Part shown: positions 1-64,000 of the stretch, in pieces
Layout: every line of letters starts with the position of its first letter
Position numbering within the stretch: position 1 is the stretch's first letter
The notes under the pieces: generated by a model
The model's input: the letters and a program-made list of their open reading frames with translations, nothing else
What the model was told of the DNA's origin: nothing
The model's database searches: none
Program-made: the position numbers and the translations under genes
NCBI RefSeq assembly: GCF_000522985.1
Contig: NZ_CP007128.1
Coordinates: forward strand, 5,068,220 to 5,132,219
Length of the DNA: 64,000 bases
Reading direction: 5' to 3'
Source: Gemmatirosa kalamazoonensis
GTDB lineage: Bacteria; Gemmatimonadota; Gemmatimonadetes; Gemmatimonadales; Gemmatimonadaceae

Positions 1-270
1 GTAGCCGACGAGCCGCTGCAGGTGGTCGAGGTGCAGCCGCACGTGATACTCGCCGCGCGCGACGTCGGCCGGATCGGGCGGCGGACCGGTGATCGCCGCG
101 ACCACCACCGTGTCGCCGGGGATGCCCGCCTTGCCGGCCACCACCACGCGGTCGCCCACGTGCAATCCGGCGTCCGCGGCGAGGCGCTCGTCGATCGCGA
201 TCGTGCGAACGGCGGAGGGCTGGACCAGCGACGCGAGAGCGAGGACGAGCAATGAACGCATCATTTCCAT
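1..270 (-). CDS. N-terminal part of a possible ABC transporter permease (FtsX/MacB-like), runs off the left edge
   Basis: An open frame runs from an ATG at 270 leftwards off the window, giving at least 90 residues. The start is a short hydrophobic stretch (MRSLLVLALASLV), followed by a segment reading IAIDERLAADAGLHVGDRVV. That resembles the extracytoplasmic domain of FtsX/MacB-type permeases, where 'seals/ERLA..LGL..GD.V' is common. In-frame ATGs also lie at 264 and 261. A dispersed palindrome (262-351) overlaps the start, so the true start and promoter are uncertain. Only a fragment is visible, and a secreted protein with a similar fold is possible. Confidence 0.35.
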   Translation of the reverse strand, partial: MEMMRSLLVLALASLVQPSAVRTIAIDERLAADAGLHVGDRVVVAGKAGIPGDTVVVAAITGPPPDPADVARGEYHVRLHLDHLQRLVGY

Positions 271-351
271 CGCGTTGTCATCACGTCCATAGGGCCGTGG
301 AGCTCGGTGCTAGCGCCTACGGAAATGATGGTAACGCAATGAAGATGATTC
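262..351. repeat. Imperfect palindrome, family A copy 1
   Basis: The left arm (262-295) and right arm (316-351) are imperfect inverted copies. The left reads CATCGCGTTGTCATCACG and the right, reversed, reads CATTGCGTTACCATCATT. The unit GATGGYARCGCAATG is shared with the second copy at 25386-25475. The element covers the start codon of the leftmost gene and occupies the gap before the next gene. No function is known. Confidence 0.6.
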
Positions 352-358
352 GTTGCGT

Positions 359-775
359 TCAGTGCGCCTGTACGCTCTTCGCCCAGCTGACCGTGCCGCG
401 CAGCTCCTCGCGCGACTCCTCGAACGTGTACGACGGCGCGCTCAGCGTGCGGAGCCCGCGCTTCACGAGCAGCAGCGCCACGACGAGCTCCAGCACGCCG
501 ACGACGAGCGCGCCGACCCAATAGTGCCGCCCGGCGAGCCGTCCGACGAGCGATACGAGCATCACGGTGAGCGCGGTGAGCGCGACGACGCCGGCGCCGA
601 ACGCGAGGCCGAGCCACAGCGCGCCGCGGGCGCTGCGGCGGAGGCTGTCCGCGGTCTCGAGCTTCGCGAGCCGCACCTCGTCGCGCACGAGGCGCTTGGA
701 ATCGTCGGTGAGTCGCCGGACGAGGTCCGGGATCGCGGCGTCGGGGTCGACGTGCGGAGCGGGACGGGCGGCCAC
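359..775 (-). CDS. Phage holin superfamily III-type (Actinobacterial_Holin_X-like) membrane protein
   Basis: This 138-residue protein has an amphipathic helix (DLVRRLTDDSKRLVRDEVRL) followed by two membrane segments near residues 50-75 and 80-102 and a short cytoplasmic tail. That layout is typical of the putative Actinobacterial holin-X / phage holin superfamily III, a widespread small membrane protein of unknown role that is usually not phage-derived. I place the start at GTG 775 because GAGGAGG lies five bases upstream; a longer TTG start at 847 lacks a good ribosome site. No lysis genes are nearby, so I do not infer a lytic function. Confidence 0.7.
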   Translation of the reverse strand: MAARPAPHVDPDAAIPDLVRRLTDDSKRLVRDEVRLAKLETADSLRRSARGALWLGLAFGAGVVALTALTVMLVSLVGRLAGRHYWVGALVVGVLELVVALLLVKRGLRTLSAPSYTFEESREELRGTVSWAKSVQAH

Positions 776-904
776 TGCGTCCTCCTCGGGGTCTGCGCGT
801 GCGGGCGGCGCGCCGGAACCTCCGGCGCCACCCGTGCTCCCGGGCAAGGAGCGTTCCGATCGACGGCCGCCGACGCCTTGACGCGCGTCTCGGCTCGCTG
901 AAAC

Positions 905-917
905 TTGACTCCGTCAA
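905..917. promoter_or_regulatory. Candidate MarR operator
   Basis: TTGAC-TCC-GTCAA is a perfect 5-bp inverted repeat with a 3-bp spacer, 20 bp upstream of the MarR-GNAT start and between two divergent genes. Palindromes of this size next to marR-type genes commonly serve autoregulation. The assignment is inference. Confidence 0.4.
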
Positions 918-937
918 CTATCACGACGAGGCTCGAC

Positions 938-1882
938 ATGTCCACCGTCCCCACCGATCCGGTCCCGGCCGACGCGGTCGCCGCCGTGCGGCGCTTCAAT
1001 CGGTTCTACACGCGGCTCGTCGGGGCGCTCGACGAGGGACATCTCGCCACCGAGCACTCGCTGGCCGAGGCGCGGGTGCTCTACGAGCTGGCGCATCGCG
1101 ACGCGCCGACGGCGACGGAGGTCGGCCGCGATCTCCGCCTCGACGCCGGCTATCTGAGCCGCATCGTGCGCCGACTCGAGCGTGCGGGGCTCGTCACCCG
1201 CGCCGCGTCGACCGACGACGCGCGCCGGCGCCATCTCCGACTCACCGAGGCGGGACGCGCCGCCGCCGTCGACCTCGAGGCGCGTGCCCACCACGACGTC
1301 GCGTCGCACGTCGCGGCGCTGCCCGCCCCCGACCACCCGCGCCTGCTCGCCGCGATGCGCACGATCGAATCGCTGCTCGGCCGCGCCGACCAGACGGCGA
1401 TCGTGCTCCGCGATCCGCGGCCGGGCGACTACGGGTGGGTCATCGCGCGCAACGGCGCGCTCTACGCCCGGGAGTACGGCTGGGACGTCACGTACGAGGC
1501 GCTCGTGGCGCGCATCGTCGCCGACTTCGCCGCGGGCTTCGATCCACGTGTGGAGCGCTGCTGGATCGCGGAGCGCGACGGCGAGAACGTGGGGTGCATC
1601 TTCTGCGTCAGGCACCCGGAGCGTCCCGGCGTCGCGAAGCTGCGGCTCCTGCTCGTCGAGCCGTCGGCGCGCGGCGCGGGGCTCGGTGCGCGACTCGTGC
1701 GCGAGTGCATCGCGTTCGCGCGGTCGGCCGGCTATCACACGATGACGCTGTGGACGAACAGCGTGCTCGCCTCGGCGCGGCGGATCTACCAGGCGGCGGG
1801 GTTCCAGCTCGTCGAGGAGACGCCGAACCGGATGTTCGGGCACGAGCTGGTGGGGCAGACGTGGGAGCTGACACTCCGATGA
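938..1882 (+). CDS. Bifunctional MarR-family regulator / GNAT acetyltransferase fusion
   Basis: A 314-residue fusion. Residues about 1-145 form a MarR winged helix (TATEVGRDLRLDAGYLSRIV, then a basic wing with DDARRRH). Residues about 150-314 form a GNAT acetyltransferase with the acetyl-CoA loop ARGAGLGARLV and the late GNAT segment ARRIYQAAGF. Such fusions are a known family whose substrate is usually unknown; sensing and modification of a small molecule are thought to be combined in one chain. ATG 938 is preferred over TTG 905 because the latter lies inside the candidate operator. It is divergent from the holin-like gene. Confidence 0.88.
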   Translation: MSTVPTDPVPADAVAAVRRFNRFYTRLVGALDEGHLATEHSLAEARVLYELAHRDAPTATEVGRDLRLDAGYLSRIVRRLERAGLVTRAASTDDARRRHLRLTEAGRAAAVDLEARAHHDVASHVAALPAPDHPRLLAAMRTIESLLGRADQTAIVLRDPRPGDYGWVIARNGALYAREYGWDVTYEALVARIVADFAAGFDPRVERCWIAERDGENVGCIFCVRHPERPGVAKLRLLLVEPSARGAGLGARLVRECIAFARSAGYHTMTLWTNSVLASARRIYQAAGFQLVEETPNRMFGHELVGQTWELTLR

Positions 1883-1922
1883 GGCCGCGCTGATGCTTCG
1901 GCGCCGAGGTTGCGGCGCCGCC

Positions 1923-2597
1923 TCATCCGTCGACCTCCACCAGCACCGCCTCCGCCACCGCCGTACCGACGGCGACCGCTCGCCCGCTCACGTCCACCGT
2001 CACCGGCCCGTCGTACGGCGCGCGCTCGACCACCGTGACCGCCGCGCCCGGGAGCAGCCCGAGCTCGGCGAGGTAGCGCAGCATGCCGTCGTCGTCGTCG
2101 CTCACCCGCACCACGCGCGCGCGCTGGCCCGCGCCGACGTCGCACAGCGCGGTGAGCCGCCGCTCGTCCACCGCGCCGTCGCGCGTCGGGATCGGCGCAC
2201 CGTGCGGGTCGAACGCCGGATCGCCTAACGCGGCCGCCATGCGGTCGATCAGCTCGTCCGACGCCGCGTGCTCCAGCCGCTCCGCCTCCCCGTGCACGCG
2301 GTCCCACGGGTAGCCGAGCACCGTCGCGAGGTAGCTCTCGATGATGCGGTGGCGCCGCAGCGTGCGGAGCGCGGCGAGGCGGCCGGCGTCGGTGAGGCGC
2401 ACGCCGCGATAGCGCTCGTACTCGAGCAGCCCCTGGTCGGCGAGCCGCCGCACCATCCCCGTCACCGACGCCGGTGCGACGCCGAGCCGTTCGGCGAGCG
2501 CGTTCGTGGCCGCCGCGCCGCCGAAGCGGCGCTCCAGCTCGTACACCGCCTTCAGGTAGTCCTCGACCGGGGCGGTGAGGGCCGCTTCGTTAGGCAC
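1923..2597 (-). CDS. mntR: DtxR/MntR-family metal-dependent transcriptional regulator
   Basis: 224 residues in the three-part DtxR layout: a winged helix (about 1-70, with ATNALAERLGVAPASVTGMVRRL), a metal-binding/dimer domain containing the conserved HGEAERLEHAASDEL, and a C-terminal FeoA/SH3-like domain (about 150-224). Proteins of this family bind Mn(II) or Fe(II) and repress uptake genes. It is the last gene of the mntH operon, so Mn-responsive control of MntH is the natural reading. The GTG start sits in GTGCCTAACG, which also supplies the TAA stop of the upstream usp gene (8-bp overlap). Metal choice (Mn or Fe) cannot be settled from sequence. Confidence 0.88.
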   Translation of the reverse strand: MPNEAALTAPVEDYLKAVYELERRFGGAAATNALAERLGVAPASVTGMVRRLADQGLLEYERYRGVRLTDAGRLAALRTLRRHRIIESYLATVLGYPWDRVHGEAERLEHAASDELIDRMAAALGDPAFDPHGAPIPTRDGAVDERRLTALCDVGAGQRARVVRVSDDDDGMLRYLAELGLLPGAAVTVVERAPYDGPVTVDVSGRAVAVGTAVAEAVLVEVDG

Positions 2598-3042
2598 GGT
2601 GCACCCCGGCGCCCGCGTGGCCGCGCACGAGCAGCACCGGGACTGAGGCGCGGTGCCGGACGGTGTTCGCCACGCTGCCGTAGACGATGTCGCCGACCAG
2701 GCGGTGCCCGTGCGTCGCCATCGCGATCAAGTCGCAGCGCTCGCGCTCCACGGCGGCGAGGATCTCGTTCGCCGGGTCGCCGGTCGCGAGCAGGGCGTCG
2801 GTGTCGAAGCCGTCGCGCGACAGGTCGGCGCACACCTGGTCCAGATAGGCGCGGTCCTTCTGCATCTCCTCCGACTCGCGCAGGTCGAGCTGCTTGAGGT
2901 TCCGCGCGGCCCAGCCGTCGGCGACGTGGATGAGGACGAGCGCCGACCCGCACAGCCGCGCGAGCGGGCGAATGTGCTCGAGGATCGCCGCGTCGTACGG
3001 CGAGTGCTCGAGTGGAACGAGGATGCGAGCGTAGACGGTCAT
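2590..3042 (-). CDS. Universal stress protein (UspA family)
   Basis: 150 residues, a normal single-domain Usp length. It begins ARILVPLEHSPYDAAIL and ends with the nucleotide-binding signature ATHGH...GSVANTVRHRASVPVLLVR (GxxG-like loop, then GS). ATP-binding Usp proteins respond to stress and starvation. It lies between the small membrane protein and mntR in one operon, so it may be induced by metal limitation. The precise role is unknown. Confidence 0.9.
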   Translation of the reverse strand: MTVYARILVPLEHSPYDAAILEHIRPLARLCGSALVLIHVADGWAARNLKQLDLRESEEMQKDRAYLDQVCADLSRDGFDTDALLATGDPANEILAAVERERCDLIAMATHGHRLVGDIVYGSVANTVRHRASVPVLLVRGHAGAGVHRA

Positions 3043-3049
3043 CGCACGA

Positions 3050-3376
3050 TCAGCGGGGGCGTCCGTCGGGGCCGAGGCCGAGCAGCGCGTAGTATCGCTC
3101 GCGAGGCTCCGCCGTCCAACCGCTCACGCCGTGCTTCGGCAGCCACCACCCGTGCACCACGAGCGCGACGAGCCCCATCGTGCCGATGAGGCCGAACATC
3201 CACGCGCGCCCCATCGTCGCCGAGAGCGCCACCGACGCGAGCAGGACGAGCGCGACCTTCAGCACCCGCAGCCCGCGCGGCTTGTGCTCCTCGAAGCGGC
3301 CGAACAGCACGTTGCCGAACGCGAAGATCGTCGTGACGAGCGCGACGTCGAACCAGTACGTATCGGTGCGCCACAT
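3050..3376 (-). CDS. Small membrane protein of the mntH operon
   Basis: 108 residues with about three hydrophobic segments (DVALVTTIFAFGNVLF, VLKVALVLLASVALSA, WMFGLIGTMGLVALVVHGWW), then a polar tail ending in a short basic C-terminus. I do not recognise the family. The start ATG at 3376 has GGAG upstream and lies five bases after the mntH stop, so it is co-transcribed with the transporter. A role in metal transport or in the membrane response to manganese is inference from position only. Confidence 0.75.
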   Translation of the reverse strand: MWRTDTYWFDVALVTTIFAFGNVLFGRFEEHKPRGLRVLKVALVLLASVALSATMGRAWMFGLIGTMGLVALVVHGWWLPKHGVSGWTAEPRERYYALLGLGPDGRPR

Positions 3377-3381
3377 GGAGG

Positions 3382-4782
3382 TCACTCCGCGAAGAAGGCG
3401 CGCGCGGTCTGCAGCAGGAGCCACGCGTTGAGCGATGCGATGACGATGGCGACGAGCCATGCGAGCGCCTTCAGCCACGCGGCGTTCGCGAACTGCCCCA
3501 TCTTCACGCGGTCGGAGGTGAACAGCACGAGCGGGTACACGGCGAACGACAGCTGGAGGCTCAGGATCACCTGGCTCAGCACGAGCAGCTTCGCCGTGCC
3601 GCTCTCGCCGTAGACGATCGACACGATCGCCGCCGGCACGATCGCGATCGCGCGGGTGATGAGACGCCGCACCCACGGGCGCAGTCGGATGTCGAGGAAG
3701 CCTTCCATCACGATCTGGCCGGCGAGCGTCCCGGTGAGCGTGGAGTTCTGCCCCGACGCGAGCAGCGCGAGCGCGAACACGGTGCTCGCCCCGCCGACGC
3801 CGAGGAGCGGCGTGAGCAGCTTGTGCGCGTCCTGGATCTCCGCGACCCCCGTGTTGCCCGAGCGGTGGAACGTGGCCGCGGCGACGATGAGGATCGCGGC
3901 GTTGATGAACAGCGCGAACGAGAGCGCGATCGTCGAGTCGAGGAACGCGAACCGCACCGCCTCGCGCTTCCCTTCCGCGGAGAGCTCGTACCTCCGCGTC
4001 TGCACGACGGACGAGTGCAGGTAGAGGTTGTGCGGCATCACCGTCGCCCCGAGGATGCTGATCGCGATGTAGAGCATCTCGGGGTTCGCGAGGATCTGCG
4101 GCGTCGGCACGAAGCCGCGCGCGACGCCGAGCAGGTCGGGGCGCGAGATGATCAGCTCGAACAGGAAGCAGAGCCCCACCGTGGCGATGAGCGCGATGAC
4201 GAGCGCCTCGAGCAGCCGAAAGCCCTTGTGCTGCAGCATGAGCACGAGCAGCACGTCGAGCGACGTGACGACGATGCCCCACGTCAGCGGAAGCCCGAAC
4301 AGCAGGTTGAGCGCGATCGCGCTGCCGATCACCTCGGCCAGGTCGCATGCGGCGATCGCGATCTCGCACAGCAGCCAGAGAACGACGCCGACCGGCTTCG
4401 AGTAGTGGTCGCGGCACGCCTGCGCGAGATCGCGACCGGTGACGATGCCGAGCTTCGACGCGAGCCCCTGCAGCAGCACCGCCATCAGGTTCGACAGCAG
4501 GATGACGGACAGCAGCGTGTAGCCGAAGCGGGAGCCGCCGGCGAGGTCGGTGGCCCAGTTGCCCGGGTCCATGTAGCCGACGGCGACGAGGTAGCCGGGC
4601 CCCGCGAACGCGAGGAGCTTCCGGAACCACGAGCCGCGCACCACCTCGACGGTGCGATAGGCCTCGGCGAGGCTCGGCGTCTCGCGGGCGCGGCGCCATC
4701 CGGCGTCCGGGCGCGCGCCGTCGATGCCGACGTGGGCGCGCACGCCGGTCGGATCGGTCGGCTGGTGGAGCGGGCTGGCCAT
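3382..4782 (-). CDS. mntH: Nramp-family divalent metal (Mn2+) transporter
   Basis: 466 residues with about 11 membrane segments. The Nramp metal-site signatures are present: [15 protein letters not shown] in the first segment (DPGN, which ligates the metal) and [12 protein letters not shown] in the sixth. These proteins import Mn(II), sometimes Fe(II), with protons. It heads the operon mntH - small membrane protein - usp - mntR. Two palindromes lie just upstream (4804-4819 and 4829-4842), consistent with repression by the co-encoded DtxR-type regulator. Confidence 0.94.
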
Positions 4783-4803
4783 CAGGACGGGAGTCGGGGA
4801 CAG

Positions 4804-4842
4804 GTTCGCCTACGCGAACACAATATTTAGTTGTCCCTAACT
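4804..4842 (-). promoter_or_regulatory. Candidate MntR operators / mntH promoter
   Basis: Two inverted repeats lie 22-60 bp upstream of mntH: GTTCGC-CTAC-GCGAAC (perfect, 4804-4819) and AGTTGTCCCTAACT (AGTT/AACT arms, 4829-4842). This stretch is unusually AT-rich for the window, as a promoter would be. The second resembles DtxR-type operators in outline. Binding is inferred. Confidence 0.45.
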
Positions 4843-4856
4843 TTCCGCAAGGCCCG

Positions 4857-6344
4857 TCAGCGGAGCCGCACCCGGGCCAGATGCAGCCCCTTCGCGTCGC
4901 GCATGGAGAGGAAGACCACCTTTCCCGCCCCGAACCCGACGAGCGTGTACCCGCTCGGCAGCTGGATCCGGTCCACGAGCGCGCCGGCACGGCTCACCAC
5001 GTCGTAGACCGGGCCGCCCGGCGTCGGCTTCATGGGAAGCGTGCGCACCCACAGGTTGCCGTCGGCGTCCGCCCGCACCGCCCCCGGCCCGAACGGCGGC
5101 CGGTAGTCGGGCAGCTCGTCCGCGCGCACCACCATCGGCGGCCGGTACGTCGGCGCCGGCGGCGTGTACCCGCCGGTGTAGTTGTCCGTCCACGGGTTCG
5201 GCACGCACCCGGCGTTGGGCGTCCCGCCGGTGTTCGTCGCGCCGGTGTTCGTCCCGCCGTTAGGCGCCCCCGGCGGGCACCCGTACTGGTAGTTCGCCGG
5301 AAAGCGCACGCCGTCCGGCAGGATCCAGTCGCGCGGCATCCCCGGCGGCGGCGTGTAGTTCGGCGCGGGCGTGAATCCTTTCGGGTACGGCTTGTTCAGC
5401 AGGTTCGACCACACGATCGTCTGCGTCGTGTAGTTGTTCTGCGCGTTGCGCGTCTGCTGCGTGCGCAGCGAGTCGACGAACTTCTCCTTCGCGTCCTGAT
5501 CGAGCCGCACCCACGGGAACGGTAGCTTCTCCGACGAGGCGTGCGTGCCGTCGGGCTGCAGCCACTCCACGCGGTAGTCGCGCCCGCGCACGATCGCCAC
5601 CATGCCGTCGGGCAGCACCGCCCAGTCGTCGACGAGCGGCAGCGGATTCGTCGTCGAGTTGAAGTTGAACCCCTCCGACGTCTGCCGCACGAAGATCGAC
5701 GTCTTCGGGATGCGCACCGACGCCAGCGTGTCGAGCTTGCGCGTGTCGAGGTGGATGCCGACGAGGAACGCGGAATCGGGCGGCGACGGGATGTACGGCA
5801 CGCCCGCGGGCGGCGGCACGGCCGGCGGCGCGGCGCGAGCGGGCACGCGGAACACGAGCCGTCCCGCCGCGTCGACCCCCGGTACGCCGAACGCGTTCGC
5901 GTTCGTCAGCCACGGCACGTCCTGCGTGCGCGGCACCGCGCGCACGCGCGCGATGCGCCCCGTCGGATCGAGCACGAGCATCGCGTACGTCGCCGGGTCG
6001 ACGAACAGCGTGGAGTCGCCGCGGTACGCGAGCAGCGTCCCGTTGCGCGTGCCGTATGCGTTCTCCACTTCGGTGAGCGAGTCGAGCACCACCGCCGTCA
6101 CCGCGAGCGTCGTGTCGAGCAGCAGCAGCCGCCGCCGCGCGCCGTCGTTCACGAGCACTCGGCCGTCGCCGAGCACGCGCACGCCCGTGACGGCGCCCAG
6201 GGGCTCGGTGGAGACGGCGGCGGCGGTCTCGATGCGGCGCACCGGCGGGCCGAGCGCGGCGGGGGCGGAGACGGACGGCTGGGCGCCTAACGACGTCGCG
6301 GCAAGGAGCGCGGCGGCGGCGCCGGCCGGGGCGCGGCGCGTCAT
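4857..6344 (-). CDS. Secreted beta-propeller-like protein coupled to the TonB receptor
   Basis: 495 residues with a signal peptide (AAALLAATSLGAQ) and repeated short beta segments such as VTGVRVLGDGRVLVNDGARRRLLLLDT and AVRADADGNLWVRTL, typical of 6-bladed propeller (NHL-like) proteins. A Pro/Gly/Asn/Thr-rich insertion (about residues 325-400) contains two cysteines. The start ATG overlaps the TGA of the upstream receptor gene (ATGA at 6341-6344), so translation is coupled. It probably acts in the periplasm or on the cell surface together with the receptor. No enzymatic motif is visible. Confidence 0.75.
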   Translation of the reverse strand: MTRRAPAGAAAALLAATSLGAQPSVSAPAALGPPVRRIETAAAVSTEPLGAVTGVRVLGDGRVLVNDGARRRLLLLDTTLAVTAVVLDSLTEVENAYGTRNGTLLAYRGDSTLFVDPATYAMLVLDPTGRIARVRAVPRTQDVPWLTNANAFGVPGVDAAGRLVFRVPARAAPPAVPPPAGVPYIPSPPDSAFLVGIHLDTRKLDTLASVRIPKTSIFVRQTSEGFNFNSTTNPLPLVDDWAVLPDGMVAIVRGRDYRVEWLQPDGTHASSEKLPFPWVRLDQDAKEKFVDSLRTQQTRNAQNNYTTQTIVWSNLLNKPYPKGFTPAPNYTPPPGMPRDWILPDGVRFPANYQYGCPPGAPNGGTNTGATNTGGTPNAGCVPNPWTDNYTGGYTPPAPTYRPPMVVRADELPDYRPPFGPGAVRADADGNLWVRTLPMKPTPGGPVYDVVSRAGALVDRIQLPSGYTLVGFGAGKVVFLSMRDAKGLHLARVRLR

Positions 6345-9300
6345 CGGCTGAACTCGAAGTAGCCGGACGACCCGGCGTTCAGGTACATCCCGTTGCCGTC
6401 GCGGATGAACCTCAGGTAGCGCGGGTCGAGGTAGTTCGTCACCGACTGGGGAAGCTTTCGCCGCTGCTCCGGCGTCAGCAGATCGCGGAGCAGCCGCATC
6501 GACTGCGACAGCAGATCCATCTGCGCGCGGCGCGCCGCGAGGTAGCGGTCGTACGCCTCGTCGCTGCGGTAGTGCTCCGGAAGCGCGGCGAGCCACCGCG
6601 CCACCGGCGTCCACAGCGAGTCGGTGCGGTACGTGTAGCGCCGGTTCATCGACGCGATGCTGTCCGCCTGCACCGACGTGAGCGCGAGCGAGTCCTGCTG
6701 GCGGAGCACCTGCGACATCGGGTTCGGCAGGCTGCCCCGTCCCATGTCGCGGAAGCTCGCGTCGCTCAGCCGCGTCCCCCGCTCGACGCGCCCGTAGTTC
6801 AGGTTCTGGAGCAGCGACTGCCGCTCGCGTGTGGGGCCCAGGTCGACCTTCATCGTCACGGTGAGCGACACCGGCGAGCGCAGCGTGAGGAACTGCGGCC
6901 GCGTCGCGCCGAACCGCTGGTTCACCTCGTACTTGTAGCGCCTGGCCACCGGATCGAAGCCGCGCACGTAGAGGAGCGACGCGTCGGGCGACGCCGTCTG
7001 CCCCCAACCCCTCAGGTGCCCCGAGCCGTGCAGCGCGAGGTCGGCTGCGCCTAACGGATTGCTGAGCGAGAACTGCACCGACGCGCGTTGCGGCATGCGG
7101 AACCGCGCGCGGTCGAGCGTGACGCCGAGCGACGCGCTGGAGCTCCACGGGCCGCGGCAGCTGTTGCGCGCCGCGATGTGCCCGGCCTGCCGCAGCAGGC
7201 AGTCGCGCGCGTCGCCCGACGTGTTCGCGAGCAGGTCGCGCATCCCCGCCGCGAGCGCGGGGTCCGCCGCCGCGAGCGGCGACGCGGGATCCACGACGAA
7301 TGCGCGGTCGTTGCCGTAGCCGTCGCCGTTCACGTCGCCGGCGATCATCGGCGTGTAGCGGAAGCCCGAGCGGAACTGCCCCGTCCAGCTGATCTGCGCG
7401 TAGTTCAGCAGGTTGTAGCGCAGCGAGTAGGTCACGCCGTGCGCCCCCTGCCCCGACGGCCCCCACGTCGCGACGAGTGGGTTCCCCGCCGTGCTGCTGA
7501 ACCCCGAGATCTGATCGCGCACGTTCGTGTACGTGTACGAGAGGCTCCACCCGAGCGTCGACGGCCCGCGCGTGATCGGCGACACCGTGGCGGAGAGCTG
7601 CGCCGTGCGCGAGCGGAGGTTCGAGCGGATCTCGGTGACCCGCGAGAAGCTCTGCGACACGCGCGCGTCGCGCGACGCGATGGCGCCCGTCTCCTGCACG
7701 ATGCTCGTCGGCTGCACGAACACCGGCCGGTCGCCCTCGTCGGCGAGCGTGAAGCGCACGTCGGGGCGGAAGTTGAGATCCACCGACTGCTGCTGCCGCA
7801 GGTTCAGCGAGTACGAGCCGTCCACGCGCAGCCGGAACCGCGCATCGAGGACGCTGCCGTTCCACGACAGGTTGGAGCGCATCGTCTGCGCCGGCCGCCA
7901 GTCGGGCGACACGAGCACCACGTTCGGCGCCGCGTTCGCGAACACCGTCGCCGTGGATCCGTCGGCGCACCGATCGGGGATGTCGGCAGGATGTGCGGCC
8001 CAGTCGGCCCAGTCAGGCACCGGCGCGGCGTCGCCCACGCACGTGAGCTGCTGCACGCCGCTCGGCAGCCCGGTGTTGTCGAGCGCGCTCCCGAGCACGC
8101 CCGCGTTCGTGCCGTTCGTGAACAGGCCGAGCCCGCCCTGGATCACCGCGCGCGGCCCGCGCACCGCCCCGGCGAAGCTCTCGATCTCCCGCGCCTTCCC
8201 CACCGTCCACGAGAAGCCGACGCGCGGGCTCACCGACAGCGGCGTCGGCACGTGGTCGTTGCGGCGGTCGAACGTCTGCTGCACCTCCGCGTTGTACGCC
8301 GGCGAGGCGCTGAAGCGGCTCGCGTCGAGTCGCACGCCGTACTGGATCTGCAGATCGGCCGTGCGTCGGTACGTGTCGCCTAACGATACCGAGCCGGTCA
8401 TCTGTCCGGTGGAGCGGAGCCGCGCCGTGAGCTGTCGCGTGAACGACGCCGGCCGCCCCGCCTCGAGGTCGGCGAGCGAGTTGAACGTGAACGAGCCGAG
8501 GAGGTTGGACGACTGCTCCTGCGCGTTGTGCGCATAGGTCAGCTCCGTGCCGAGCTTCAGCCGGTGCTTGTTCGCGTCGTCGAACCACGAGAGCGTGTTC
8601 TGGAACGACGCGTTCGCGGCGCGCGACTCCGCGCTGAGCCCCTGGTTGCCGCCGAACACGAGGCTCTGCACCGCGCTCGCGTCCGGCAGCACCGAGTTCA
8701 CGCGCACGCGTCCCGACGGCAGCACGAGAAACGGCGACCCGTAGTTGCGCGACACGTTCATGCTCGCGTTGCTCTCGCTGAGCAGCAGCCCGAGGTAGCG
8801 CGTGTGGCCGAGCTGCACGCCGCCGCTCCAGTTCGTGCGCTCACCGCTCGCGTTGGGCAGCTGCGTCACGCCGCCGCCCACGGGGCTCTGCCGTCCCCAG
8901 CTCGCGTTGCCCGAGAGCTTGTACGCGCTCCCCGTCGTCGAGTTGGGGGGGCTGAAGTCGAGCTGGCCGAACAGCGAGCCGTTGTCGCTCACGCGATTCG
9001 CGCGTACGCCCCCCGCCGTCGGCACACCGCCCGCCGCGAGGATGTCGAGGAAGCGCGCCGCCGAGTCCGGGGCCACGCCCGCCGTCTGCAGCCCCAGCGC
9101 GCCCGCGCTGAGCAGCGACGCGTTGTCGCTCGACCGCCGCCCGAGCTGGTAGGAGACGTTGTAGAACGCCTTGTTGCGCACGATCGGCCCCGACGCGACG
9201 CCGCCGAGCGACAGGTTCGTGAACTCGTTGCCGACGGCCGACGAGGCGCGGTCGGTCCACATGAGCTGCGGCGCGTTCACCACGAGGCTCATGCCGCGCG

Positions 9301-10015
9301 TGCGATAGTTCGACCCCGACCCGGTGCGGATGGCGAGCTGCCCGCCGCTGAACCCTCCGCGCGACACGTCGTACGGCGACGTCGTGAGCGTGGCGGAGAT
9401 CGCCGCGTCGCGCGGCAGGTTCGCCCCCGAGAACGGCGAGCCGTTCAGCGTCGTCGCGTTCTGATCGGCGCCGAGGCCCAACACCGAGAAGCCGTCCGCC
9501 GCGCCGTCGAGTCCCGGCACGAGCAGCACGCCGGGGAGCGACGCCGCCATCGCCGCGAGGTCGCCCTGAACCTCCGGCGGCACGTCGGCCGCGTTCACCG
9601 GCTTCTCCGTGCCGCCGACGTCGGGCGTGCGGCTGTTGCGGCCGACGCGCTGCTGCACGTGCTCCGTGACCGTCACGGTGTCCATCTGCACCACCGACAG
9701 CCGCGCGTCGGCGACGAGCACGTCCTGGTCCGCGGTGCGCTTGATCTCGAACTGGCGGAAGTTGTAGCCCACCAGCGCGAAGCCCATGATGTAGTCGCCC
9801 TGCCCGCCGGGGAACGCGATCTGGAACTGGCCGCGCGCGTTCGTGCGGGTCTCGCGCGTGACGCTCCCGGGGATCGACGTCGCGGTCACGCGCACGTTCG
9901 CGAGCGCGGTGCCGTCGGCGCTCGTCACCCGGCCGCGGATGACGTCCGTCTGCGCGGCGACGATCGCGGGAGAGGCGATCGCGAGCAGCAGGAGGGCGAG
10001 CCGCAGGAGGATCAC
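6341..10015 (-). CDS. Large TonB-dependent receptor with N-terminal carboxypeptidase-regulatory-like domain
   Basis: 1224 residues. A signal peptide (about 1-21, ending IVAAQ) is followed by a carboxypeptidase-regulatory-like beta-sandwich (about 25-110, IRGRVTSADGTALANVRV), a plug domain, and a long outer-membrane barrel with many aromatic-ended strands. This SusC/OmpA-related receptor type imports large or unusual substrates using TonB energy. The C-terminus ends SSGYFEFSR with a terminal aromatic strand. The start is GTG 10015. It is followed by a coupled secreted protein, but no substrate is indicated. Confidence 0.88.
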   Translation of the reverse strand: MILLRLALLLLAIASPAIVAAQTDVIRGRVTSADGTALANVRVTATSIPGSVTRETRTNARGQFQIAFPGGQGDYIMGFALVGYNFRQFEIKRTADQDVLVADARLSVVQMDTVTVTEHVQQRVGRNSRTPDVGGTEKPVNAADVPPEVQGDLAAMAASLPGVLLVPGLDGAADGFSVLGLGADQNATTLNGSPFSGANLPRDAAISATLTTSPYDVSRGGFSGGQLAIRTGSGSNYRTRGMSLVVNAPQLMWTDRASSAVGNEFTNLSLGGVASGPIVRNKAFYNVSYQLGRRSSDNASLLSAGALGLQTAGVAPDSAARFLDILAAGGVPTAGGVRANRVSDNGSLFGQLDFSPPNSTTGSAYKLSGNASWGRQSPVGGGVTQLPNASGERTNWSGGVQLGHTRYLGLLLSESNASMNVSRNYGSPFLVLPSGRVRVNSVLPDASAVQSLVFGGNQGLSAESRAANASFQNTLSWFDDANKHRLKLGTELTYAHNAQEQSSNLLGSFTFNSLADLEAGRPASFTRQLTARLRSTGQMTGSVSLGDTYRRTADLQIQYGVRLDASRFSASPAYNAEVQQTFDRRNDHVPTPLSVSPRVGFSWTVGKAREIESFAGAVRGPRAVIQGGLGLFTNGTNAGVLGSALDNTGLPSGVQQLTCVGDAAPVPDWADWAAHPADIPDRCADGSTATVFANAAPNVVLVSPDWRPAQTMRSNLSWNGSVLDARFRLRVDGSYSLNLRQQQSVDLNFRPDVRFTLADEGDRPVFVQPTSIVQETGAIASRDARVSQSFSRVTEIRSNLRSRTAQLSATVSPITRGPSTLGWSLSYTYTNVRDQISGFSSTAGNPLVATWGPSGQGAHGVTYSLRYNLLNYAQISWTGQFRSGFRYTPMIAGDVNGDGYGNDRAFVVDPASPLAAADPALAAGMRDLLANTSGDARDCLLRQAGHIAARNSCRGPWSSSASLGVTLDRARFRMPQRASVQFSLSNPLGAADLALHGSGHLRGWGQTASPDASLLYVRGFDPVARRYKYEVNQRFGATRPQFLTLRSPVSLTVTMKVDLGPTRERQSLLQNLNYGRVERGTRLSDASFRDMGRGSLPNPMSQVLRQQDSLALTSVQADSIASMNRRYTYRTDSLWTPVARWLAALPEHYRSDEAYDRYLAARRAQMDLLSQSMRLLRDLLTPEQRRKLPQSVTNYLDPRYLRFIRDGNGMYLNAGSSGYFEFSR

Positions 10016-10166
10016 GGGAGAGCTGTTGGGGTGGCGTGGAGATCGAACGCGGGGTTGGACAGTGGACCGCGAGCAACGGTTGGCACGCGTCGGCGCGCCA
10101 TCTCACCACTCCCACCCGAGAAAAACGAAGCCCCTCGTGTCTAGGATGGCGGATCGGCGGATCGCA

Positions 10167-10766
10167 TCAGAGCCGCCCGAGGAAGTCCTCCAGGATCCGA
10201 TACGTCATCCCCCAGATGACGTGCCCGTCGTGCAGAACGCTGGGCACGCGCATCTCCACGCCGCGCGGCCGCACGATCGACGTCACGTGCGCGTCGCGCC
10301 GCAGCTGCTCGAGCGGCACCCAGAACGCCTGCGACAGCTCGGGGCTCAGCGCGAGCTGCACGTCCGGCGGCGCGACGGCGACGAACGGCGTCACGACGAT
10401 CGCCGGCAGCGCCTGCGAGCGCGGGTGCAGCTCGTCGAGTCGGCCGAGCAGCATGCCGTCGCGCGCCAGGTCGAGCGCCGTCTCCTCGCGCGTCTCGCGC
10501 ACCGCGGTGTCCCACAGCGTCGCGTCCTCGGGCTCGCGGCGCCCGCCGGGAAACGCGACGTGGCCGCTCCACGGGTCGCCCGCGTACTCGGCGCGCTTCA
10601 CGAACAGCAGCTCCAGCACGCGGTGCCTCACGCGGAGCACGAGCGCCACGGCGGCGCGGCGCGGCACGGGCTCGCCCGGGCGCGGTACGTCGTCCGCCCC
10701 GGGTCGCTCGGCGAGCGACGCGGCGAGCGCGGCGACGTCGGCGTGCGCGAGGGCGTCGAACGTCAC
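10167..10766 (-). CDS. Nudix hydrolase, CoA pyrophosphatase-like (NudL type)
   Basis: 199 residues. The Nudix box GGRREPEDATLWDTAVRETR continues into EETAL, and is preceded by SGHVAFPGG, the CoA-pyrophosphatase (UPF0035) signature. Members cleave CoA and its derivatives to 4'-phosphopantetheine and 3',5'-ADP. The start is GTG 10766, overlapping the stop of the rhodanese gene as GTGA. Together with the beta-oxidation genes further along it fits an acyl-CoA based metabolism, but no direct link is shown. Confidence 0.88.
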   Translation of the reverse strand: MTFDALAHADVAALAASLAERPGADDVPRPGEPVPRRAAVALVLRVRHRVLELLFVKRAEYAGDPWSGHVAFPGGRREPEDATLWDTAVRETREETALDLARDGMLLGRLDELHPRSQALPAIVVTPFVAVAPPDVQLALSPELSQAFWVPLEQLRRDAHVTSIVRPRGVEMRVPSVLHDGHVIWGMTYRILEDFLGRL

Positions 10767-11119
10767 CCCTCGACGTCGCCCCCCATCTCGGCCCACCCGC
10801 GGAAGCCGCCCGCCATCGACGCGACGTTCGTGTATCCCATCTGGCCGAGCGATTCGGCGGCGAGCGCGGAGCGGTTGCCGCTCGCGCAGTAGAGCACCAC
10901 GCGCTTGTCGCGCGGCACGCGCGCGTCGACCGCGGACTCCAGCACGCCGCGCGGGATGAGCACCGCGCCGGGCAGGTGCCCGAGGTTCCACTCGTTCGGC
11001 TCGCGCACGTCGATGAGCGCGAGGTCGTCCCCGCGGGCCACGGCGTCGCGCACCTCCTGCGGCGTGACCTGCGTGATGCGCGCCTTCGCCTCGGCGAAGA
11101 GCTCGGCGGCGGTCTTCAT
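10763..11119 (-). CDS. Single-domain rhodanese-like sulfurtransferase
   Basis: 118 residues. The rhodanese fold signatures are LIDVREPNEWNLGHLPGAVLIP and the active-site loop YCASGNRS, with the catalytic Cys in CASGNR. Such proteins carry persulfide sulfur. A 30-residue helical N-terminus precedes the domain. It overlaps the Nudix gene downstream and follows the LD-carboxypeptidase gene by 21 bases, so the three form an operon of unrelated housekeeping functions. Confidence 0.9.
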   Translation of the reverse strand: MKTAAELFAEAKARITQVTPQEVRDAVARGDDLALIDVREPNEWNLGHLPGAVLIPRGVLESAVDARVPRDKRVVLYCASGNRSALAAESLGQMGYTNVASMAGGFRGWAEMGGDVEG

Positions 11120-11140
11120 GATCGGTTCCCGAGTGATGCG

Positions 11141-12067
11141 TTAGGCGGCGGTCGCGCCGTGCACGTGCAGCGTGCGCGCGTCGGCGTCCAGCTCCGCGCG
11201 CGCGCCTAACGGCAGCGTCCACTGGTCGGTGATGTGGCCCACGGGCACGCCGACGACGGCCGGAACGCCGAGCAGCTCCGCGGCCTCGCCCACGAGGTCG
11301 GCGAGCGAGTGGCGCCCGTCGCCGCCCGCGGCGTCCGCGCAGTCGGTGCAGTGCCCGAAGACGAGCGCGCGGCATCCCGTGAGCGCGTCGGCGAGCAGGA
11401 GCTGGCGCAGCATGCGATCCACGCGGTACATCGGCTCGCCGACGTCCTCCAGCACGACGATCGCGTCGGCGAGGCGCGGCGCGTACGGCGTGCCGGCGAG
11501 CGCGGCGAGCAGCGCGAGGTTGCCGCCGGCGAGGCGCCCCTCGGCCCGGCCACCGCGGACCGTCGCCGCGTCGGGCGCGGCGCCGCACGGGTCGACGCGC
11601 GCCACGACGGCGCGGCCGAGCGATTCGTGCGAGAACGGCGTGAGCGTGCCGCGCGCCGTCGGGCCATGGAAGGACACGAGCCCCGGCGCGCGCACGGCCG
11701 CGGCGAGATGCAGCGCCGTGATGTCGGAGAAGCCGATGAGCGCGCGCGGCCGACGCACCAGCGCGTCCCAGTCGACGCCGTCGAGCAGCCGCATCGCGCC
11801 GTAGCCGCCGCGCAGGCACCACACGCCGTCGACGTCGTCGGCGAGCGCCGCGTTCAGGTCGCCGAGCCGCGCGGCGTCGTCTCCGGCGAGGTAGCCCGCG
11901 CGCGCCATCGCGTTCGGCGCCACGACGGGCTCCCACCCGAACGCGCGCGCGTTGGCCTCCGCGCGCGCGAGCTCGACCGGGTCGCCGAGCGGACCGGCCG
12001 GCGCCACGAGCGCGACGCGCGCACCCGGCGCGAGCGCGGGAGGCCAGATCGGGTCGGGATGCGTCAT
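11141..12067 (-). CDS. LD-carboxypeptidase (peptidase S66, LdcA-like)
   Basis: 308 residues. S66 features are VALVAPAGPL near the N-terminus, CLRGGYGAMRLL, the nucleophile Ser in IGFSDITAL, the GGNLALLAAL block, and a late Glu and His (LEDVGEPMYRVDRML and VGVPVGHITDQW). The family removes the terminal D-Ala of tetrapeptides during murein recycling, or degrades microcin C-like peptides. It has no signal peptide, so it acts in the cytoplasm. It heads the operon with rhodanese and Nudix genes. Its TAA stop lies inside a CGTTAGGC octamer. Confidence 0.9.
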   Translation of the reverse strand: MTHPDPIWPPALAPGARVALVAPAGPLGDPVELARAEANARAFGWEPVVAPNAMARAGYLAGDDAARLGDLNAALADDVDGVWCLRGGYGAMRLLDGVDWDALVRRPRALIGFSDITALHLAAAVRAPGLVSFHGPTARGTLTPFSHESLGRAVVARVDPCGAAPDAATVRGGRAEGRLAGGNLALLAALAGTPYAPRLADAIVVLEDVGEPMYRVDRMLRQLLLADALTGCRALVFGHCTDCADAAGGDGRHSLADLVGEAAELLGVPAVVGVPVGHITDQWTLPLGARAELDADARTLHVHGATAA

Positions 12068-12223
12068 GGGAGGCGGAACGTAAGAGGACGCGCGCGCGGG
12101 CAGCAACGCCGGGCGATCGTACGATCTGAAAACATATGGCACATGCGTTGCCCCCTCGGTGTGGGCCGCCGGCGACCAGGAACGACGGGGCGCGGGCGGC
12201 CTGAACCACACTCGGAGGCAATG

Positions 12224-12586
12224 ATGGCAGATCGCAATCGAATGTCCGGCCGTTCCAGCAGTGATAGCAGCGACCGCAGCGAGGGCATGCAGGACAGCGG
12301 CAGCGTGAGCGATCGCAGCGGCTCGGGCGGCTACGGTGCGTCGTCCGGCTTCTCCGGCGGCAGCCGCTCGGGGAGCGACTCGCTGAGCGACTCGTCGAGC
12401 TCGCGCGACGGCGGGGACCTCGACCGCGACAGCAGCAGCAGCCGCAGCGGCAGCTCACGCGACGAGGGGCTGCAGGCGTCGTCCGACGAGGACGTCCTGC
12501 CGCAGCACGACTCGCGCACCGATCGCTCGCGCATCGGCATGCGCGGCCGCAACACCGGGCGCTCCGACGAGGGCGGGATGCGCTGA
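12224..12586 (+). CDS. Ser/Arg/Asp/Gly-rich intrinsically disordered small protein
   Basis: 120 residues, about one third Ser with abundant Arg, Asp and Gly (for example RSSSDSSDRSEG and SLSDSSSSRDGG), ending RGRNTGRSDEGGMR. No hydrophobic core or known domain is visible, so it is probably disordered. GGAGG at 12214-12218 lies five bases before ATG 12224, which supports a real gene; ATG 12221 is too close. It is divergent from the LD-carboxypeptidase. Similar Ser-rich proteins appear in stress-related contexts, but the function here is unknown. Confidence 0.65.
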   Translation: MADRNRMSGRSSSDSSDRSEGMQDSGSVSDRSGSGGYGASSGFSGGSRSGSDSLSDSSSSRDGGDLDRDSSSSRSGSSRDEGLQASSDEDVLPQHDSRTDRSRIGMRGRNTGRSDEGGMR

Positions 12587-12653
12587 CGAGGGGCGTCGTT
12601 CGGCGGGCGGCTTACCTGGAGCTCTTCCGCCCGCCGTGCGATAGCCTTCGTGC

Positions 12654-13832
12654 ATGATACCGTCCGGTAGTGCGAGCGCGTGGATGCGCGCGGCGGGCGC
12701 GGCGTGGCCCTGGCTCGCCGCGCCCGCCCTCGTGTGGTGGCGCGCGCGCGGGTCGCGCACCCTCGACGAGGAGCCTGGCACCGCCGGCGCCGACGCGCCG
12801 CTCGTCTCGGTGATCGTCCCCGCGCGGAACGAGGCGCCTAACATCGCGCGGTGCGTGCGCTCCGTCCTCGACACGACGTACGCGCGCCTCGAGCTCGTCG
12901 TCGTCGACGACCAGTCCACGGACGACACGGCCGCTCTCGCGCGCGCGGCGATCGGCGGCGAGCCGCGTGGGCGCGTGATCGCGACGCCGCCGCTCCCCGC
13001 CGGCTGGTTCGGCAAGCCGTGGGCGTGCACGACCGGCGCCGAGGCGGCGCGCGGGGAGATCCTGCTGTTCGCCGACGCCGACACGACGCACGCCCCCGAC
13101 CTCGTGACGCGCGCCGTGCATGCCCTGCGTCGGCGCGGCGGTGGCCTGCTCTCGGTCGTCGGCCGGCAGGAGCTCGGCACGTTCTGGGAGCGGCTCGTAC
13201 AGCCCCAGGTGCTCGCCGTGCTGCTCGGCCGCTACGGCGGCACCGAGCGCGTGAACCGCTCGCGCCGCGTCGTCGACAAGATCGCGAACGGGCAGTGCCT
13301 GCTCGTCGACCGCGCGACGTACGACGCGACCGGGGGCCACGGCGCGGTGCGCGGCGCGGTGGCCGAGGACCTCCGGCTCGCGCAGCACGTGTTCGCGCGC
13401 GGCTTTCCGGTGCATCTCGTCCTCGGCGAGCGGCAGCTCGCGACGCGCATGTACACGTCGCTCGGGGAGCTCGTCCGCGGCTGGCGCAAGAACGTCTACG
13501 CCGGCGGCCGCGACGCGATGCCGCTCGGCCGCGTGGGGCGTGCCGTGTTCCCGCTCCTCCTCCTGCTGCCGCCGCTGATGAGCCTCGCGCCGGCGGTCGC
13601 GTTGCTCCTGATCCCCATGGCAGGGATCCCACCCGACGTCGCGCGCGCGGCGATCGTCGCACAGGCTGCCTCGCTCGCGTTCTGGCTTGGCGCCTACCGG
13701 CGTGGCGGCGTGCCCGCGGCGTACGCGCTGCTCGCGCCGGTGGGCGCCGCGGTGCTGCTCGCCATCGTCGTGCAGGCCATCGCGCGCGGGCGCCGCGTCG
13801 AGTGGCGGGGCCGCGAGTACGTGTCCGCGTAG
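12654..13832 (+). CDS. Membrane glycosyltransferase family 2 (CrtQ/HpnB-like)
   Basis: 392 residues. A short N-terminal membrane segment precedes a GT-A domain (VSVIVPARNEAPNI, VVVDDQSTDDT, FADADTTHAPD), then ED in the acceptor region (AVAEDLRLAQ), RGWRKN and two or three C-terminal membrane segments. This resembles carotenoid or hopanoid-associated family 2 glycosyltransferases, which use a nucleotide sugar at the cytoplasmic face. No carotenoid or hopanoid genes are close, so the acceptor remains open. It stands alone on the + strand. Confidence 0.82.
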   Translation: MIPSGSASAWMRAAGAAWPWLAAPALVWWRARGSRTLDEEPGTAGADAPLVSVIVPARNEAPNIARCVRSVLDTTYARLELVVVDDQSTDDTAALARAAIGGEPRGRVIATPPLPAGWFGKPWACTTGAEAARGEILLFADADTTHAPDLVTRAVHALRRRGGGLLSVVGRQELGTFWERLVQPQVLAVLLGRYGGTERVNRSRRVVDKIANGQCLLVDRATYDATGGHGAVRGAVAEDLRLAQHVFARGFPVHLVLGERQLATRMYTSLGELVRGWRKNVYAGGRDAMPLGRVGRAVFPLLLLLPPLMSLAPAVALLLIPMAGIPPDVARAAIVAQAASLAFWLGAYRRGGVPAAYALLAPVGAAVLLAIVVQAIARGRRVEWRGREYVSA

Positions 13833-14180
13833 CGGTCGCGGCACTCGCACCGCGGCACGCTCATAGCGTGCATGGGAAACGAGGCTGCGTGGGGTCTGGC
13901 GTCGGTGTGCACTCAGGCGCTAGTGTGCACCTGCGACGCGATTGTACGGATTCGTACCGATGCGCGCAGACGTGCCGGATCATGTGGACGCGGTCTGGGT
14001 ACAGTCGCAAGCATGGTCCGACGCACGACCCGAAGAGGCGGCGCCGGCGTGGCGTGCCGACTCCACTCGTGAGCCCATGATCCCGACTCCACAATGCCCG
14101 CGCCCCGAACGCACCGCTCCGCTTCGTACGGCCCCGCCGTTCGTGAGGCGAGTGCGGCCGACATCGCCGAGGAAGCTCGA
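13833..14180. promoter_or_regulatory. Regulatory-looking spacer upstream of the MarR gene
   Basis: No gene is supported here. Visible signals are two direct copies of GTGTGCAC (13905-13912 and 13923-13930, 18 bp apart) and the inverted repeat GTACG-GATT-CGTAC (13944-13957). Either could be operator sites for the following MarR gene, although they lie more than 200 bp upstream of its start. Confidence 0.3.
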
Positions 14181-14660
14181 GTGGCTACCCGCCGCGGTAT
14201 GACGCGCGCCGCGGCGGAGCCGTCGACCGAGGTGCTCGACGCGCTCCGAGCCGTGGCGCGTGAGCTGCGCGTCTCGGGCCGCACCTCCGAGCAACGTCTC
14301 GGGTTGCATCCCGCGCAGCTGCACGCGCTGCAGCAGCTCGCGGAGCGCCCCGCGCGCTCGCTCGCCGAGCTGGCCGAGCGCACGCACACGGATCCGAGCT
14401 CCGTCTCGGTCGTCGTGCAGCGGCTCGTGGAGCGCGGGCTCGTGGTGCGCACTCCGGCGGCCGACGACCGGCGGCGCACGGAGCTGTCGGCGACCACGGC
14501 TGGCCGCTCGCTGGTGCGGCGTGCCCCCGAGTCCACGACGCGACGCGTGGAGCGCGCCCTCTCGTCGATGGGGGAGCGCGACACGGCGGCGCTGGCGCGC
14601 ACGCTCGCGGCGCTCGCCAAGGGACTGCGCACGGGCGACGCGTCCGACGGCCGCCGTTAG
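14181..14660 (+). CDS. MarR-family transcriptional regulator
   Basis: 159 residues with a MarR winged helix: LHPAQLHALQQLAERPARSL, LAERTHTDPSSVSVVVQRLV, and a wing with DDRRRTELSAT. These dimers respond to phenolic or lipophilic ligands and repress nearby genes. The start is GTG 14181, with GAGGAAG five bases upstream, which decides against ATG 14094. The TAG stop is part of a CGTTAGGC octamer, and a strong hairpin follows. No obvious target gene is adjacent on the same strand. Confidence 0.85.
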   Translation: MATRRGMTRAAAEPSTEVLDALRAVARELRVSGRTSEQRLGLHPAQLHALQQLAERPARSLAELAERTHTDPSSVSVVVQRLVERGLVVRTPAADDRRRTELSATTAGRSLVRRAPESTTRRVERALSSMGERDTAALARTLAALAKGLRTGDASDGRR

Positions 14661-14665
14661 GCAAT

Positions 14666-14688
14666 CGGCCCCGCGTTAGGCGGGGCCG
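14666..14688 (+). terminator. GC-rich terminator hairpin after the MarR gene
   Basis: CGGCCCCGC and GCGGGGCCG are perfect 9-bp arms around GTTAG. The loop plus flanking bases spell CGTTAGGC. No T tract follows. A second octamer lies at 14655-14662. Confidence 0.65.
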
Positions 14689-14700
14689 CGCGACCCACGC

Positions 14701-15067
14701 TACGGCGCGCTACGGCGCGCTACGGCGCGCTACGGCGCGCTACGGCGCGCTACGGCGCGCTACGGCGCGCTACGGCGCGCTACGGCGCGCTACGGCGCGC
14801 TACGGCGCGCTACGGCGCGCTACGGCGCGCTACGGCGCGCTACGGCGCGCTACGGCGCGCTACGGCGCGCTACGGCGCGCTACGGCGCGCTACGGCGCGC
14901 TACGGCGCGCTACGGCGCGCTACGGCGCGCTACGGCGCGCTACGGCGCGCTACGGCGCGCTACGGCGCGCTACGGCGCGCTACGGCGCGCTACGGCGCGC
15001 TACGGCGCGCTACGGCGCGCTACGGCGCGCTACGGCGCGCTACGGCGCGCTACGGCGCGCTACGGCG
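14701..15067. repeat. Perfect 10-bp tandem repeat (VNTR), 36 copies plus a partial
   Basis: TACGGCGCGC is repeated 36 times without a single change from 14701 to 15060, followed by a partial copy (TACGGCG). It fills the space between two convergent genes, and its right end contributes the TAG stop of the minus-strand gene (15060-15062). Perfect identity implies recent expansion or active homogenisation, so copy number is likely variable. The 10-bp period matches one DNA helical turn. The + strand is open in all frames across the array. Confidence 0.97.
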
Positions 15068-15485
15068 AGTAGAACCCCTCGATGCTCCACCGCACCACGT
15101 CCGCCGTGAGTGCGTGGAGCTGGGCCTGATCGAGCACGCCGGGGGTCGCGTCGCGCACCGCGGCCTTCAGGACGATGAGCATCCGCTCCGGCGGCGTCCC
15201 GTCCGCGCGCAGCTGCGCGGCGTAGGCCGCCACGACGTCGCGTGCCTCGCGCCGCGTGGTCGGCGTCGGCACCCGCCGTCCCGCCGCCGCGTCGATGAAC
15301 GTGCGCGCGCGGCCGCGCAGATCGGTGCCGCGCGGCGGGGTCGCCGTCGCCGCCATGGTGGCCGCGAACCGCGCGAGGGTGTCGTGGAGATGCGCCGACG
15401 AGATGGGGGCGGGGCGTCCCGTCGTCGGTACCCGCTCCGCTCCCAGCGCGGCCTCACCGATCCCGTCCGTGGGCTCGTGCTCCAT
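15060..15485 (-). CDS. Conserved-looking hypothetical protein
   Basis: 141 residues, mostly helical, with no signal peptide or membrane segment. The C-terminal half (PPERMLIVLKAAVRDATP and VVRWSIEGFYSP) looks like a compact helical unit. I do not recognise it. The start is ATG 15485; GTG 15494 is an alternative. Its stop codon lies in the first unit of the decamer array, so array changes could alter the C-terminus. It is divergent from the Eco57I-type gene. Confidence 0.65.
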   Translation of the reverse strand: MEHEPTDGIGEAALGAERVPTTGRPAPISSAHLHDTLARFAATMAATATPPRGTDLRGRARTFIDAAAGRRVPTPTTRREARDVVAAYAAQLRADGTPPERMLIVLKAAVRDATPGVLDQAQLHALTADVVRWSIEGFYSP

Positions 15486-15656
15486 CGCGCTCACCTTGCG
15501 CAGGCGTCGCACCGCGCCGGCCCCGCTGCCGGCCCGGTTGCTTTGGAAGCCAAGTATCCGCTTGGAGCGGTCCGCGTCAAGGGCGACGCGACGAAACGAC
15601 CGGACTCGCGTCGCCAGGGTACCGTCACACTGCGGGCGCCAGCGCACCGTCGGCGC

Positions 15657-18600
15657 GTGCGACTCGCCGACGCCGCCCGCCTGCTCGCCGCCGCCCACGA
15701 CGCGGGTGCGCTCGTCGCGCTCGTGCAGGCGCTCGGCTTCGCGGACGCGCCGATCGCCGTGGGGCGGGACGCCGCCGCGTCGCTCGCGCGGTACGGCGTG
15801 CGCGGCGCGCGCGTGCTCGAAGGCCGCGGTCCGCCGCGCGCGCTGCTCGGCGAGGCGACCGACGCGCGGCCGGTGCGCGAGACGCTCGCCGCCGTCGCGC
15901 GCCACCTCGCGGCCGTGGCGCCGGCGCAGCGATGGCTCGTCGCGCTCGCGCGCGAGGACGGGAGCGAAGTGGCGCTCGCCGTCTGCCGCGTCGAGCGCTC
16001 CGAGCGCGTACCGCGCATCGCGGCGCTCGTCGCCGACCCGCGTCGCGTGCTCACGAGCGACGCCGAGACGTTGTGCGCGCTCGCCACTGGTGCACCGGAC
16101 AGGTGGCACGAGCTGCTCGGACGCGAGGCGCTGTCGCGGCGCTTCTATCGGCAGCTCGAGACCGCGGTGCGCGCGCTCGCCGACACCGCGTCGGGCCTCG
16201 ACGACGGAGCGGCGCGTGCGGAGATCGCGCTGCTGTACGTGTCGCGCCTGCTCTTCCTCGCGTTCGTCGAGGCGAAGGGATGGCTCGACGGTGATCACGG
16301 CTTCCTGCGGCGCACGTACGACGCGTGCCGCGCGACGGGAGGGCGCTACCACGAGCGCGTCCTGCGGCCGCTGTTCTTCGGCACGCTGAACACACCGCCG
16401 CGCCGGCGCGCCGGCGCGGCACGAGCGTTCGGCCGCATCCCGTTCCTGAACGGCGGCCTGTTCGCGCCCACGCCGACGGAGCGTCGCCATCGCGCGCTGC
16501 GCCTCGACGACGACGCGTTGGGCACCGTGGTCGTGGGCCTGCTCGGCCGCCACCGCTTCACGGCACGCGAGGAGAGCGGCGCGTACTCCGAGGCCGCGGT
16601 CGATCCGGAGATGCTCGGCCGCGCGTTCGAGTCGCTCATGGGCGCGGACGCGCGCCGCGCGACGGGCGCGTTCTACACGCCGCAGCCGCTCGTCGAGCAC
16701 GTGACGGCCGAAGCGTTAGGCGCTGCGCTCGGCCGCGACGACCCGGCCGTCGATCGGCTGCTCGCCGGCGGACGGCTCGAGGGCGCGGCGGCGGACGCGG
16801 TGCGCGATCGGATCGCGGCGCTGCGCGTGCTCGACCCGGCGTGCGGAAGTGGCGCGTTCCTCGTCCATGCGATGGAGCGTCTCGCCGATCTCGTGGGGCG
16901 ATGCGGCGACGCGCGTCCCACGGCGGTGCGCCGCCGCGACGTGCTCGCGCGCTCCGTGTTCGGCGTCGACGTGAACCCGACCGCGGTGTGGCTGTGCGAG
17001 CTGCGGCTGTGGCTCTCGGTCGTCGTGGAGAGCGACGAGCCGGACCCGATGTGCGTCGCGCCGCTGCCGAACCTCGATCGTCACGTGCGCCTCGGCGACT
17101 CGCTCGCCGCGCCGTCGTGGGCGCGCGGATGGGGCGGCGACCCGTGGGCGCGCGTGGAGCGCGCGACCCGGCGCGGCGAGCGGAGCACCGCGCAGTCGCT
17201 CCGCGCGCGCTACGTGCGCGCGTCGGGGCGCCGCAAGGTCACGTTGGGCGCGGCGCTCGAGCGCGTCGAGCGCGAGGCCGCCGTCGACGCGCTCGATCGC
17301 GTGCTCGGCGCGCGCCGCGCCGAGCGAGGCGCGCTGCTCGTCGCCGCGCGTGGACGCGACCTGTTCGGCGCGCGCCGCGGCAGCGACGCCGCCGAGCGGC
17401 GACGGCTCGACGCGCTGCGCGCCGAGTGCCGCGAGCTCGCGGCTCGCCGGCGCGCGGTCGCCCGCGGCGGTGCGCTGCCGTTCGGCTTCGCGTGGCACTT
17501 CCCCGACCTCGCTGCGTCGCGCGGCTGCGGCGTCGTGCTCGGGAATCCGCCATGGGTGCGGCCGCACGCGTTAGGCGCCGGCGAGCGGCGCGCGCTCCGC
17601 GCCGCGTACGACACGTGCCGCGACGCCGCATGGTCGCCCGGCGCGTCCGCCGCCGGCGCCGGGCGCGGGTTCGGCGGCCAGGCCGACCTCGCGGCGCCGT
17701 TCCTCGAGCGCTCGCTCGCCCTCGTGCGCCCCGGAGGCATCGTCGCGCTGCTCGTGCCCGCGAAGCTCTGGCGCGCGCTCGCCGGCGGCGGCGTGCGGCG
17801 CCTGCTCGCGCGCGAGGCGCGCGTGCGCGTCGTCGAGGACTGGTCCGACGCGCCGGCCGCGTTCGACGCGGCGGTGTATCCGTCCCTCGTGGTGGCCGAG
17901 CGAGCGTGGAGCGTGGAGCGTGGAGCGAAGAGTGAACAGAGCCGCTCCACGCTCCACGCGCCACGCTCCACGCTCACCGTCCGCGTGCACGACGCGTCCA
18001 GCGCGCGCGAGTGGCCTGTCGACGCGACAAGGCTGCCGCTCGACGACACGCCCGGCAGTCCGTGGCTGCTCGTGCCGCCCGCCGTGCGCGACGCGATCGC
18101 GCGGCTGCGCGCGGCCGGCGTGCCGTTGGGCGAGGCGGGACTGGGACGCGTGCGGCTCGGCGTGAAGTGCGGGTGCAACGACGCGTTTCTCGTGCGCGTG
18201 GTCGACGAGGACGGCGACGTCGCGCACGTCGACGGGGTGTGGCCGGACGGGCGGGCGCGCCACGGCGTCGTGGAGCGTGCCCTGCTCCGACCCGCCGCGC
18301 GCGGCGAGACGCTCCACGACGCGGCGGACGCCGCGCGCGAGCGGCTGCTCTGGCCCCACGATGCGACCGGCCGGCCGCTCGGCGCGCTGCCGCCGCACGC
18401 GGCCCGTTGGCTCGCGCCGTGGCGGGCCGCGCTCGCCGCGCGAAGCGACGCGCGGTCCGGCCGCGGGCCGTGGTGGGCGCTGTTCCGCACCGCCGCGGCC
18501 GTCGGCGCCATGCCGCGCGTGGTGTGGGCGGACGTGGCGCGCACGCTCCGGCCGCGCCTGCTGCGGGCCGGCGATCCCACCGTGCCGCTCAACTCCTGCT

Positions 18601-18869
18601 ACGTGCTGCAGTGCACCCCGACCGACGCGGCGCCACTTACCACGCTCCTGGGGTCGCCCGTCGCCGCCGGGTGGTGCGCCGCTTTGGCCGAGCCCGCGAG
18701 AGGCGGGTACAGACGACACCTCGCGTGGACCGTGGCGCTGCTCCCTGTGCCGCGGGACTGGACCGCCGCCCGCCGGCTGCTCGCCCGCGACGGGTCGATG
18801 GCGGCGGTCGCGGCGGCGTACGGCCTGGCGGCCGAGACGCTCGCGCCGCTCGCCGTGCATCCCGACTGA
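15657..18869 (+). CDS. Eco57I-type restriction-modification DNA methyltransferase (solitary, type IIG-like)
   Basis: About 1070 residues from GTG 15657 (the start is uncertain). The N-terminal third is helical, including LLGREALSRRFYRQLETAV and a segment ending FLNGGLFAP. The methylase core follows: GAFYTPQPLVEHV (about 337), the SAM motif LDPACGSGAFL (about 392) and the catalytic NPPW (about 629), which mark an N6-adenine methylase. A target-recognition region makes up the C-terminal third. Type IIG enzymes combine cutting and methylation, but I see no clear PD-(D/E)xK site. A foldback repeat (17902-17977) is inserted in frame at residues about 749-774. No helicase or BREX/DISARM gene is adjacent. 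Confidence 0.82.
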   Translation: MRLADAARLLAAAHDAGALVALVQALGFADAPIAVGRDAAASLARYGVRGARVLEGRGPPRALLGEATDARPVRETLAAVARHLAAVAPAQRWLVALAREDGSEVALAVCRVERSERVPRIAALVADPRRVLTSDAETLCALATGAPDRWHELLGREALSRRFYRQLETAVRALADTASGLDDGAARAEIALLYVSRLLFLAFVEAKGWLDGDHGFLRRTYDACRATGGRYHERVLRPLFFGTLNTPPRRRAGAARAFGRIPFLNGGLFAPTPTERRHRALRLDDDALGTVVVGLLGRHRFTAREESGAYSEAAVDPEMLGRAFESLMGADARRATGAFYTPQPLVEHVTAEALGAALGRDDPAVDRLLAGGRLEGAAADAVRDRIAALRVLDPACGSGAFLVHAMERLADLVGRCGDARPTAVRRRDVLARSVFGVDVNPTAVWLCELRLWLSVVVESDEPDPMCVAPLPNLDRHVRLGDSLAAPSWARGWGGDPWARVERATRRGERSTAQSLRARYVRASGRRKVTLGAALERVEREAAVDALDRVLGARRAERGALLVAARGRDLFGARRGSDAAERRRLDALRAECRELAARRRAVARGGALPFGFAWHFPDLAASRGCGVVLGNPPWVRPHALGAGERRALRAAYDTCRDAAWSPGASAAGAGRGFGGQADLAAPFLERSLALVRPGGIVALLVPAKLWRALAGGGVRRLLAREARVRVVEDWSDAPAAFDAAVYPSLVVAERAWSVERGAKSEQSRSTLHAPRSTLTVRVHDASSAREWPVDATRLPLDDTPGSPWLLVPPAVRDAIARLRAAGVPLGEAGLGRVRLGVKCGCNDAFLVRVVDEDGDVAHVDGVWPDGRARHGVVERALLRPAARGETLHDAADAARERLLWPHDATGRPLGALPPHAARWLAPWRAALAARSDARSGRGPWWALFRTAAAVGAMPRVVWADVARTLRPRLLRAGDPTVPLNSCYVLQCTPTDAAPLTTLLGSPVAAGWCAALAEPARGGYRRHLAWTVALLPVPRDWTAARRLLARDGSMAAVAAAYGLAAETLAPLAVHPD
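17902..17977. repeat. In-frame foldback repeat (7-bp units) inside the Eco57I-type gene
   Basis: Three tandem GAGCGTG units on the left (17902-17922, plus a partial unit) face inverted CGCTCCA units on the right (17943-17976), separated by about 15 bp. The element is in frame and encodes ERAWSVERG...RSTLHAPRSTL. The same element occurs at 47577-47654 and 60531-60610. Confidence 0.9.
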
Positions 18870-18876
18870 CGGGGCG

Positions 18877-18882
18877 TATCTT
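18877..18882 (+). promoter_or_regulatory. Candidate -10 element for the sigma/anti-sigma/DUF4097 operon
   Basis: GCGTATCTTCG, 75 bp upstream of the ECF sigma gene, resembles the GGGTATACTTCGG and GTGTATATTTCAGG sequences upstream of other genes in this window. No clear -35 box is seen. Confidence 0.3.
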
Positions 18883-18956
18883 CGAGTCCCGTCACGGGTT
18901 CAAACCTTCGGGCGTCCTGCTCCATCTGATCACGCGAGCCCCGACGACCCGATCCA

Positions 18957-19535
18957 ATGATGGTGGCCATCCAGGACTCCCTTCCGCCGTACGACGTCCA
19001 GCAGACGCCGACCGAACCGACCGACGCGGCCCTCGCCGCCGGCGGCGACCGTCGCGCGTTCGAGCGGCTCTACCGGGCGCACGTCGGCCGCGTCTACGCG
19101 CTCTGTGCGCGCATGGCGGCCGACCGGGCGCTCGCCGAGGAGCTGACGCAGGACGTCTTCGTGCGGGTCTGGGAGAAGCTCGCCTCGTTCCGCGGCGAGA
19201 GCAGCTTCGGCACCTGGATCCACCGCGTGGCGGTGAACGTCGTCCTCAACCGCCTCCAGGCCGAGAAACGCGACCGGAAGCGGAGCGCGTCGAGTGACGA
19301 CGAGGACGACGGGATCGCGGCGCTTCCCGCGCGCCCCACGGCGCCGGGTGATCGGATGGACCTCGAGCGCGCGATCGCGGCGCTCCCCCCGGGTGCCCGG
19401 CGGGTGTTCGTGCTCCATGACGTGGAAGGCTTCCGACACGAAGAAATCGCCGAGCAGCTCGGCATCACCAGCGGTGGGAGCAAGGCGCAGCTGCACCGTG
19501 CGCGGCTCCTCCTTCGCGAGGCATTGAACGCATGA
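18957..19535 (+). CDS. ECF-type RNA polymerase sigma factor
   Basis: 192 residues. Region 2 is AFERLYRAHVGRVYALCARM...ELTQDVFVRVWEKL, and region 4 is LPPGARRVFVLHDVEGFRHE followed by EIAEQLGITSGGSKAQLHRA. It directs polymerase to envelope or stress promoters until its anti-sigma releases it. The stop overlaps the anti-sigma start (ATGA at 19532-19535), so the pair is coupled. The three DUF4097 genes behind it are the likely local regulon. A second ATG at 18960 is equally possible. Confidence 0.93.
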   Translation: MMVAIQDSLPPYDVQQTPTEPTDAALAAGGDRRAFERLYRAHVGRVYALCARMAADRALAEELTQDVFVRVWEKLASFRGESSFGTWIHRVAVNVVLNRLQAEKRDRKRSASSDDEDDGIAALPARPTAPGDRMDLERAIAALPPGARRVFVLHDVEGFRHEEIAEQLGITSGGSKAQLHRARLLLREALNA

Positions 19536-20479
19536 CCGACCGCATCCTGTCTTCCGAGCGCGGAGTCGCGGCGCCGGCCGATTGCGACCGGTTCGACACG
19601 CTGCTCCCCGATTACCTGGAGAGCGCCCTGCCGCCCGAGGCCCGCACGTGGGCCGAGGGACACGTGGCGGCGTGCGACCGGTGCCGGGCGCTCGCCGACG
19701 ATCTCGTGGCGATCACCCGGCAGGCGGCGGCCCTCCCGCCGCTGCAGCCGGCGCGCGACCTGTGGGCCGGCATCGCCGAACGCATCGAGGCGCCGGTGGT
19801 CCCGCTCGGCCGTACCGGCGAGCAGGCGCTTCCGACGCTCCGCGTGGAGCGCACGACGACCGCGCCGCGGCTCTCCGACCGCTTCTTCCAGTCGAAGCGG
19901 TGGCTGGCCGCGGCGGCGGGCGTGCTCGTCGCCGTCTCGGTGGGGTCGACGTACGTCGTGATGCGCGCCGCGGGCCGCGCGCCGTCGACGGTGGTGGCCA
20001 CGACGACACCCGCGCCGGTGACGACGCCGGTGACGACGCCGGTGACGACGCCGGTGACGCCGCCCGACCGCGACACGGCCGCCGTCCAGCCGACGCCGAC
20101 GAACGTCGCGCAGGCGTCGGACACGCGTTCGCCGGCCGCCGAGGAGGCGCGCCGTCGCGCGGAGGCGCGCGTGGCGGCCGAGTCGCGCCGCTTCGTCCGC
20201 TCGACCGACGGGGGCGATGCCTACGCGCCGGTCATGCAGACGTACGACAAGGAGATCGCCGCCCTGCGCACCGCGCTGCGGCAGCGCAAGGACCTCGACT
20301 CGAGCACCGTCGCGGTGCTGGAGAAGAATCTCCGCCTCATCGACGACGCGATCGCGCAGAGCCGCGCCGCGCTCGCGCGCGACCCGCACAGCCGCGTCGT
20401 CGGCGATCAGCTCACGCACGCGCTCGACCTGAAGGTCGAGCTGCTGCGCACCGCCGTGCTTCTTCCTTCGCGCTCCTGA
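19532..20479 (+). CDS. Zinc-finger anti-sigma factor with a periplasmic domain
   Basis: 315 residues. The N-terminus has an anti-sigma zinc finger (HVAACDRC, HxxxCxxC) for binding the ECF sigma factor. One membrane segment (LAAAAGVLVAVSVGSTYVVM) is near residue 135. A Thr/Pro linker built on 12-bp DNA repeats (VTTPVTTPVTTPVTPP) leads to a periplasmic helical domain (about 200-315, KEIAALRTALRQRKDLD...). The signal that releases sigma is unknown; regulated proteolysis is usual for this layout. Confidence 0.9.
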   Translation: MTDRILSSERGVAAPADCDRFDTLLPDYLESALPPEARTWAEGHVAACDRCRALADDLVAITRQAAALPPLQPARDLWAGIAERIEAPVVPLGRTGEQALPTLRVERTTTAPRLSDRFFQSKRWLAAAAGVLVAVSVGSTYVVMRAAGRAPSTVVATTTPAPVTTPVTTPVTTPVTPPDRDTAAVQPTPTNVAQASDTRSPAAEEARRRAEARVAAESRRFVRSTDGGDAYAPVMQTYDKEIAALRTALRQRKDLDSSTVAVLEKNLRLIDDAIAQSRAALARDPHSRVVGDQLTHALDLKVELLRTAVLLPSRS

Positions 20480-20507
20480 CGGTGCGCGGTTCTTTGGGTA
20501 CATCACC

Positions 20508-21446
20508 ATGCGTGTCATGCAGCAGCACCCTCTGATCTTCCCGCTCGTCGCCGCGGCGCTGGCGCTGCCGGCGGTCGCCGGACGCGCGCGGGCGCAGGAC
20601 CGCGACGCGTACCGCATCGACACGACCGTGACGGTCGGCAGCGGCGCGTCGGTCGACCTCGGCCTCATCAACGGCGACGTGATCGTCACGGCGTCGAGCG
20701 GCAGCGCGGTGCGCGTGAAGGCGTACAGCGACGTGATCCCGCTGCGCTTCGAGCACATCGGCAACACCGTGCGCGTGCTCACCGAGAACGGCCGCTACCG
20801 CCGCGGCGGCGACCAGCGCATGGAGGTCGTCGTGCCGACGGGCACGCGGGTGAGCGCGTCGAGCATCTCGGGCAGCGTCTCGGTGCGCGGTGCGCACGCC
20901 GAGGTCGAAGCGTCGAGCACGAGCGGCGACGTGACGGTGGAGGACGCGGTGCGGCGCGCCTCGGCGACGAGCGTGAGCGGCTCGGTCCGGGTGCGCGACG
21001 TCGACGGCGACGTGCGCGCGCGGTCGACGAGCGGCGACATCACGGTCGACCGCGTGAACGGGCTCGTCGACCTGGAGACGGTGAGCGGCGAGGTGGAGGT
21101 GCACGCGGCACGCTCCGACCGGGTGCGCGCGCAGACGCTGAGCGGCGAGGTGACGTACGAGGGGACGATCTCGCGCGATGGGCGCTACGACCTCACGTCG
21201 CACTCCGGCACGGTGCGCCTCGTGGTCCCCGCCGACGCCGGGATCTCGCTCACCGCGTCGACGTTCAGCGGCTCCGTGAACAGTCGGCTGCCGGCGACGC
21301 TCGGCCCGACGACGCAGACCGGCGGCGTGCGCCGCGGTGGGCGCATGGAGCTCGCCATCAACGGCGGCGGCGCGCGCGTGACGGCGTCGACGTTCAGCGG
21401 CGACATCGTGATCGAGACCGCGGAGCGCGCCTCGCGGCGCCCGTGA
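20508..21446 (+). CDS. DUF4097-family secreted beta-solenoid protein, paralogue 1
   Basis: 312 residues with a signal peptide ending GRARAQ. The rest is a repetitive beta structure with SGS/SGD turns about every 18-22 residues (SSISGSVSVRG, SSTSGDVTVED, STSGDITVDR, TVSGEVEVH, STFSGDIVIE). This DUF4097 adhesin-like pattern predicts a right-handed solenoid. It follows the sigma/anti-sigma pair by 28 bases and precedes two paralogues. It is probably an envelope or surface protein made under sigma control; no enzymatic function is visible. Confidence 0.82.
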   Translation: MRVMQQHPLIFPLVAAALALPAVAGRARAQDRDAYRIDTTVTVGSGASVDLGLINGDVIVTASSGSAVRVKAYSDVIPLRFEHIGNTVRVLTENGRYRRGGDQRMEVVVPTGTRVSASSISGSVSVRGAHAEVEASSTSGDVTVEDAVRRASATSVSGSVRVRDVDGDVRARSTSGDITVDRVNGLVDLETVSGEVEVHAARSDRVRAQTLSGEVTYEGTISRDGRYDLTSHSGTVRLVVPADAGISLTASTFSGSVNSRLPATLGPTTQTGGVRRGGRMELAINGGGARVTASTFSGDIVIETAERASRRP

Positions 21447-21476
21447 GTGCCTAACACCCCCGGACCCAGACCCGCC

Positions 21477-22283
21477 ATGATCCGCCTGACGATCGCCCTC
21501 GCCACCCTCGGCACCGCCCTCGCGCTGGCGCGTCCCGCCGAGGCACAGCGCCGCTCCGACACGTTCAACTGGGAAGGACGCGTGCCGAGCGGGAAGTGGA
21601 TCTACCTCCGCAACGTGAACGGCGAGGTGCGCGTCGAGCGCGGCACCGGCGACAAGGTGCAGGTGACCGCCACGAAGCGCTGGCGCCGCGGCAACCCGGA
21701 CGACGTGCGCATCACGACGGAGAAGGCCGACGACGGCGAGAGCGTCGTGGTGTGCGCGCTGTACAACCCGGACGCGACGTGCGACGAGAACGGCTACTCC
21801 AGCCGCGGACGCCGCCACTACTCGGGAAACGACGACAACGACGTGAACGTGGAGTTCGTCGTGCGGGTGCCGGCCGGCGTGCGCGTCGACGCGAGCACGA
21901 CGAACGGCGACCTCTCGGTCACCGGCGCGACGTCGGAGGTCATCGCGCACACGACGAACGGCGACGTGCGCGCGGAGAGCACGGGCGGCCCCGTGAACGC
22001 GAGCACGACGAACGGCAACGTCACGGCGAGCATGCGCGACCTCGGGTCGTCGCGCGACCTCGACTTCTCGACGACGAACGGGTCGGTGATCGTCGAGGTG
22101 CCCGCGTCGTTGGGCGCCGAGATCGACATGTCGACGACGAACGGGCACGTGGCGTCGGACTTCCCGATGACGCTGAGCGGACGCATCGATCCGCGGCGGC
22201 TGCACGCGACGATCGGCGACGGCTCGCGGCGGCTGCGGCTGCACTCCACGAACGGGAACGTGGAGCTGCGCAAGGTTCCGTGA
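21477..22283 (+). CDS. DUF4097-family secreted protein, paralogue 2 (TTNG turns)
   Basis: 268 residues with a signal peptide (TLGTALALARPAEAQ). After an N-terminal module (WIYLRNVNGEVRVERGTGDKVQVTA), turns of the type STTNGD/STTNGN recur at least six times (ASTTNGDLSV, AHTTNGDVRA, ASTTNGNVTA, FSTTNGSVIV, MSTTNGHVAS, LHSTNGNVEL). The turn motif differs from paralogues 1 and 3. Two cysteines lie in the N-terminal half. ATG 21477 is preferred because it precedes the signal peptide directly. Confidence 0.82.
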   Translation: MIRLTIALATLGTALALARPAEAQRRSDTFNWEGRVPSGKWIYLRNVNGEVRVERGTGDKVQVTATKRWRRGNPDDVRITTEKADDGESVVVCALYNPDATCDENGYSSRGRRHYSGNDDNDVNVEFVVRVPAGVRVDASTTNGDLSVTGATSEVIAHTTNGDVRAESTGGPVNASTTNGNVTASMRDLGSSRDLDFSTTNGSVIVEVPASLGAEIDMSTTNGHVASDFPMTLSGRIDPRRLHATIGDGSRRLRLHSTNGNVELRKVP

Positions 22284-22327
22284 CGGCGAGGACGAAACGA
22301 GGCGGGGGCGCAGGCCGTAGATCCGGC

Positions 22328-23107
22328 ATGCGCCCTCTTCTCGTTCTGACCCTGCTGCCGGTCCTCGCCGCGTGCGGTCGCGCGCACGGGCCCGACCGGT
22401 CCACGTGGCACGGCGCCGTGCGGCCCGGCGCGTGGCTGCGCGTGCGCAACACGAACGGACCGATCCGCGTCGCGCGCGCGAGCGGCGACGAGGTGGTGAT
22501 CTCGGCCACGCGGTCGTACCGCGGGCGTCGCCCGGAGCCGGTGCGGATGGTCGTCGAGCGCGAGGGCGCGGACGCCGTCGCCTGCGTGACGTGGGGCGAC
22601 TCGAACCGGTGCGGCAGCCGGGGCGGCCGGCAGCCGTTCTGGCTGCGCATGCTGCGCCACTACGCGCCGACGGAGATGTCGTTCGTCGTCGCCCTGCCGC
22701 CGGGCGTCCGGCTCGACGCGTCGACGGTGAATGGGCGCGTGACGGTCGCCGACGCCGCCAGCGAGGTGGTGGCGAGCTCGGTGAACGGCTCGATCGTGCT
22801 CGGCGCGACGGGCGGCCCGGTGCGCGCGAAGACGGTGAACGGCAGCGTGGAGGCGCAGCTCGACGCGCTGGCGCCGGGGACGCGCGTGTCGCTCGAGAGC
22901 GTGAACGGCGCGGTGACCGCGCTGCTGCCGAGCGCCCTCGACGCGTCGCTCGACCTGTCGACGGTGAACGGCAGCCTCACGGCGCCCTTCCCCGGCGTGA
23001 CGATCCCGCGCGGCGCGCGATCGCTCCACGCGACACTCGGCGCCGGCGGGCGCGCCGTGTCGCTTCGTACGGTGAACGGGAGCGTGCGCGCGGAGCCGTC
23101 GAGATAG
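22328..23107 (+). CDS. DUF4097-family lipoprotein, paralogue 3 (VNG turns)
   Basis: 259 residues with a lipobox (LLPVLAACG), so it is lipid-anchored, unlike its two neighbours. The same N-terminal module as paralogue 2 (WLRVRNTNGPIRVARASGDEVVISA) is followed by VNG turns (ASTVNGRVTV, ASSVNGSIVL, AKTVNGSVEA, LESVNGAVTA, LSTVNGSLTA, LRTVNGSVRA). It is the last gene of the sigma/anti-sigma operon; a long foldback hairpin starts at its stop codon. It is likely a membrane-anchored partner of the other two. Confidence 0.82.
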   Translation: MRPLLVLTLLPVLAACGRAHGPDRSTWHGAVRPGAWLRVRNTNGPIRVARASGDEVVISATRSYRGRRPEPVRMVVEREGADAVACVTWGDSNRCGSRGGRQPFWLRMLRHYAPTEMSFVVALPPGVRLDASTVNGRVTVADAASEVVASSVNGSIVLGATGGPVRAKTVNGSVEAQLDALAPGTRVSLESVNGAVTALLPSALDASLDLSTVNGSLTAPFPGVTIPRGARSLHATLGAGGRAVSLRTVNGSVRAEPSR

Positions 23108-23184
23108 GGCAGGAGGGCAGGAGGGCGGGAGGGCAAGAGAGCATCGGACTCTCCTGCCCTCCCGCGCTCCTGCCCTCCTGCCCT
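23106..23184. repeat. Foldback repeat with 8-bp units, 36-bp arms
   Basis: The left arm (23106-23141) is built of GGGCAGGA-like units. The right arm (23150-23184) is its reverse complement with about two mismatches. It follows the DUF4097 lipoprotein stop and sits directly before the promoter of the Bax-inhibitor gene, so it may also end transcription. Confidence 0.9.
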
Positions 23185-23188
23185 GGTG

Positions 23189-23194
23189 TATATT
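23189..23194 (+). promoter_or_regulatory. Candidate -10 box for the Bax-inhibitor gene
   Basis: TGGTGTATATTTCAGG contains TATATT at 23189-23194, 40 bp upstream of ATG 23229. CAGGAG near 23214 serves as ribosome site. No clear -35 is visible because the foldback repeat ends just before. Confidence 0.45.
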
Positions 23195-23228
23195 TCAGGC
23201 GTCAATCCTTCCTCAGGAGTCATTCACG

Positions 23229-23918
23229 ATGGGCGCTTCCTATCGCCCCTACGCCGTGGGCGCCGGGGTCGCGGTGCGCACCGGTGCCGAGCGGGCGACG
23301 CTGGTGCGGCGCACGTATCTGCTGGTGTTCGCCGGCATCCTCGTCACGATGCTCGGCTGCGCGTTCGGGTTCACGCAGCCGGCGATCATGCAGGCGGTGT
23401 GGCGGCACCCGTTCCTGTCGTTCCTCGTGACGTTCGTGCCGCTGATGGCGGCGCAGTCGCTGCGCGACCGGTTCCCGGCGAACATCGGGCTGACGCTCGC
23501 GTTCACGTTCGCCGAAGGCGTCTGGCTGTCGCCGCTGATGTACTTCGCGCAGCAGCAGTCGCCGGGCATCATCGGGCAGACGGCGCTGCTGACGGGGAGC
23601 ACGTTCGGCGTCCTGACGCTCTACGCGTTCCTGAGCCGGCGCGACTTCAGCGCGTGGGGCGGGTTCCTCACGGTCGGCCTGTGGGTGCTGATCGCGACGT
23701 CGCTGCTCAACCTGTTCTTCCACAGCGCGGCGGCCGACCTGTGGCTGGCGGGCGTCGGGACGTTCCTGTTCAGCGGGCTGCTGGTGTTCGACACCTGGCG
23801 GCTGCGCAACGTCTACGGGCCGAACGACTACGTGCTCGCCGCGGTGAACATCTACCTCGACCTGCTGAACCTCTTCCTGTTCATCCTGCGGCTGCTGATG
23901 GGGAACCGGAGAAGCTAG
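23229..23918 (+). CDS. Bax inhibitor-1 family membrane protein (YccA/YbhL-like)
   Basis: 229 residues with seven hydrophobic segments. BI-1 family features are RRTYLLVFAGILVTMLG at the start, GLTLAFTFAEGVWLSPL, LLTGSTFGVLTLYAF, and the C-terminal VFDTWRLRNVYG...AVNIYLDLLNLFLFIL. Bacterial members form pH-sensitive Ca2+ leak channels or modulate FtsH. It is a single gene with its own promoter and terminator. Confidence 0.93.
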   Translation: MGASYRPYAVGAGVAVRTGAERATLVRRTYLLVFAGILVTMLGCAFGFTQPAIMQAVWRHPFLSFLVTFVPLMAAQSLRDRFPANIGLTLAFTFAEGVWLSPLMYFAQQQSPGIIGQTALLTGSTFGVLTLYAFLSRRDFSAWGGFLTVGLWVLIATSLLNLFFHSAAADLWLAGVGTFLFSGLLVFDTWRLRNVYGPNDYVLAAVNIYLDLLNLFLFILRLLMGNRRS

Positions 23919-24036
23919 CTGCGTGGCTGCGTGGCTGCGTGGCTGCGTACACGTCGAACGGGCCGGCTCCTCGTCGAGGATGCCGGCCCGTTAGGCACTC
24001 AGGCTGCGCAGCCACGCAGCCACGCAACCACGCCGC
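23919..24036. repeat. Foldback repeat with 8-bp units (GCTGCGTG) around a nested terminator
   Basis: Four GCTGCGTG-type units (23919-23950) face inverted CAGCCACG units (24003-24036). The same unit recurs at 41105-41179. Between the arms is a second hairpin (23957-23992). The element spans the whole space between two convergent genes. Confidence 0.9.
23957..23992 (+). terminator. Long nested terminator hairpin after the Bax-inhibitor gene
   Basis: AACGGGCCGGC and GCCGGCCCGTT (11-bp perfect arms) enclose a second stem TCCTC/GAGGA, giving a nearly continuous 16-bp stem. The right arm runs into CGTTAGGC (23989-23996), so the octamer overlaps the stem. Confidence 0.75.
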
Positions 24037-24329
24037 TACGTCATGGCGGCTCGATCGATGTCCGCCGCCAGCGCCAGATCCTTCGCGGTGATGCCGCCGG
24101 CGCTGTGGGTGCTGAGGGTGCAGGTGATCTTCGTGTACCGGATGTCGACGTCGGGGTGGTGATCGACGGCGTCGGCGGCGTCGGCGACGCGGCTCACGAA
24201 GTCGATCCCGGCGCGGAAGGTCGGGAACTGGAACGTCTTCACGAGCACGTCGCCGCGGCGGCTCCAGCCGGCGAGGCGGCCGAGCTCCCGCTGGATGTCG
24301 ATGTCGGAGAGGCGTTGCGCAGGCGGCAT
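24036..24329 (-). CDS. 4a-hydroxytetrahydrobiopterin dehydratase (pterin carbinolamine dehydratase)
   Basis: 97 residues, the usual size. Signatures are GWSRRGDVLVKTFQFPTF, FVSRVADAADAVDHHPDVDI and TCTLSTHSAGGITAKDLALA; the DHHP motif holds the catalytic histidines. The enzyme recycles the pterin cofactor of aromatic amino acid hydroxylases, although many bacterial homologues lack such a partner. No hydroxylase is in the window. The ATG at 24329 gives the standard length. Confidence 0.93.
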   Translation of the reverse strand: MPPAQRLSDIDIQRELGRLAGWSRRGDVLVKTFQFPTFRAGIDFVSRVADAADAVDHHPDVDIRYTKITCTLSTHSAGGITAKDLALAADIDRAAMT

Positions 24330-24415
24330 GACGTGCTGGGAGAGAGGGCGGGTCGCGGCGTCGGCGGCCAGAATAACGGTTGCCGGGCGCGCCGACAATT
24401 CCGGCGGGGCGACTT

Positions 24416-24435
24416 GCGTTAACGCTTCTTAACGC
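24416..24435. promoter_or_regulatory. Inverted repeat upstream of the PEP-CTERM gene
   Basis: GCGTTAA and TTAACGC are perfect 7-bp arms around CGCTTC, 71 bp upstream of the PEP-CTERM gene. It is AT-rich for this DNA. It could be an operator; the binder is unknown. Confidence 0.4.
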
Positions 24436-24505
24436 ACCGAGGTCCTGTGGCGCCGGCCATGGGGGACCACGTTCAAGCCCCGTTCCCTCACTGGAGGCCT
24501 CTGCC

Positions 24506-25384
24506 ATGAGGACATTCGCCCACGCGACCCTCGCAGCCGCCGTCCTGCTGTCCGCCGCCGTCACGCCCGCCCAGCCCGTCTTCATCAGCACCGGCCTGCC
24601 CGACGGCCGGCTCGGCACCGCCTCGAACACCGCCGGTGGCGGCCAAATCGAGCGCGAGACCGCCGACGACTTCCTCCTCACGCACGTCAGCAGCCTCACC
24701 TCGGCGTCGTTCTACGGGCTGCTGCCGAGGGGGCTCACCCCGAGCGACATCACCGCGCTCAGCGTCGAGATCTACGGCGTGTTCCCGGTCGCCTCGAACG
24801 TCGGGCGCACCTCGGGCCCGCCGCTGTTCTCGACCCCACTGGTGCCGACGCGCGTGAACTCGCCGAGCGACGTCGACCTCGTCGGCCGCAGCATCGGGTC
24901 GGGACTCACGTTCAGCGCGACGCTCCTCGGTCCGTTCAACGTCGCGAACTCCGTGGTGAACGGCATCAATCCCACGCCGGGCAACCTCACCGGCGGCGAG
25001 GGCCCGGTGAGCGGCGACGAGGTCCGCATCGACGTGACGTTCACGGACCCGTTCATCCTCCAGGCGGGGCACTACTTCATCGTGCCGACGGTGGGGCTCA
25101 CGAACGGCACGTTCCTCTGGCTGTCGGCGGCGAAGCCGATCGTCGGCGGCACGCCGTTCCTGCCCGACCTGCAGACGTGGATCCGCAACGCGAACCTCGA
25201 CCCGGACTGGCTGCGCGTCGGCACCGACGTCATCGGCGCGCCGAGCACCGGCGGCCCCCCGCCGACGTTCAACGCCGCGTTCACGCTCAGCGGCGCCGCC
25301 GTTCCGGAGCCGTCGACGCTCGCGCTGCTCGCCGGCGGCCTGACGCTCGTCGCGGGCATCGGCGCGCGGCGGCGGCGCACGTAG
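24506..25384 (+). CDS. PEP-CTERM sorting-signal exported protein
   Basis: 292 residues. A signal peptide (LAAAVLLSAAVTPAQ) is followed by a beta-rich body without known enzyme motifs. At the C-terminus is a complete PEP-CTERM signal: VPEPSTLALLAGGLTLVAG, then GARRRRT. Such proteins are cut and anchored by exosortase (EpsH/XrtA) and are associated with exopolysaccharide and biofilm. No exosortase gene lies in the window, so it must be elsewhere. CTGGAGG near 24491-24497 is a plausible ribosome site for ATG 24506. Confidence 0.9.
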   Translation: MRTFAHATLAAAVLLSAAVTPAQPVFISTGLPDGRLGTASNTAGGGQIERETADDFLLTHVSSLTSASFYGLLPRGLTPSDITALSVEIYGVFPVASNVGRTSGPPLFSTPLVPTRVNSPSDVDLVGRSIGSGLTFSATLLGPFNVANSVVNGINPTPGNLTGGEGPVSGDEVRIDVTFTDPFILQAGHYFIVPTVGLTNGTFLWLSAAKPIVGGTPFLPDLQTWIRNANLDPDWLRVGTDVIGAPSTGGPPPTFNAAFTLSGAAVPEPSTLALLAGGLTLVAGIGARRRRT

Positions 25385-25385
25385 C

Positions 25386-25475
25386 GCAGGACGCATCACT
25401 TTCATTGCGCTGCCATCAGACCCATGAGCCTCGAGCCCCATGGGTCCGATGGCAGCGCAATGGACAGGATGCGCC
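25386..25475. repeat. Palindrome family A copy 2
   Basis: CATTGCGCTGCCATC (25403-25417) pairs perfectly with GATGGCAGCGCAATG (25448-25462); inside, ACCCATG pairs with CATGGGT. It fills the gap between the convergent PEP-CTERM and VWA genes, so it could also act as a two-way terminator. It resembles the element at 262-351. Confidence 0.8.
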
Positions 25476-27335
25476 TCACCCCCGCAGCAACTGACTCACC
25501 CCTTCCAGCAGCGCGCCCGGCAGCTGCTCCGGGTGCCGCATGATCGTGTACCCGGCCGCGCCGAAGATCCGCGCGAGGTAGTCGGGCGCCTCGCGGTCGA
25601 CCGTCAGGCAGAACGGGTACACGCCCGCCGCGCGCGCCTCCAGGATCGCCTGCCGTGCGTCCTCGATCGCGTACTGCTCCTGGTAGTGATCGACGTCGTT
25701 AGGCTGCCCGTCGGAGAGGAGCAGCATCAGCCGGTGGCCCGCGGGCTGACGCGACAGCAGCGCCGTCGTGTGGCGCACCGCGGCGCCGAGCCGCGTGTTC
25801 GCCTCCGGCGCGAGCCCCGCGAGGCGGCGCCGCACCGCGTCGGCGCTCCGCTCGCCGAAGTCCTTCACCACGCGCACGTGCACCGACGCCGCGGTGCGGC
25901 TCGAGAACGCGAGCACGGCGTACGGGTCGCCTAACGCGTCGAGCGCCTCGCCGGCGAGCAGCACCGCCGTCTTCTCCACGTCGATCACGCGGCGTCCCTT
26001 CGACACCTCGACGTCCGTGGACCCGCTGACGTCGACGAGCAGCGCGATGGCGAGCGCGCGCCGCGCGGGGCGCACCGCGACGTAGAGTCGGTCGTCGATC
26101 GGACGACCCATGCGCCGGTCGACCGCCGCGCGGACGCACGCCTCGAGATCCAGCTCGTCGCCCGAGCGCTGCGCGTGCAGTCGCATCCGCTGCGCGCGCA
26201 GCCGCGCGAACCGCTCGCGCACGCGCCGCACGACCGCCGCGTGCCGCGCCAGCTCCTCCTGCGCCCACGCACCCTCGCCTTCGGCCGGGCGCCACTGGAT
26301 CACCGTCGTCGCGAGTGGCCGGTAGCGTCCCGCCGATGCGTCCCACTCCGGGTACTCCGCCACCGCGCGCGCATCGGCCGTCGCGGACCTCGGGAGCCCG
26401 CCGACCGGTGCGAGCGCGGGCCCCCGCTGGAGCGATCGCTCGCTCGGCCGGTCGACGTTCGGACCCTGCTTCGTTCCGTCGTCGTCGCCGGGATCGTCGG
26501 GTGCCGCCGTGGCCGTCTCGACCGGCTCGTCCCCGACCGCCGTCTCGTCGCCGCTGTCGCCGCGATCGGCATCCGCCTCGCGCGCGGACAGCTCCACCAG
26601 CGGGCGCACGACGTCGTGCTCGGGGAGGCGGGGCTCGCCCCACAGCGGCACGGGCGGCAGACCGGTGTACGACAGCGCGCCGTCGCGGTCGGCCGCGGCC
26701 ATGCGCGCCGCGGTCTCGCGCGCCCACCGCGCCGACTCGGCGGCCGTGGGGCACGGCGGCGGCCCGTTAGGCGCCGACGCGTCGGCGAGCGCGTCGCGCA
26801 GCAGCGCCTCGACGCGCCGCTCCATCGGCGGCATCAGCTCGAGCGGCGGCCGCTCCGCGAGCGCGCTCGCCCGCGCCTCGGCCAGCGCGGCGCGCGTGCG
26901 GCCGCGAGCGAGCGCGCGGTCCACCGCGGCGCCCTCCGCCACCAGGAACAGGTCGCGCTCGAGCTGCTCCGTCGGCAGGTGCGCGACCGTGCCGCGCGCC
27001 ATGCGCTCGGCCTGCTCCAGCGCGAGCAGCCGGTAGCGCGCGAGGCCCGCGTCGGGATCGGTGATCGCGAGGCGCGGCGGCAGCCGTACCACGACGCCGT
27101 CCGTCGACGGGAGCGCCGGGTCGGGGCGCCGTCGGAGCCGGTCGAGCACCCACATGAGCCCCGCCGCGCGCCGCGCGCGCACGGCCTCGATCGCGATCGG
27201 CCGGTCGTGCAGCGCCGTCGCGAGCAGCTCGAGCCGCCGGCGCACCGACGCCAGCTCGACCGGCCTCGGCGGCGACGGGCGCGCCGGCAGTGCGCGCCGA
27301 CCGCGCGCCACGAGCCGCCGCAGATACCGACTCAT
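25476..27335 (-). CDS. VWA-domain protein, NorD/CbbO-like
   Basis: About 619 residues. The N-terminal two thirds are helical and acidic with a disordered part (about 260-330). The C-terminal 200 residues are a von Willebrand A domain with the metal site DVSGSTD and RLMLLLSDGQPNDVDHYQEQYA. NorD/CbbO proteins work with MoxR ATPases as metal-insertion or activation chaperones. The gene directly follows the NorQ-like ATPase. A GTG at 27359 (GTGCCTAAC) would add eight residues. No nitric oxide reductase or RuBisCO is near. Confidence 0.85.
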   Translation of the reverse strand: MSRYLRRLVARGRRALPARPSPPRPVELASVRRRLELLATALHDRPIAIEAVRARRAAGLMWVLDRLRRRPDPALPSTDGVVVRLPPRLAITDPDAGLARYRLLALEQAERMARGTVAHLPTEQLERDLFLVAEGAAVDRALARGRTRAALAEARASALAERPPLELMPPMERRVEALLRDALADASAPNGPPPCPTAAESARWARETAARMAAADRDGALSYTGLPPVPLWGEPRLPEHDVVRPLVELSAREADADRGDSGDETAVGDEPVETATAAPDDPGDDDGTKQGPNVDRPSERSLQRGPALAPVGGLPRSATADARAVAEYPEWDASAGRYRPLATTVIQWRPAEGEGAWAQEELARHAAVVRRVRERFARLRAQRMRLHAQRSGDELDLEACVRAAVDRRMGRPIDDRLYVAVRPARRALAIALLVDVSGSTDVEVSKGRRVIDVEKTAVLLAGEALDALGDPYAVLAFSSRTAASVHVRVVKDFGERSADAVRRRLAGLAPEANTRLGAAVRHTTALLSRQPAGHRLMLLLSDGQPNDVDHYQEQYAIEDARQAILEARAAGVYPFCLTVDREAPDYLARIFGAAGYTIMRHPEQLPGALLEGVSQLLRG

Positions 27336-27362
27336 CGATGCGCGCACGGCGTTAGGCACGCG

Positions 27363-28223
27363 TCAGAGCGTCGCGTCCACCAGGTCGCCGATCGCGGCGA
27401 GCAGGTCGGGGTCGTCGGTGAGCGGGGCGGCCAGCGCCACGCGGCACGCGTCCATCGGCGGGATGCCGCCCGCGATGAGCCGCGCCGTCGCCACGACGAG
27501 CCGCGTCCCCGGTCCCTCGGCGAGCCCCTGGTCACGCAGCCGTCGCGCGCGCCGCGCGAGCTCCACGAGCGCCGAGGCCACCGACGGCTTCACGCCGCCC
27601 TCGTGCGCGACGATCTCCGCCTCGCGCGCCGGCGCGGGATGGTCGAACTGCAGCGCGACGAACCGCTGCCGCGTGCTCGGCTTGAGATCCTTCAGCGCGT
27701 GCTGGTAGCCGGGGTTGTACGACACGACGAGCTGGAACCCCGGCGCCGCCTCCAGCAGCTCGCCCGTCTTCTCGATCGGCAGGAAGCGGCGGTCGTCCGT
27801 GAGCGGATGCAGCACCACGGTCGTGTCCTGCCGCGCCTCCACCACCTCGTCGAGATAGCAGATCGCACCGAGCCGCGCGGCGACGGTGATCGGCCCGTCG
27901 ATCCACGCCGTCTCGCCGCCGCGAATGAGGTAGCGTCCCGTGAGGTCGCTCGCCGAGAGGTCGTCGTGGCAGGCCACGGTGACGAGCGGGCGCTTCAGCC
28001 GCCACGCCATGTGCTCGACGAACCGCGTCTTGCCGCACCCCGTGGGGCCCTTGAGCATCACCGGCAGCCCGCGCGCGTGGCACGCCGCGAACACGTCGCA
28101 CTCGTTCCCCGTCGCCAGGTAGTACGGCGCCTCGGCGTCGGGGTAGCGCACGCCGTCGTGGTGCGGGGCGATGTGTGCGACCTGGTCGCGGGGCTCGCGG
28201 GGCTCGCGGGAGACGATGGACAT
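27363..28223 (-). CDS. MoxR-family AAA+ ATPase, NorQ/CbbQ-like
   Basis: 286 residues. Walker A is GPTGCGKT (about residue 60), Walker B is ICYLDEVVEA, and sensor 1 is VVSYNPGYQ, all as in CbbQ/NirQ/NorQ. The ATG at 28223 is preferred to upstream codons because the family begins shortly before the substrate-binding segment. With the VWA protein it forms a chaperone pair that remodels a metalloenzyme. Its client cannot be read from the neighbours. Confidence 0.9.
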   Translation of the reverse strand: MSIVSREPREPRDQVAHIAPHHDGVRYPDAEAPYYLATGNECDVFAACHARGLPVMLKGPTGCGKTRFVEHMAWRLKRPLVTVACHDDLSASDLTGRYLIRGGETAWIDGPITVAARLGAICYLDEVVEARQDTTVVLHPLTDDRRFLPIEKTGELLEAAPGFQLVVSYNPGYQHALKDLKPSTRQRFVALQFDHPAPAREAEIVAHEGGVKPSVASALVELARRARRLRDQGLAEGPGTRLVVATARLIAGGIPPMDACRVALAAPLTDDPDLLAAIGDLVDATL

Positions 28224-28378
28224 GCGGCGATCCGGGCGGGTGACGTGGGTGCGGCCTCTCGGTAGCATGCACGGCGGACCGGGCTCGCGCATGACGCGGC
28301 CCGCTTTCTGACGTCGCTCTGACGCGACCCGCCCCGACGACCGACCATCCGCGTGCCAGAAATTCCGCGCTCCCGCGC

Positions 28379-29647
28379 ATGAGCCCGCGCATCACCCGCG
28401 CGCTCGGCCACCGCAACTTCCGACTGTTCTTCGGCGGTCAGAGCGTGTCGCTCGTCGGCACGTGGATCACGCGCGTCGCGACGAGCTGGCTCGTGTACCG
28501 GCTCACGCACTCGCCGCTGCTGTTGGGCGTCGTCGGCTTCTGCGGCCAGATCCCGTCGCTGCTGCTCGCGCCCGTCGCCGGCGTGCTCGTCGACCGGTGG
28601 GACCGGCACGGCATCCTCGTGTGGACGCAGGTGCTGTCGATGCTGCAGTCGCTCGCGCTCGCCGTGCTCGCGCTGTCCGGCACCATCACCGTGCCGTGGA
28701 TCCTCGCGCTGCAGGTCGTGCAGGGCGCCATCAACGCGTTCGACACGCCGGCGCGGCAGGCGTTCGTCGTGCACATGGTGGAGGACCGCGCCGACCTGCC
28801 TAACGCGATCGCGCTCAACTCCACGATGGTGAACGGCAGCCGCATCATCGGCCCGTCGATCGGCGGCATCGTCATCGCGGCGGTCGGCGAGGGGTGGTGC
28901 TTCCTCATCGACGCGATCTCGTACGTCGCCGTGATCGCGTCGCTGCTGGCGATGCGGTTGCCGCGCGACGTCACGGCGCGGCGGCACGGGGCGGTGCTCG
29001 ACGAGCTGCGCACCGGCTTCCGCTACGTCGCCGGCTTCCCGCCGGTACGCACCGCGCTGCTGCTGCTCGCGCTCGTCAGCACCATGGGCATGCCGTACAC
29101 GGTGCTGATGCCCGACATCGCGTCGCGCGTGCTGCACGGCGGCCCGCACACGCTCGGCGGGCTCATGACCGCGTCTGGGCTCGGCGCGGTGGGCGGCGCG
29201 CTCTACCTCGCGTCGCGGCGCTCGGTGCTCGGCCTCGGACGCGTCATGGGGCTCGCGACGGCGGCGTTCGGCGCCGGGCTCGTCGCGTTCGCGCTCGCGC
29301 GCACGCTGTGGGTCGCCTTGATCGTGCTCCCCATCGTCGGCGGCGGGATGATGGTGGAGATGGCGAGCACGAACACCGTGCTGCAGACCGTCGTCGACGA
29401 GGACCTCCGCGGCCGCGTGATGTCGTTCTACACGATGGCGTTCCTCGGTACCGCGCCGATCGGCTCCCTGCTCGCCGGCGCGGCGGCCGACCGGTTCGGC
29501 ACGACCGGGACGATCCTCGTCGGCGGCGTCGCCTGCATCGCCGCGGCGCTCGCGTTCCTGCTCCGGCTCCCGGGGCTCCGCGAGCAGGTGCGACCGATCT
29601 ACGTCGAGCGCGGCATCATCGCGGCGGCGGAAGCGGACGCCGGCTGA
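28379..29647 (+). CDS. MFS transporter (MFS_3 / EntS-like exporter)
   Basis: 422 residues, 12 membrane segments. It begins ALGHRNFRLFFGGQSVSLVG and TWITRVATSWLVYRLT, with VDRWDRHG in the loop after the second segment and AINAFDTPARQAFVVHMV, the signature of the enterobactin-exporter-like MFS_3 group. Substrates in this group range from siderophores to drugs; none is indicated here. It is divergent from the MoxR gene with about 155 bp between. Confidence 0.9.
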   Translation: MSPRITRALGHRNFRLFFGGQSVSLVGTWITRVATSWLVYRLTHSPLLLGVVGFCGQIPSLLLAPVAGVLVDRWDRHGILVWTQVLSMLQSLALAVLALSGTITVPWILALQVVQGAINAFDTPARQAFVVHMVEDRADLPNAIALNSTMVNGSRIIGPSIGGIVIAAVGEGWCFLIDAISYVAVIASLLAMRLPRDVTARRHGAVLDELRTGFRYVAGFPPVRTALLLLALVSTMGMPYTVLMPDIASRVLHGGPHTLGGLMTASGLGAVGGALYLASRRSVLGLGRVMGLATAAFGAGLVAFALARTLWVALIVLPIVGGGMMVEMASTNTVLQTVVDEDLRGRVMSFYTMAFLGTAPIGSLLAGAAADRFGTTGTILVGGVACIAAALAFLLRLPGLREQVRPIYVERGIIAAAEADAG

Positions 29648-29649
29648 AC

Positions 29650-29840
29650 TACTACGGCGCGAGCCGCGCTGCGCACTTCGCCGGCGATACGCGTGGACGG
29701 TGAAGCGCGATGAGGCGCAAACGGCGTCTCACACCGCGGCACGGCGCCGTACTGCGTGATCCAGCGGTGTGAAACGGTGCGTGCGCAGCATCGCGCCGCA
29801 TCGACAGCGCCGTACCGCCCGCGCTTCCGGGTTCCACGGT
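29650..29840. repeat. Dispersed palindromic element, family B copy 1
   Basis: The element contains TTCGCCGGCGATAC, a 26-bp block at 29694-29719, CGGCACGGCGCCG and short self-complementary arms. The 26-bp block occurs exactly, but inverted, in copy 2 near 36670-36695. It lies between the MFS and peptidase genes. Confidence 0.75.
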
Positions 29841-29843
29841 GGG

Positions 29844-29849
29844 TATACT
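29844..29849 (+). promoter_or_regulatory. Candidate -10 box for the M28 peptidase
   Basis: TGGGTATACTTCGG holds TATACT at 29844-29849, 25 bp before ATG 29874. The box follows the family B repeat directly, so the repeat occupies the place of the -35 region. Confidence 0.5.
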
Positions 29850-29873
29850 TCGGTTCGACTCTCACCCGACTCC

Positions 29874-31613
29874 ATGCGACACCACCTGCTTCTCACCGCG
29901 GCCGCGCTGCTTCCGGGCGTGCTCGTCGCGCAGCCCGTGACGAAGGACGCGGCGGCCCCCGCCGCCGTCGTGCCGGCGCCCGACACCCGGCTCCCGCTCA
30001 AGCTCGGCCCGCAGCCCACGAGCGCCGACATCACGGCGAAGGACCTGATGACGCGCCTCTACATCTTCGCCGACGACTCCATGATGGGGCGCGAGGCGGG
30101 GACGCCGGGGAACGTGAAGGGCACCGACTACATCGCGCGCGAGGTGCAGCGCCTCGGCCTCAAGCCGGCCGGCGACGACGGCACCTACTTCCAGACGATC
30201 CCGATGAAGACGCGCGCGATCGACGCCGCGTCGACGCTGACCGTCGGCGGCGCGTCGCTCGCGTTCGGCACGGAGTGGGCGGCGAACGGCAGCGGGACGC
30301 TCGCCGGGACCGACGTGCCGGTCGTCTACGGCGGCCAGGTCGGCGACACGGTGAACGCGATCACCCCCGAGCAGGCGGCCGGCAAGTTCGTCGTGTTCTA
30401 CCTGCCGGGCGGCGTGAGCTTCCGCGCGCTGCGCACGGTGAACCGCGTCGTGCCCACCGCGGCCGGCATCGCGCTCGTCGTCCCCGACCAGCTGCTGGCC
30501 GTCGTGCGTCGGCCGGCGGCGTTCCTCGACAACGAGCAGGCGCCTAACGGCCCGGCGCCGAAGCCCGTGGTCTACCTCACCATGGCGGGCGCGCAGAAGC
30601 TCTTCCCGAACCTCAACGCGGTGCCGCCGGTGAACACCGCCGGTTCGCCGGTCACGCTGAACGTGCGCGGCCTCGTCGAGCCGATCGCGAGCCCCGCGCG
30701 CAACGTCGTCGCGATCCTGCCCGGGAGCGACCCGAAGCTCGCCGGCGAGTACGTCGCGATCGGCGCGCACAACGACCACGTCGGCTTCAACAACCGCCCG
30801 GTCGACCACGACTCGATCCGCATCTTCAACCACATCGTTAGGCCTGGCGGCGCCGAGGACGCGGGCAACCGCGCGACGCCGGAGCAGCAGGCGGACGTGA
30901 ACAAGCTCCTCGCCGCCTACCGCGCCGCGCACCCCGGCACGGCGCGCCTCGACTCGATCTACAACGGCGCCGACGACGACGGCTCCGGCTCGGTGAGCGT
31001 GCTCGAGATCGCGGAGAAGATGGCGAGCCGGAAGGGCGCCGCCGCGCCGAAGCGCTCGATCCTGTTCATCTGGCACGTCGGCGAGGAGAAGGGGCTGTGG
31101 GGCTCGGAGTGGTTCACCGACCACCCGACCGTGCCGCGCGACTCCATCGTCACGGAGCTGAACATGGACATGGAGGGACGCGGCGACCCGTGGGACGAGA
31201 CCGGCAAGACGAAGGAGGGCGCGTCGATCCACGGCGCGAACAACTACCTGCAGCTCGTCGGCTCGCGCCGGCTCTCGACGGAGCTCGGCGACCTCGTCGA
31301 GTCGGTGAACAAGAGCGGCAAGCACGGGCTCACGTTCGACTACTCGCTCGACGCGAACGGGCACCCGATGAACATCTACTGCCGCAGCGACCACTACGAG
31401 TACGCGCGCTACGGCATCCCGATCGTGTTCTTCACGACCGGCGGCCACTCCGACTATCACCAGGTGACGGACGAGCCGCAGTACATCGACTACGACCACA
31501 TGGCGAAGGTCGTGAACCTCGTGGACGACATCGCGATGCATGTCGCGGCGCTCGACCACCGGCCGGTCGTCGATCAGGCGAAGCCGGATCCACACGGCCG
31601 CTGCCAGCAGTAG
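29874..31613 (+). CDS. Secreted M28-family zinc metallopeptidase
   Basis: 579 residues. A signal peptide (LLTAAALLPGVLVAQ) precedes an N-terminal part with a PA-like insert (GTDVPVVYGGQVGD). The M28 dizinc core carries VAIGAHNDHVG (His, Asp), NGADDDGSGSVSVLEIA (bridging Asp), FIWHVGEEKGLWGSEWF (catalytic Glu pair) and the late TTGGHSDYHQVTDE (His). It is probably an aminopeptidase that releases amino acids from peptides outside the cytoplasm. It is followed by a small membrane protein gene. Confidence 0.92.
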   Translation: MRHHLLLTAAALLPGVLVAQPVTKDAAAPAAVVPAPDTRLPLKLGPQPTSADITAKDLMTRLYIFADDSMMGREAGTPGNVKGTDYIAREVQRLGLKPAGDDGTYFQTIPMKTRAIDAASTLTVGGASLAFGTEWAANGSGTLAGTDVPVVYGGQVGDTVNAITPEQAAGKFVVFYLPGGVSFRALRTVNRVVPTAAGIALVVPDQLLAVVRRPAAFLDNEQAPNGPAPKPVVYLTMAGAQKLFPNLNAVPPVNTAGSPVTLNVRGLVEPIASPARNVVAILPGSDPKLAGEYVAIGAHNDHVGFNNRPVDHDSIRIFNHIVRPGGAEDAGNRATPEQQADVNKLLAAYRAAHPGTARLDSIYNGADDDGSGSVSVLEIAEKMASRKGAAAPKRSILFIWHVGEEKGLWGSEWFTDHPTVPRDSIVTELNMDMEGRGDPWDETGKTKEGASIHGANNYLQLVGSRRLSTELGDLVESVNKSGKHGLTFDYSLDANGHPMNIYCRSDHYEYARYGIPIVFFTTGGHSDYHQVTDEPQYIDYDHMAKVVNLVDDIAMHVAALDHRPVVDQAKPDPHGRCQQ

Positions 31614-31731
31614 CCGCACCGGCAGCACTCCCGTACGGCCCTGGCCGGTCGGAGGCGCGCGTGCTAACATCGCCGTCGTTCTCGGGCACGTTCGCCCACG
31701 CACGCTCGTCGTCGAACGCAGAGGTTCCACG

Positions 31732-32055
31732 ATGCCCCGTCCGGTCCGGCGCGGCCGCCTGCGCGTGGTGCGCGGCGCGCCCCTCGAAGCTCCCAACCCG
31801 TCGCCGCAGGGGGGGCCGCTGTGGGCGGCCGCGGCGAGCCTCGTGCTCCCCGGGCTCGGTCAATTCCTGCAGGGCCGGCGGCGCACCGCCGCCGGCCACC
31901 TCGTCACCGCCGGCGCCGCGTACGGCGTGACGGCGTACCTCGGCTGGCCGTCCTCGCTGCAGATCGGCGCGCTGCTCGCCGTCACGCTCTGGTCGGCCGC
32001 CGATGCGGGCCGCGCGGAGCGCCTCGCGCGGCGCGCGCCGCTGCGGCTCGTCTGA
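31732..32055 (+). CDS. Small membrane protein with a PGLGQF-type (TM2/DUF5683-like) motif
   Basis: 107 residues. A basic N-terminus is followed by about three hydrophobic segments; SLVLPGLGQFLQGRRRTA is the motif seen in small TM2-like membrane proteins of unknown role. GAGG near 31721-31724 lies just before the ATG at 31732. It is alone between the peptidase and DUF411 genes. Confidence 0.65.
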   Translation: MPRPVRRGRLRVVRGAPLEAPNPSPQGGPLWAAAASLVLPGLGQFLQGRRRTAAGHLVTAGAAYGVTAYLGWPSSLQIGALLAVTLWSAADAGRAERLARRAPLRLV

Positions 32056-32083
32056 ACGGCGTCCGTCGTCCTTCTCCCGTCGC

Positions 32084-32551
32084 ATGTCCTCACACACGCT
32101 GTCCCGCCGCGAGTGGGTCGCCGCTTCCGCCGGCGCGCTCGCGCTTCTCGTCTCCCGCCGCGCCGACGCCTCCGCGAAGGTCGCGATCACGATCTACAAG
32201 AGCCCCACGTGCGGCTGCTGCGCGAAGTGGGTGGACCACGTGCGCGCCGCCGGCTTCGCGACGACGGTGCACGACGTCGCCGACGTCGATGCGATCAAGC
32301 GCCGCGAAGGGGTGCCGACCGCCCTGCAGTCGTGTCACACCGCGCTCGTCGAGGGCTACGTCGTGGAGGGGCACGTGCCTGCCGCCGACGTGCTGCGGCT
32401 GCTCCGCGAGAAGCCGAGGGGCGTGCGCGGCGTCGCGGTGCCCGGGATGCCGAGCGGCTCGCCGGGCATGGAGATGGGCGGCCGCGCCGACCGGTTCGAC
32501 GTCGTCGCGTTCGGGCGCGACGGCCGCACGAGCGTCTTCGCACGGCACTGA
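32084..32551 (+). CDS. DUF411 metal-binding secreted protein
   Basis: 155 residues. A twin-arginine-like start (SRREWVAASAGALALLVSRR) is followed by the DUF411 domain: IYKSPTCGCCAKWVDHVRAAGF, with a CxCC thiol pair in a thioredoxin-like setting, then PTALQSCHTALVEGYVVEGHVP. Related proteins bind copper or other soft metals in the periplasm. It contains Met-rich patches (GMPSGSPGMEMGG) that could also ligate copper. The gene stands alone. Confidence 0.88.
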   Translation: MSSHTLSRREWVAASAGALALLVSRRADASAKVAITIYKSPTCGCCAKWVDHVRAAGFATTVHDVADVDAIKRREGVPTALQSCHTALVEGYVVEGHVPAADVLRLLREKPRGVRGVAVPGMPSGSPGMEMGGRADRFDVVAFGRDGRTSVFARH

Positions 32552-32945
32552 CGCGGCGCGCGCGTGGGTGCCTAACGGTTCGCCGACGGCCCCGCGCGCC
32601 TAACGATCGCCGGTCCGACGCGCCCGCCGCGCACGGGGCGGCCCACGCCGAAAAACATACGTCGCACGAGAAAACACACGACGCGCCGGCAACCGCCGGC
32701 GCGTCGCGCATTTGGGCCCTGCACAGAGGGCAAAAGGTGCATGGACCCACCGTCGGCGCCATGCGTCACCGAAGATTTCGTGATCGCGCGACGGCATGGC
32801 CCATGCTTTATCGCCTCGCGCCGCGACGACGTTCGTCGCCCGTGGCCGACGGAGGATGGAGCCGTCGGAGGGCCCGCTACTCGCCCGCGGGGGCCGGCGC
32901 TTGAGGGCGTAGCCGCTGACGAAGACGGAGAGGAGGAGATACACG
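32552..32945. other. 394-bp spacer with several hairpins and A-rich tracts
   Basis: No gene is supported. It holds two GCCTAACG octamers (32571, 32599), the 12-bp-arm hairpin at 32679-32706, GCCCT/AGGGC arms at 32716-32731, and A-rich runs (GAAAAACATACG, GAGAAAACACACG) unusual here. It could contain the terminator of the DUF411 gene and the promoter or leader of the barrel gene, or a small RNA. Confidence 0.35.
32679..32706 (+). terminator. Perfect 12-bp-arm hairpin, probable terminator
   Basis: CGACGCGCCGGC and GCCGGCGCGTCG enclose AACC. CGCATTT follows. It is about 130 bp after the DUF411 stop, with an A-rich tract before it, so it may end transcription from either side or be part of an RNA. 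Confidence 0.55.
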
Positions 32946-33854
32946 ATGCTTCGCTTTACGACCTCGCGCGCGATGGGGTTCGCCGTCGCGCTCACGCTGG
33001 GAGCGGTCGCCACCGCCTCGGCCCAGCAGGACACCACCCGCTCGGCGCCGCGCCGCAGCCGGTCGCAGCTCCCGATCCGCAAGGAGCAGCCGGCCACGCC
33101 GTCGACCGAGACGACGCCGAGCAGCTCCAGCAGCTCCAGCACGAGCAGCAGCACGTACACGATGCCGGCGCGCGATACGGTGCTCGTCGGCCGCAGCGAC
33201 ACGACGGTCGTGATGTGCAACTGCGCCACGACGCAGTCGGCGAGCACCGGTGAGGTGCTGCCGCTGATCCCGGCGCGCATCCAGCGGTTCTTCGGCAACG
33301 GGCTCTCGCTCGGCCTCGCGGCCGGCTCGGTGCACCCGGTCGGCGACGCGATGCAGTCGTACAACCCGGGCTGGGGGATCAACGTCCCGCTCACGTGGGA
33401 TCCGCCGCACAGCCCGCTCGGCGCGCGCCTCGTGGCCGCATACACGGAGTTCAACTCGGCGTCGTCGGTCGGTGTCGCCGACGCCACGCAGTGGTCGCTC
33501 GGTGGGGACCTGAAGTTCCGCGTCCCGTTCGGCCGGTTCCTGAAGGCGACCAGCGGCGCGTACCTCGTGGGCGGCGGCGCGGTGCACCACTTCACGAACT
33601 ACAACCGCTCGATCTTCCTGACGAACAACCTGTACAACACGAAGTACTCGAGCCCCGCCCTCAACGCGCAGGTCGCGGCGGCGGCCCAGAGCCAGTCCTC
33701 GAGCAACACGAGCCTCGGCACGCACGCGGGCCTCGGTCTGTCGCTCGGCGTCGGCCCGGCGGAGCTGTTCGGTGAGGCGCGCTACACCCGCGTCTACACG
33801 CCCGGGAAGGCGGTGAACTACATCCCGATCATGGCCGGCGTGTCGTTCCACTGA
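32946..33854 (+). CDS. Outer-membrane beta-barrel protein with Ser-rich linker, paralogue 1
   Basis: 302 residues. A signal peptide (MGFAVALTLGAVATASAQ) is followed by a disordered linker of repeated Ser (about 55-70, from AGC/TCC repeats) and the C-x-C pair MCNCATT. The rest is a barrel of alternating strands ending IPIMAGVSFH, with a terminal aromatic/His strand. It is paralogous to the next gene (same signal peptide, STGEV and final strand pattern). GGAGGAG lies before the ATG. Function unknown. Confidence 0.78.
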   Translation: MLRFTTSRAMGFAVALTLGAVATASAQQDTTRSAPRRSRSQLPIRKEQPATPSTETTPSSSSSSSTSSSTYTMPARDTVLVGRSDTTVVMCNCATTQSASTGEVLPLIPARIQRFFGNGLSLGLAAGSVHPVGDAMQSYNPGWGINVPLTWDPPHSPLGARLVAAYTEFNSASSVGVADATQWSLGGDLKFRVPFGRFLKATSGAYLVGGGAVHHFTNYNRSIFLTNNLYNTKYSSPALNAQVAAAAQSQSSSNTSLGTHAGLGLSLGVGPAELFGEARYTRVYTPGKAVNYIPIMAGVSFH

Positions 33855-33895
33855 GATCACGTCTGAGATCACGTCGCACGACCGTCGGACCAGAT

Positions 33896-33931
33896 GAAGC
33901 GGCGCCGGGAGGCATCTCCCGGCGCCGCTTC
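33896..33931 (+). terminator. Strong 16-bp-arm terminator hairpin
   Basis: Perfect 16-bp arms (33896-33911 and 33916-33931, GAAGCGGCGCC...GGCGCCGCTTC) enclose GCAT. It lies 42 bp after the stop of barrel paralogue 1. A 12-bp tandem duplication (CTGAGATCACGT, 33851-33874) covers that stop codon. Confidence 0.85.
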
Positions 33932-34277
33932 ACGTTAAGACCCGTCAGCAGGAACGCGAATGCACGTCGGCGGGGCCGAAAGTCCACCGCCCGTTTCCCT
34001 GGCGGCATGCAGCCTGCCTTAGAGGGGACTGCCGCAGCGGATCGTACCACGGGGCCCTCGCCCCGAGATCCCGCGGCGGACCGGGTACCCCCGAGGGGGT
34101 GCAGACCGCGGCAGCGAGGTTCGACGCCGCGTCCGGGAACGACCCGGAGGGGTCGATCCCAACGGAGGCCTCCACGAGGAGGACGGTCTCCCGGGAACGA
34201 TCGGAACCTTCGGTCTCGCAGCCCCAGACTTCGGGGAAGAACTCCAGGACGAAGACGAAGAGGTAGAGGAGGAAGAC
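33932..34277 (+). other. Structured 5' leader candidate before barrel paralogue 2
   Basis: No gene is supported in these 346 bases. Short stems follow one another on the + strand: GACCC-GGAG-GGGTC (34141-34154; the arms are GACCC/GGGTC), GGAGGCCTCC (34164-34173), a CTTCGG loop (34208-34213) and CCCC/GGGG (34222-34236). A purine-rich GAAGACGAAGAGGTAGAGGAGG tract, given here only by its parts GAAGACGAAG and AGGTAGAGGAGG, leads into the start codon. The layout suggests a long structured leader. Confidence 0.35.
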
Positions 34278-35150
34278 ATGACTCTGCGTTTCTCGACGAG
34301 CCGCGCCATCGGAGCGGCGATCGCTCTCACCCTCGGCAGCGTGAGCGCCGCCGGGGCCCAGCAGATGCCCGTGCGCAAGGATACGCCGCGCCCGAGCTCC
34401 ACCCCGATGCCGGTAACGAAGGACACGCCGGCACCGCGCGACACGACGTCGTCGATGCCGGCTCCGGCCCCCGCGCCGGCCCCGGCTCCGACTCCGACCC
34501 CCGCGCCGGTCGCGGTGGACACGACGACGACCACGACGACCACGACGACGACGGTCAGCACGGGTGAGGTGCCCGCGCCGGCGCCGGCGATCCGGCTCCG
34601 CAACGGGTGGTACATCGGGGTCGCCGGCGCCGGCGAGATCCCGAAGACGAACTTCAGCACGTTCTACAAGTCCGGTTGGGGCGTCGAGGTGCCGGTCGGT
34701 TGGGACTCGCCGAACGGCCCGCTCGGCATCCGCGCCAACTTCGGCTACGCGACGCTGAAGTCGAAGTCCGGCCTGCCCGTGTCGGTCGCCGAGCCGCAGA
34801 TCTGGCAGGCGGTCGCCGACGCGAAGCTGCGCCTTCCGTTCGGGCATGGCCTGCTGAGCGGCCTGTACGGGGTCGCGGGTGGTGGTGCGTACCACTTCCG
34901 GAACTACGGCAGGACGCCGACGGTATCGTCGACCACGACGAACGGCACGATGTACACGACGACGTTCAACAACCTGTACGACACCGGCAGCTCGTCGAGC
35001 ACGAAGCTCGGCTGGAACGCGGGTGGTGGCATCCAGTTCGGGATCGGCAGCGCGGCGCTCTACGCCGAGTCGCGGTACGTCTCGGTGAACATGAACAGCG
35101 GCCACTCTGCGTATATCCCGGTGGCGCTCGGTCTCACCTTCAACTGGTAA
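34278..35150 (+). CDS. Outer-membrane beta-barrel protein with Pro-Ala and poly-Thr linker, paralogue 2
   Basis: 290 residues. The start RFSTSRAIGAAIALTLGSV is close to that of paralogue 1. After the signal peptide comes a linker of Ala-Pro pairs and a run of 11 Thr encoded by ACG/ACC repeats (about 34515-34556), which can slip during replication. The barrel begins IRLRNGWYIGVAGAG and ends IPVALGLTFNW with a terminal aromatic residue as in BAM substrates. A four-base gap separates it from the L,D-transpeptidase gene, so the two are co-transcribed. Confidence 0.8.
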   Translation: MTLRFSTSRAIGAAIALTLGSVSAAGAQQMPVRKDTPRPSSTPMPVTKDTPAPRDTTSSMPAPAPAPAPAPTPTPAPVAVDTTTTTTTTTTTVSTGEVPAPAPAIRLRNGWYIGVAGAGEIPKTNFSTFYKSGWGVEVPVGWDSPNGPLGIRANFGYATLKSKSGLPVSVAEPQIWQAVADAKLRLPFGHGLLSGLYGVAGGGAYHFRNYGRTPTVSSTTTNGTMYTTTFNNLYDTGSSSSTKLGWNAGGGIQFGIGSAALYAESRYVSVNMNSGHSAYIPVALGLTFNW

Positions 35151-35153
35151 TCG

Positions 35154-36104
35154 ATGCGTAGTACGCACCTCCACGCGGTGCGCCACGGGCGGTCGGGCGA
35201 TGAGCCCGGCCGTCCGGACGGCGGCCTCCGGAACGGCCACGTCGTGGCGAAGGGCGTGTCCCGTCTCGGTGCCGTCTCAGCGTGGCTCCTCCTCGCTTGT
35301 GTCGGCGTGAGCGCTCCGTCGCTCGCGTCGGCGCAGGCCGGGGCGGGAAGGCGACCGGAGCTGGTCGGAGCGCGGTCGGAGACGGATTCCGGCGATCGGG
35401 CGGGCGTGACGAGCCCGGCGGCGCTGGTTCCCGTGGCCGCCCGCTCGTTCAAGTCGGCGGCGGACAGCCTCGAGTACGAGGCTGCGAAGGCCGCCGCGAC
35501 GAACGCGACCGGGCTCCGGGTGATCGTGTCCATGTTCGATCGCGAGCTGTACGTGCTCGACGGCGCCGACACGCTGCTCGTCGCGCCGGTCGCGGTCGCG
35601 GTGGACACCACGCTGAGCTACAACGGCAAGTCCTGGCGCTTCGAGACGCCCCGCGGCAAGCGGAAGATCCTCTCGAAGGAGTCGAACCCGGTGTGGGTGC
35701 CGCCCGAGTGGCACTACGCGGAGGTCGCCTCGCGTCAGGGCCTGCGGCTCGCGCATCTCGAGCGCGGGCGCGCGGTGACGCTGGCCGATGGGCGCAAGCT
35801 CGTCGTCCGCGGTGACCGCGTCGGCACGCTCGACGGCTCGACGTTCACGCCGCTCCCGTCCGACGAGGAGATCGTCTTCGACGGCACGATCTACGTGCCG
35901 CCGACGGGGACCGCGAATCGGCGCATCGAGGGCGAACTTGGGAAGTACAAGCTGAGCCTCGGGGAGGGCTACCTCCTGCACGGGACTCCGCATACCGAAT
36001 CGATCGGCACGGCGGCCACGCACGGGTGCGTCCGGCTCCTCGACGAGGACGTCGAGTGGCTGTACGACCAGGTTCCCGTCGGCACGCCGGTCTATATCTA
36101 TTAG
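35154..36104 (+). CDS. L,D-transpeptidase (YkuD domain)
   Basis: 316 residues. A signal segment (SAWLLLACVGVSAPSLASAQ) follows about 40 N-terminal residues. The YkuD domain has LRVIVSMFDRELYVL at its start, KSWRFETPRGKRKIL, and the catalytic block LHGTPHTESIGTAATHGCVR, with the Cys of HGCVR as nucleophile. It makes 3-3 cross-links or attaches outer-membrane lipoprotein to murein. Being co-transcribed with an outer-membrane barrel gene suggests a role in tying the envelope layers. Confidence 0.92.
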   Translation: MRSTHLHAVRHGRSGDEPGRPDGGLRNGHVVAKGVSRLGAVSAWLLLACVGVSAPSLASAQAGAGRRPELVGARSETDSGDRAGVTSPAALVPVAARSFKSAADSLEYEAAKAAATNATGLRVIVSMFDRELYVLDGADTLLVAPVAVAVDTTLSYNGKSWRFETPRGKRKILSKESNPVWVPPEWHYAEVASRQGLRLAHLERGRAVTLADGRKLVVRGDRVGTLDGSTFTPLPSDEEIVFDGTIYVPPTGTANRRIEGELGKYKLSLGEGYLLHGTPHTESIGTAATHGCVRLLDEDVEWLYDQVPVGTPVYIY

Positions 36105-36129
36105 GCCGACATCCCCGAGTGGGTCGGCC
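36104..36129 (+). terminator. Hairpin at the stop of the L,D-transpeptidase gene
   Basis: GGCCGAC (36104-36110) and GTCGGCC (36123-36129) are perfect 7-bp arms around 12 bases, starting on the last base of the stop codon. A moderate terminator. Confidence 0.5.
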
Positions 36130-36229
36130 GCGGGCCACCGTGATCCGCATCACCTGAGCGGCGCGGTGGCGACCGCACGCCCGATGGCCCCCCGCCCGCC
36201 ATCCGTTTCCGAAAGCCCCCCGCCCCGCC

Positions 36230-36529
36230 ATGGGAGCTCCCGCGATCGTCCTGCTGCAGCGCTCGGAGCGCGAGATCGTCGACCATCTCCGCCGCGCCGG
36301 CGCCACGAGCCCCGATCGAGCGGTGCCCCTCCCCGAGCTGCGCCACATCGCGCGGCGACGGCTGCGCCGCCTGGTGAACGCGCAGGCGGTCCGCGAGACG
36401 GAGCGCGGCTACTGGCTCGACGAGCCGATCTACGAGGCGTACCGGTCCGACCGACGCGGGCTGATCCTGCTCCTCCTCGGCATCGCGGGCGCGATCGCGT
36501 TAGGCCTGGTCGTTCGCGAACTCGTCTGA
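36230..36529 (+). CDS. Small protein with winged-helix-like N-terminus and one membrane segment
   Basis: 99 residues. The first 75 residues look like a helix-turn-helix or winged fold (REIVDHLRRAGATSPDRAVP, RRLRRLVNAQAVRETERGYW), then one membrane helix (GLILLLLGIAGAIALGLVV) at the C-terminus. I do not know the family. The C-terminal anchor with a DNA-binding-like head is an unusual order and could be membrane-tethered regulation, but this is inference. Confidence 0.6.
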   Translation: MGAPAIVLLQRSEREIVDHLRRAGATSPDRAVPLPELRHIARRRLRRLVNAQAVRETERGYWLDEPIYEAYRSDRRGLILLLLGIAGAIALGLVVRELV

Positions 36530-36535
36530 TCACCT

Positions 36536-36722
36536 GACGGCGCGAACTGCGCCGCGCACTTCGCGGGCGGCACTTCGCCGGCGATACGGCGCGATGGGGC
36601 GCTCGAATCGTCTCGCCCCGCGGCACGGCGCCGCACTGCCCTGTCAGCGTTGTGAACGCCGCTTGCGCCTCATCGCGCTTCACCGTCCGCGCGGTATCGC
36701 CCGCGCAGGCCCGGGCGCACGT
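36536..36722. repeat. Dispersed palindromic element, family B copy 2
   Basis: It shares GCGCACTTCG, TTCGCCGGCGATAC, CGGCACGGCGCCG and TGTGAA with copy 1 (29650-29840), and carries copy 1's 26-bp block exactly but inverted. It sits between convergent genes before hrpB. Confidence 0.75.
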
Positions 36723-36749
36723 CGCGCCGTCAGGCGCCGTCAGGATTGG

Positions 36750-39287
36750 TCAGGACCGCCGCTTCGCGCGTGCGGTCGGCTGCGCGGCGAGCGGATCCTC
36801 GGGCCACTCGTGCTTCGGGTAGCGCCCGCGCAGCTCGCGCCGGACGTCGAAGTAGCTCGTGCGCCAGAACCCCGCGAGGTCGCGCGTGACCTGCACCGGA
36901 CGGTAGGCCGGCGACAGCAGGTGCAGCGTGAGCGGCACGCGGCCCCCTCCGACCCGCGGCGTCTCCACGGCCCCGAACAGCTCCTGCAGCCGGACGGCGA
37001 GCACCGGCGCGTCGGGGGTCGCGTAGTCGATGCGGACGCGCGAGCCGCTCGGCACGACGACGTGCGACGGCGCCAGATCGTCGAGCGCGGCGCGCTGCTG
37101 ACGCGTGAGGCGGTCGCGCAGCGCCTCGCCGACGTCGACGCGCGCCAGCTCGTCGCGCCGGCGTACGCCCCACAGCCGCGGCGCGAGCCACGCGTCGAGC
37201 GTCGCGAGCAGCGCGTCGTCGGAGACGTCGGGCCACGCCGACGGCTCCAGCGCGTGCAGGAACGCGAGGCGCTCGCGCAGCCGGCTCGCGTCCTCGCTCC
37301 ACGCGAGCATCCCGAGCCCCCCGGCGCGAATGGCGTCGACGAGCGCCGCGGCGACCGCCTCGGGGTCGGGGCTCGGATCCGGGATCTCGCGCAGCACGAT
37401 CGCGCCGAGTCGCTCCACGACGCGCGCGCGCACGACGCCCGCGTCGGCGTCCCACGCGAGCTCGTCGTCGCGTGTGAGCGGCGCATCGCCGGAGCGGAGC
37501 CAGTCGTCGATCGCGAGCGGCGCGGCGAGCTCCACGCGCGCCTCGCTCCCGGTCCCGCCGAGCTCCGCGGCGACCACGTACGGCTCCGTGGCGAGTGGCT
37601 GGCCGTCGTCGAACGTCGCCCCGCGGCCGTTCGCGAGCAGGTAGCGGCCGCCCGCGCCGGGCCGGCGCTGCGCGACGCGGTCCGGGTACGCGAGCGCGAG
37701 CAGCAGCCCGCACGCGTCTCCCCCGCTTCGCTCGGGATGACCCAGGCCCAACGACGCGCGAAGGGCGCGCGCCTCGAGCCGCACGCGGCGCAGGGCGTCG
37801 TGGTCGACCGTCGCGCCGTGCGCCGCGGCGATCGTGTCGCCGCTGCCGGCGCCGCGGAGGACCTCGACGCGGAGCCGCACGTCGGCGTCGGGACGCGCGG
37901 GCGCCGCAGCGGCGCGCAGCACGTCCCGCTCCTCGAGCAGCGCCGCGAGGTCGCAGGCGAGGCCGCCCAACGAGAGCTCCCGAGCGCGCAGCACCATGTG
38001 GGCGAGGCGCGGGTGCAGCGGCAGCTCCGCCATGCGCCGCCCGTGCGCGGTGACACGCCCGTCCCCGCCCAACGCGCCCAACGACGCGAGCAGCTCGCGC
38101 GCCTGCCGGTACGTCGCGTCGGGGGGCGGGTCGAGCCACGTCAGCTCCGCCGGGTCGATCACGCCGGCGGCCGCGAGCTCCAGCGCGAGCGGCGCGAGGT
38201 CCGCGTCGAGGATCTCGGCCGGCGTGTCCGGGAGCAGGTGGTGGTGCTCGTGCTCGGGCCACAGCCGGTGGCAGACGCCGGGGCCGAGTCGTCCCGCGCG
38301 CCCGCACCGCTGCGTGGCCGACGCGCGCGACACGCGGGCGAGCGTGAGGCGCGTCATGGCGGTGCGCGGCGAGAACCGCGGCACGCGCGCGAGCCCCGTG
38401 TCGACGACGACGCGGATCCCCTCGATGGTGAGGCTCGTCTCGGCGATGTTGGTCGCGAGCACCACCTTGCGTCGCCCGACGGGCGACGGCGCGATCGCCG
38501 CATCCTGCGCCTCGGGCGGCATGCTGCCGTGGAGCGGCCGCACCGACACGTCGTCGGGCAGCCCGCCCAACAGATTGGCGACGCGCCGGATCTCCGCGGC
38601 GCCGGGGAGGAACACGAGCACGTCGCCGTCGTGCGTGCGGATCGCCTCGCGCACCGTCAGCGCCGTCGCCGCCTCGACCTCGCGCGGTGCGGGCCGCGTG
38701 GCGCGCCATCGCACCTCGACCGGCCAGCTCCGCCCCGCGCTCGTGACGACGGGGGCATCGCCGAGCATTCGCGCCACGCGCTCGCCGTCGAGCGTGGCGG
38801 ACATGACGAGCAGCCGCAGCTCGGGGCGCAGCACGCTCTGCGTCTGCAGCGCGAGCGCGAGCCCGAGGTCGGCGTGCAGGCTCCGCTCGTGGAACTCGTC
38901 GAAGATCACGGCCGAGGTTCCGTCGAGCGCCGGATCGCGCTGCAGCATGCGCGTGAGGATCCCCTCGGTGACGACCTCGATGCGCGTCGCGCGGCTCACG
39001 CGCGTGTCGAGCCGCACGCGGTAGCCGACGGTCGCGCCGACGTCCTCGTCGAGGAGCCGCGCCATGTGGCGTGCGGCGGCGCGGGCGGCGAGGCGGCGTG
39101 GCTCCAGCATCACGATCCGGCCGTCGACCCAGGGCTCGCCGAGGAGCGCGAGCGGGACGCGCGTCGTCTTGCCGGCGCCCGGCGGCGCCTGGAGCACGAC
39201 AGACGAACGCCCGCGCAGCGCGTCGCGCAGCGCGGGCAGGACGTCGTCGATCGGGAGCGGCGGGAGCGGGAGGGTCTTCGACGGCAC
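36750..39287 (-). CDS. hrpB: ATP-dependent DEAH-box helicase HrpB
   Basis: 845 residues, the usual HrpB length. Helicase motifs are present: Walker A QAPPGAGKTTRVP (about 33-45), DEFH (about 130), SAT (about 165), the Q/H-R-x-G-R region ATQRCGRAGRLGPG, then the HA2 and HrpB C-terminal domains (PLTLHLLSPAYRPVQVTRDL and YPKHEWPEDP). The biological RNA substrate of bacterial HrpB is poorly defined. The GTG start at 39287 leaves 43 bp to the next gene upstream on the same strand. Confidence 0.94.
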   Translation of the reverse strand: MPSKTLPLPPLPIDDVLPALRDALRGRSSVVLQAPPGAGKTTRVPLALLGEPWVDGRIVMLEPRRLAARAAARHMARLLDEDVGATVGYRVRLDTRVSRATRIEVVTEGILTRMLQRDPALDGTSAVIFDEFHERSLHADLGLALALQTQSVLRPELRLLVMSATLDGERVARMLGDAPVVTSAGRSWPVEVRWRATRPAPREVEAATALTVREAIRTHDGDVLVFLPGAAEIRRVANLLGGLPDDVSVRPLHGSMPPEAQDAAIAPSPVGRRKVVLATNIAETSLTIEGIRVVVDTGLARVPRFSPRTAMTRLTLARVSRASATQRCGRAGRLGPGVCHRLWPEHEHHHLLPDTPAEILDADLAPLALELAAAGVIDPAELTWLDPPPDATYRQARELLASLGALGGDGRVTAHGRRMAELPLHPRLAHMVLRARELSLGGLACDLAALLEERDVLRAAAAPARPDADVRLRVEVLRGAGSGDTIAAAHGATVDHDALRRVRLEARALRASLGLGHPERSGGDACGLLLALAYPDRVAQRRPGAGGRYLLANGRGATFDDGQPLATEPYVVAAELGGTGSEARVELAAPLAIDDWLRSGDAPLTRDDELAWDADAGVVRARVVERLGAIVLREIPDPSPDPEAVAAALVDAIRAGGLGMLAWSEDASRLRERLAFLHALEPSAWPDVSDDALLATLDAWLAPRLWGVRRRDELARVDVGEALRDRLTRQQRAALDDLAPSHVVVPSGSRVRIDYATPDAPVLAVRLQELFGAVETPRVGGGRVPLTLHLLSPAYRPVQVTRDLAGFWRTSYFDVRRELRGRYPKHEWPEDPLAAQPTARAKRRS

Positions 39288-39330
39288 GGCGGCGGGATTC
39301 CGGGAGGAATCATCGCCGCGCGGCCGGGCG

Positions 39331-39741
39331 TCAGGAAGCGGCTTCGGGACCCGGAGGCGTGGCGGGCGGCGTGCTCTCGGACGTCGTGCCGGTGTCGCCG
39401 CGGCGGCCGCGGACCATCCCCCACACCCAGCGCGCGACGAGCACGACGACGATGACGGGCAGCGCGATCTTCAGCAGCGCGAGACCGGCGGCGAGCATCG
39501 TCCCGACGACCGCCATGATGACGCCGACGGTGCCGACGACGAGCAGGATGGGAAGCCCGATCACCGCGAGCACGAGCAGGATCGGCAGCCCCACGATCCC
39601 CACGACGATGAGCAGCGGCAGACCGACGACCTTCAGGACGCCGGCGAGCGGCACGGCGAGCAGAAGGAGGAAGCTGACCAGGCCGCCGAAGCTCCGGGCG
39701 AGCACCCAACGGAGCAACAGAGCCTTGATTGCGAGCCACAT
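39331..39741 (-). CDS. Small hydrophobic membrane protein with repeated GLP motifs
   Basis: 136 residues. Hydrophobic almost throughout, with GLPLLIVVGIVGLPILLVLA and VIGLPILLVVGTVG forming three near-identical GLP-x-LLV repeats, then a longer membrane helix and a Thr/Pro/Gly-rich tail. AGGAGA precedes the ATG at 39741. The repeat could form a small oligomeric membrane assembly. I recognise no family. Confidence 0.6.
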   Translation of the reverse strand: MWLAIKALLLRWVLARSFGGLVSFLLLLAVPLAGVLKVVGLPLLIVVGIVGLPILLVLAVIGLPILLVVGTVGVIMAVVGTMLAAGLALLKIALPVIVVVLVARWVWGMVRGRRGDTGTTSESTPPATPPGPEAAS

Positions 39742-39884
39742 CGGGCGATCTCCTGGCGTGAGGGGGCCTCCCAGGCCTACGGCACGGGCGACTGCGTGTT
39801 TCACGCCCGCGCGCTCGCGGCCACGCCGGTACGCTTCCTGACGCGTCGGGGCGCATGCTCGAGAGCCGGCAGGCGGACCTCACG

Positions 39885-40286
39885 ATGAACGTGCGCGGCG
39901 TGCTCGAGACCTGCGTGTACGCGTCCGACCTCGACGCGGCGGAGCGGTTCTACGCCGACGTGATCGGGCTGGAGGCGTTCGCGCGCGTGGCGGGGCGGCA
40001 CGTGTTCTTCCGCTGCGGCGGGGGGGTGTTCCTCGTGTTCAACCCGGACGCGACGACGGCGGCGACGGGCGACGTGCCGCCGCACGGCGCGCGCGGCGCC
40101 GGGCACGTGGCGTTCGCGGCGCCCGAGCGCGAGCTCGACGCGTGGCGCGCGCGCCTAACGGAACGCGGCGTGCCCGTGGAGGCCGAGGTGCGCTGGCCGC
40201 GCGGTGGGCGCTCGTTGTACGTGCGCGATCCGGCGGGGAACTCCGTGGAGCTGGCGACGCCAGCGATCTGGAACCTGAGCGAGTGA
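39885..40286 (+). CDS. Glyoxalase/bleomycin-resistance (VOC) family protein
   Basis: 133 residues, one VOC module pair: VLETCVYASDLDAAERFYAD, FFRCGGGVFLVFNP, GAGHVAFAAPERELDAW and SLYVRDPAGNSVELA with its metal-ligand Glu. VOC enzymes range from glyoxalase I to dioxygenases and resistance proteins; no substrate can be named. It is 13 bases before the FRG gene and probably co-transcribed. ATG 39855 is an alternative start. Confidence 0.88.
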   Translation: MNVRGVLETCVYASDLDAAERFYADVIGLEAFARVAGRHVFFRCGGGVFLVFNPDATTAATGDVPPHGARGAGHVAFAAPERELDAWRARLTERGVPVEAEVRWPRGGRSLYVRDPAGNSVELATPAIWNLSE

Positions 40287-40299
40287 CCGACGACCGACG

Positions 40300-41100
40300 A
40301 TGGCCAAGATCTCGACGATCGAGCTGAAGACGTTAGGCGAGCTGCTCGACCACGTGACGCCGCGCGAGCCGGATCCGGTAACCGGGCGCCGGCGCGACTC
40401 GGGCGTGTATCGCGGCTCGGGGCACGCGGAGTGGCCGCTGCTCACGAGCCTCGACCGGCTCGGCGGCATCCATCCGCCGCACACGAAGAGCGCGCTCGAG
40501 GAGCACATCCTCCGCAACTTCATCCGCTACTCGCGCCCGTACTTCCCCACCCCGCGCAACGAGTGGGAGCTGCTCGTCGCGGCGCAGCACCACGGACTGC
40601 CCACGCGGCTGCTCGACTGGACCTATTCGCCGCTCGTCGCGGCGCACTTCGCGACGCTGCGGCCGCACGCCGCCGACCGCGTGGTGTGGCGCCTGGACTG
40701 GCAGCGCGTGCACCGGCACTTCGGCTTCCCGCCGCTCGCGCTGCTGAGCGACGATCTCGCCGCGCTGAACCACGACCCCGACGCCGGCGGCCTCACGCCG
40801 TGGGACCTCATGCGCAGCGGCGCGAAGCAGAAGCCGTTCGCCGTGCTGTTCGAGCCGCCGACGCTGGACGCGCGCCTCGCCACGCAGGCCGCGGCGTTCA
40901 CGATCTCGTCGACGACGACGCAGTCGTTCGACGAGTTCCTCGCGAAGCACGAGCTGCTCGACGCGCTCACGAAGTACGTGATCCCCGCCGAGCGCGTGGA
41001 CGTCGTGCGTGACCAGCTCGACATCGCGACGATCGACGAGCGGCGGCTGTTCCCGGATCTCGACGGCGTCGCGGCGCAGATGCGGCGGTACTACTCGTAG
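40300..41100 (+). CDS. FRG-domain protein
   Basis: 266 residues. The FRG domain covers about residues 12-150: VYRGSGHAEWPLLTSLDR (the FRG-type motif with Tyr in place of Phe), ELLVAAQHHGLPTRLLDWT and SPLVAAHFAT. The rest ends in a helical region. The FRG domain is widespread in bacteria and phages, of unknown chemistry, and often near mobile or defence genes. Here it follows a VOC gene and a foldback repeat comes directly after its stop. Confidence 0.88.
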   Translation: MAKISTIELKTLGELLDHVTPREPDPVTGRRRDSGVYRGSGHAEWPLLTSLDRLGGIHPPHTKSALEEHILRNFIRYSRPYFPTPRNEWELLVAAQHHGLPTRLLDWTYSPLVAAHFATLRPHAADRVVWRLDWQRVHRHFGFPPLALLSDDLAALNHDPDAGGLTPWDLMRSGAKQKPFAVLFEPPTLDARLATQAAAFTISSTTTQSFDEFLAKHELLDALTKYVIPAERVDVVRDQLDIATIDERRLFPDLDGVAAQMRRYYS

Positions 41101-41104
41101 CGGC

Positions 41105-41179
41105 GTGGCTGCGTGGCTGCGTACCCGTCACGCGCCCACGCAGCCACGCAGCCACGCAGCCACGCAGCCACGCAGCCAC
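41105..41179. repeat. Foldback repeat with 8-bp units (GCTGCGTG), second copy
   Basis: GTGGCTGCGTGGCTGCGTA (41105-41122) faces at least five inverted ACGCAGCC units (41138-41179). It ends on the stop codon of the minus-strand MBL gene and fills the whole convergent space. The unit is the same as at 23919-24036. Confidence 0.9.
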
Positions 41180-42147
41180 TACGCGCGCCCTCGCTGGTCG
41201 CCCCGTAGCGAACGGACCACCATCCCCAGCGCGACCGCCGCGCCGATGCCTAACGCGAGGCCGGTGACGGGGTCGGACGGGGCGGGTGGAAGCGAGACGA
41301 CGCCGCGCTCGTCGGTGACGGCGGGGCGGCCGACGTAGCGCCCGTGCGACGGCATGGCGCGCACGTCGAAGTCGCGGGCCAGCGCGTGCAGATCCTCGGC
41401 GAGCTGCGGGCCCTGCATCGGCGAGCCGTGGCCGGTGAGCGCGACCAACGGCTCGAGCGCGGCGAGCGCCTTCACCGACGACCACGCGCGCTCCCAGTCG
41501 GGCGTGAAGTACATCGGCGGGCCGTTGATCTCGGCGCGCTGCGTGAGCACGGCGAGCGCCGACTCCTGCTTCGTCGTCACGAACGCGTCGCCGGCGATCA
41601 GCACGCGGTCGGCCTCGCGGAAGAGCGAGACGTGTCCCGGCGTGTGCCCCGGCGTGAACACCCATCGCCACCCCGGCATCTCGGGCAGCGAGCCGTCGTC
41701 GGCGAGCGGCCGCACGCGCTCGCCAAGGTCGATCGGCCGCTTGGGGTACAGGCCGGCGAGCCGCGCCATCGCGCCACCACCGACCGTCGGATCGGGCGGC
41801 GGATACGCGGAGCGGCCCGTGAGGTACGGCAGCTCGAGCTGGTGCGCGTACACGGGCACGTCCCATCGCTCGACCAGCGCCCGCAGCGAGCCGACGTGGT
41901 CGAAGTGGCCGTGCGTGAGCACGATCGCCTCGGGGCGCGAGCCGTCGCCGAAGCGGCGCGCCGCGGCGTCGGCGATGTGGTCCGCGTAGCCGGAGATGCC
42001 GGCGTCGACGAGCACCCAGCGCCCCGACTCCGGCGCGCCGACGAACGCGACGTTCACGATCGCCGTGCGCAGGTACGCGACGTCGGGAACGACGGGAATC
42101 GGGGCCCCGTGCAGCGAGCCCGGTGGGCGGAGCGCGACGTCGGCCAT
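41179..42147 (-). CDS. MBL-fold metallo-hydrolase with C-terminal membrane segment
   Basis: 322 residues. The dizinc motif THGHFDHVG, the later His in FTPGHTPGHVS, the bridging Asp in IAGDAF and LTGHGSPMQG make a complete metallo-beta-lactamase fold. A C-terminal hydrophobic segment (VTGLALGIGAAVALGMVV) with a basic tail suggests a tail anchor. The substrate is unknown; the family includes lactonases, thioesterases and glyoxalase II-like enzymes. The small hydrophilic protein gene precedes it by one base. Confidence 0.88.
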   Translation of the reverse strand: MADVALRPPGSLHGAPIPVVPDVAYLRTAIVNVAFVGAPESGRWVLVDAGISGYADHIADAAARRFGDGSRPEAIVLTHGHFDHVGSLRALVERWDVPVYAHQLELPYLTGRSAYPPPDPTVGGGAMARLAGLYPKRPIDLGERVRPLADDGSLPEMPGWRWVFTPGHTPGHVSLFREADRVLIAGDAFVTTKQESALAVLTQRAEINGPPMYFTPDWERAWSSVKALAALEPLVALTGHGSPMQGPQLAEDLHALARDFDVRAMPSHGRYVGRPAVTDERGVVSLPPAPSDPVTGLALGIGAAVALGMVVRSLRGDQRGRA

Positions 42148-42148
42148 G

Positions 42149-42523
42149 TCAGCGGTGCCCGCGCACGTGGTCCCACGCGTCGCGCACGGCGTCCTTCACG
42201 TCGCCCCACGCCGATTTGGACGTGCCGCGCGCCTTGTCCCACCCGCGCTCCAGATCGCCCTCGACCTCGTTCCACTCGCGGCCACCGTGGTGGCGCGCCG
42301 CGGCGGTGCCGTAGCGGTAGGCGGGCTCGTAGTAGTCGAAGCCGCGGTCGGCCTGGACGTAGGGGCGGCTGGAGTAGCTGTCGCGCCAGTGCCGCTGCTC
42401 GTTCTCCCCCCAGCTCTCGGTGCCCCAGTCGATCTCGTGCATGCTGCCCGTCGTCCCCATGTTGATCCCGGGGTTGCCGCCGGGCATGTTGTCGAAGACG
42501 TTGCCGCTCGTGAAGTCGGCCAT
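42149..42523 (-). CDS. Small hydrophilic stress-type protein of unknown family
   Basis: 124 residues, hydrophilic. The middle part (HWRDSYSSRPYVQADRGFDY and YEPAYRYG) resembles a conserved segment of many small uncharacterised bacterial proteins. The C-terminus is an amphipathic helix (GWDKARGTSKSAWGDVKDAV). GGAGG lies six bases before ATG 42523. It ends one base from the MBL start and is co-transcribed. Osmotic or general stress is a guess from the composition. Confidence 0.65.
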   Translation of the reverse strand: MADFTSGNVFDNMPGGNPGINMGTTGSMHEIDWGTESWGENEQRHWRDSYSSRPYVQADRGFDYYEPAYRYGTAAARHHGGREWNEVEGDLERGWDKARGTSKSAWGDVKDAVRDAWDHVRGHR

Positions 42524-42646
42524 CGGATCCTCCGCGTTGGCGTGAGTCGAGAGATCACGAATGGGCAAGCGGCACGCCCGGGCCGTTCACGATCGCGGAG
42601 TTCGCGCGTCTACCCGGCGACGTCGTCTCCTCCTGCCCCACCCCGC

Positions 42647-43000
42647 ATGCGCTGCCGCCGCCCGCTCGCCTTCCTGACGGTCCTGCTCGCCGCGTGCGGT
42701 GGCGGCAAGGACGCCCCCGTCGACCCGCCGTCGAGCGCGCCGCGCACGGCGACGGTCACCATGCTGCCGAGCGCGTTCATCCCGTTCTCGACGACCATCG
42801 CGGTCGGCGGGACGGTGACGTTCGAGTTCCCGCCGGGGATCGATCACAACGTGATCTTCGAGCGGCAGACGGGCGCGCCGCAGGACATCCAGATCACGCG
42901 CAACGCGAGCGTCGACCGGAAGTTCACGACGAAGGGGACGTACGCGTACGACTGCCGGATCCACCCGGGGATGATCGGGGAGGTCGTCGTCGTGCCCTGA
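42647..43000 (+). CDS. Cupredoxin-domain lipoprotein
   Basis: 117 residues. Lipobox LLAACGG, so it is anchored in a membrane. The cupredoxin beta-sandwich shows the type 1 copper ligands His (IDHNVIF), Cys (YDC), His (RIHPG) and Met (MIGEV). It would carry single electrons or store copper in the periplasm. It stands alone, without an obvious oxidase. Confidence 0.9.
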   Translation: MRCRRPLAFLTVLLAACGGGKDAPVDPPSSAPRTATVTMLPSAFIPFSTTIAVGGTVTFEFPPGIDHNVIFERQTGAPQDIQITRNASVDRKFTTKGTYAYDCRIHPGMIGEVVVVP

Positions 43001-43012
43001 CGGCGCCTAACG

Positions 43013-43112
43013 GCGCTCTCGACGGCGCGGGCGATGGGGCGCTGACGATACGGCGCGATGAAGCGCGAGCGACGCTCACAGCGCTCGACTGCGCCGTAGC
43101 GCGCGGCGCCGT
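43013..43112. repeat. Dispersed palindromic element, family B copy 3
   Basis: A shorter relative of copies 1 and 2, with GATACGGCGCGATG, AAGCGCGA, CGCTCACAGCGCT and ACTGCGCCGTAGCGCG. It lies between the convergent cupredoxin and DUF1501 genes and ends five bases before the latter's stop. Confidence 0.65.
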
Positions 43113-43116
43113 TGCA

Positions 43117-44409
43117 TCAGCTCGCGACGCCGCGGAACGTCGGGCGGTACTCGGGGAAGACCACGTCGACGCTCGGATTGCCGAGCCGCTTTGCCACGAT
43201 CTCGGCGAGGATGTCGCGGTGGTCCAGCGTGACCTTGAGGTCCTGCCCCGACTCGAGGTTCTCGCGCGCGAGGCCGGGCCAGTTGTTCGTCAGCACGCGC
43301 CCGCCGACGATGCCGGGGCCCATGACGAACATCGCGCCGGCGCGCCCGTGGTCGGTGCCGAGGCTCGCGTTCTCGCGCACGTTGCGGCCGAACTCCGACA
43401 GCGCGACGAGCGTGACGTTCGCCTGCGCGCCGCCTGGCGCCATGACGTCCGACCAGAACGCGCCTAACGCGCCCGCGAAGTCGCCCATCGTGCGGAACAT
43501 GGAGCCGGCGTTCGGATCCTGCTGCTGGTGCGTGTCCCAGCCGCCGATGTCGACCTGCACCGCCTCGATGCCGACGTCCGCCTTGATGAGCGCCGCCGCC
43601 GAGCGGAGGCTGCGGCCGAACGCGGAGTTCGGGTACGTCGCGCCGTTCGCGGGGCGGTAGCCGCTCACGTTCACGTTGCGCAGCAGCGCGAGCGTGTTCG
43701 TCGCGTCGAGCGCCGCGGACCGCACCGGCTCCAGCGTGAGGAAGTAGTCGCCCTGCAGGAAGTCGGCGCGCGCCTGCGCCGTCGTCGCGCTGCCGGAGAT
43801 CCCGTACGTCGACGGGTCGGCGATGGGGAGCGTCTTCGGCGCGCCGTAGAGCGTGCGCTGCAGCCCGTCGGCGAGGCCCAACGCGCGGAGCGGCGCGCTC
43901 GTGCGCACCGGCGGCACGCTCGCGAGATGCCGGCCGAGCCAGCCCGTGATGAGGTTCGGGTCGTTCGCCTTCCCGACCTCGATGAACCGCTGCATGTCGA
44001 AGTGCGAGCGGTTCGCGACCGTGACGCCGGCGGCGTGCACCACGAGCAGCTGCCCCGCCTTGTACGCCGGCACGAGCGGCGTCAGCGCCGGCGGGAGGCC
44101 GAAGTAGTTCGTGAGCGCCGTGACCTTGCTCGTCTTCGCGCTGTCCGGCGGCGCGATGTTGAGCGTGGGGCGCGCGGTGTAGTAATCCGGATCGCCGAAC
44201 GGCACGACGAGCGACAGGCCGTCGGCGCCGCCGCGCATGAACACGCTCACGATGACGTCGCGGGTGCTGACGTAGCTCTCGGCGAGCACGACGCGCGGGA
44301 GCCACGCGGGAAACGCCGCCGCGGCGAGCGCGGCGCCCGCGCCGGCGACGAACGACCGGCGCGACAGCTCGTTGTACTCCTGACAGCCGCAGTCGAGGTG
44401 ATCGCTCAT
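43117..44409 (-). CDS. DUF1501 protein with Tat signal
   Basis: 430 residues. A clear twin-arginine signal (SRRSFVAGAGAALAAAAFPAW) means export in folded form. The DUF1501 body has VSVFMRGGADGLSLVVPFGD, GWDTHQQQDPNAG and ALSEFGRNVRENASLGTDHG, which resemble the metal-binding sulfatase/phosphatase superfamily. It pairs with the DUF1800 gene 13 bases upstream, a combination seen in many soil bacteria. The substrate is unknown. Confidence 0.9.
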   Translation of the reverse strand: MSDHLDCGCQEYNELSRRSFVAGAGAALAAAAFPAWLPRVVLAESYVSTRDVIVSVFMRGGADGLSLVVPFGDPDYYTARPTLNIAPPDSAKTSKVTALTNYFGLPPALTPLVPAYKAGQLLVVHAAGVTVANRSHFDMQRFIEVGKANDPNLITGWLGRHLASVPPVRTSAPLRALGLADGLQRTLYGAPKTLPIADPSTYGISGSATTAQARADFLQGDYFLTLEPVRSAALDATNTLALLRNVNVSGYRPANGATYPNSAFGRSLRSAAALIKADVGIEAVQVDIGGWDTHQQQDPNAGSMFRTMGDFAGALGAFWSDVMAPGGAQANVTLVALSEFGRNVRENASLGTDHGRAGAMFVMGPGIVGGRVLTNNWPGLARENLESGQDLKVTLDHRDILAEIVAKRLGNPSVDVVFPEYRPTFRGVAS

Positions 44410-44422
44410 GGGGTCGATTCTC

Positions 44423-45973
44423 TCAGTACCACTGGAAGCTGGACGACGCGAGCGCGAGCGCGAGCGCCTCGCGGATGCGGACGGCGTTCGTCGGCGTGGG
44501 CTTGAGGTAGGCGACGAGCTCCGCGCGCGTGCGGTCGCCCATCTCGCCGCCGAAGACCCGCTTGCCTAACGCCGCCGCCACCGCGTCGGCGGTGCCGAGC
44601 TGCTGGAGCGCGGTGACGTCGACCTGCATCTCCGCCGCGTTGTTCGAGTTCGCGATCGTCGTCGCCGCGTTCCACCGCGGCAGCAGGTTGCCCGCCCAGT
44701 ACTCCATCACGTCGGGGTAGCCGTCGGGCGTGTCCCACACGAACTGCGCGTGCCCCAGACTCGAGAGCAGGCGATTCGCGCCGCCCGCCGCGTTCAGCAC
44801 CGCGCCCGATGCGCGGATGGCCGAGACGAGCCAGTGGAACGGCCGCTTGAACTTCGCCGGCGCCTGCTGCAGGAACTGGAAGCCGAGCGACGTGCGCACC
44901 ATCGCCTTGATGTCCCCCTTCGTGCGCGTGTACTCCGCGGCGACGGCGTCGATCATCTCCGGCGACGGATCGTACCAGAGCAGCCAGCGGAGCATCTTCC
45001 TCGCGATGAACTTCGCGGTGCTCGGATGGTTGACGAGCAGGTCGAGCGCCGCCTCACCCTCCTGCACGCCCTGTGGGTTCGTCTGGTTCATCGCGTTCAC
45101 CGCGGGGAACGCGGTGCCCAGCAGCGTCTTCGCCCCGAAGTCGTGCTGCGACGGGGCGAACGCGAAGTCGCCGCGCCCGGCGACGGTCCATCCGGTGAGG
45201 ATGCGCGACAGCTCGGCGACGTCCTGCTGCGTGTAGCCGCCGTCGACGCCGAGCGTGTGGAGCTCCATGAGCTCGCGCGCGTAGTTCTGGTTGGGCGCCT
45301 GGCGGCGGCTCACCTGCTGGTCGAGGTAGACGAGCATCGCCGCGCTGTGCGCGCTCGCCTTCAGCAGGTCGGGGAACGTCCCGAGCGCGTGCTTCCGGAT
45401 CACCTCGCGGTCGTCGAGGATCTTCAGGTAGCCGACCTTCGAGAACGAGATGTTGAAGTGATCGCTCCAGAACTCCACCATGCGCTGGTAGAGCTGGCGC
45501 TTCGAGAACGCCGCGCGGTAGACGGTGCTCTCCTGCAGCTGCGTCTGCAGCGTGCCGGTCGCCTGCGTGGAGAGCGCGGCGCCGGTCTGCGCGAGCGCCG
45601 GCCACTTCGTGGCGACGAACGCATCGACCGCGGCGTCGTCGATGCTCGTGTAATCGAGCTGGTACTCGAGGTAGCGTGCGTAGCCCAGGGTGCGCGCCCG
45701 CTGCGCCTCCTCCGGCGTGAGGCCGAGCGTGACGCGGCGCGCGAGGCGGAGCGACCAGTTCTCCCACTCGTCGGTGGGGTCGAGCAGCCAGGTGGGCTGC
45801 GCGGCGTCGTTCACGCCGGCGATGCGGCGCGCGAGCCGGCGCGGCTGCAGGCGCTTCGGCGACGGCTGCGCGGGTGGCTGCACCGGGGGCTGCACGGGCG
45901 CGCCGGCGGCGGCGCCGCCGCGCAGGAAGTCGCGCCGCGTGAGCGCGGGGGTCTCGTCGGTCGGCTGGCTCAT
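44423..45973 (-). CDS. DUF1800 protein, DUF1501 partner
   Basis: 516 residues. It begins with the RR motif LTRRDFLRGGAAAGA, then a PVQPPVQPPAQP linker instead of the long hydrophobic stretch that Tat signals usually have. The DUF1800 body includes ARRVTLGLTPEEAQRARTLG, YQRMVEFWSDHFNIS, NYARELMELHTLGVDGGYTQ and VAELSRILTGWTV. The pair with DUF1501 is probably exported together and acts outside the cytoplasm on an unknown substrate. The odd signal peptide may mean co-export with the DUF1501 partner. Confidence 0.88.
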   Translation of the reverse strand: MSQPTDETPALTRRDFLRGGAAAGAPVQPPVQPPAQPSPKRLQPRRLARRIAGVNDAAQPTWLLDPTDEWENWSLRLARRVTLGLTPEEAQRARTLGYARYLEYQLDYTSIDDAAVDAFVATKWPALAQTGAALSTQATGTLQTQLQESTVYRAAFSKRQLYQRMVEFWSDHFNISFSKVGYLKILDDREVIRKHALGTFPDLLKASAHSAAMLVYLDQQVSRRQAPNQNYARELMELHTLGVDGGYTQQDVAELSRILTGWTVAGRGDFAFAPSQHDFGAKTLLGTAFPAVNAMNQTNPQGVQEGEAALDLLVNHPSTAKFIARKMLRWLLWYDPSPEMIDAVAAEYTRTKGDIKAMVRTSLGFQFLQQAPAKFKRPFHWLVSAIRASGAVLNAAGGANRLLSSLGHAQFVWDTPDGYPDVMEYWAGNLLPRWNAATTIANSNNAAEMQVDVTALQQLGTADAVAAALGKRVFGGEMGDRTRAELVAYLKPTPTNAVRIREALALALASSSFQWY

Positions 45974-46117
45974 GGCGAGGCCTCGTGCAGGGTGATGCGG
46001 CGTCCGGGATTCCGGTGGGCGCGCTCCCTGGACGGGCGGGCACACACCCACGTCACGACGATACCGCGCGCCGGCGCGCGCGCCAGCGACTGGCGTCACC
46101 GGCGGGCGGGGAGACGC

Positions 46118-47320
46118 TCACAGACCGCCGACGTTAATCGAGTAGACGGCCTGCAGCATCGCGAGCGCGACGAAGCCGACGACGGCCCCGAACAGCACGA
46201 TGAGCGCGGGCTCGACGAGCCCCACCGCCGTGCGGAGCGCGCGCCGCACCTCGGCGTCGTAGGTGTCGGCGGCGCGGAGACAGAGCTCGTCGAGCCGTCC
46301 GCTCTCCTCGCCCGCGGCCACGAGCTGCGCGGCGAGTGGAGGCAGCACCGGCGCGAGCGCCGCGGCCACGCGCTCGCCGCGCCCGACGTCGACGGCGGCC
46401 CGCTCCACGCCCGTGGCGAGCGCGCGGTTCGGCGCCGCGGCGGCGGCGATGCGAAGCGCGGGAACGACGCGCGTGCCCGCGCGCAGCAGCAGGCCGAGCG
46501 TGCGGGTGACGCGCGCCGCCGCGAGCGCGCGCTCGAGCGGCCCGACGACGGGCCAGCGGAGCCGCGCGGCGTCGAAGCGCGCGCGGTTCGCGGACGTCGC
46601 GAGCCACGCGCGCGCCCACGCCGCGCCGCCGACGAGGAGCGCGAGCCACACCCACCACCAGCCGATCAGCGCGCGGCTCACCGCGACGAGCGCGCGGGTG
46701 GAGAGCGGCAGCGCGCCGCCCGTCTCGCCGAGCAGCGCGACGAACCGCGGCACGACGGCGAGCATAAGCACGAGCACCCCGACGCCGGCGACGACGCCCA
46801 TGATCGCCGGATAGAGCAGCGCGCCGCGGATCTGCGCGCGCAGCTCGGCGTCCTCGTCGAGGTAGTCGGCGAGCCGCTCGGCGGCCGGCGCGAGCGCCCC
46901 GGCCTCCTCGCCGGCGGCGACGGTCGCGACGTACAACCGGCCGAACACGGCGGGGTGCCTGCCTAACGACTCGGCCAGCCCGGCGCCGGCCTGCACGTCG
47001 CGGCGCACCGCATCCGCGGCCTCGGCGACGCTCGGATGCGCGGCCTGGTCCGCGGCGAAGCGGAGCGCGCGGTCGAGCGGCACGCCGGCGCGGAGCAGCG
47101 CGGCGAGCGCGCGCGTGAACGCGACGGTGGCGGCGCCGCGCCGAGCGCGTCCAACACCGGCACGCGCGGTCGACGCGGCGTCGACGTCGAGCGGCACGAG
47201 GCCGCGTCGCCGCAGCTCGTCGACCGCGCCGGCGCGGTCGGGGGCCTGCAGCTCGCCGACGACGACGCGGCCGTCGGCCGTCGCGGCGCGCCAGCGGTAG
47301 GCGCTGACTGGAGCACTCAC
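46118..47320 (-). CDS. gspF: Type II secretion inner-membrane platform protein GspF
   Basis: 400 residues. It has two repeated GspF/PilC domains, each ending in a membrane segment: FTRALAALLRAGVPLDRALR and LLLRAGTRVVPALRIAA; membrane parts are GVVAGVGVLVLMLAVVP and ALIVLFGAVVGFVALAML. GspF binds the ATPase GspE. The GTG start overlaps the gspE stop (GTGA at 47317-47320). It is the last gene of the operon. Confidence 0.92.
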   Translation of the reverse strand: MSAPVSAYRWRAATADGRVVVGELQAPDRAGAVDELRRRGLVPLDVDAASTARAGVGRARRGAATVAFTRALAALLRAGVPLDRALRFAADQAAHPSVAEAADAVRRDVQAGAGLAESLGRHPAVFGRLYVATVAAGEEAGALAPAAERLADYLDEDAELRAQIRGALLYPAIMGVVAGVGVLVLMLAVVPRFVALLGETGGALPLSTRALVAVSRALIGWWWVWLALLVGGAAWARAWLATSANRARFDAARLRWPVVGPLERALAAARVTRTLGLLLRAGTRVVPALRIAAAAAPNRALATGVERAAVDVGRGERVAAALAPVLPPLAAQLVAAGEESGRLDELCLRAADTYDAEVRRALRTAVGLVEPALIVLFGAVVGFVALAMLQAVYSINVGGL

Positions 47321-48948
47321 GCCGCGTCGCCCGCCACGCGGAGCACCTCCTCCACGGTCGTGAGCCCGGCACGCGCGAGCCGCAGCCCGTCGTGCAGCAG
47401 CGGCACCATCCCGGCCGCGCGCGCACGCTCGCGCAGCGCGTCGAGTGGCGCGTGCGAGACGACGAGCGCGCGGAACGCCTCGTCGACGACGAGCAGCTCG
47501 TAGATGCCGGTGCGGCCGCGGTAGCCGGAGCCGGCGCACGCGTCGCAGCCGCGGCCTCGGCGCCAGCTCTCGGCCCCTCCACGCTCCACGCTCCACGCTC
47601 CACGCTCGGACTCCCCGGTCGGCACGACGAGCGTGGAGCGTAGAGCGTGGAGCGCGGGTGGGGCTTCAGTGGACTCGCTGCAGCTGTCGCACACGAGCCG
47701 CACGAGCCGTTGGGCGAGCACCCCCTGCACCGTCGCCGCGACGAGATACGGCTCGATGCCCATGTCGACGAGGCGCGTCACCGCGCTCGGCGCGTCGACG
47801 GTGTGCAGCGTGGTGAACACGAGATGGCCGGTGAGCGCGGCCTGCACCGCGATCTCCGCGGTCTCGCGGTCGCGCGTCTCGCCGACCATGACGACGTCCG
47901 GGTCGTGACGCAGGATCGAGCGGAGCGCGTCGGCGAAGCCGAGGCCCGCGCGCGTGTTCGTCGGGATCTGCACCGCGCCCGGCAGCCGGTACTCCACCGG
48001 GTCCTCCACCGTCACGACCTTCACGCCCGGCGTGGCGACGCGCCGGAGCGCGGCGTAGAGCGTCGTCGTCTTGCCGGAGCCGGTCGGGCCGGTGACGAGC
48101 AGGAGGCCACCGGCGCGTCCGAGCAGCCGCTCGAACGGCGCGCGCACGGCGTCCGGCATGCCCAACGCCGCGAGGTCGCGTGCGCCGCCGCCGCCGTGGT
48201 CGAGCACGCGCAGCACGACGCTCTCGCCGTGGAGCGCGGGGAGCGTCGATGCGCGCAGGTCGACTTCCGCATCACCGACGCGGACGCGCGCGCGGCCGTC
48301 CTGCGGCAGCCGCCGCTCGGCGACGTCGAGCCCGGCGAGGATCTTCACGCGGCTCACCACCCCCGCGCGCAGCGACGGCGGCACGCGCTCCACGTCCTGC
48401 AGCACGCCGTCGAGCCGGTAGCGGACGCGCAGCCCGTCGGCCGTGCTCTCCAGGTGCACGTCGCTCGCGCCGAGGCGCAGCGCATCGAGCAGCAGCACGT
48501 TCACGAGGCGCACGACCGGCGCCTGGTTCGCGAGGGCGCGCAGGTCGCCGGACGCGTCGTCGTACTCCGCGTCGCCGTCGACCGCGACGTCCACCGCCGC
48601 CTCGGGACGCGCGGCGAGCAGCGCCGCCTCCAGCTCCGCGGCCGGCGCGTCGACGAGGCGCAGGCGGCGGCCGAAGCGGCGCGCGAGCTCGTCGCGCACC
48701 GTGGGGTCGGGCGTCCCCGCGGCGGCGACGAGCAACGCGCCGTCGTCGGCGATGCCTAACGGGAGCACGAGGTGCGCGGCGAGCCACGCCGCGGGGAGCG
48801 ACGCGGCGAGGTCGCCCTGGGCGGCGGCGCGCAGATCGCGGGTCGGAAGTCGGGACTCGGGACTCGGGACTCGGCACTCGGGAACTGCTCCCCCCCCGAG
48901 TCCCGAGTCCCGAGTCCCGAGTCCCGACACGCGATCACTGTTAGGCAT
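47317..48948 (-). CDS. gspE: Type II secretion ATPase GspE, carrying two in-frame foldback repeats
   Basis: 543 residues. Walker A is VTGPTGSGKTTTLYAAL, the Asp box is VKVVTVEDPVEY, Walker B is RHDPDVVMVGE, the His box HLVFTTLHT, and there is a zinc motif CDSC...CDAC. Two foldback repeats are inserted in frame: residues about 8-36 (from 48841-48928) and in the zinc loop (from 47577-47654), where the spacing between the Cys pairs is 44 instead of about 29 residues. The ATP-binding core is intact, so function is probably kept. It starts two bases after the gspD stop. Confidence 0.93.
   Translation of the reverse strand: MPNSDRVSGLGTRDSGLGGGAVPECRVPSPESRLPTRDLRAAAQGDLAASLPAAWLAAHLVLPLGIADDGALLVAAAGTPDPTVRDELARRFGRRLRLVDAPAAELEAALLAARPEAAVDVAVDGDAEYDDASGDLRALANQAPVVRLVNVLLLDALRLGASDVHLESTADGLRVRYRLDGVLQDVERVPPSLRAGVVSRVKILAGLDVAERRLPQDGRARVRVGDAEVDLRASTLPALHGESVVLRVLDHGGGGARDLAALGMPDAVRAPFERLLGRAGGLLLVTGPTGSGKTTTLYAALRRVATPGVKVVTVEDPVEYRLPGAVQIPTNTRAGLGFADALRSILRHDPDVVMVGETRDRETAEIAVQAALTGHLVFTTLHTVDAPSAVTRLVDMGIEPYLVAATVQGVLAQRLVRLVCDSCSESTEAPPALHALRSTLVVPTGESERGAWSVERGGAESWRRGRGCDACAGSGYRGRTGIYELLVVDEAFRALVVSHAPLDALRERARAAGMVPLLHDGLRLARAGLTTVEEVLRVAGDAA
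47577..47654. repeat. In-frame foldback repeat (7-bp units) in the GspE zinc loop
   Basis: CTCCACG units (47577-47607) face GAGCGTG units (47629-47654). It encodes ALHALRSTL...ESERGAWSVERGG, sharing ERGAWSVERG-like and LHAxRSTL peptides with the Eco57I-type protein but in reversed order. The reading frame relative to the repeat is the same in both genes. Confidence 0.9.
48841..48928. repeat. In-frame foldback repeat (7-bp GGGACTC units) at the GspE N-terminus
   Basis: Tandem CGGGACT-type units (48841-48882) face CCCGAGT units (48895-48928). It encodes SGLGTRDSGLGGG...PSPESRLPTRD at residues about 8-36 of GspE. The unit differs from that in the zinc loop, but the foldback design is the same. 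Confidence 0.9.
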
Positions 48949-48950
48949 CG

Positions 48951-50795
48951 TCACGGCCGCCGGATCGTGCCCGGCGTCCGATCGAGCCGCTCGCGCGCAC
49001 GGTCGCGCAGCCGGTCGGCGTCGGCGTCGGTGCGCACGACGTACGGCGTGACGAAGATCGCGAGCTCGGTGCGGTCGCGCGTCACGCGCGTGTGGCGGAA
49101 CAGGTTGCCGAGCAGCGGGATGTCCATGAGGAACGGGATCCCCTCGGCGTTCGTCTGCCGCGTGTCGCCGATGAGCCCTCCGATGACGATCGTCTGCCCG
49201 TCGCGCACCACGGCGCGCGTCGCCGCCTCGCGCGTCGAGATGACCGGCGCGCCGAACGCGAACGGCAGCGTCTGCGTGGTGAGCGCGCTCACCTCCTGCA
49301 GGATCTGCACGCTCACGTAGCCGTCCTCGTTGATCGTCGGCACGATGGTGAGCGCGGTACCGACGTCCTGGTACTGCACCGCGCGGTCGAGCGCGACGTC
49401 GTTCGCGAGGCGCTGCGCGGCGACGAACGGCACCTTGCTGCCGACGAGGATGCGCGCCTCGCGGTTGTTCACCGCGAGCACCTCGGGCGTCGAGAGCACG
49501 TTCACGTTCGTCGTCGTCGCCACCGCGCGGAGCAGCGCGCGCACGTCCAGGTTGTCGAACGTGAACACCTTGCGGATGACGAGCCCCGTGACCGACGACA
49601 CCGTGTCGGCGACCGCCGCGTTCTGCTGCACGTACGTCGCACCCGACTTGCGGCTCGCGGCCGCCCAATCGATGCCGAACTCCGTGCCGCGGCCGAGCTG
49701 CACCTCGGCCACCGTGACCTCGAACAGCACCTGCGGGGGACGCACGTCGAGCGCCTCGATCGTCTCGCGCAGCAGCGGGAAGTTGGGCGGGAGCGTGCGG
49801 ATGACGAGCGAGTTCGTCGCCGTGCTCGCGACGACGGTGGTGGTGGCGGCGAGCGCTGCGGCGGCGCTGGCGCTGTCGCGCGGCACGTTGGGCGGCGCGC
49901 CGGGCGCCACCTGCCGCTCGATCGGCGACGAGGGGCTCACCGACGGCGTCGCGGACGTCGGGACGCCAGGGAGGCCGACCCCCTGCCGCTGGCGGAACGC
50001 GTCGAGCTCGCGGTCGCGGAACGCGTCGAGCGTGCGCGAGAGCGATCGGTCGGCGAGCGAGCCGCCGCGCGCGCCGCCGGTGCTGACGCCGAACAGTGAG
50101 CCGAGCGCCGTCGCGAGGTCCTCGGCGCTCGCGTAGCGCAGCGGCACGACGTACGTGCGCAGCCCGGCCTCGCCCTCGGGACGCGCGTCGAGCCGCCGCA
50201 GCAGGTCGAGGTAGCGCGCGACGTTCACGCCGCGGTCGGTCACGAGCAGCGCGTTCGACCGCGCGACCGGCTCGATGCGCGCGGTCGGCGACGCGATGCG
50301 GCGGAGCGCGTCGGCCGCCTCGTCGGCGCGGATGGCCTGCAGCGGCACGAGCTGCGTGACGAGGCCGAGCGGCGGTGGGCTCGGGAAGTCGAAGCCCGTG
50401 CCGAGCACGCCGACCGCGGGCGCCTTGTCCGCCGGCGTCACCTGCGCGACGCCGCCACGCTGCACGAGCACGAGCCCGTTGGACTCGAGGATCGACTCGA
50501 GGATCGCCGCGACGTCGTCGGGGCGCACCGGCCCCGGCGTCGAGAACGTCACGCGCCGATCGGGCACCTCGGAGAGGATCACCGTGAGGCCGAGCGTCGA
50601 CGCGAGCGAGCGGATCACGTCGGCGAGCGGGGCACCGACGAAGTTCACGCGCACGGGCGCCGCCGGACGCACGGGCTGTTGCGCGCCTAACGGTGTGGGC
50701 GACGGCGCGTGCGCCGCGAGCGCGACGGCGAGGACGAGCAGGCGTCGCGCGCGGCGGCGGGACATCGGCGAGGTCGAGGCGTTAGGCGGCGTCAC
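48951..50795 (-). CDS. gspD: Type II secretion outer-membrane secretin GspD
   Basis: About 614 residues from GTG 50795 (coupled as GTGA to gspC), or 604 from ATG 50765. A signal peptide (RRLLVLAVALAAHAPSPTPLGAQ) is followed by N0 (VNFVGAPLADVIRSLASTLG), further N domains, a Ser/Pro linker (about 270-310) and the secretin core (VNVLSTPEVLAVNNREARIL and TVVIGGLIGDT-like DGQTIVIGGLIGDT, GIPFLMDIPLLGNLFRHTR). It forms the outer-membrane channel. The C-terminus is short, with no pilotin-binding extension visible. Confidence 0.92.
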   Translation of the reverse strand: MTPPNASTSPMSRRRARRLLVLAVALAAHAPSPTPLGAQQPVRPAAPVRVNFVGAPLADVIRSLASTLGLTVILSEVPDRRVTFSTPGPVRPDDVAAILESILESNGLVLVQRGGVAQVTPADKAPAVGVLGTGFDFPSPPPLGLVTQLVPLQAIRADEAADALRRIASPTARIEPVARSNALLVTDRGVNVARYLDLLRRLDARPEGEAGLRTYVVPLRYASAEDLATALGSLFGVSTGGARGGSLADRSLSRTLDAFRDRELDAFRQRQGVGLPGVPTSATPSVSPSSPIERQVAPGAPPNVPRDSASAAAALAATTTVVASTATNSLVIRTLPPNFPLLRETIEALDVRPPQVLFEVTVAEVQLGRGTEFGIDWAAASRKSGATYVQQNAAVADTVSSVTGLVIRKVFTFDNLDVRALLRAVATTTNVNVLSTPEVLAVNNREARILVGSKVPFVAAQRLANDVALDRAVQYQDVGTALTIVPTINEDGYVSVQILQEVSALTTQTLPFAFGAPVISTREAATRAVVRDGQTIVIGGLIGDTRQTNAEGIPFLMDIPLLGNLFRHTRVTRDRTELAIFVTPYVVRTDADADRLRDRARERLDRTPGTIRRP

Positions 50796-51337
50796 GGCGT
50801 GGAGTCGGGGGACTGCGCGCGTCCGCGCGCCGGCAGGCGGAGCGTCACCGGCGCGCCGTCGGGCGACGCGAGCGTGACGCGGTCGGGGAGCACACGGCGC
50901 ACGCGCCACCGGCCGGCGAGATCTCCGGCGCGGAACAGCCGCGACTCCGCGGCGCCGGGCGGTCGCAGCAGCGCGGCCGGTCCAGCGGCATCGGTGACCG
51001 TGCCGTAGAACCGCGGCGGCTCGACCACCGGCGTCTCGACCTCCGAGGCGGCGGACGGATCCGGCGCGAGCCCCGGCGGCAGCGTGTCGACCGGCGGCGG
51101 CGCCCAGCGTGCGCGCGGCGGCGCGTGCCCGATCGCGAACACGTCGGCGCGCACGACCGCGTCGCTCGTCGGCGGCACGGCGGGCGCGGCGCGCGGGGCG
51201 GCGAGCGCGGCGACCGCTGGCAGCTCCGGCACGCGCCCCGACGCGGGCCACGCGAGCGCCGCCGCGGCCACCGCGCCGAACAGCGCGGCGCCAGCCCACA
51301 GCACATCCGCCACGCGGTCGACGCGGCGCACGCGCAT
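50792..51337 (-). CDS. gspC: Type II secretion GspC-like protein
   Basis: 181 residues. One N-terminal membrane segment (LFGAVAAAALAWPAS), a Pro-rich linker, and a C-terminal HR-like domain (RFYGTVTDAAGPAALLRPPG, GRWRVRRVLPDRVTLASPDG). GspC links the inner-membrane platform to the secretin; a PilP-like name is also possible. There is no PDZ domain, which is normal for short versions. The ATG overlaps the gspM stop as TGATG. Confidence 0.78.
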   Translation of the reverse strand: MRVRRVDRVADVLWAGAALFGAVAAAALAWPASGRVPELPAVAALAAPRAAPAVPPTSDAVVRADVFAIGHAPPRARWAPPPVDTLPPGLAPDPSAASEVETPVVEPPRFYGTVTDAAGPAALLRPPGAAESRLFRAGDLAGRWRVRRVLPDRVTLASPDGAPVTLRLPARGRAQSPDSTP

Positions 51338-51921
51338 CACTCCACCTCCGCGTACGGCGCACGCACGCCGACCGAGAACTGCAGCAGCGACTCGCCACGC
51401 GGGCCGCGCACCGCCTGTACCGCGAGGTCCGTGACCGCGAGCACCCGCGCGCCGCGCTCGATGCTTGCGAGCAGCTCCGTCAGGCCGTACACGTCGCCCG
51501 TGCCGGCGATCGTCGCGGGGATGGCGGGGAGCGGGCCTGCGCTGTCCGGCGCGCTCGCGACGTCGACGCGGCTCACCTGCACGTGGCTCGCCGCCGCGTA
51601 CTGCTGCAGCAGCGCCTGCACCGCCGAGGCAGCGAGCGGCGCGGTGCGCGCTCCGACGACGCGCCGCGGGCGCGCGGCGAGCGATGCCTCGCGCGCGTGC
51701 AGCGCGGCGGCGAGGCGGGGCTCGTCGCGCGCGAGCGCGCGCAGCCGCGCGAGGCGGTCGACGCGCGCCGCGAGCAGCGCCTCGCGCGCCGCCCACCGCG
51801 CCGCGAACGGCACCACGCCGTACGACACGAACAGCGCCGCCGCGAGCACCGCGGCCGCGATCGCGATCGTGCGCCGCTCGCGCGCCGAGACGCGGGCGTT
51901 AGGCAGCGGCGGCACGGTCAC
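51337..51921 (-). CDS. gspM: Type II secretion GspM-like protein
   Basis: 194 residues. It has one N-terminal membrane helix (TIAIAAAVLAAALFVSYGVV), a helical region, and a ferredoxin-like C-terminal domain (GDVYGLTELLASIERGARVL). This fits GspM (PilO-like), which partners GspL. The GTG start overlaps the gspL stop (GTGA). Confidence 0.8.
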   Translation of the reverse strand: MTVPPLPNARVSARERRTIAIAAAVLAAALFVSYGVVPFAARWAAREALLAARVDRLARLRALARDEPRLAAALHAREASLAARPRRVVGARTAPLAASAVQALLQQYAAASHVQVSRVDVASAPDSAGPLPAIPATIAGTGDVYGLTELLASIERGARVLAVTDLAVQAVRGPRGESLLQFSVGVRAPYAEVE

Positions 51922-53111
51922 CGGGTCCCCCGCGCGCGGAACGACACGGCGAACGTCTCGCGCCCCGCGCTTTCCCCCGCGCCGTCGGTACGGCTGCTCG
52001 GCGCCGTCGCGCGCACGTCGACGAGGCGGGGGTCGGCGTCGAGCGCGGGGACGATGGCGGCGGCGGCGCGCGCCGTGCCGCTGATCTCCCACTCGTCGTT
52101 CCGCACGCGCAGCGCCTGCACCGCGGCATCCGCGGGAAGCCGCTCGCCTAACGCGGCGAGCACCGCGGGGACGCTCGGGCTGCCCGCGCCGAGCGCGTCC
52201 GCGCCGCGCGCCGCGGCGTCGAGCGCGCCGATGCGCGCCAGCAGCGACTCGGCGGGCGCGGCACGCGGCGCGGCGGCGGCGATCTCCGCGTCGACCCACG
52301 CGAGCCGGCGCTCGCGCGCACGGTCCAGCGACGCGAGCGCGAGCCCCAGCGCCGCCCCGCACACGACCGCCGCCGTCGCCACGCGGCGCACCCGACGCGC
52401 GCCTAACGCCCGCGCCGCCTCGCCGCCGACGAGCTGCACGTCGGCCGGCTCGTCGATGCCGCGCGCCGCGCCCCACGCAGCCAGCCACGGACCGTCGACG
52501 CCGCGCACGTCAGGCAGGTCGCGGCGCGATCCCGCCTCGTCGAGCGCGGCGGGCACGCGGCGCACGCTCACCATGCGCCCACCGCGCCACTCCATCGCTC
52601 CCGTCTCGCCCTCGGCGGCCGGGACCGTGTACGTCGCGTCGTCCGACGTCCCGAGCACGCGCGCGATCGACGTCGGCGCGGCCTCCACGCACTCGATCGG
52701 CGCCCACGCGCCGAACGCGTCGAGCCACCGATCGAGCAGCGCGCGCCTCACGGCGAACGCGGGCTCGCCGTCGCCCGCAGCAGGCGGCGCCACGTCGCCG
52801 AGCAGCGCGACGGCCACCGGCTCGTCGACCGGGAAGTGGCGCGACGGGTCGAGCGCGAGCGCACGACGGCGATCGGGTGCCGGCAGCGGCGGCAGCGTGA
52901 CACGCGCCACGTGCACGAACGCGAGCCCCACCGCGAACGCGACGCGCCGCGGCCGGCCGAGCCGCGCGGCGAGCGCGTCGACGGCGGCTGCGGGGCGCTC
53001 CGGATCCCACGACAGCTCGAGCGTCGCGCGCGGTGCGTCGCCGAAGCGGCCTAACGCCACCGCGCGCACGCGATCGGCGAGCAGCTCGAGCCCGACGCGG
53101 TCGGCGCTCAC
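51918..53111 (-). CDS. gspL: Type II secretion GspL-like protein
   Basis: 397 residues. The N-terminal 230 residues form a cytoplasmic actin-like (PilM/GspL) domain that binds GspE. A membrane helix follows (VATAAVVCGAALGLALASL, about 250), then a PilN/GspL periplasmic part (AVLAALGERLPADAAVQALR). The GTG start at 53111 overlaps the gspK stop. Sequence identity to classical GspL is low; order and layout support the call. Confidence 0.8.
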   Translation of the reverse strand: MSADRVGLELLADRVRAVALGRFGDAPRATLELSWDPERPAAAVDALAARLGRPRRVAFAVGLAFVHVARVTLPPLPAPDRRRALALDPSRHFPVDEPVAVALLGDVAPPAAGDGEPAFAVRRALLDRWLDAFGAWAPIECVEAAPTSIARVLGTSDDATYTVPAAEGETGAMEWRGGRMVSVRRVPAALDEAGSRRDLPDVRGVDGPWLAAWGAARGIDEPADVQLVGGEAARALGARRVRRVATAAVVCGAALGLALASLDRARERRLAWVDAEIAAAAPRAAPAESLLARIGALDAAARGADALGAGSPSVPAVLAALGERLPADAAVQALRVRNDEWEISGTARAAAAIVPALDADPRLVDVRATAPSSRTDGAGESAGRETFAVSFRARGTR

Positions 53112-53914
53112 AGGTCACGCTCCCGCCAGCGGACGAACGCGAGCCGCGCGCCACGCACCGCGTACACCGCCTGGATCTCGTGCGTGAGCGGGTGCCCGTC
53201 GAGCCAGCCGCGGCTGACGATGACGAGCCGCGTGGGCTCCTGCACGAGCGCGCCGCGCGCCGCCGCGCGCACCGGCTCGGGCGCCGCGGCGACGTTCACC
53301 TGCCCGTCGCCGTCGACGGTGAGATACGGGGCCGCGGCGCGCGCGAGCGCCGCGCTCACGCCGGGGATGCGCGCGAGGTCGTCGAGCGTGCGCAGCGCGC
53401 GCCGCGCGCGCATCGCGGAGCGCGACGGGTCGCCCGACTCGAGCCCGGGCGCGCCGGTCCAGCGACGGATCGCCTCCGTCGCCTCGCGCGCGTCGGCCGC
53501 GGGCCCGACCCGCGCGAGCAGCGCGTCGAGCACGTCGGCGTCGGCGAGGTTCACGTCGATGCGTGCGCTCGCGTCGACGACCGCCGCCTGATAGCGGGCC
53601 TCGCCGAGCGGTTGGGCCGTGGTGCGCGCGCTCGCCGCCTCGAGGCCGTTCAGCAGCGCGCGCCGCGCCGTCGCATCCGCGGCGACACCGGCGAGCGCGG
53701 TCTCCACGTCGTGCACCGCGGCGACGACGCCGCTCTCCGCCGCGTAGCGCGCCACGGCACGGGCGCGGAGGTTCGACGCCGAGCCCGTCGCATCGCGTGC
53801 CGCCACGACCACCGTCGCGCCGAGCGTCGACAGGAGCACGACGAGCCACAGCACCACGGCGAGCGCGGCGCCACGCCGCGCGCCGTTAGGCACCACGCGC
53901 AGGGCGCGCGTCAC
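53108..53914 (-). CDS. gspK: Type II secretion pseudopilin GspK
   Basis: 268 residues. A basic leader with GARRGAALAVVLWLVVLLSTLG, then the GspK domain (AAESGVVAAVHDVETALAG, RIDVNLADADVLDALLARVG and a helix-hairpin-helix-like LRTLDDLARIPGVSAALARA). GspK caps the pseudopilus tip. The usual Glu at +5 is missing, as is normal for GspK. GTGA overlaps on both sides. Confidence 0.85.
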   Translation of the reverse strand: MTRALRVVPNGARRGAALAVVLWLVVLLSTLGATVVVAARDATGSASNLRARAVARYAAESGVVAAVHDVETALAGVAADATARRALLNGLEAASARTTAQPLGEARYQAAVVDASARIDVNLADADVLDALLARVGPAADAREATEAIRRWTGAPGLESGDPSRSAMRARRALRTLDDLARIPGVSAALARAAAPYLTVDGDGQVNVAAAPEPVRAAARGALVQEPTRLVIVSRGWLDGHPLTHEIQAVYAVRGARLAFVRWRERDL

Positions 53915-54486
53915 GGTGCCTCCTCCGCGGCGCCCTCGGGCCGCGTGCGCGCGACGAGCGCCGGCAACACATCGCGGCCGCGCGCGTCGAGGAAGCGCAC
54001 CGCCACCGCGGCCGGCGGCCCGCCGGTCGCATCCCACGTCGCGAGCCACTCGCCGCCGGCGTGCTCCAGCACACGCACCTCGGCGCGAGCGACCGTGGGC
54101 GCGACGAGGAGGAGCGGCACACCGCCGCCGTCCATCGGCGCGGCGCGCAGCACGAGCGCACCCGACTCCTCGGCCAGCGACACCGCCCATCGCGCGCCGG
54201 TGCCCAACGGCGGCCGCACGCCGCGCGTGACGACGCGGAGCACGTCGCCGCCGATGCCGAGCGTCAGCGTGGTGTCCGCGCCGCCGCTCGGCTCGACGTG
54301 ACGCAGCGCGTCGTGCAGCAGCTCGCGCACGGCGAGCGCGCTCCCCTCCTCCACGCGCTCGCGCTCGAGCCGCTCGCGCACGTCGAGCCCCGCGCGCGCG
54401 GCGCCGAGCGCGACGCTCGCCACGACGCCAGTGACGACGAGCGCGACGAGCAGCTCGAGCAGCGTGAACCCGCCCCGCGCCGTCAC
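53911..54486 (-). CDS. gspJ: Type II secretion pseudopilin GspJ
   Basis: 191 residues. The prepilin signal TARGGFTLLELLVALVVTGV is cut after Gly, leaving Phe at +1 and Glu at +5. It has a beta-rich C-terminal part typical of GspJ. It forms the tip complex with GspI and GspK. The GTG start overlaps the gspI stop. Confidence 0.85.
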   Translation of the reverse strand: MTARGGFTLLELLVALVVTGVVASVALGAARAGLDVRERLERERVEEGSALAVRELLHDALRHVEPSGGADTTLTLGIGGDVLRVVTRGVRPPLGTGARWAVSLAEESGALVLRAAPMDGGGVPLLLVAPTVARAEVRVLEHAGGEWLATWDATGGPPAAVAVRFLDARGRDVLPALVARTRPEGAAEEAP

Positions 54487-54821
54487 CGCGCGCCTCCCGC
54501 GGTGCCTAACGACGCGCGCGCGCCGTCCGTGAGGCGGCGCAGCGTGAACCGCGCGCCGCGGGGCGACGTGACCGTGACGTCGATCTCGGCGAGGCCGTCG
54601 GCGCGCGGCCGCACCTCGACGACGCGCGTCCAGCCGGCGAGCGAGTCGCGCGCCGCGACGCCGAGTGCCGCGGCCTCCATGCCCGACTCCGCGTACGCGA
54701 CCGTCCGCGTCCACTCCGCGGCGTCGTGCGCCGCGCGCGCGGACTGCGCGAACAGGCCGAGGAAGCCGGACGCACCGAGTCCGAGGATCACGAGCGCGAC
54801 GACGGCCTCGAGCAGCGTCAT
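54483..54821 (-). CDS. gspI: Type II secretion pseudopilin GspI, without visible leader peptide
   Basis: 112 residues. It begins directly with MTLLEAVVALVILGLGASGF, that is, at the mature +1 position of pseudopilins (Glu at +5), with no basic leader ending in Gly. An in-frame TGA (the gspH stop, 54828-54830) lies two codons upstream, so no longer start exists in this frame. The tip-forming GspI domain otherwise looks intact. Confidence 0.85.
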   Translation of the reverse strand: MTLLEAVVALVILGLGASGFLGLFAQSARAAHDAAEWTRTVAYAESGMEAAALGVAARDSLAGWTRVVEVRPRADGLAEIDVTVTSPRGARFTLRRLTDGARASLGTAGGAR

Positions 54822-54827
54822 CGTCGC

Positions 54828-55220
54828 TCACCGCGCCGCCGGGCGGCACGCCGCGGCATCCCACGGCGCCGCGCTCGCGTCGGTGTCGTCGTCCGGCAGG
54901 CAGAGCCCCGCCGGCGTGAGCACGATGCGCCGCGGGATCGTCGTCGATGCGAGCGTGCCATCGGAGAGCGGCGCCGAGTCCGCGCGCGCGACGAGCAGCC
55001 GCCACCGACCGTCGGGGTCGACGTCGAGGACGAGCGTCTCGCCGCGGCGCACCGCGGCGCTGCGCGCGAACGCGAGCACGCGCGCATCCGACGGCGCGTC
55101 GTCGGGGCGGGAGCGGATCAGCGCGGGCGTCGTCAGCGCGGTGAGGAGGCCGAGCAGCACGAGCACCACGAGCAGCTCGAGCAGCGTCACACCGCGGCGC
55201 GCCGAATGGGGGGAGGGCAC
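54828..55220 (-). CDS. gspH: Type II secretion pseudopilin GspH, first gene of the operon
   Basis: 130 residues. The prepilin signal SARRGVTLLELLVVLVLLGL is followed by a GspH/FimT domain (LAFARSAAVRRGETLVLDVD, GLCLPDDD). GspH is a minor pseudopilin. It heads the minus-strand operon gspHIJKLMCDEF. No gspG (major pseudopilin) precedes it; the upstream neighbour is on the + strand. Confidence 0.82.
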   Translation of the reverse strand: MPSPHSARRGVTLLELLVVLVLLGLLTALTTPALIRSRPDDAPSDARVLAFARSAAVRRGETLVLDVDPDGRWRLLVARADSAPLSDGTLASTTIPRRIVLTPAGLCLPDDDTDASAAPWDAAACRPAAR

Positions 55221-55389
55221 GTTCCTAAGCTCGGGACGCGTCCCGCGGGTGTCAACGCGATCGAGCGGTACCTAGTATCCAGGGGGGCTCCCCCCCCTTC
55301 GCCCAAGGTTCCACCGCCCGCATCGCGCCACGGTATCATTCCGACGCGCGACGTCGCACCCCGCACGCGCACCCCCTCGCGAACGCCCG
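55221..55389. promoter_or_regulatory. Divergent promoter region between gspH and MaoC
   Basis: This 169-bp spacer separates divergent genes and must hold the T2SS operon promoter. It contains a run GGGGGG-CT-CCCCCCCC (about 55281-55298), an unstable homopolymer palindrome, and GGTACC. No clear -10/-35 pair is visible. Confidence 0.35.
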
Positions 55390-55860
55390 ATGCTCGACGC
55401 CTCGCCCGTCCACGTCCCGTCCCCCACCGCGCTCGCCGACCACGTCGGCCGGGAGCTCGCCGTCGGCGAGTGGTTCGAGATCGATCAGGACCGCATCGCC
55501 GCGTTCGCCGACGCGACCGAGGATCGCCAGTGGATCCACCTCGATCCCGCGCGCGCGGCCGCGGAGTCGCCGTACGGTGGCACCATCGCACACGGGCTGC
55601 TCACGCTCTCGCTCATCGTCGCGTTCGTGGAGCGTGCCGTGTCGATCGGCGGCGTGCGCATGACGGTGAACTACGGCTTCGACCGCGTGCGCTTTCCCGC
55701 CGCGGTGCCCGCCGGCGCGCGCGTGCGGCCGCGCATCGCCGTCGGCGCCGTGGAGCCGAAGGACGACGCCGTGCAGGTGACGTGGCGCGTCACCATCGAG
55801 CGCGAGGGCGCCGAGAAGCCGGCGTGCGTCGCCGACTGGATCGTGCGGCTGTACGCGTGA
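55390..55860 (+). CDS. MaoC-family (R)-specific enoyl-CoA hydratase
   Basis: 156 residues, the hotdog fold. The hydratase 2 motif is seen: FADATEDRQWIHLD with catalytic Asp and His, then GGTIAHGLLTLSLI. These enzymes hydrate trans-2-enoyl-CoA to (R)-3-hydroxyacyl-CoA, connecting beta-oxidation and polyester or lipid synthesis. It overlaps a small membrane protein gene (GTGA). Confidence 0.9.
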   Translation: MLDASPVHVPSPTALADHVGRELAVGEWFEIDQDRIAAFADATEDRQWIHLDPARAAAESPYGGTIAHGLLTLSLIVAFVERAVSIGGVRMTVNYGFDRVRFPAAVPAGARVRPRIAVGAVEPKDDAVQVTWRVTIEREGAEKPACVADWIVRLYA

Positions 55861-56102
55861 GCCGTCGACCCGCGCCGCAGTCGCCCGCGCGACGCGCGCT
55901 CGTGCAGATGATGGGCGCCGTGATCGCCGTGCACGTCGTCGCGATCGTGGTCTACCGCCTCGGGCACGTCGCGTCGCGGCCCGAGAACGTGGGTCGGATC
56001 TTCGGCGGGGTCTGGACGGCGATCACGCTCGTCGTCGTCTTCGTCGGCCTGCACCGCGTTCGGACCGCGCGGCTCGCGAGTCGCGCCGCGCGGCGTCGCT
56101 GA
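55857..56102 (+). CDS. Small membrane protein with two hydrophobic segments
   Basis: 81 residues. Two hydrophobic segments (MMGAVIAVHVVAIVVYRLG and VWTAITLVVVFVGLHRV) and basic ends. The GTG start overlaps the MaoC stop (GTGA), so it is translated with it. I do not recognise a family. Confidence 0.65.
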   Translation: MSRRPAPQSPARRALVQMMGAVIAVHVVAIVVYRLGHVASRPENVGRIFGGVWTAITLVVVFVGLHRVRTARLASRAARRR

Positions 56103-56130
56103 GCCGCGTCGCTCACCCGAGGAATCCCGC

Positions 56131-56679
56131 ATGCGCTCCACCCTCGAGCTCGTGCTCCGCCGCTCGTTCGACGGCGGGGCGTGGCATGGTCCCTCGGTCG
56201 CCGACGCGCTGCGCGACGTGGACGCGCGCACGGCGCTCGCGCGGCCGGTCCCGACGGCGCACTCCGTGTGGGAGCTGACGCACCATCTCATGGCGTGGAC
56301 GCGGGAGGTCACGCGCCGCCTGCGCACCGGTCTCGCGGCGATGCCGATCGAGGGCGACTGGCCCGCGTCGCCGACGGCGACCGACCCCGACGCGCTCGAC
56401 GCCGAGTGGACGCGTCTGCGCGCATCGCTCGACGAGGCGCGCGACGCGCTGCTCGCGGAGCTCGCGGACTTCCCCGCCGAGCGTCTCGACGCACCGGTGC
56501 AGGCGATCGGCGAGCCGCTGACGTACGCGCAGATGGTGATCGGCCTCGCCGAGCACAACGCGTATCACGGCGGGCAGATCGTGCTCGTGCGCCGCGCCGC
56601 GAGCGGCCGCCGGCCGACGACCGCCGAGGGCGCGGCGCCCGAGCCGGGGCGCGACCCGGCGCAGATCACCGAGTCGTGA
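56131..56679 (+). CDS. DinB-family metalloprotein
   Basis: 182 residues, a four-helix bundle. The three His of DinB-like proteins are seen in VWELTHHLMAW and LAEHNAYHGGQI. Members include thiol transferases and many enzymes of unknown role. It overlaps the TrpF-like gene (GTGA at 56676-56679). Confidence 0.9.
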   Translation: MRSTLELVLRRSFDGGAWHGPSVADALRDVDARTALARPVPTAHSVWELTHHLMAWTREVTRRLRTGLAAMPIEGDWPASPTATDPDALDAEWTRLRASLDEARDALLAELADFPAERLDAPVQAIGEPLTYAQMVIGLAEHNAYHGGQIVLVRRAASGRRPTTAEGAAPEPGRDPAQITES

Positions 56680-57332
56680 GCGACGTGCGGACGCGCGTGA
56701 AGGTCTGCTGCATGTCGAGCGCGGACGAGGTGCGCACCGCGATCTCGGCGGGCGTCGACGCGTTAGGCTTCGTCTCCGCGATGCCGAGCGGCCCCGGGCC
56801 GATCGACGAGGCGCTCATCGCCGAGCTGGTGGCGAGCGTGCCGCCGCCGGTGTCGTGCTTCCTGCTCACCTGCGCCACCGACGCGCCGACGATCGCGGCG
56901 CAGGTGGTGCGCTGCGGCGTCGACGTCGTGCAGCTCGTGGACGCGGTGCCGGCCGCCGCGTACGCGGAGCTGCGCGCGCTGCTCCCCCACCGCGTGCGGC
57001 TCGTGCAGGTGATCCACGTCGTCGACGCGGCGTCGATCGACGAAGCGCTCGCCGCGGCGCCGCACGTCGACGCGGTGCTGCTGGACTCGGGGAATCCGCG
57101 TCTCGCCGTGAAGGAGCTCGGCGGCACGGGGCGCGTGCACGACTGGTCGCTGAGCCGCGCGATCGTGGAGCGCTCGCCGGTGCCGGTATTCCTCGCCGGC
57201 GGATTGCGCGCGGAGAACGTCGCCGAAGCCGTGCGGGCCGTCAGGCCGTTCGGCGTCGACGTGTGCTCCGGCGTGCGGACCGACGGTCGGCTCGACGCGG
57301 GGAAGCTGCGACGGTTCATCGACGCCGTGTGA
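56676..57332 (+). CDS. TrpF-like (phosphoribosylanthranilate isomerase family) protein
   Basis: 218 residues, a TIM barrel. Compared with TrpF: KVCCMSSADEVRTAISAGVD (KICG replaced by KVCC), VVQLVDAV (usual VQLHG replaced), VLLDSGNPRLAVKELGGTGR with the acid Asp and GGTG phosphate loop, and VHDWSLSR and FLAGGLRAENV. The two catalytic residues (first Cys, LLD Asp) are kept. No trp genes are near; a divergent role is likely. The GTG start overlaps DinB. Confidence 0.75.
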   Translation: MSDVRTRVKVCCMSSADEVRTAISAGVDALGFVSAMPSGPGPIDEALIAELVASVPPPVSCFLLTCATDAPTIAAQVVRCGVDVVQLVDAVPAAAYAELRALLPHRVRLVQVIHVVDAASIDEALAAAPHVDAVLLDSGNPRLAVKELGGTGRVHDWSLSRAIVERSPVPVFLAGGLRAENVAEAVRAVRPFGVDVCSGVRTDGRLDAGKLRRFIDAV

Positions 57333-57339
57333 GCTCGGG

Positions 57340-57637
57340 CGGAGAACTGCCTCTTTGGGTTGAACCGCAGAGGACGCGGAGGGCCGCAGAGAACATCGAT
57401 AGGGCGAGGGGATAGGCGAGTACCCTGGGGATCCAAGTGCGATCGAAAAGATCTCGAGATCCTCTTCATCGCCGTTGGATCCCCGGAGTACTCGCCTGGT
57501 ACCTCGAACCTGTCGACGACACCCTCAACTGCTATTGACCACAGAGGGCACGGAGGACACGGAGGAAACCCATTGACGTGGTTCTCCTCCGTGTCCTCCG
57601 TGCCCTCTGTGGTTCAATTCAAGAGGCAGTGCTCCGC
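57340..57637. repeat. Composite nested palindromic element
   Basis: Three levels are visible. Outer arms are 57340-57366 and about 57611-57637 (GCGGAGAACTGCCTCTT and inverted). A middle palindrome (57415-57443 with 57468-57496, about 25 of 29 matches) surrounds GATCTCGAGATC. A perfect 28-bp inverted repeat of CACGGAGGA-type units is at 57539-57566 and 57585-57612. The element fills the 329-bp convergent gap between the TrpF-like and GlsB genes. Confidence 0.85.
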
Positions 57638-57661
57638 GTCCACGCGCGAGACGGCCGGACC

Positions 57662-57919
57662 TCAGTAGACCCGTCGCCGCCTGAACAGGTGGATGATGAA
57701 CAGCAACACGACGGCGCCGATGAACGCGACGAGGATCGTCCCCGCGATGCCGCCGAGCGGGCTGGCGATGCCGAGCGCGCTGAAGATCCAGCCGCCGACG
57801 AACGCGCCGACGATGCCGATGATGATGTCGCCGATCAGGCCGTAGCCGGTGCCGCCCATGATCATCGAGGCGAGCACCCCGGCGACGAGGCCGACGAGGA
57901 GCCAGGTGAGAAGCGTCAT
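57662..57919 (-). CDS. GlsB/YeaQ/YmgE-family stress membrane protein
   Basis: 85 residues with three membrane segments, rich in Gly: LLVGLVAGVLASMIMGGTGY, GLIGDIIIGIVGAFVGGWIF and TILVAFIGAVVLLFIIHLF, ending RRRRVY. This is the transglycosylase-associated protein family of small stress-induced membrane proteins. GGAGG lies before ATG 57919. It stands alone. Confidence 0.92.
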   Translation of the reverse strand: MTLLTWLLVGLVAGVLASMIMGGTGYGLIGDIIIGIVGAFVGGWIFSALGIASPLGGIAGTILVAFIGAVVLLFIIHLFRRRRVY

Positions 57920-58114
57920 ATGGAGAGCCCTCCGGGTCGCATGTGTCGAAAGCGGTCGGGAGTCGGAAAGGCAACGGTCATGCCCGCCCCGCGCTCGGCG
58001 CGGCCCCTTCCCCGGGCGCGGTCCGTGCGCCAACGTTCTGCCGTCCCCCCCTGGCGCCAGACCGACGACCCGCGCCGGGGCTCGTTCCCGAACGACGCGG
58101 AGCGCCGACCCACC

Positions 58115-60526
58115 ATGACCCACGCAGACACCTCCGTCGCCGGTGACCGAACGTCGTTCGGCAGCTTCGATCTCGGACTCGAGGACGACACCCCGGCCCC
58201 GCCCGCCACGCCGGTCCGCGTCCGGACCCTCGGCGTCGTCGGCGCCGGCACCATGGGGAGCGGGATCGCCGCGCTCGCCGCGTCCGCCGGCATCCCCGTC
58301 GTGCTGCTCGACGTCGCCGCCCAGGGACCCGACCGCAGCGCCGTCGCGAAGAGCGCCGTCCAGAAGGGGCTGAAAGCGAAGCCCGCCCCGTTCATGGACA
58401 CCGACCGCGCGGCGCTCATCCGCACCGGCAACATCGACGACGACCTCGCGCTGCTCGCCGACTGCGACCTCGTCGTCGAGGCGATCATCGAGCAGCCGGC
58501 GCCGAAGCAGGCGCTGTTCGAGAAGCTCGAGGCGATCGTGAAGCCGACCGCCATCGTCGCGTCGAACACCTCGGGGATCCCGATGACGGTGCTGACGCAG
58601 GGACGCGGCGCGCGCTTCCGGCAGCGGTTCCTCGGCACGCACTTCTTCGCGCCGCCGCGCTACATGCACCTGCTCGAGATCATCCCGGGCCCGGAGACGG
58701 ACCAGTCGGTGATCGACGCGGTGCGCGCCTTCGGCGAGCGCGTGTTGGGCAAGGGGATCGTGCTGTGCAAGGACGTGCCGGGCTTTATCGCGAATCGGCT
58801 CGGCGTGTACGGCATGGTGCACACGATCCAGCTCATGGAGCGCTTCGGCCTCACGATCGACGAGGTGGATGCGCTCACCGGTCCCGTGCTCGGCCGCCCG
58901 AAGTCGGCGACGTTCCGCACCGCCGACCTGTCCGGTGTCGACGTCATCAAGCACGTGAGCGCGGGGCTCGCCGAGTCCACTGGCGAGGACTTCGCGCTGC
59001 CCGCGTGGGTGCACCGCATGGTCGACGAGAAGAAGCTCGGCGACAAGACCGGCGGTGGGTTCTACAAGAAGGTCGGCAAGGACATCCTCACGTTCGACCG
59101 CGAGACGAACGACTACGCGCCGCAGCAGAAGGTCGAGTCGCCGGAGCTGAAGGCGGCGGGCAAGACGCCGCTCGCGCAGCGCGGCGCGGCGCTGAAGGAG
59201 CTCCCGGGCAAGTACGGCGATTTCCTCCGCACGCTCCTCGTCGACAGCGCGCACTACACGCTGGAGCGATCGCCCGAGCTCGCGTTCGACGTGCCGAGCG
59301 TGGACCGCGCGATGGAGTGGGGCTACGGCCACGAGGCGGGCCCGTTCCGGCTCATGGACGCGCTGGGCCTCGACTGGCTGAAGCAGGAGTTCATCAAGGC
59401 CGGCTACTCGGTGCCCGCGCTGCTCACGCAGGCGCACGGGAGCTTCTATCGGCAGACGCCTAACGGCGAGGAGGTGCTCGGCTTCGACGGCCGATATGCG
59501 CCGGTGCCGGAGATCGCTGGCAACCTCCGCCTCGCCGCCGTCGCTGCGCGGCCGAACGCGATCCTCGAGCAGAACGACGGCGCGCGGCTGCTCGACCTCG
59601 GCGACGGCGTCGCGCTGCTCGAGTTCCGCGGCAAGGCGAACGCGATCTCGTCGAAGGTGCTCGACCTGCTGTGGACGTCGCTCGAGCGCATCGACCGCGA
59701 CGGCATGGCGGGCCTCGTGATCGGCAACGACGACCCGCGCACGTTCAGCGCCGGCGCCGACCTCGCCGAGTCGAGCGGCGCCGTGATCGCGGGCATGTGG
59801 GACGTCATCGACCAGGCGATCGCGCGCTTCCAGAACAGCACGCAGGCCATTCGCTACGCGCCGTTCCCCGTCGTCGTCGCGCCGGCCGGGCTCACGCTGG
59901 GCGGCGGATGCGAGTTCGCGCTGCACAGCGATCTCGTGCAGGCGCACGCGGAGCTGTACATGGGGCTCGTCGAGGCGGGCGTCGGGCTGCTGCCGGGCGG
60001 CGGCGGGTGCAAGGAGCTGCTGTTCCGCTTCATGGGCGACCTCGCGCCGTACGAGGAGGCCGACCCGTTCGAGGCCGTCAAGCGCGCGTTCAAGCTCATC
60101 GCCACCGCGCAAACGTCGACGAGCGCGCTCGAGGCCCGGAAGCTCGGCCTGCTGCGCGCGAGCGACCGCATCTCCATGAACCGCGACCATCAGATCGCCG
60201 ACGCGAAGCAGCGCGTGCTCGACCTCGCGCCCGGCTACGTGCCGCCGGCGCCGCGCACGGTGCGCGCGTTAGGCACCGAGGGGCTCGGCAATCTCCGCTA
60301 CGCGCTGTTCTCGTTCCGCGAGGGCGGCTACGCGTCGGAGCACGATGCCGTGATCGGGGAGCGCATCGCGCGCGTGCTGTGCGGCGGCGACGGTCCGCCC
60401 CGCGTGGTGAGCGAGCAGGACATCCTCGACCTCGAGCGCGAGGCGTTCCTGTCGCTGCTCGGCAACGAGAAGACGCAGGAGCGGATCATGTACACGCTCA
60501 AGACCGGGAAGCCCCTTCGCAATTGA
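58115..60526 (+). CDS. 3-hydroxyacyl-CoA dehydrogenase / enoyl-CoA hydratase, FadN-like
   Basis: 803 residues. The dehydrogenase part comes first (NAD loop LGVVGAGTMGSGIAALAAS; ASNTSGIP; FLGTHFFAPPRYMHLLEIIP), two C-terminal dehydrogenase domains follow, and the hydratase part is at the end (NDDPRTFSAGADLAES for oxyanion binding, GLTLGGGCEFALHSD). This order is that of FadN rather than FadB/FadJ. It performs the two middle steps of fatty-acid beta-oxidation. It is paired with the thiolase behind it; a foldback repeat lies between. Confidence 0.93.
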   Translation: MTHADTSVAGDRTSFGSFDLGLEDDTPAPPATPVRVRTLGVVGAGTMGSGIAALAASAGIPVVLLDVAAQGPDRSAVAKSAVQKGLKAKPAPFMDTDRAALIRTGNIDDDLALLADCDLVVEAIIEQPAPKQALFEKLEAIVKPTAIVASNTSGIPMTVLTQGRGARFRQRFLGTHFFAPPRYMHLLEIIPGPETDQSVIDAVRAFGERVLGKGIVLCKDVPGFIANRLGVYGMVHTIQLMERFGLTIDEVDALTGPVLGRPKSATFRTADLSGVDVIKHVSAGLAESTGEDFALPAWVHRMVDEKKLGDKTGGGFYKKVGKDILTFDRETNDYAPQQKVESPELKAAGKTPLAQRGAALKELPGKYGDFLRTLLVDSAHYTLERSPELAFDVPSVDRAMEWGYGHEAGPFRLMDALGLDWLKQEFIKAGYSVPALLTQAHGSFYRQTPNGEEVLGFDGRYAPVPEIAGNLRLAAVAARPNAILEQNDGARLLDLGDGVALLEFRGKANAISSKVLDLLWTSLERIDRDGMAGLVIGNDDPRTFSAGADLAESSGAVIAGMWDVIDQAIARFQNSTQAIRYAPFPVVVAPAGLTLGGGCEFALHSDLVQAHAELYMGLVEAGVGLLPGGGGCKELLFRFMGDLAPYEEADPFEAVKRAFKLIATAQTSTSALEARKLGLLRASDRISMNRDHQIADAKQRVLDLAPGYVPPAPRTVRALGTEGLGNLRYALFSFREGGYASEHDAVIGERIARVLCGGDGPPRVVSEQDILDLEREAFLSLLGNEKTQERIMYTLKTGKPLRN

Positions 60527-60530
60527 TATC

Positions 60531-60610
60531 GAGCGGGGAGCGTGGAGCGTGGAGCGGGGAGCGCGCATTCCTCCACGTTCCACGCTCCACACTCCCCGCT
60601 CCACGCTCAC
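60531..60610. repeat. Foldback repeat (7-bp units) between the beta-oxidation genes
   Basis: GAGCGGG/GAGCGTG units (60531-60563) face CTCCACG units (60571-60610). This is the same family as the copies inside the Eco57I-type gene and gspE, here intergenic. It ends just before the ribosome site TTGGAGGAAC of the thiolase gene. Confidence 0.9.
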
Positions 60611-60624
60611 TTGGAGGAACGACG

Positions 60625-61797
60625 ATGGACGCAGTGATCCTCTCCGCGGTGCGTACCGCGGTGGCGAAGGGCAAGGCCGATGGGGCGCTGGCAAAGGCGG
60701 GCGTGCTGCCGATCGACATCTCGGCGCTCGTCATGCGCGAGGCCGTCGGGCGCGCCGGCGTCGACGTCGCCGCGGTGGACGACGTGATCTGGGGGTGCGC
60801 GATGCCCGAGGCGTCGCAGGGGCTCAACGTGGCACGCAACGCCGCGCTCGCGGCCGGCCTCCCCGTCGACGCATCGGCGGCGACCATCAATCGCTTCTGC
60901 TCCTCCGGGCTGCAGAGCGTCGCGTCGGCCGCGCAGGCGGTGCTGAGCGGCATGCAGGACGTCGTGCTCGCCGGGGGCGTGGAGATGATGTCGCAGGTGC
61001 CGATGTCGGGCTACCACACGCGCCTCCACCCCGAGCTCACCGAGAGCTACATCGGCATGGGCTACACGGCGGAGCGCGTGGCCGAGCGCTACGGCGTGAG
61101 CCGCGAGGACCAGGATCGCTTCGCGTACGAGAGCCAGCAGAAGGCCGCGCGCGCGCTCGCCGCGAACGCGTTCGGCGACCAGATCGTGCCGGTGCCGGTG
61201 AAGCACGTCGCGTGGCGCGGCGCGGAGAAGACGGTCACGGAGAGCACGTTCGACCGCGACGAGCTGCCACGCACCGACACGACGCTGGACGGGCTCGCGA
61301 AGCTCAAGCCGGCGTTCAAGAACGGCGGCACCGTCACCGCCGGCAACGCGAGCCCGTACTCCGACGGCGCCGCGGCGCTCGTCGTGACGTCGCGCGCCAA
61401 GGCCGAGCAGCTCGGGGCCCGCCCGCTCGCGCGGCTCGTGACGTTCGCCGTGGCCGGCATCGACCCCGACGTCATGGGCGTGGGCCCGATCAACGCGATC
61501 CCGAAGGCGCTGAAGAAGGCCGGGATGACGCTCGCCGACATCGACCTCATCGAGTTCAACGAGGCGTTCGCCGCGCAGGCGGTGGCGGTCGCGCGGCACG
61601 TCGGCATGGACATGGACCGCGTGAACGTGAACGGCGGCGCGATCGCGCTCGGCCATCCGTTAGGCGCCACGGGATCGAAGCTCTCGGTGCAACTCATTCA
61701 CGAGCTGCGCAGGCGCGGCGGCGGCGTGGGGATGGTGACGATGTGCGTCGGCGGCGGCATGGGCGCCGCCGGGATCTACGAGGTGTATCCGGCCTGA
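60625..61797 (+). CDS. fadA: Thiolase, acetyl-CoA acyltransferase
   Basis: 390 residues. The nucleophile Cys is in NRFCSSGLQSV (about residue 92), the second Cys in MVTMCVGGGMGAAG, with NEAFAAQ and GGAIALGHPLGATGS. It releases acetyl-CoA from 3-ketoacyl-CoA as the last beta-oxidation step. GGAGG at 60612-60616 precedes ATG 60625. It is co-directional with the FadN-like gene. Confidence 0.93.
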   Translation: MDAVILSAVRTAVAKGKADGALAKAGVLPIDISALVMREAVGRAGVDVAAVDDVIWGCAMPEASQGLNVARNAALAAGLPVDASAATINRFCSSGLQSVASAAQAVLSGMQDVVLAGGVEMMSQVPMSGYHTRLHPELTESYIGMGYTAERVAERYGVSREDQDRFAYESQQKAARALAANAFGDQIVPVPVKHVAWRGAEKTVTESTFDRDELPRTDTTLDGLAKLKPAFKNGGTVTAGNASPYSDGAAALVVTSRAKAEQLGARPLARLVTFAVAGIDPDVMGVGPINAIPKALKKAGMTLADIDLIEFNEAFAAQAVAVARHVGMDMDRVNVNGGAIALGHPLGATGSKLSVQLIHELRRRGGGVGMVTMCVGGGMGAAGIYEVYPA

Positions 61798-61807
61798 CCG
61801 TCGGGAG

Positions 61808-62413
61808 CTACGGCCGCCGGCGACCGAGCGCGTCGGCGGCCCGCGTCACCGCCGCCTCCGGCGCCACGCCCGCGAGGATCTCCCGGTCCACCGCCGCGGT
61901 GAGCGCCACGTAGTCCGCCGCCGGCACGCCGCGGGCCGCGAGTCGACGCACCGCGCCCACCGCGACGTCGGGCGGCGCGCCGCGCGACACGAGGTCGGCC
62001 ACCGCGCCTAACGGCACCGCCAGCGGCTGCGCGCCGCCGTGCGCCGCGTGGGCCTCGGCGACCCGGCGCAGCGCGTCGCGGTCCACGCCGAGCCTGAGGG
62101 CCGCAGCGCCGGCGACGAGCGCATCGGCCGACGCGCCGGCGCCGAGCACCCCGCGCGCCGTCCCCAGCTCGCCGACGAGCTTGCGCACCGCGGCGACGAT
62201 CCGCGCGTCGTCGGCGCCCTTCAGCACGCCCTCCGCCGCCTTGTCGTAGAGCGGCGCGAGCGGGAGCCCGACGGCGCGCGCCGAGTCGCCGAGCGCCGCG
62301 AGCGCGGCGCGTGCCGCCGGCTGCACGCGCGCCGGCCACTCGCTCGACGGTGCGGGCTGCGCCGCGGCGGTGGAGCACGCGACCAGCAGCGCGAGGCCTA
62401 ACGCGCGCCTCAC
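61808..62413 (-). CDS. Secreted helical hypothetical protein, third gene of the sigma operon
   Basis: 201 residues with a signal peptide (ALGLALLVACSTAAAQ; the LLVACS segment could also be a lipobox). The rest is Ala-rich and helical (AALAALGDSARAVGLPLAPL, YDKAAEGVLKGADDARIVAA) with no known motif. The GTG start overlaps the anti-sigma stop (GTGA at 62410-62413), so it is made with it. Its role in the sigma system is unknown. Confidence 0.75.
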   Translation of the reverse strand: MRRALGLALLVACSTAAAQPAPSSEWPARVQPAARAALAALGDSARAVGLPLAPLYDKAAEGVLKGADDARIVAAVRKLVGELGTARGVLGAGASADALVAGAAALRLGVDRDALRRVAEAHAAHGGAQPLAVPLGAVADLVSRGAPPDVAVGAVRRLAARGVPAADYVALTAAVDREILAGVAPEAAVTRAADALGRRRP

Positions 62414-62967
62414 GACGACCCCCCGACGAGCACCACGGAGCTCGGCGCGCCGAAGTCGTCGTCGGCCGTGCGCGGCGCCGCCGGATCCGCGCGCAGCCCG
62501 CCGTCGACGACGAACCCGTAGACGTGGCGGCCCGGCGACAGCGGCACGCGCACCTCCCACGTCCGCCCATCGGGGCTCGCGCGCAGCGGCGTCGCGGCAG
62601 GGTCCCACCGGTTGAAGTCGCCCACGAGCGCCACCCGCGTCGCGCCGGGCGCGATCAGCGCGAAGCGCACCACCGTCGGTGCGGCGGCGGCGGCGGCCGG
62701 TACGCGCGCCACGGTCGGTGCCGCGTCGCGGCGCAGCGCCCACCATGCGGCGCCCGCGCCTAACGCCATGCATGCGAGCCCCGCCGCGACCGCCGCGAGC
62801 GGCGCCACGCTCCACCGGCGTGCTCGGCGCGGCGCCCGCGTCGCCACGATCTCGCGCAGCAGCGCCTCGCGCCACGCCGCGCGCACAGGCGGCGGCTCGC
62901 GCAGGGCGCGCACGTGCGCGCGCAGCGCCGCGGGCAGCTCGTCGCCGTCGTCGTGCTCAGTCCACAC
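62410..62967 (-). CDS. Putative membrane anti-sigma factor with glycogen-binding-like (CBM48/AMPK1) domain
   Basis: 185 residues. A cytoplasmic N-terminus (about 1-50) without a clear zinc motif, a membrane helix (VAAGLACMALGAGAAWWAL, about 55-78), and a periplasmic CBM48/AMPK1-like beta-sandwich (VRFALIAPGATRVALVGDFN, RWDP, WEVRVPLSPGRHVYGFVVDG). It overlaps the ECF sigma gene by 11 bases, which fits an anti-sigma role. A carbohydrate-binding-like domain as sensor part is unusual. Confidence 0.72.
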   Translation of the reverse strand: MWTEHDDGDELPAALRAHVRALREPPPVRAAWREALLREIVATRAPRRARRWSVAPLAAVAAGLACMALGAGAAWWALRRDAAPTVARVPAAAAAAPTVVRFALIAPGATRVALVGDFNRWDPAATPLRASPDGRTWEVRVPLSPGRHVYGFVVDGGLRADPAAPRTADDDFGAPSSVVLVGGSS

Positions 62968-63496
62968 CGGACACCTCCCGGAGCAACCGTTGCAGCCGCT
63001 CGCACGCCCGCTTCACGCGCATCTTCAGCGCCGACACGCCGACCCCCGTCGCTGCGGCCATCTCGTCGTAGCTCAGTTGCTCCACGTGCTTCAGCAGGAA
63101 CGCCTCGCGCTGCGCCGGCTCGAGCGCCTCGAGCGCGAGCTCCAGCTCGAGCCGCGCCTCGCTCGCGCCGGCGTCCGGCTCCACGAACGCCATGTCCATC
63201 GCCACCGCGTCGTGCACGAACCGGCGGCGTCGACGCCCGCGCCGCATCGCGGCGGTGCGGCAGCGGTTCACGAGGATCGCGAACAGCCACGCGCGGAACG
63301 TCTCGCGCGGCTCGTAGCGGTCGAGCGAACGATACGCGCGCACGAACGCCTCCTGTACCGCGTCCTCCGCGTCGGCCGTGTCGCCGAGCATCCGCGCGGC
63401 GAAGCGCAGGCACGCCGGGGAGTGTCGGTCCACCAGCGCGGTGAACGCGCGCGAGTCGCCGTCGAGCGCGCGGCGGACGAGCAGGTCGTCGGTCAT
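62957..63496 (-). CDS. ECF-type RNA polymerase sigma factor (second)
   Basis: About 179 residues from ATG 63496 (another start is at 63511). Region 2 is FTALVDRHSPACLRFAARML...EDAVQEAFVRAYRSL, and region 4 is LEPAQREAFLLKHVEQLSYD, EMAAATGVGVSALKMRVKRA. An unusual RRGRRRRR run lies between. It is followed by the overlapping anti-sigma gene and preceded by a CBM48-like gene in the same direction. Confidence 0.93.
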   Translation of the reverse strand: MTDDLLVRRALDGDSRAFTALVDRHSPACLRFAARMLGDTADAEDAVQEAFVRAYRSLDRYEPRETFRAWLFAILVNRCRTAAMRRGRRRRRFVHDAVAMDMAFVEPDAGASEARLELELALEALEPAQREAFLLKHVEQLSYDEMAAATGVGVSALKMRVKRACERLQRLLREVSGVD

Positions 63497-63545
63497 GGTC
63501 CGCGCGTGCAACCCCGCGTCGGCGCGCCCGCGTCACACGGGCCGT

Positions 63546-64000
63546 TCACGGCACCACCAGCACGCCGGCGGAGCCGTCGAAGTCGTCGGCGACGCGCGCG
63601 AGCCCGGGCGGCGCCGTCCATGCGTCGCCGTCGACGCGGATGCTGACGCGGTGCGTTCCCGGCGCGATGGGCAGCACGACCTCCCACACGTCGGCGCCGC
63701 CGCGCTGCATCGACACCGGCCGCCACTTCGTGAAGTCGCCCGACAGCTCCACGACGCGCGCCGCGGGCACGCGCACGCGCAGCGTGTACTGCCCGCGCTC
63801 CGTCGCCGGCGCGAGCGCGAACGCCGCCGCCGCGGGCCGCACCGACGGCGGGAGCGCCGGCCGCTGGAACAGGCCCGACGAGAGCCGCACGCCGAGCGAC
63901 GCGTAGCGCGCGCGTCCCACCGCCGGCGACGGCGCGCCGGAGAGCAGCGCCGCGAGATCCACCGCCGGCGGACGCGTGCCGGCCCCGAACGTGACCGCCG
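63546..64000 (-). CDS. C-terminal part of a protein with a glycogen-binding-like domain, runs off the right edge
   Basis: At least 151 residues are visible, the frame remaining open to the window end. The C-terminal 90 residues form a CBM48/AMPK1-like sandwich: YTLRVRVPAARVVELSGDFT, KWRPV, WEVVLPIAPGTHRVSIRVDG. It is closely related in pattern to the domain of the anti-sigma two genes later. It ends 50 bases before the sigma start, and all four genes point the same way. Confidence 0.72.
   Translation of the reverse strand, partial: AVTFGAGTRPPAVDLAALLSGAPSPAVGRARYASLGVRLSSGLFQRPALPPSVRPAAAAFALAPATERGQYTLRVRVPAARVVELSGDFTKWRPVSMQRGGADVWEVVLPIAPGTHRVSIRVDGDAWTAPPGLARVADDFDGSAGVLVVP

Follow-up and report, generated by a model that had tools for sequence, protein, structure and literature searches.

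Ladders of asparagine or threonine are known in beta-helices, both of the pectate lyase type and in insect antifreeze proteins, and 'asparagine ladder' is an established term. Operons comparable in gene content have been described as well: RpoE, RseA and RseB are a sigma factor, a membrane-bound anti-sigma factor and an exported protein from one operon, and in the Lia envelope-stress systems LiaX is a peptide sensor that acts back on LiaFSR. The toastrack domain of DUF4097 proteins has been argued to be intracellular (PMC11237479), and LiaG has been described as an extracellular DUF4097 protein (PMC9239133).

Slippage or gene conversion is a frequent explanation for uniform repeats. The DUF4097 ladders reported here allow such causes to be separated, because a uniform column is kept and switched while the surrounding DNA differs between the coils of one gene as it does between species.

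Organization of the operon and its promoter

Within the window, i.e. the whole stretch of 64,000 nucleotides of Gemmatirosa kalamazoonensis DNA that was analysed, positions 18957-23107 hold a sigma/anti-sigma operon with three DUF4097 paralogues, as already proposed in the first-pass annotation. The sigma factor is of the ECF type and the anti-sigma factor of the zf-HC2 type, and the DUF4097 proteins (A, B and C) are solenoids predicted to be exported. The sigma gene (18957..19535, + strand) codes for regions 2 and 4 (Pfam Sigma70_r2 64.5 bits and Sigma70_r4_2 64.3 bits, both above cut-off; NCBIfam sigma70-ECF 102.4 versus 42.9) and overlaps the anti-sigma gene (19532..20479, +; zf-HC2 30.9 bits, cut-off 22.2) by 4 bp. 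With regions 2 and 4 only in the sigma factor and a zf-HC2 motif in its neighbour, the two form a pair of ECF sigma factor and class I (zf-HC2) anti-sigma factor. The latter is composed of a cytoplasmic zinc finger, one hydrophobic segment identified by eye, a Pro/Thr-rich linker and a C-terminal domain predicted to lie outside the membrane. In 169 aligned orthologues the His and two Cys of the zinc finger are 96% conserved, and the C-terminal domain is strongly conserved, with one Ala and one Lys invariant.

Paralogues A (20508..21446, +; PF13349 69.1 bits) and B (21477..22283, +; 45.9 bits) are DUF4097/toastrack proteins scoring above the family cut-off of 22.9, and the DUF4097-like C (22328..23107, +; 18.4 bits) falls below it. 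In BLAST comparisons B and C are 38% identical (E 2e-52), A and B 29% (E 2e-10) and A and C 26% (E 2e-7). The start of B was taken at the ATG at 21477, which is followed by a signal peptide, the list of open reading frames beginning B at the GTG at 21447. As judged by eye, A and B carry signal peptides and C a lipobox (LAAC); together with two conserved Cys in B, these features point outward. C had been called a lipoprotein and the other two soluble; with an export signal in all three, 'soluble' has to be read as periplasmic or secreted. The N-terminal module ascribed to all three is, with its two Cys, visible in B and C but not in A. Directly 3′ of C a hairpin of tandem octamers (23106..23184; arms of 36 nt, 94% complementary) is found, which belongs to a dispersed repeat whose 18-mer is present 361 times in the genome and which is perhaps the transcript end.

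A conserved ECF-type promoter, TTCAAACC-N17-ATC (18899..18926, +), is located 30 bp before the sigma ATG. The pattern TTCMAACC-N17-RTC lies upstream of the sigma gene in 106 of 158 loci, including 77 of the 82 from family f1, compared with 37 of 4020 random 250-bp pieces, and was found neither before A (0/184 loci) nor before B (0/181). In its strict form it is absent from 32 of 40 loci of family f2, and it was not found in three further loci, for which one strand was read. The entire genome of the organism (7.48 Mb) contains only 4 such sites, and the promoter seems largely dedicated to this operon. Judged from this arrangement, the sigma factor probably recognizes TTCMAACC-N17-RTC, as a promoter of the AAC-type -35 class, before its own gene. 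The proposal of a gene set under one ECF sigma factor is supported, with a single promoter pattern that precedes sigma and never A or B.

Fold and turn motifs across Gemmatimonadota

For comparison, 201 loci were fetched from nine Gemmatimonadota families. They were chosen by a match to A or B and hand-picked from hit lists, non-randomly, with the best class-B matches first and then mostly one or two class-A matches per genus; many contigs are short fragments. In this selection sigma factor, anti-sigma factor and A co-occur in 175 of the 201 loci. After A proteins below 150 bits and B proteins below 240 bits had been dropped, 189 A and 175 B remained, and once identical or gappy rows had been removed, the trees had 188 and 174 tips, respectively. 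Among Acidobacteriota one weak locus was seen.

The AlphaFold2 models of A (pLDDT 93.0) and B (pLDDT 93.6) are right-handed single-stranded beta-helices with a toastrack N-terminal part. The solved structures nearest to them are 4qrk, 3pet, 3lyc, 4ygu and 4opw, with 4qrk closest to B (Z 13.2, rmsd 3.6 for 195 aligned residues); a sequence-profile search for solved structures gave no credible match at E up to 1. For the structure alignments 32 of 37 A references and 35 of 39 B references were used.

A displays nine xSG turns (ISG, TSG, VSG, TSG, VSG, LSG, HSG, FSG and FSG) forming a Ser ladder, eight of them reading SG(S/D/E), in addition to VDG and NG turns. In B, five exact TTNG turns and one STNG form an Asn ladder with Thr before Asn, and in C there are six VNG turns; the N-terminal modules contribute one NVNG and one NTNG, respectively. 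Spacing between turns varies. That each motif is repeated six or more times is exact for A and C, and for B if STNG is counted. One of the three other DUF4097 genes of the same genome has mostly NGG turns. In the relatives, Asn occupies six rungs of B (169-174 of 175 proteins), preceded by Val in 155-170 per rung. A carries ladders of Ser, Asn/Gln or Asp/Glu and has position-specific rungs, with His at one of them in 184 of 189 proteins and Phe at the last in 181.

Co-switching of the ladder residue and its possible causes

Co-changes of the ladder residue were compared with independent evolution on the gene's own tree, ladder columns removed, in 300 simulations with grid-fitted rates; an earlier run of the null model agrees. 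In A, acid co-changes number 127 versus 2.4 expected (maximum 12 in the 300 simulations), amide co-changes 106 versus 10.0 (maximum 28) and small/hydroxyl co-changes 93 versus 8.8 (maximum 20). For Thr in B, 29 are observed versus 1.8 expected (maximum 13), and the control, Ser at position +1 of B, gives 20 versus 16.0. In a position scan with 60 simulations per test, rungs whose aligned residue is not Gly were left out, hence 96 co-changes there as opposed to 127 in the tree test; the ratios of observed to expected are 43, 9 and 12 at position -1 of A and 15 at position -2 of B. Elsewhere acid at +1 of A (2.9) and Ser at -3 of B (3.5) exceed the null, and the other fifteen tests range from 0.7 to 2.2. 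Furthermore, the variance of the Thr-turn count in 141 B proteins is 1.35 versus 0.39 after column shuffling, a value reached in none of 5000 shuffles. Thus the uniformity inside each protein that had been noted at the outset is real and looks selected.

Stacking between neighbouring rungs probably causes the co-switching. The correlation between rungs drops with distance in A, from 0.59 to 0.29 for amides and from 0.73 to 0.53 for small residues; the irregular courses for acids (0.75 to 0.56, then 0.69) and for Thr in B (0.60, 0.53, 0.39, 0.47, 0.59) count against a purely nearest-neighbour cause. Nor is matching absolute, as in 27 of 189 A proteins no single chemistry reaches six of the eight rungs. 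Rungs 1 and 2 of A often hold the long residues Glu and Gln, and Asp and Asn dominate the remaining ones, so ladder chemistry follows the protein and side-chain length the position. Strand alternation suggests that the -1 side chain points inward, and the tolerance of A for charged and long residues suggests that the -1 residues line an exposed edge.

The first-pass annotation had offered two origins for the uniform turns, namely homogenization of repeats by slippage and selection for self-pairing. That slippage or gene conversion spreads the motif through a gene is hardly conceivable, since flanking DNA is barely closer among rungs of one gene than among non-corresponding rungs across species (identity 0.393 versus 0.385 in A, 0.390 versus 0.382 in B), corresponding rungs across species reaching 0.483 and 0.516, respectively. 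The rung cores of A are slightly more alike within a gene (0.573 versus 0.490 across species, amino acids) and the Thr turns of B lie side by side in blocks, e.g. VTTTVV (0.033 in an adjacency permutation with six genus patterns), but the ladders mix Asp with Glu and Asn with Gln by position, and the rung-specific His and last-rung Phe of A as well as the variable turn spacing likewise speak against copying. If, on the other hand, each paralogue kept a motif of its own that restricted it to self-assembly within a layered surface structure, one would expect what is seen in family f1, where A is of the Ser type in 96 of 99 proteins and B is Asn, and the lipobox of C would fit. Overall, 28 of 189 A proteins carry an Asn/Gln ladder resembling that of B, so that the difference between paralogues is not maintained. 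Of the 175 B proteins, 29 combine Thr with Val turns, as do 19 of the 47 copies found after B and, in the nearest relative, both B and C; such mixing within proteins had been named beforehand as the observation that would speak against private motifs. With the third copy missing at most loci (47 copies versus 175 B), self-specific assembly is improbable.

Changes of the ladder as a by-product of genome-wide composition, e.g. in the acidic proteomes of salt-adapted lineages, are no more probable. In acid-ladder genomes A is more acidic (-21.4 versus -2.9 in Ser types) and so is B (-7.1 versus +1.1), and salt adaptation may therefore contribute; after tree correction, however, the charge of B is not associated with ladder type (r -0.02). 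Other charged positions of the same A coil (-8, -6, -4 and +5) yield ratios of 1.1 to 1.8 only, which rules out composition drift as the sole cause; amide and small/hydroxyl states also co-switch, and B stays Asn in the same genomes. Complementary charges of the A ladder and the C-terminal domain of the anti-sigma factor were considered and rejected, the raw r of -0.33 falling to -0.09 upon tree correction. A stronger competitor, though still the less probable account, is that the solenoids are output only, as adhesins or envelope armour, and that the sigma factor responds to a different signal by way of the anti-sigma C-terminal domain. The conservation of this domain, with its invariant Ala and Lys, a promoter that seems to serve mainly this operon and the labelling of related PDB entries as putative adhesins agree with it.

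Proposed mechanism and relation to known systems

Our preferred reading, which we regard as fairly probable, is an autoregulated envelope-stress module with selection for matched side-chain ladders inside each solenoid. The membrane-spanning anti-sigma factor of this self-contained Gemmatimonadota module would hold the ECF sigma factor, which would drive one promoter, its own, and thereby raise the level of sigma factor and of a set of exported right-handed beta-solenoids. The latter may act as sensors or buffers of an envelope ligand, with feedback on the anti-sigma factor. Each coil of about 18 residues turns at x-x-[S/N/D]-G, which would line up the turn residues as a ladder on one edge. 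Uniformity within a protein would then reflect selection for matched ladder neighbours, an odd chemistry between two like residues being disfavoured, and consequently a ladder would tend to switch type over its full length or by blocks of adjacent rungs.

B would be held at Asn throughout, with A free to change to Ser, Asn/Gln or Asp/Glu over most or all of its length, which would make the edge of A a linear recognition stripe of changeable chemistry. That this stripe resets in one step, with all eight or nine stacked turn residues switching jointly between Ser, Asn/Gln and Asp/Glu while B stays Asn, is a tentative and rather doubtful extension. If correct, a repeat protein would retune a long linear binding edge (neutral, amide or anionic and perhaps cation-binding) by cooperative substitutions, not by DNA copying, and the chemistry of the A stripe would set what the sigma module detects or binds.

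With several switches, the family offers a natural experiment on how solenoids undergo cooperative (epistatic) substitution, in which the fixed ladder of the neighbouring paralogue B serves as control for the switching A. The analysis also defines a putatively autoregulated sigma module that occurs widely among Gemmatimonadota and for which a promoter and a small number of targets are predicted; a literature search found no report on it.

Compared with the toastrack proteins (DUF4097/DUF2154/DUF2807, PF13349; PDB codes 4qrk, 3pet and 4opw), A and B pass the Pfam threshold and both models match best there. In contrast to these, and to the intracellular location argued for in PMC11237479, the proteins described here are predicted to be exported by a Sec signal or lipobox, stand under an ECF sigma factor and, according to a Pfam scan, contain no PspC, LiaF or SHOCT part. 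LiaG and LiaX are likewise DUF4097 proteins and the top named NCBIfam matches for A, B and C, at scores far below the equivalog cut-offs (49.2 versus 285 and 37.3 versus 350); LiaFSR in those systems is replaced by a sigma/anti-sigma pair here. The RpoE-RseA-RseB operon resembles the present one in its way of working only, as RseB, unlike A and B, is not known to be a solenoid. A literature search at listing level yielded no report of whole-ladder switching. With the Asn and Thr ladders of other beta-helices, the ladders of this module share the stacking of like residues at one turn from coil to coil, and they differ in that, across the phylum, the ladder of one orthologue changes its chemistry in its entirety.

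Operon organization and distribution

Five consecutive genes on the plus strand of the window (18957-23107) encode an ECF sigma factor (18957-19535), a zf-HC2 anti-sigma factor (19532-20479) and three DUF4097-type proteins, denoted A (20508-21446), B (21477-22283) and C (22328-23107), each carrying a signal peptide or lipobox as judged by eye. Three of the six DUF4097 matches of the genome (7.48 Mb in four contigs, the window's being 5.31 Mb) lie in this operon. In the anti-sigma factor a zinc finger and a membrane segment are accompanied by a C-terminal domain (about 72 residues) that is conserved across families, has invariant Ala and Lys residues in 169 orthologues and is not named separately in Pfam or NCBIfam.

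A conserved dyad, TTC[C/A]AACC-N17-[A/G]TC, is found 5′ of the sigma gene in 106 of the 158 loci with enough upstream sequence (77/82 in the window's family, f1, and 8/40 in family f2), compared to 37 of 4020 random 250-base pieces from the same loci. In the window the pattern matches at 18899-18926, one of four occurrences genome-wide; it is absent upstream of A (0/184) and of B (0/181). The simplest reading is a single autoregulated transcript with the solenoids as its main products, the dyad being the predicted target of the operon's own sigma factor. In seven loci, mostly of genus g32, a second sigma-like ORF (56 to 77 bits) is located just 5′ of the operon sigma gene (L038, L039, L040, L041 and L097-L099).

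Matches to B were obtained in 257 of 288 genomes of the order and A-type matches in 323 of 395 genomes of the phylum searched. Around the better B matches 140 loci were fetched, followed by 60 around chosen A matches, giving 201 with the window. Judged by family profiles built from the first 61 loci, sigma factor, anti-sigma factor and A co-occur in 175 of the 201, covering all nine families thus sampled. Of 40 named loci from the B search, one belongs to Pyrinomonadaceae, one is titled just 'bacterium' and the remainder bear Gemmatimonadota titles. Additional B-like copies are variable, with 47 downstream of B (a lipobox-like motif in 22) and 16 upstream (Ser turns predominating in 15). The operons of genomes G094 (f2) and G256 (f1), seen in L041 and L039, share their scores and turn motifs, pointing to mis-binning of a contig or to a transfer that is very recent.

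An Eco57I/MmeI-type restriction-modification methylase gene (15114-18869) immediately precedes the operon. Its open reading frame reads through a hairpin at 17902-17975; further hairpins, likewise with arms of tandem 7- or 8-mers, are located at 23106-23184 and 23916-24038, and the genome contains 361 and 138 exact copies of 18-mers of two types (reversed control 0). A secreted-looking protein (24380-25384) ends, by eye, in a PEP-CTERM-like tail, VPEPSTLALLAGGLTLVAGIGARRRRT.

Fold of the solenoids

Mature A and B were modelled with AlphaFold2 from alignments of 33 and 36 sequences, at mean pLDDT values of 93.0 and 93.6, respectively. Searches by sequence profile alone gave no solved relative; the top solved-structure matches of the models are the toastrack proteins 4qrk, 3pet, 3lyc, 4ygu and 4opw (B on 4qrk, Z 13.2, 195 residues). 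The B model also matches chain AM of 7muc, a chain of a Legionella Dot/Icm core reconstruction (Z 9.5). In the rungs checked, two of A and one of B, the modelled strand ends at the residue before the turn Gly. Counted from this Gly and over all rungs, hydrophobic residues make up 83 to 100% at coil positions -7, -5, +2 and +4, and charged ones about half or more at -8, -6 and +5, as expected of a solenoid that has one face turned inward and another outward. Some A proteins (L097:2338-3408, L098:5849-6964, L102:1972-3186, L113:5823-6965) show, by eye, a helical, heptad-like stretch added between signal peptide and solenoid.

Concerted switching of the turn ladders

The first-pass annotation had assigned each paralogue a private turn motif. 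In 175 B proteins, Asn is kept at the six turns in 169 to 174 and is preceded by Val in 155 to 170 and by Thr, as in the TTNG turns of the window, in 4 to 14 at any one rung. Within the first set of 141, 25 contain any Thr and three are all-Thr (the window, L183 and L202); the others are mixed, often in blocks such as VTTTVV (the nearest relatives, L037 and L137), VVVTTT or VVTTVV. C of L037 is mixed too. The private motifs are thus a lineage state, and mixed orthologues, which the annotation had named as its refutation, do occur.

The ladder residue of A (position -1) varies in chemistry between proteins. When a type is called if one chemistry holds at least six of the eight rungs, 189 A proteins comprise 109 small/hydroxyl, 28 amide (Asn/Gln), 25 acid (Asp/Glu) and 27 without type. 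The window's family is small/hydroxyl, with turn Ser, in 96 of 99 proteins; the acid type is found in f7 (8/8), f9 (4/5), f2 (9/48) and f5 (4/13). B was scored in 20 of the 25 acid-type genomes, and in every one of these at least five of its six rungs keep Asn. No tracking of A ladder type by the charge of the anti-sigma C-terminal domain was found.

Co-switching was measured as rung pairs changing on the same branch of per-protein trees built without the ladder columns, with a two-state model fitted per rung and independent evolution simulated. For A, 127 such pairs were observed versus 2.4 expected for acid (simulation maximum 12 in 300), 106 versus 10.0 for amide (maximum 28) and 93 versus 8.8 for small/hydroxyl (maximum 20); for Thr in B, 29 versus 1.8 (maximum 13). 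The controls gave 20 versus 16.0 for +1 Ser in B and 94 versus 27.2 for +1 acid in A (maximum 55 in 200). In a scan of coil positions (60 simulations each) the observed/expected ratio was 43, 9 and 12 at A -1 and 15 at B -2, with lesser excess at A +1 (2.9) and B -3 (3.5) and 0.7 to 2.2 in the remaining fifteen tests of A and B. It is thus mainly the turn ladder, and not the coil as a whole, that co-switches.

Repeat slippage, one of two causes originally proposed for this uniformity, is contradicted, since flanking DNA differs as much between rungs of one gene as between non-corresponding rungs of different species. DNA copying between repeats in general is rejected on the same flank DNA and on residue lengths bound to position: in A, long acids and amides are kept at rungs 1-2 and short ones at most others. 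Salt adaptation may promote acid ladders but leaves the specificity unexplained. A stack that is matched in chemistry, and in which position sets residue length, is consistent with selection on the stacked side chains. For amide and small residues the correlation drops as rungs lie further apart, which supports an effect between neighbours; for acid and for Thr in B it is irregular.

Relation to known DUF4097 systems

No literature on the operon or on ladder switching was found among open-licence papers, a weak negative given that scope, and the text of PMC11237479 and PMC9239133 does not contain 'Gemmatimonad'. DUF4097 proteins are already known in envelope stress; a sigma factor in operonic linkage is touched on in PMC11237479, which regards the toastrack as intracellular. 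The weakest step of our interpretation concerns function: the exported solenoids might act as sensors or buffers of an envelope ligand, and might feed back on the stress response or protect during it. This role is proposed by analogy with the DUF4097 proteins of Lia systems, as presented in PMC11237479 and PMC9239133.

Follow-up and report, generated by a model that had tools for sequence, protein, structure and literature searches.

A recurrent ECF sigma factor cassette of Gemmatimonadota with CBM48-type domains as candidate sensors of the cell envelope

Introduction

What signal would reach an ECF sigma factor whose gene lies between the genes of two proteins with CBM48-type domains? The question is raised by a locus of Gemmatirosa kalamazoonensis, at the end of the 64,000-nucleotide stretch of DNA analysed here, which we call the window. 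In human AMPK, a CBM48-type domain reads glycogen. A sequence-only reading of the locus had taken the membrane-bound member of the pair for an anti-sigma factor, and had proposed either that its domain senses alpha-glucan or that the two related domains work together as a protein switch, in both cases as a novel input for ECF systems. Here we report how far the locus, its relatives and the predicted structures of its proteins bear out these proposals.

Results

The locus encodes four proteins, two of them with CBM48-type domains

Gene calls and Pfam matches confirmed the proposed gene order. On the minus strand, a gene for an outer-membrane barrel with a C-terminal CBM48 is followed by those of the ECF sigma factor, of a single-pass membrane protein with a CBM48 and of a secreted helical protein (Table 1). 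The last three genes overlap, the sigma and membrane protein genes by 11 nt, and the membrane and helical protein genes by 4 nt. In the Pfam/profile scan the sigma factor matched Sigma70_r2 (residues 21-88, 1.7e-19), Sigma70_r4_2 (residues 116-168, 8.1e-14) and TIGR02937, and the membrane protein matched CBM_48 (3.7e-10; 40.4 bits, curated cut-off 22.4) and AMPK1_CBM (1.1e-9; 38.8 bits, curated cut-off 26.8). The helical protein matched no family in the Pfam scan. The upstream gene, which is cut by the window end, was read at full length from the genome (L007:7199-5766). It starts with ATG and encodes a signal peptide, a predicted barrel and the C-terminal CBM48, which matched CBM_48 above the cut-off (4e-5) and AMPK1_CBM below it (8.6e-5).

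Table 1. Features of the cassette in the window
Feature	Position in the window	Strand	Basis or remark
Predicted outer-membrane beta-barrel protein with C-terminal CBM48, 477 aa, 3' part	63546..64000	-	gene runs past the window end to genome C2:5133198 (L007:7199)
CBM48 domain of the barrel protein, residues 386-476	63552..63824	-	Pfam, model, ligand-position alignment
ECF sigma factor, 179 aa, regions 2 and 4 only	62957..63496	-	Pfam
Putative anti-sigma factor, single-pass membrane protein with periplasmic CBM48, 185 aa, GTG start	62410..62967	-	Pfam, model, fold search, profile comparison
Short cytoplasmic region, putative anti-sigma region, residues 1-56	62800..62967	-	model helices 13-23 and 30-44; profile comparison
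Transmembrane helix, residues 57-79, N-in/C-out, arginine-rich N-terminal side	62731..62799	-	sequence, model
Periplasmic CBM48, residues 98-181, predicted AMPK-beta-like fold	62425..62676	-	Pfam, model, fold search
Secreted protein, helical by sequence, 201 aa, conserved cassette partner	61808..62413	-	no Pfam family; kept in phylum loci

Genes of the 3-hydroxyacyl-CoA dehydrogenase type and of the thiolase type (window 57578-61797) converge on the cassette. We considered a link to beta-oxidation from these fadB/thiolase-type neighbours and rejected it: the pair also flanks a second locus of this genome (L008) and ten loci of related genomes, and since other lineages are flanked differently, the pair is more simply read as synteny inherited within one subgroup. 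The window also holds a second sigma/anti-sigma candidate, a sigma-region-2 match (19068-19271) with a neighbouring zf-HC2 match (19583-19687), both on the plus strand.

The cassette recurs within Gemmatimonadota

AMPK1_CBM was found in 187 of the 297 Gemmatimonadota genomes sampled. For the survey, 96 further loci were taken by CBM48 score, their neighbours not being a criterion, and the profile of the helical protein used on the neighbours was built on called genes. The membrane-CBM48 gene sat directly behind an ECF sigma gene in 83 of the 98 loci of the phylum, so what had been described from a single locus is a recurrent cassette. Among these 83 adjacent pairs, the commonest overlaps between the two genes were 4 nt (46 pairs) and 8 nt (18 pairs). 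Counting the whole neighbourhood, a sigma gene was present in 89 of the 98 loci, the helical protein in 89 and the barrel-CBM48 in 78; nearly all the sampled AMPK1_CBM loci of the phylum are this cassette. Three of the nine loci with no sigma gene are contig ends, and another (L055) has a sigma open reading frame in a separate survey. The barrel-CBM48 was not seen nearby in 20 loci, a few of them owing to a contig end; among those without it are L010 and roughly twelve more (L052, L059 and its relatives, L088). Since the flanking genes vary between lineages, the cassette itself is the conserved unit. Plasmid copies were looked for and none was found.

The genome of the window carries four pairs of a sigma gene and a membrane-CBM48 gene: the locus in the window, L008, L009 and L010. 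L008 and L009 are full sets, and L010 consists of the sigma factor and the membrane protein only. All four membrane-CBM48 genes lie directly behind a sigma gene, in a genome with 47 sigma-region-2 matches, which makes the pairing more than chance. Note that the fourth pair (L010 5202-6414) lies directly upstream of groES/groEL, and that its CBM48 is without the C-terminal ligand region.

Variants were seen in some lineages. In L037 and L043, no sigma or anti-sigma gene lies within 9 kb of the barrel-CBM48 and helical protein genes, which suggests that the pair can function as a unit. In one lineage there is a protein of about 100-138 aa, divergent from the cassette sigma, that matches sigma region 2 only (L053 2937-3278 on the minus strand, L056, L058, L062, L066, L070, L074 and L108); possibly it is a sigma decoy or a binding partner. 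Five genomes of related genera (G022, G137, G194, G255 and G271) have CBM48 matches with one in-frame TGA, which may be a match running past the stop or a real interruption.

The membrane protein is a putative anti-sigma factor

The AlphaFold model of the membrane protein, made from an alignment of 74 sequences (mean pLDDT 82), has the cytoplasmic helices, the transmembrane helix and the beta-sandwich listed in Table 1. In the beta-sandwich block, pLDDT is 96-98 up to about residue 160 and 81-87 thereafter. The best PDB matches of this domain in Foldseek were the beta subunits of AMPK/SNF1 and their CBM domains, with TM-scores of up to 0.89-0.90 by target length. Thus, the predicted fold of the periplasmic domain is clearly that of an AMPK-beta-like CBM48.

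None of the Pfam anti-sigma families matched the N-terminus of any of the 74 Gemmatimonadota members. The N-terminus of the longer members has an LDGE...AP..L..RVM layout, as in class I anti-sigma domains, and helix 30-44 of the window's protein aligns with their pre-membrane RVM helix. With hhalign, the long N-termini matched the zf-HC2 anti-sigma domains of the same phylum with 92% probability and a score of 39.4, compared to a maximum of 14.6 in 40 column-permuted profiles. The short N-termini, including that of the window, matched the long ones with 98% probability, and the zf-HC2 profiles directly with 4%. The best evidence comes from two homologues outside the phylum, L164 and L174, in which a zf-HC2 domain above the curated cut-off, a transmembrane helix and a CBM48 are found in one protein. 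Together with the fold, these comparisons support the proposal of an anti-sigma factor whose periplasmic part is a CBM48-type domain.

Alternatively, the membrane protein could be an effector whose gene is transcribed together with that of the sigma factor. The missing match to a recognised anti-sigma family in the Gemmatimonadota members would fit such an effector; the zf-HC2 homologues, the profile match and the overlapping genes of most loci argue against it, and we regard it as very improbable.

The ligand positions are kept in most of the family and lost in the window's copy

In AMPK-beta1 the contacts are W100, K126, W133, L146 and T148, and mutation of K126 is among those that reduce glycogen binding (PMC2642990). 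The membrane proteins of the cassette kept W100 in 74/74 cases and W133 in 65/74; the barrel domains kept them in 69/69 and 62/69. A further position, N150, which we take to be a glucan contact as well, was kept in 61/74 membrane domains (54/74 having W100, W133 and N150 together) and in only 10/69 barrel domains. K126 was found in none of the 74 membrane domains, where the residue is mostly A or M, and in none of the 69 barrel domains; T148 is seldom kept in the family.

In the membrane CBM48 of the window, W100 is the sole residue kept among these six. K126 is replaced by G, W133 by L and N150 by S, and the L146 position is F, as in most of the family. The L010 copy is likewise degenerate at the ligand positions. 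The barrel CBM48 of the window has the equivalents of W100 and W133, K126 and N150 being absent. When the frequent neighbours of the cassette were read by eye, no glucan-metabolism gene stood out.

With W133 and N150 lost and K126 absent, alpha-glucan sensing by the window's copy appears unlikely, so that this part of the sequence-only reading does not stand for the locus on which it was based; for the family, which mostly keeps the aromatic pair, it retains some ground. That reading had also named what would speak against it, a domain conserved without the contact Trp and Lys positions and without a partner domain. The window's copy is indeed without the contacts other than W100, and the family mostly keeps both the Trp pair and a partner domain.

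The barrel CBM48 belongs to an old lineage of its own

The AlphaFold model of the barrel protein comprises a signal helix (residues 3-31), about 14 antiparallel strands (residues 36-367) and the CBM48. The barrel part matched the porins OmpG and CymA in Foldseek, a generic barrel match. Since the number of strands is even, the C-terminal CBM48 should be periplasmic.

In a FastTree phylogeny, all 72 barrel CBM48 domains fell in one clade together with a single membrane-type intruder (L176), with low support at the node. Identity between the membrane and barrel CBM48 was 29.6% within the same locus and 28.8% between loci. These separate lineages, with no surplus of own-locus identity, led us to reject a recent local duplication of the two domains. 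As judged from these comparisons, the second CBM48 forms an old lineage of its own; it is usually part of the barrel protein and elsewhere occurs as a free secreted domain. Its conservation as a partner of the first, in 78/98 loci and as a free secreted CBM48 in three loci of other phyla, agrees with what had been proposed from the window. That it is kept either fused to the barrel or free favours a putative two-domain envelope relay.

We calculated partial distance correlations given the other cassette parts. The value was 0.24 between the membrane and barrel CBM48 domains (0/200 permutations as high), 0.33 between the barrel CBM48 and the helical protein, 0.18 between the sigma factor and the anti-sigma N-terminus, and 0.03 between the membrane CBM48 and the barrel; these correlations are only suggestive, since the permutation null ignores phylogeny.

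The core of the cassette is found outside the phylum

We scanned GTDB species genomes for the membrane-CBM48 family. The core, consisting of the sigma factor, the membrane CBM48 protein and the helical protein, was present on contigs labelled Thiobacillus, Proteobacteria, Clostridia, Syntrophobacteraceae, Spirochaeta, Deltaproteobacteria, Desantisbacteria and Atribacteria, and on one of an unassigned bacterium; these loci come from MAGs, and their taxon labels are therefore provisional. The sigma factors of the outside loci scored 118-153 bits, compared to about 200-283 in Gemmatimonadota, which shows that these are not stray contigs of that phylum. One further locus (L155, Eisenbacteria), with a sigma score of 220 bits, could be such a stray contig.

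Three of the outside loci (L158, L161 and L171) have a gene for a free, secreted domain before the sigma gene, a CBM48 of about 120 aa. Thus the second CBM48, fused in Gemmatimonadota and free here, is kept either way. L158 and L161 also have a separate barrel-like protein after the helical gene. A common origin of these barrels with that of Gemmatimonadota was not detectable by homology, so that their part in the system is only suggestive.

The scan also returned ParA-like ATPases (KGGCGKTT) whose C-terminal CBM48 has W100, W133 and a K or R at position 126 (L180 2595-3683, L181 1890-2972 and L193 1048-2139), in Omnitrophota and Latescibacterota MAGs. Such proteins could tie glycogen to partitioning.

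A predicted promoter accompanies the cassette

From the sigma upstream regions we derived a bipartite motif, TGTGACS-N15/16-(T)CGTCT or AGTCT, with a threshold set at 5% by shuffling. It was found above threshold in 28/49 sigma upstream regions, a count inflated by these being the training set. Outside the training set, it was present in 15/21 helical genes with separate transcription and in 10/17 DUF4382 neighbours, as well as before membrane-CBM48 genes that lead their own operon; in other leader genes it occurred in 12/231, the 5% expected. DUF4382 genes (Pfam) adjoin the cassette in 17 loci (for example L111, L069, L093 and L095) in varying orientations; some of them lie opposite a divergent sigma gene across a common intergenic region, but the motif is directional. 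A strict form of the pattern gave 11 matches in 14 genomes, five of them at the cassette, compared to 0 for the reversed control, and three further strict matches lay 34-61 nt before small lipoprotein-like genes. We predict that the motif is an ECF-type promoter common to the cassette's own transcripts and the adjacent DUF4382 genes.

In the genome of the window the exact consensus had no match, and the sites found there with the PWM are degenerate. Over 4.4 kb at the window's locus there was a single, borderline site (12.4, threshold 12.36), which precedes the barrel gene at L007:7284-7254 and falls outside the window. Elsewhere, barrel genes that lead their own transcript, including those divergently placed, had the motif in 2/21 cases.

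Discussion

Our results suggest that the cassette is probably an ECF sigma/anti-sigma switch, with CBM48-type domains through which it monitors the state of the envelope. At rest, the sigma factor would be held by the short cytoplasmic region of the membrane protein, as we infer from the class I anti-sigma-like N-terminus of its relatives, the operon overlap and the zf-HC2 homologues. The periplasmic CBM48 of the membrane protein would be the input, and the other parts of the sensor would be the second CBM48, on the periplasmic end of an outer-membrane barrel of about 14 strands, and the secreted helical protein. The trigger may be a carbohydrate-like ligand in the aromatic groove, or a contact gained or lost between the CBM48 domains or with the helical protein; the ligand-gated and contact-gated forms are inseparable by sequence alone. 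The change in the periplasm would then release the sigma factor, probably by regulated proteolysis, and the freed sigma factor would act on the TGTGACS-N15/16-CGTCT promoter of the cassette itself and on the promoters of helical protein, DUF4382 or lipoprotein genes, in a positive feedback. We also put forward, tentatively and with some doubt, a trans-envelope system in which the CBM48 of the porin-like barrel and that of the anti-sigma factor meet directly, over a shared glycan or via the helical protein, and so report the state of the outer membrane to the autoregulated ECF sigma factor.

Other explanations give the CBM48 domains a narrower role. They could be E-set modules that form a pure protein switch through contacts with one another or with the helical protein, with no sugar involved. 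Two separate old lineages kept together, the second of them barrel-fused or free and secreted depending on the group, would be expected of such a switch, and the distance correlations of the barrel CBM48 with the membrane CBM48 and the helical protein point the same way, with the phylogenetic caveat given above. However, the positions of the aromatic groove are among the best conserved, although a pure scaffold would have no need of them, and the second domain is missing near L010 and about a dozen other loci; we find this explanation rather doubtful. Another explanation is a glucan sensor, in which the CBM48 of the anti-sigma factor (and of the barrel) would bind alpha-glucan or a similar oligosaccharide entering through the barrel, leading to sigma release. 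Both tryptophans, N150 in the membrane proteins and the oligosaccharide porins among the nearest solved folds of the barrel, even as generic matches, speak for it. K126 is nevertheless absent from both sets of domains and T148 is seldom kept, the window's copy has lost W133 and N150, and no glucan genes were noticed among the frequent neighbours, which makes a glucan sensor unlikely.

Degenerate copies such as those of the window and L010 show that a functional groove is dispensable in some paralogues, as would be expected if the CBM48 were an inert structural cap and signalling depended, as it does for RseA, on envelope stress and stalk proteolysis. Conservation of the domain across phyla, with a second CBM48 protein alongside in most loci, speaks against such a cap, and we consider it quite improbable. 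The autoregulated switch that reads the envelope through its CBM48-type domains is the explanation that we prefer.

Several known systems share parts of this design. Carbohydrate-binding modules are already carried by RsgI anti-sigma factors (PMC12203970) and by ECF52 proteins (PMC5826349). SigI/RsgI of Clostridium (Ruminiclostridium) thermocellum resembles the cassette in having a membrane anti-sigma factor beside the sigma gene, an extracytoplasmic CBM as sensor and an autoregulated operon (PMC4711584, PMC6056542, PMC12203970). Unlike the cassette, its sigma factor is not of the ECF type, its periplasmic domain is autocleaving, its modules (CBM3, CBM42 and others) serve plant polysaccharides, and it has no barrel or helical partner; the window's sigma factor is an ECF one, and no RsgI family was seen in the Pfam matches of the 74 membrane-CBM48 members. 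In ECF52 (SCO4117 of Streptomyces coelicolor), a zinc-finger anti-sigma region, a transmembrane helix and an extracytoplasmic CBM control an ECF sigma factor, and positive autoregulation has been proposed (PMC5826349, PMC8999054). There, however, all is in one polypeptide, whereas in the window, as in the called loci, the sigma factor and the CBM48 membrane protein each have their own gene; ECF52 is also confined to Actinobacteria, uses another CBM family (smart00776) and has no second CBM, barrel or helical protein.

The resemblance to class I anti-sigma factors with zf-HC2 (PMC7406223) lies in the N-terminal LDG...RVM layout, the transmembrane helix and the position beside an ECF sigma gene, and two distant homologues have zf-HC2 itself; the Gemmatimonadota members differ in being without the zinc ligands, and the window's copy is cut down to about two helices. 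With the glycogen-binding domain of the AMPK beta subunit (PF16561/CBM48; PMC2642990), most family members share the fold and two sugar-stacking tryptophans; they differ from it in the membrane anti-sigma context and in the contacts noted above, K126 never and T148 rarely being kept, and the window's copy also being without W133 and N150. Pfam scans of 74 membrane and 69 barrel members gave no FecR or TonB-receptor family. FecA, a TonB-dependent receptor of 22 strands, has its signalling domain at the N-terminus. The cassette is similar to FecA/FecR/FecI-type cell-surface signalling (reviewed in PMC9249621) in combining an outer-membrane barrel that has a periplasmic domain, an inner-membrane sigma regulator and an ECF sigma factor; it departs from it in its porin-like barrel of about 14 strands, its C-terminal CBM48 and the lack of a FecR domain.

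A literature search, which covered few subscription papers so that absence is not proof, found no CBM48 anti-sigma factor or sigma regulator. Since RsgI and ECF52 already bear CBMs, the claim of a novel ECF input holds for the cassette as a CBM48 variant and has to be given up for a new kind of input.

Gemmatimonadota are abundant in soil. Very few of them have been cultured, and to our knowledge almost nothing is known of their signalling. As a predicted promoter accompanies the cassette, its regulon and its signal are directly testable. With the cassette, ECF sigma factors would gain an AMPK-type domain among their inputs, and the outer membrane possibly a new connection to transcription.
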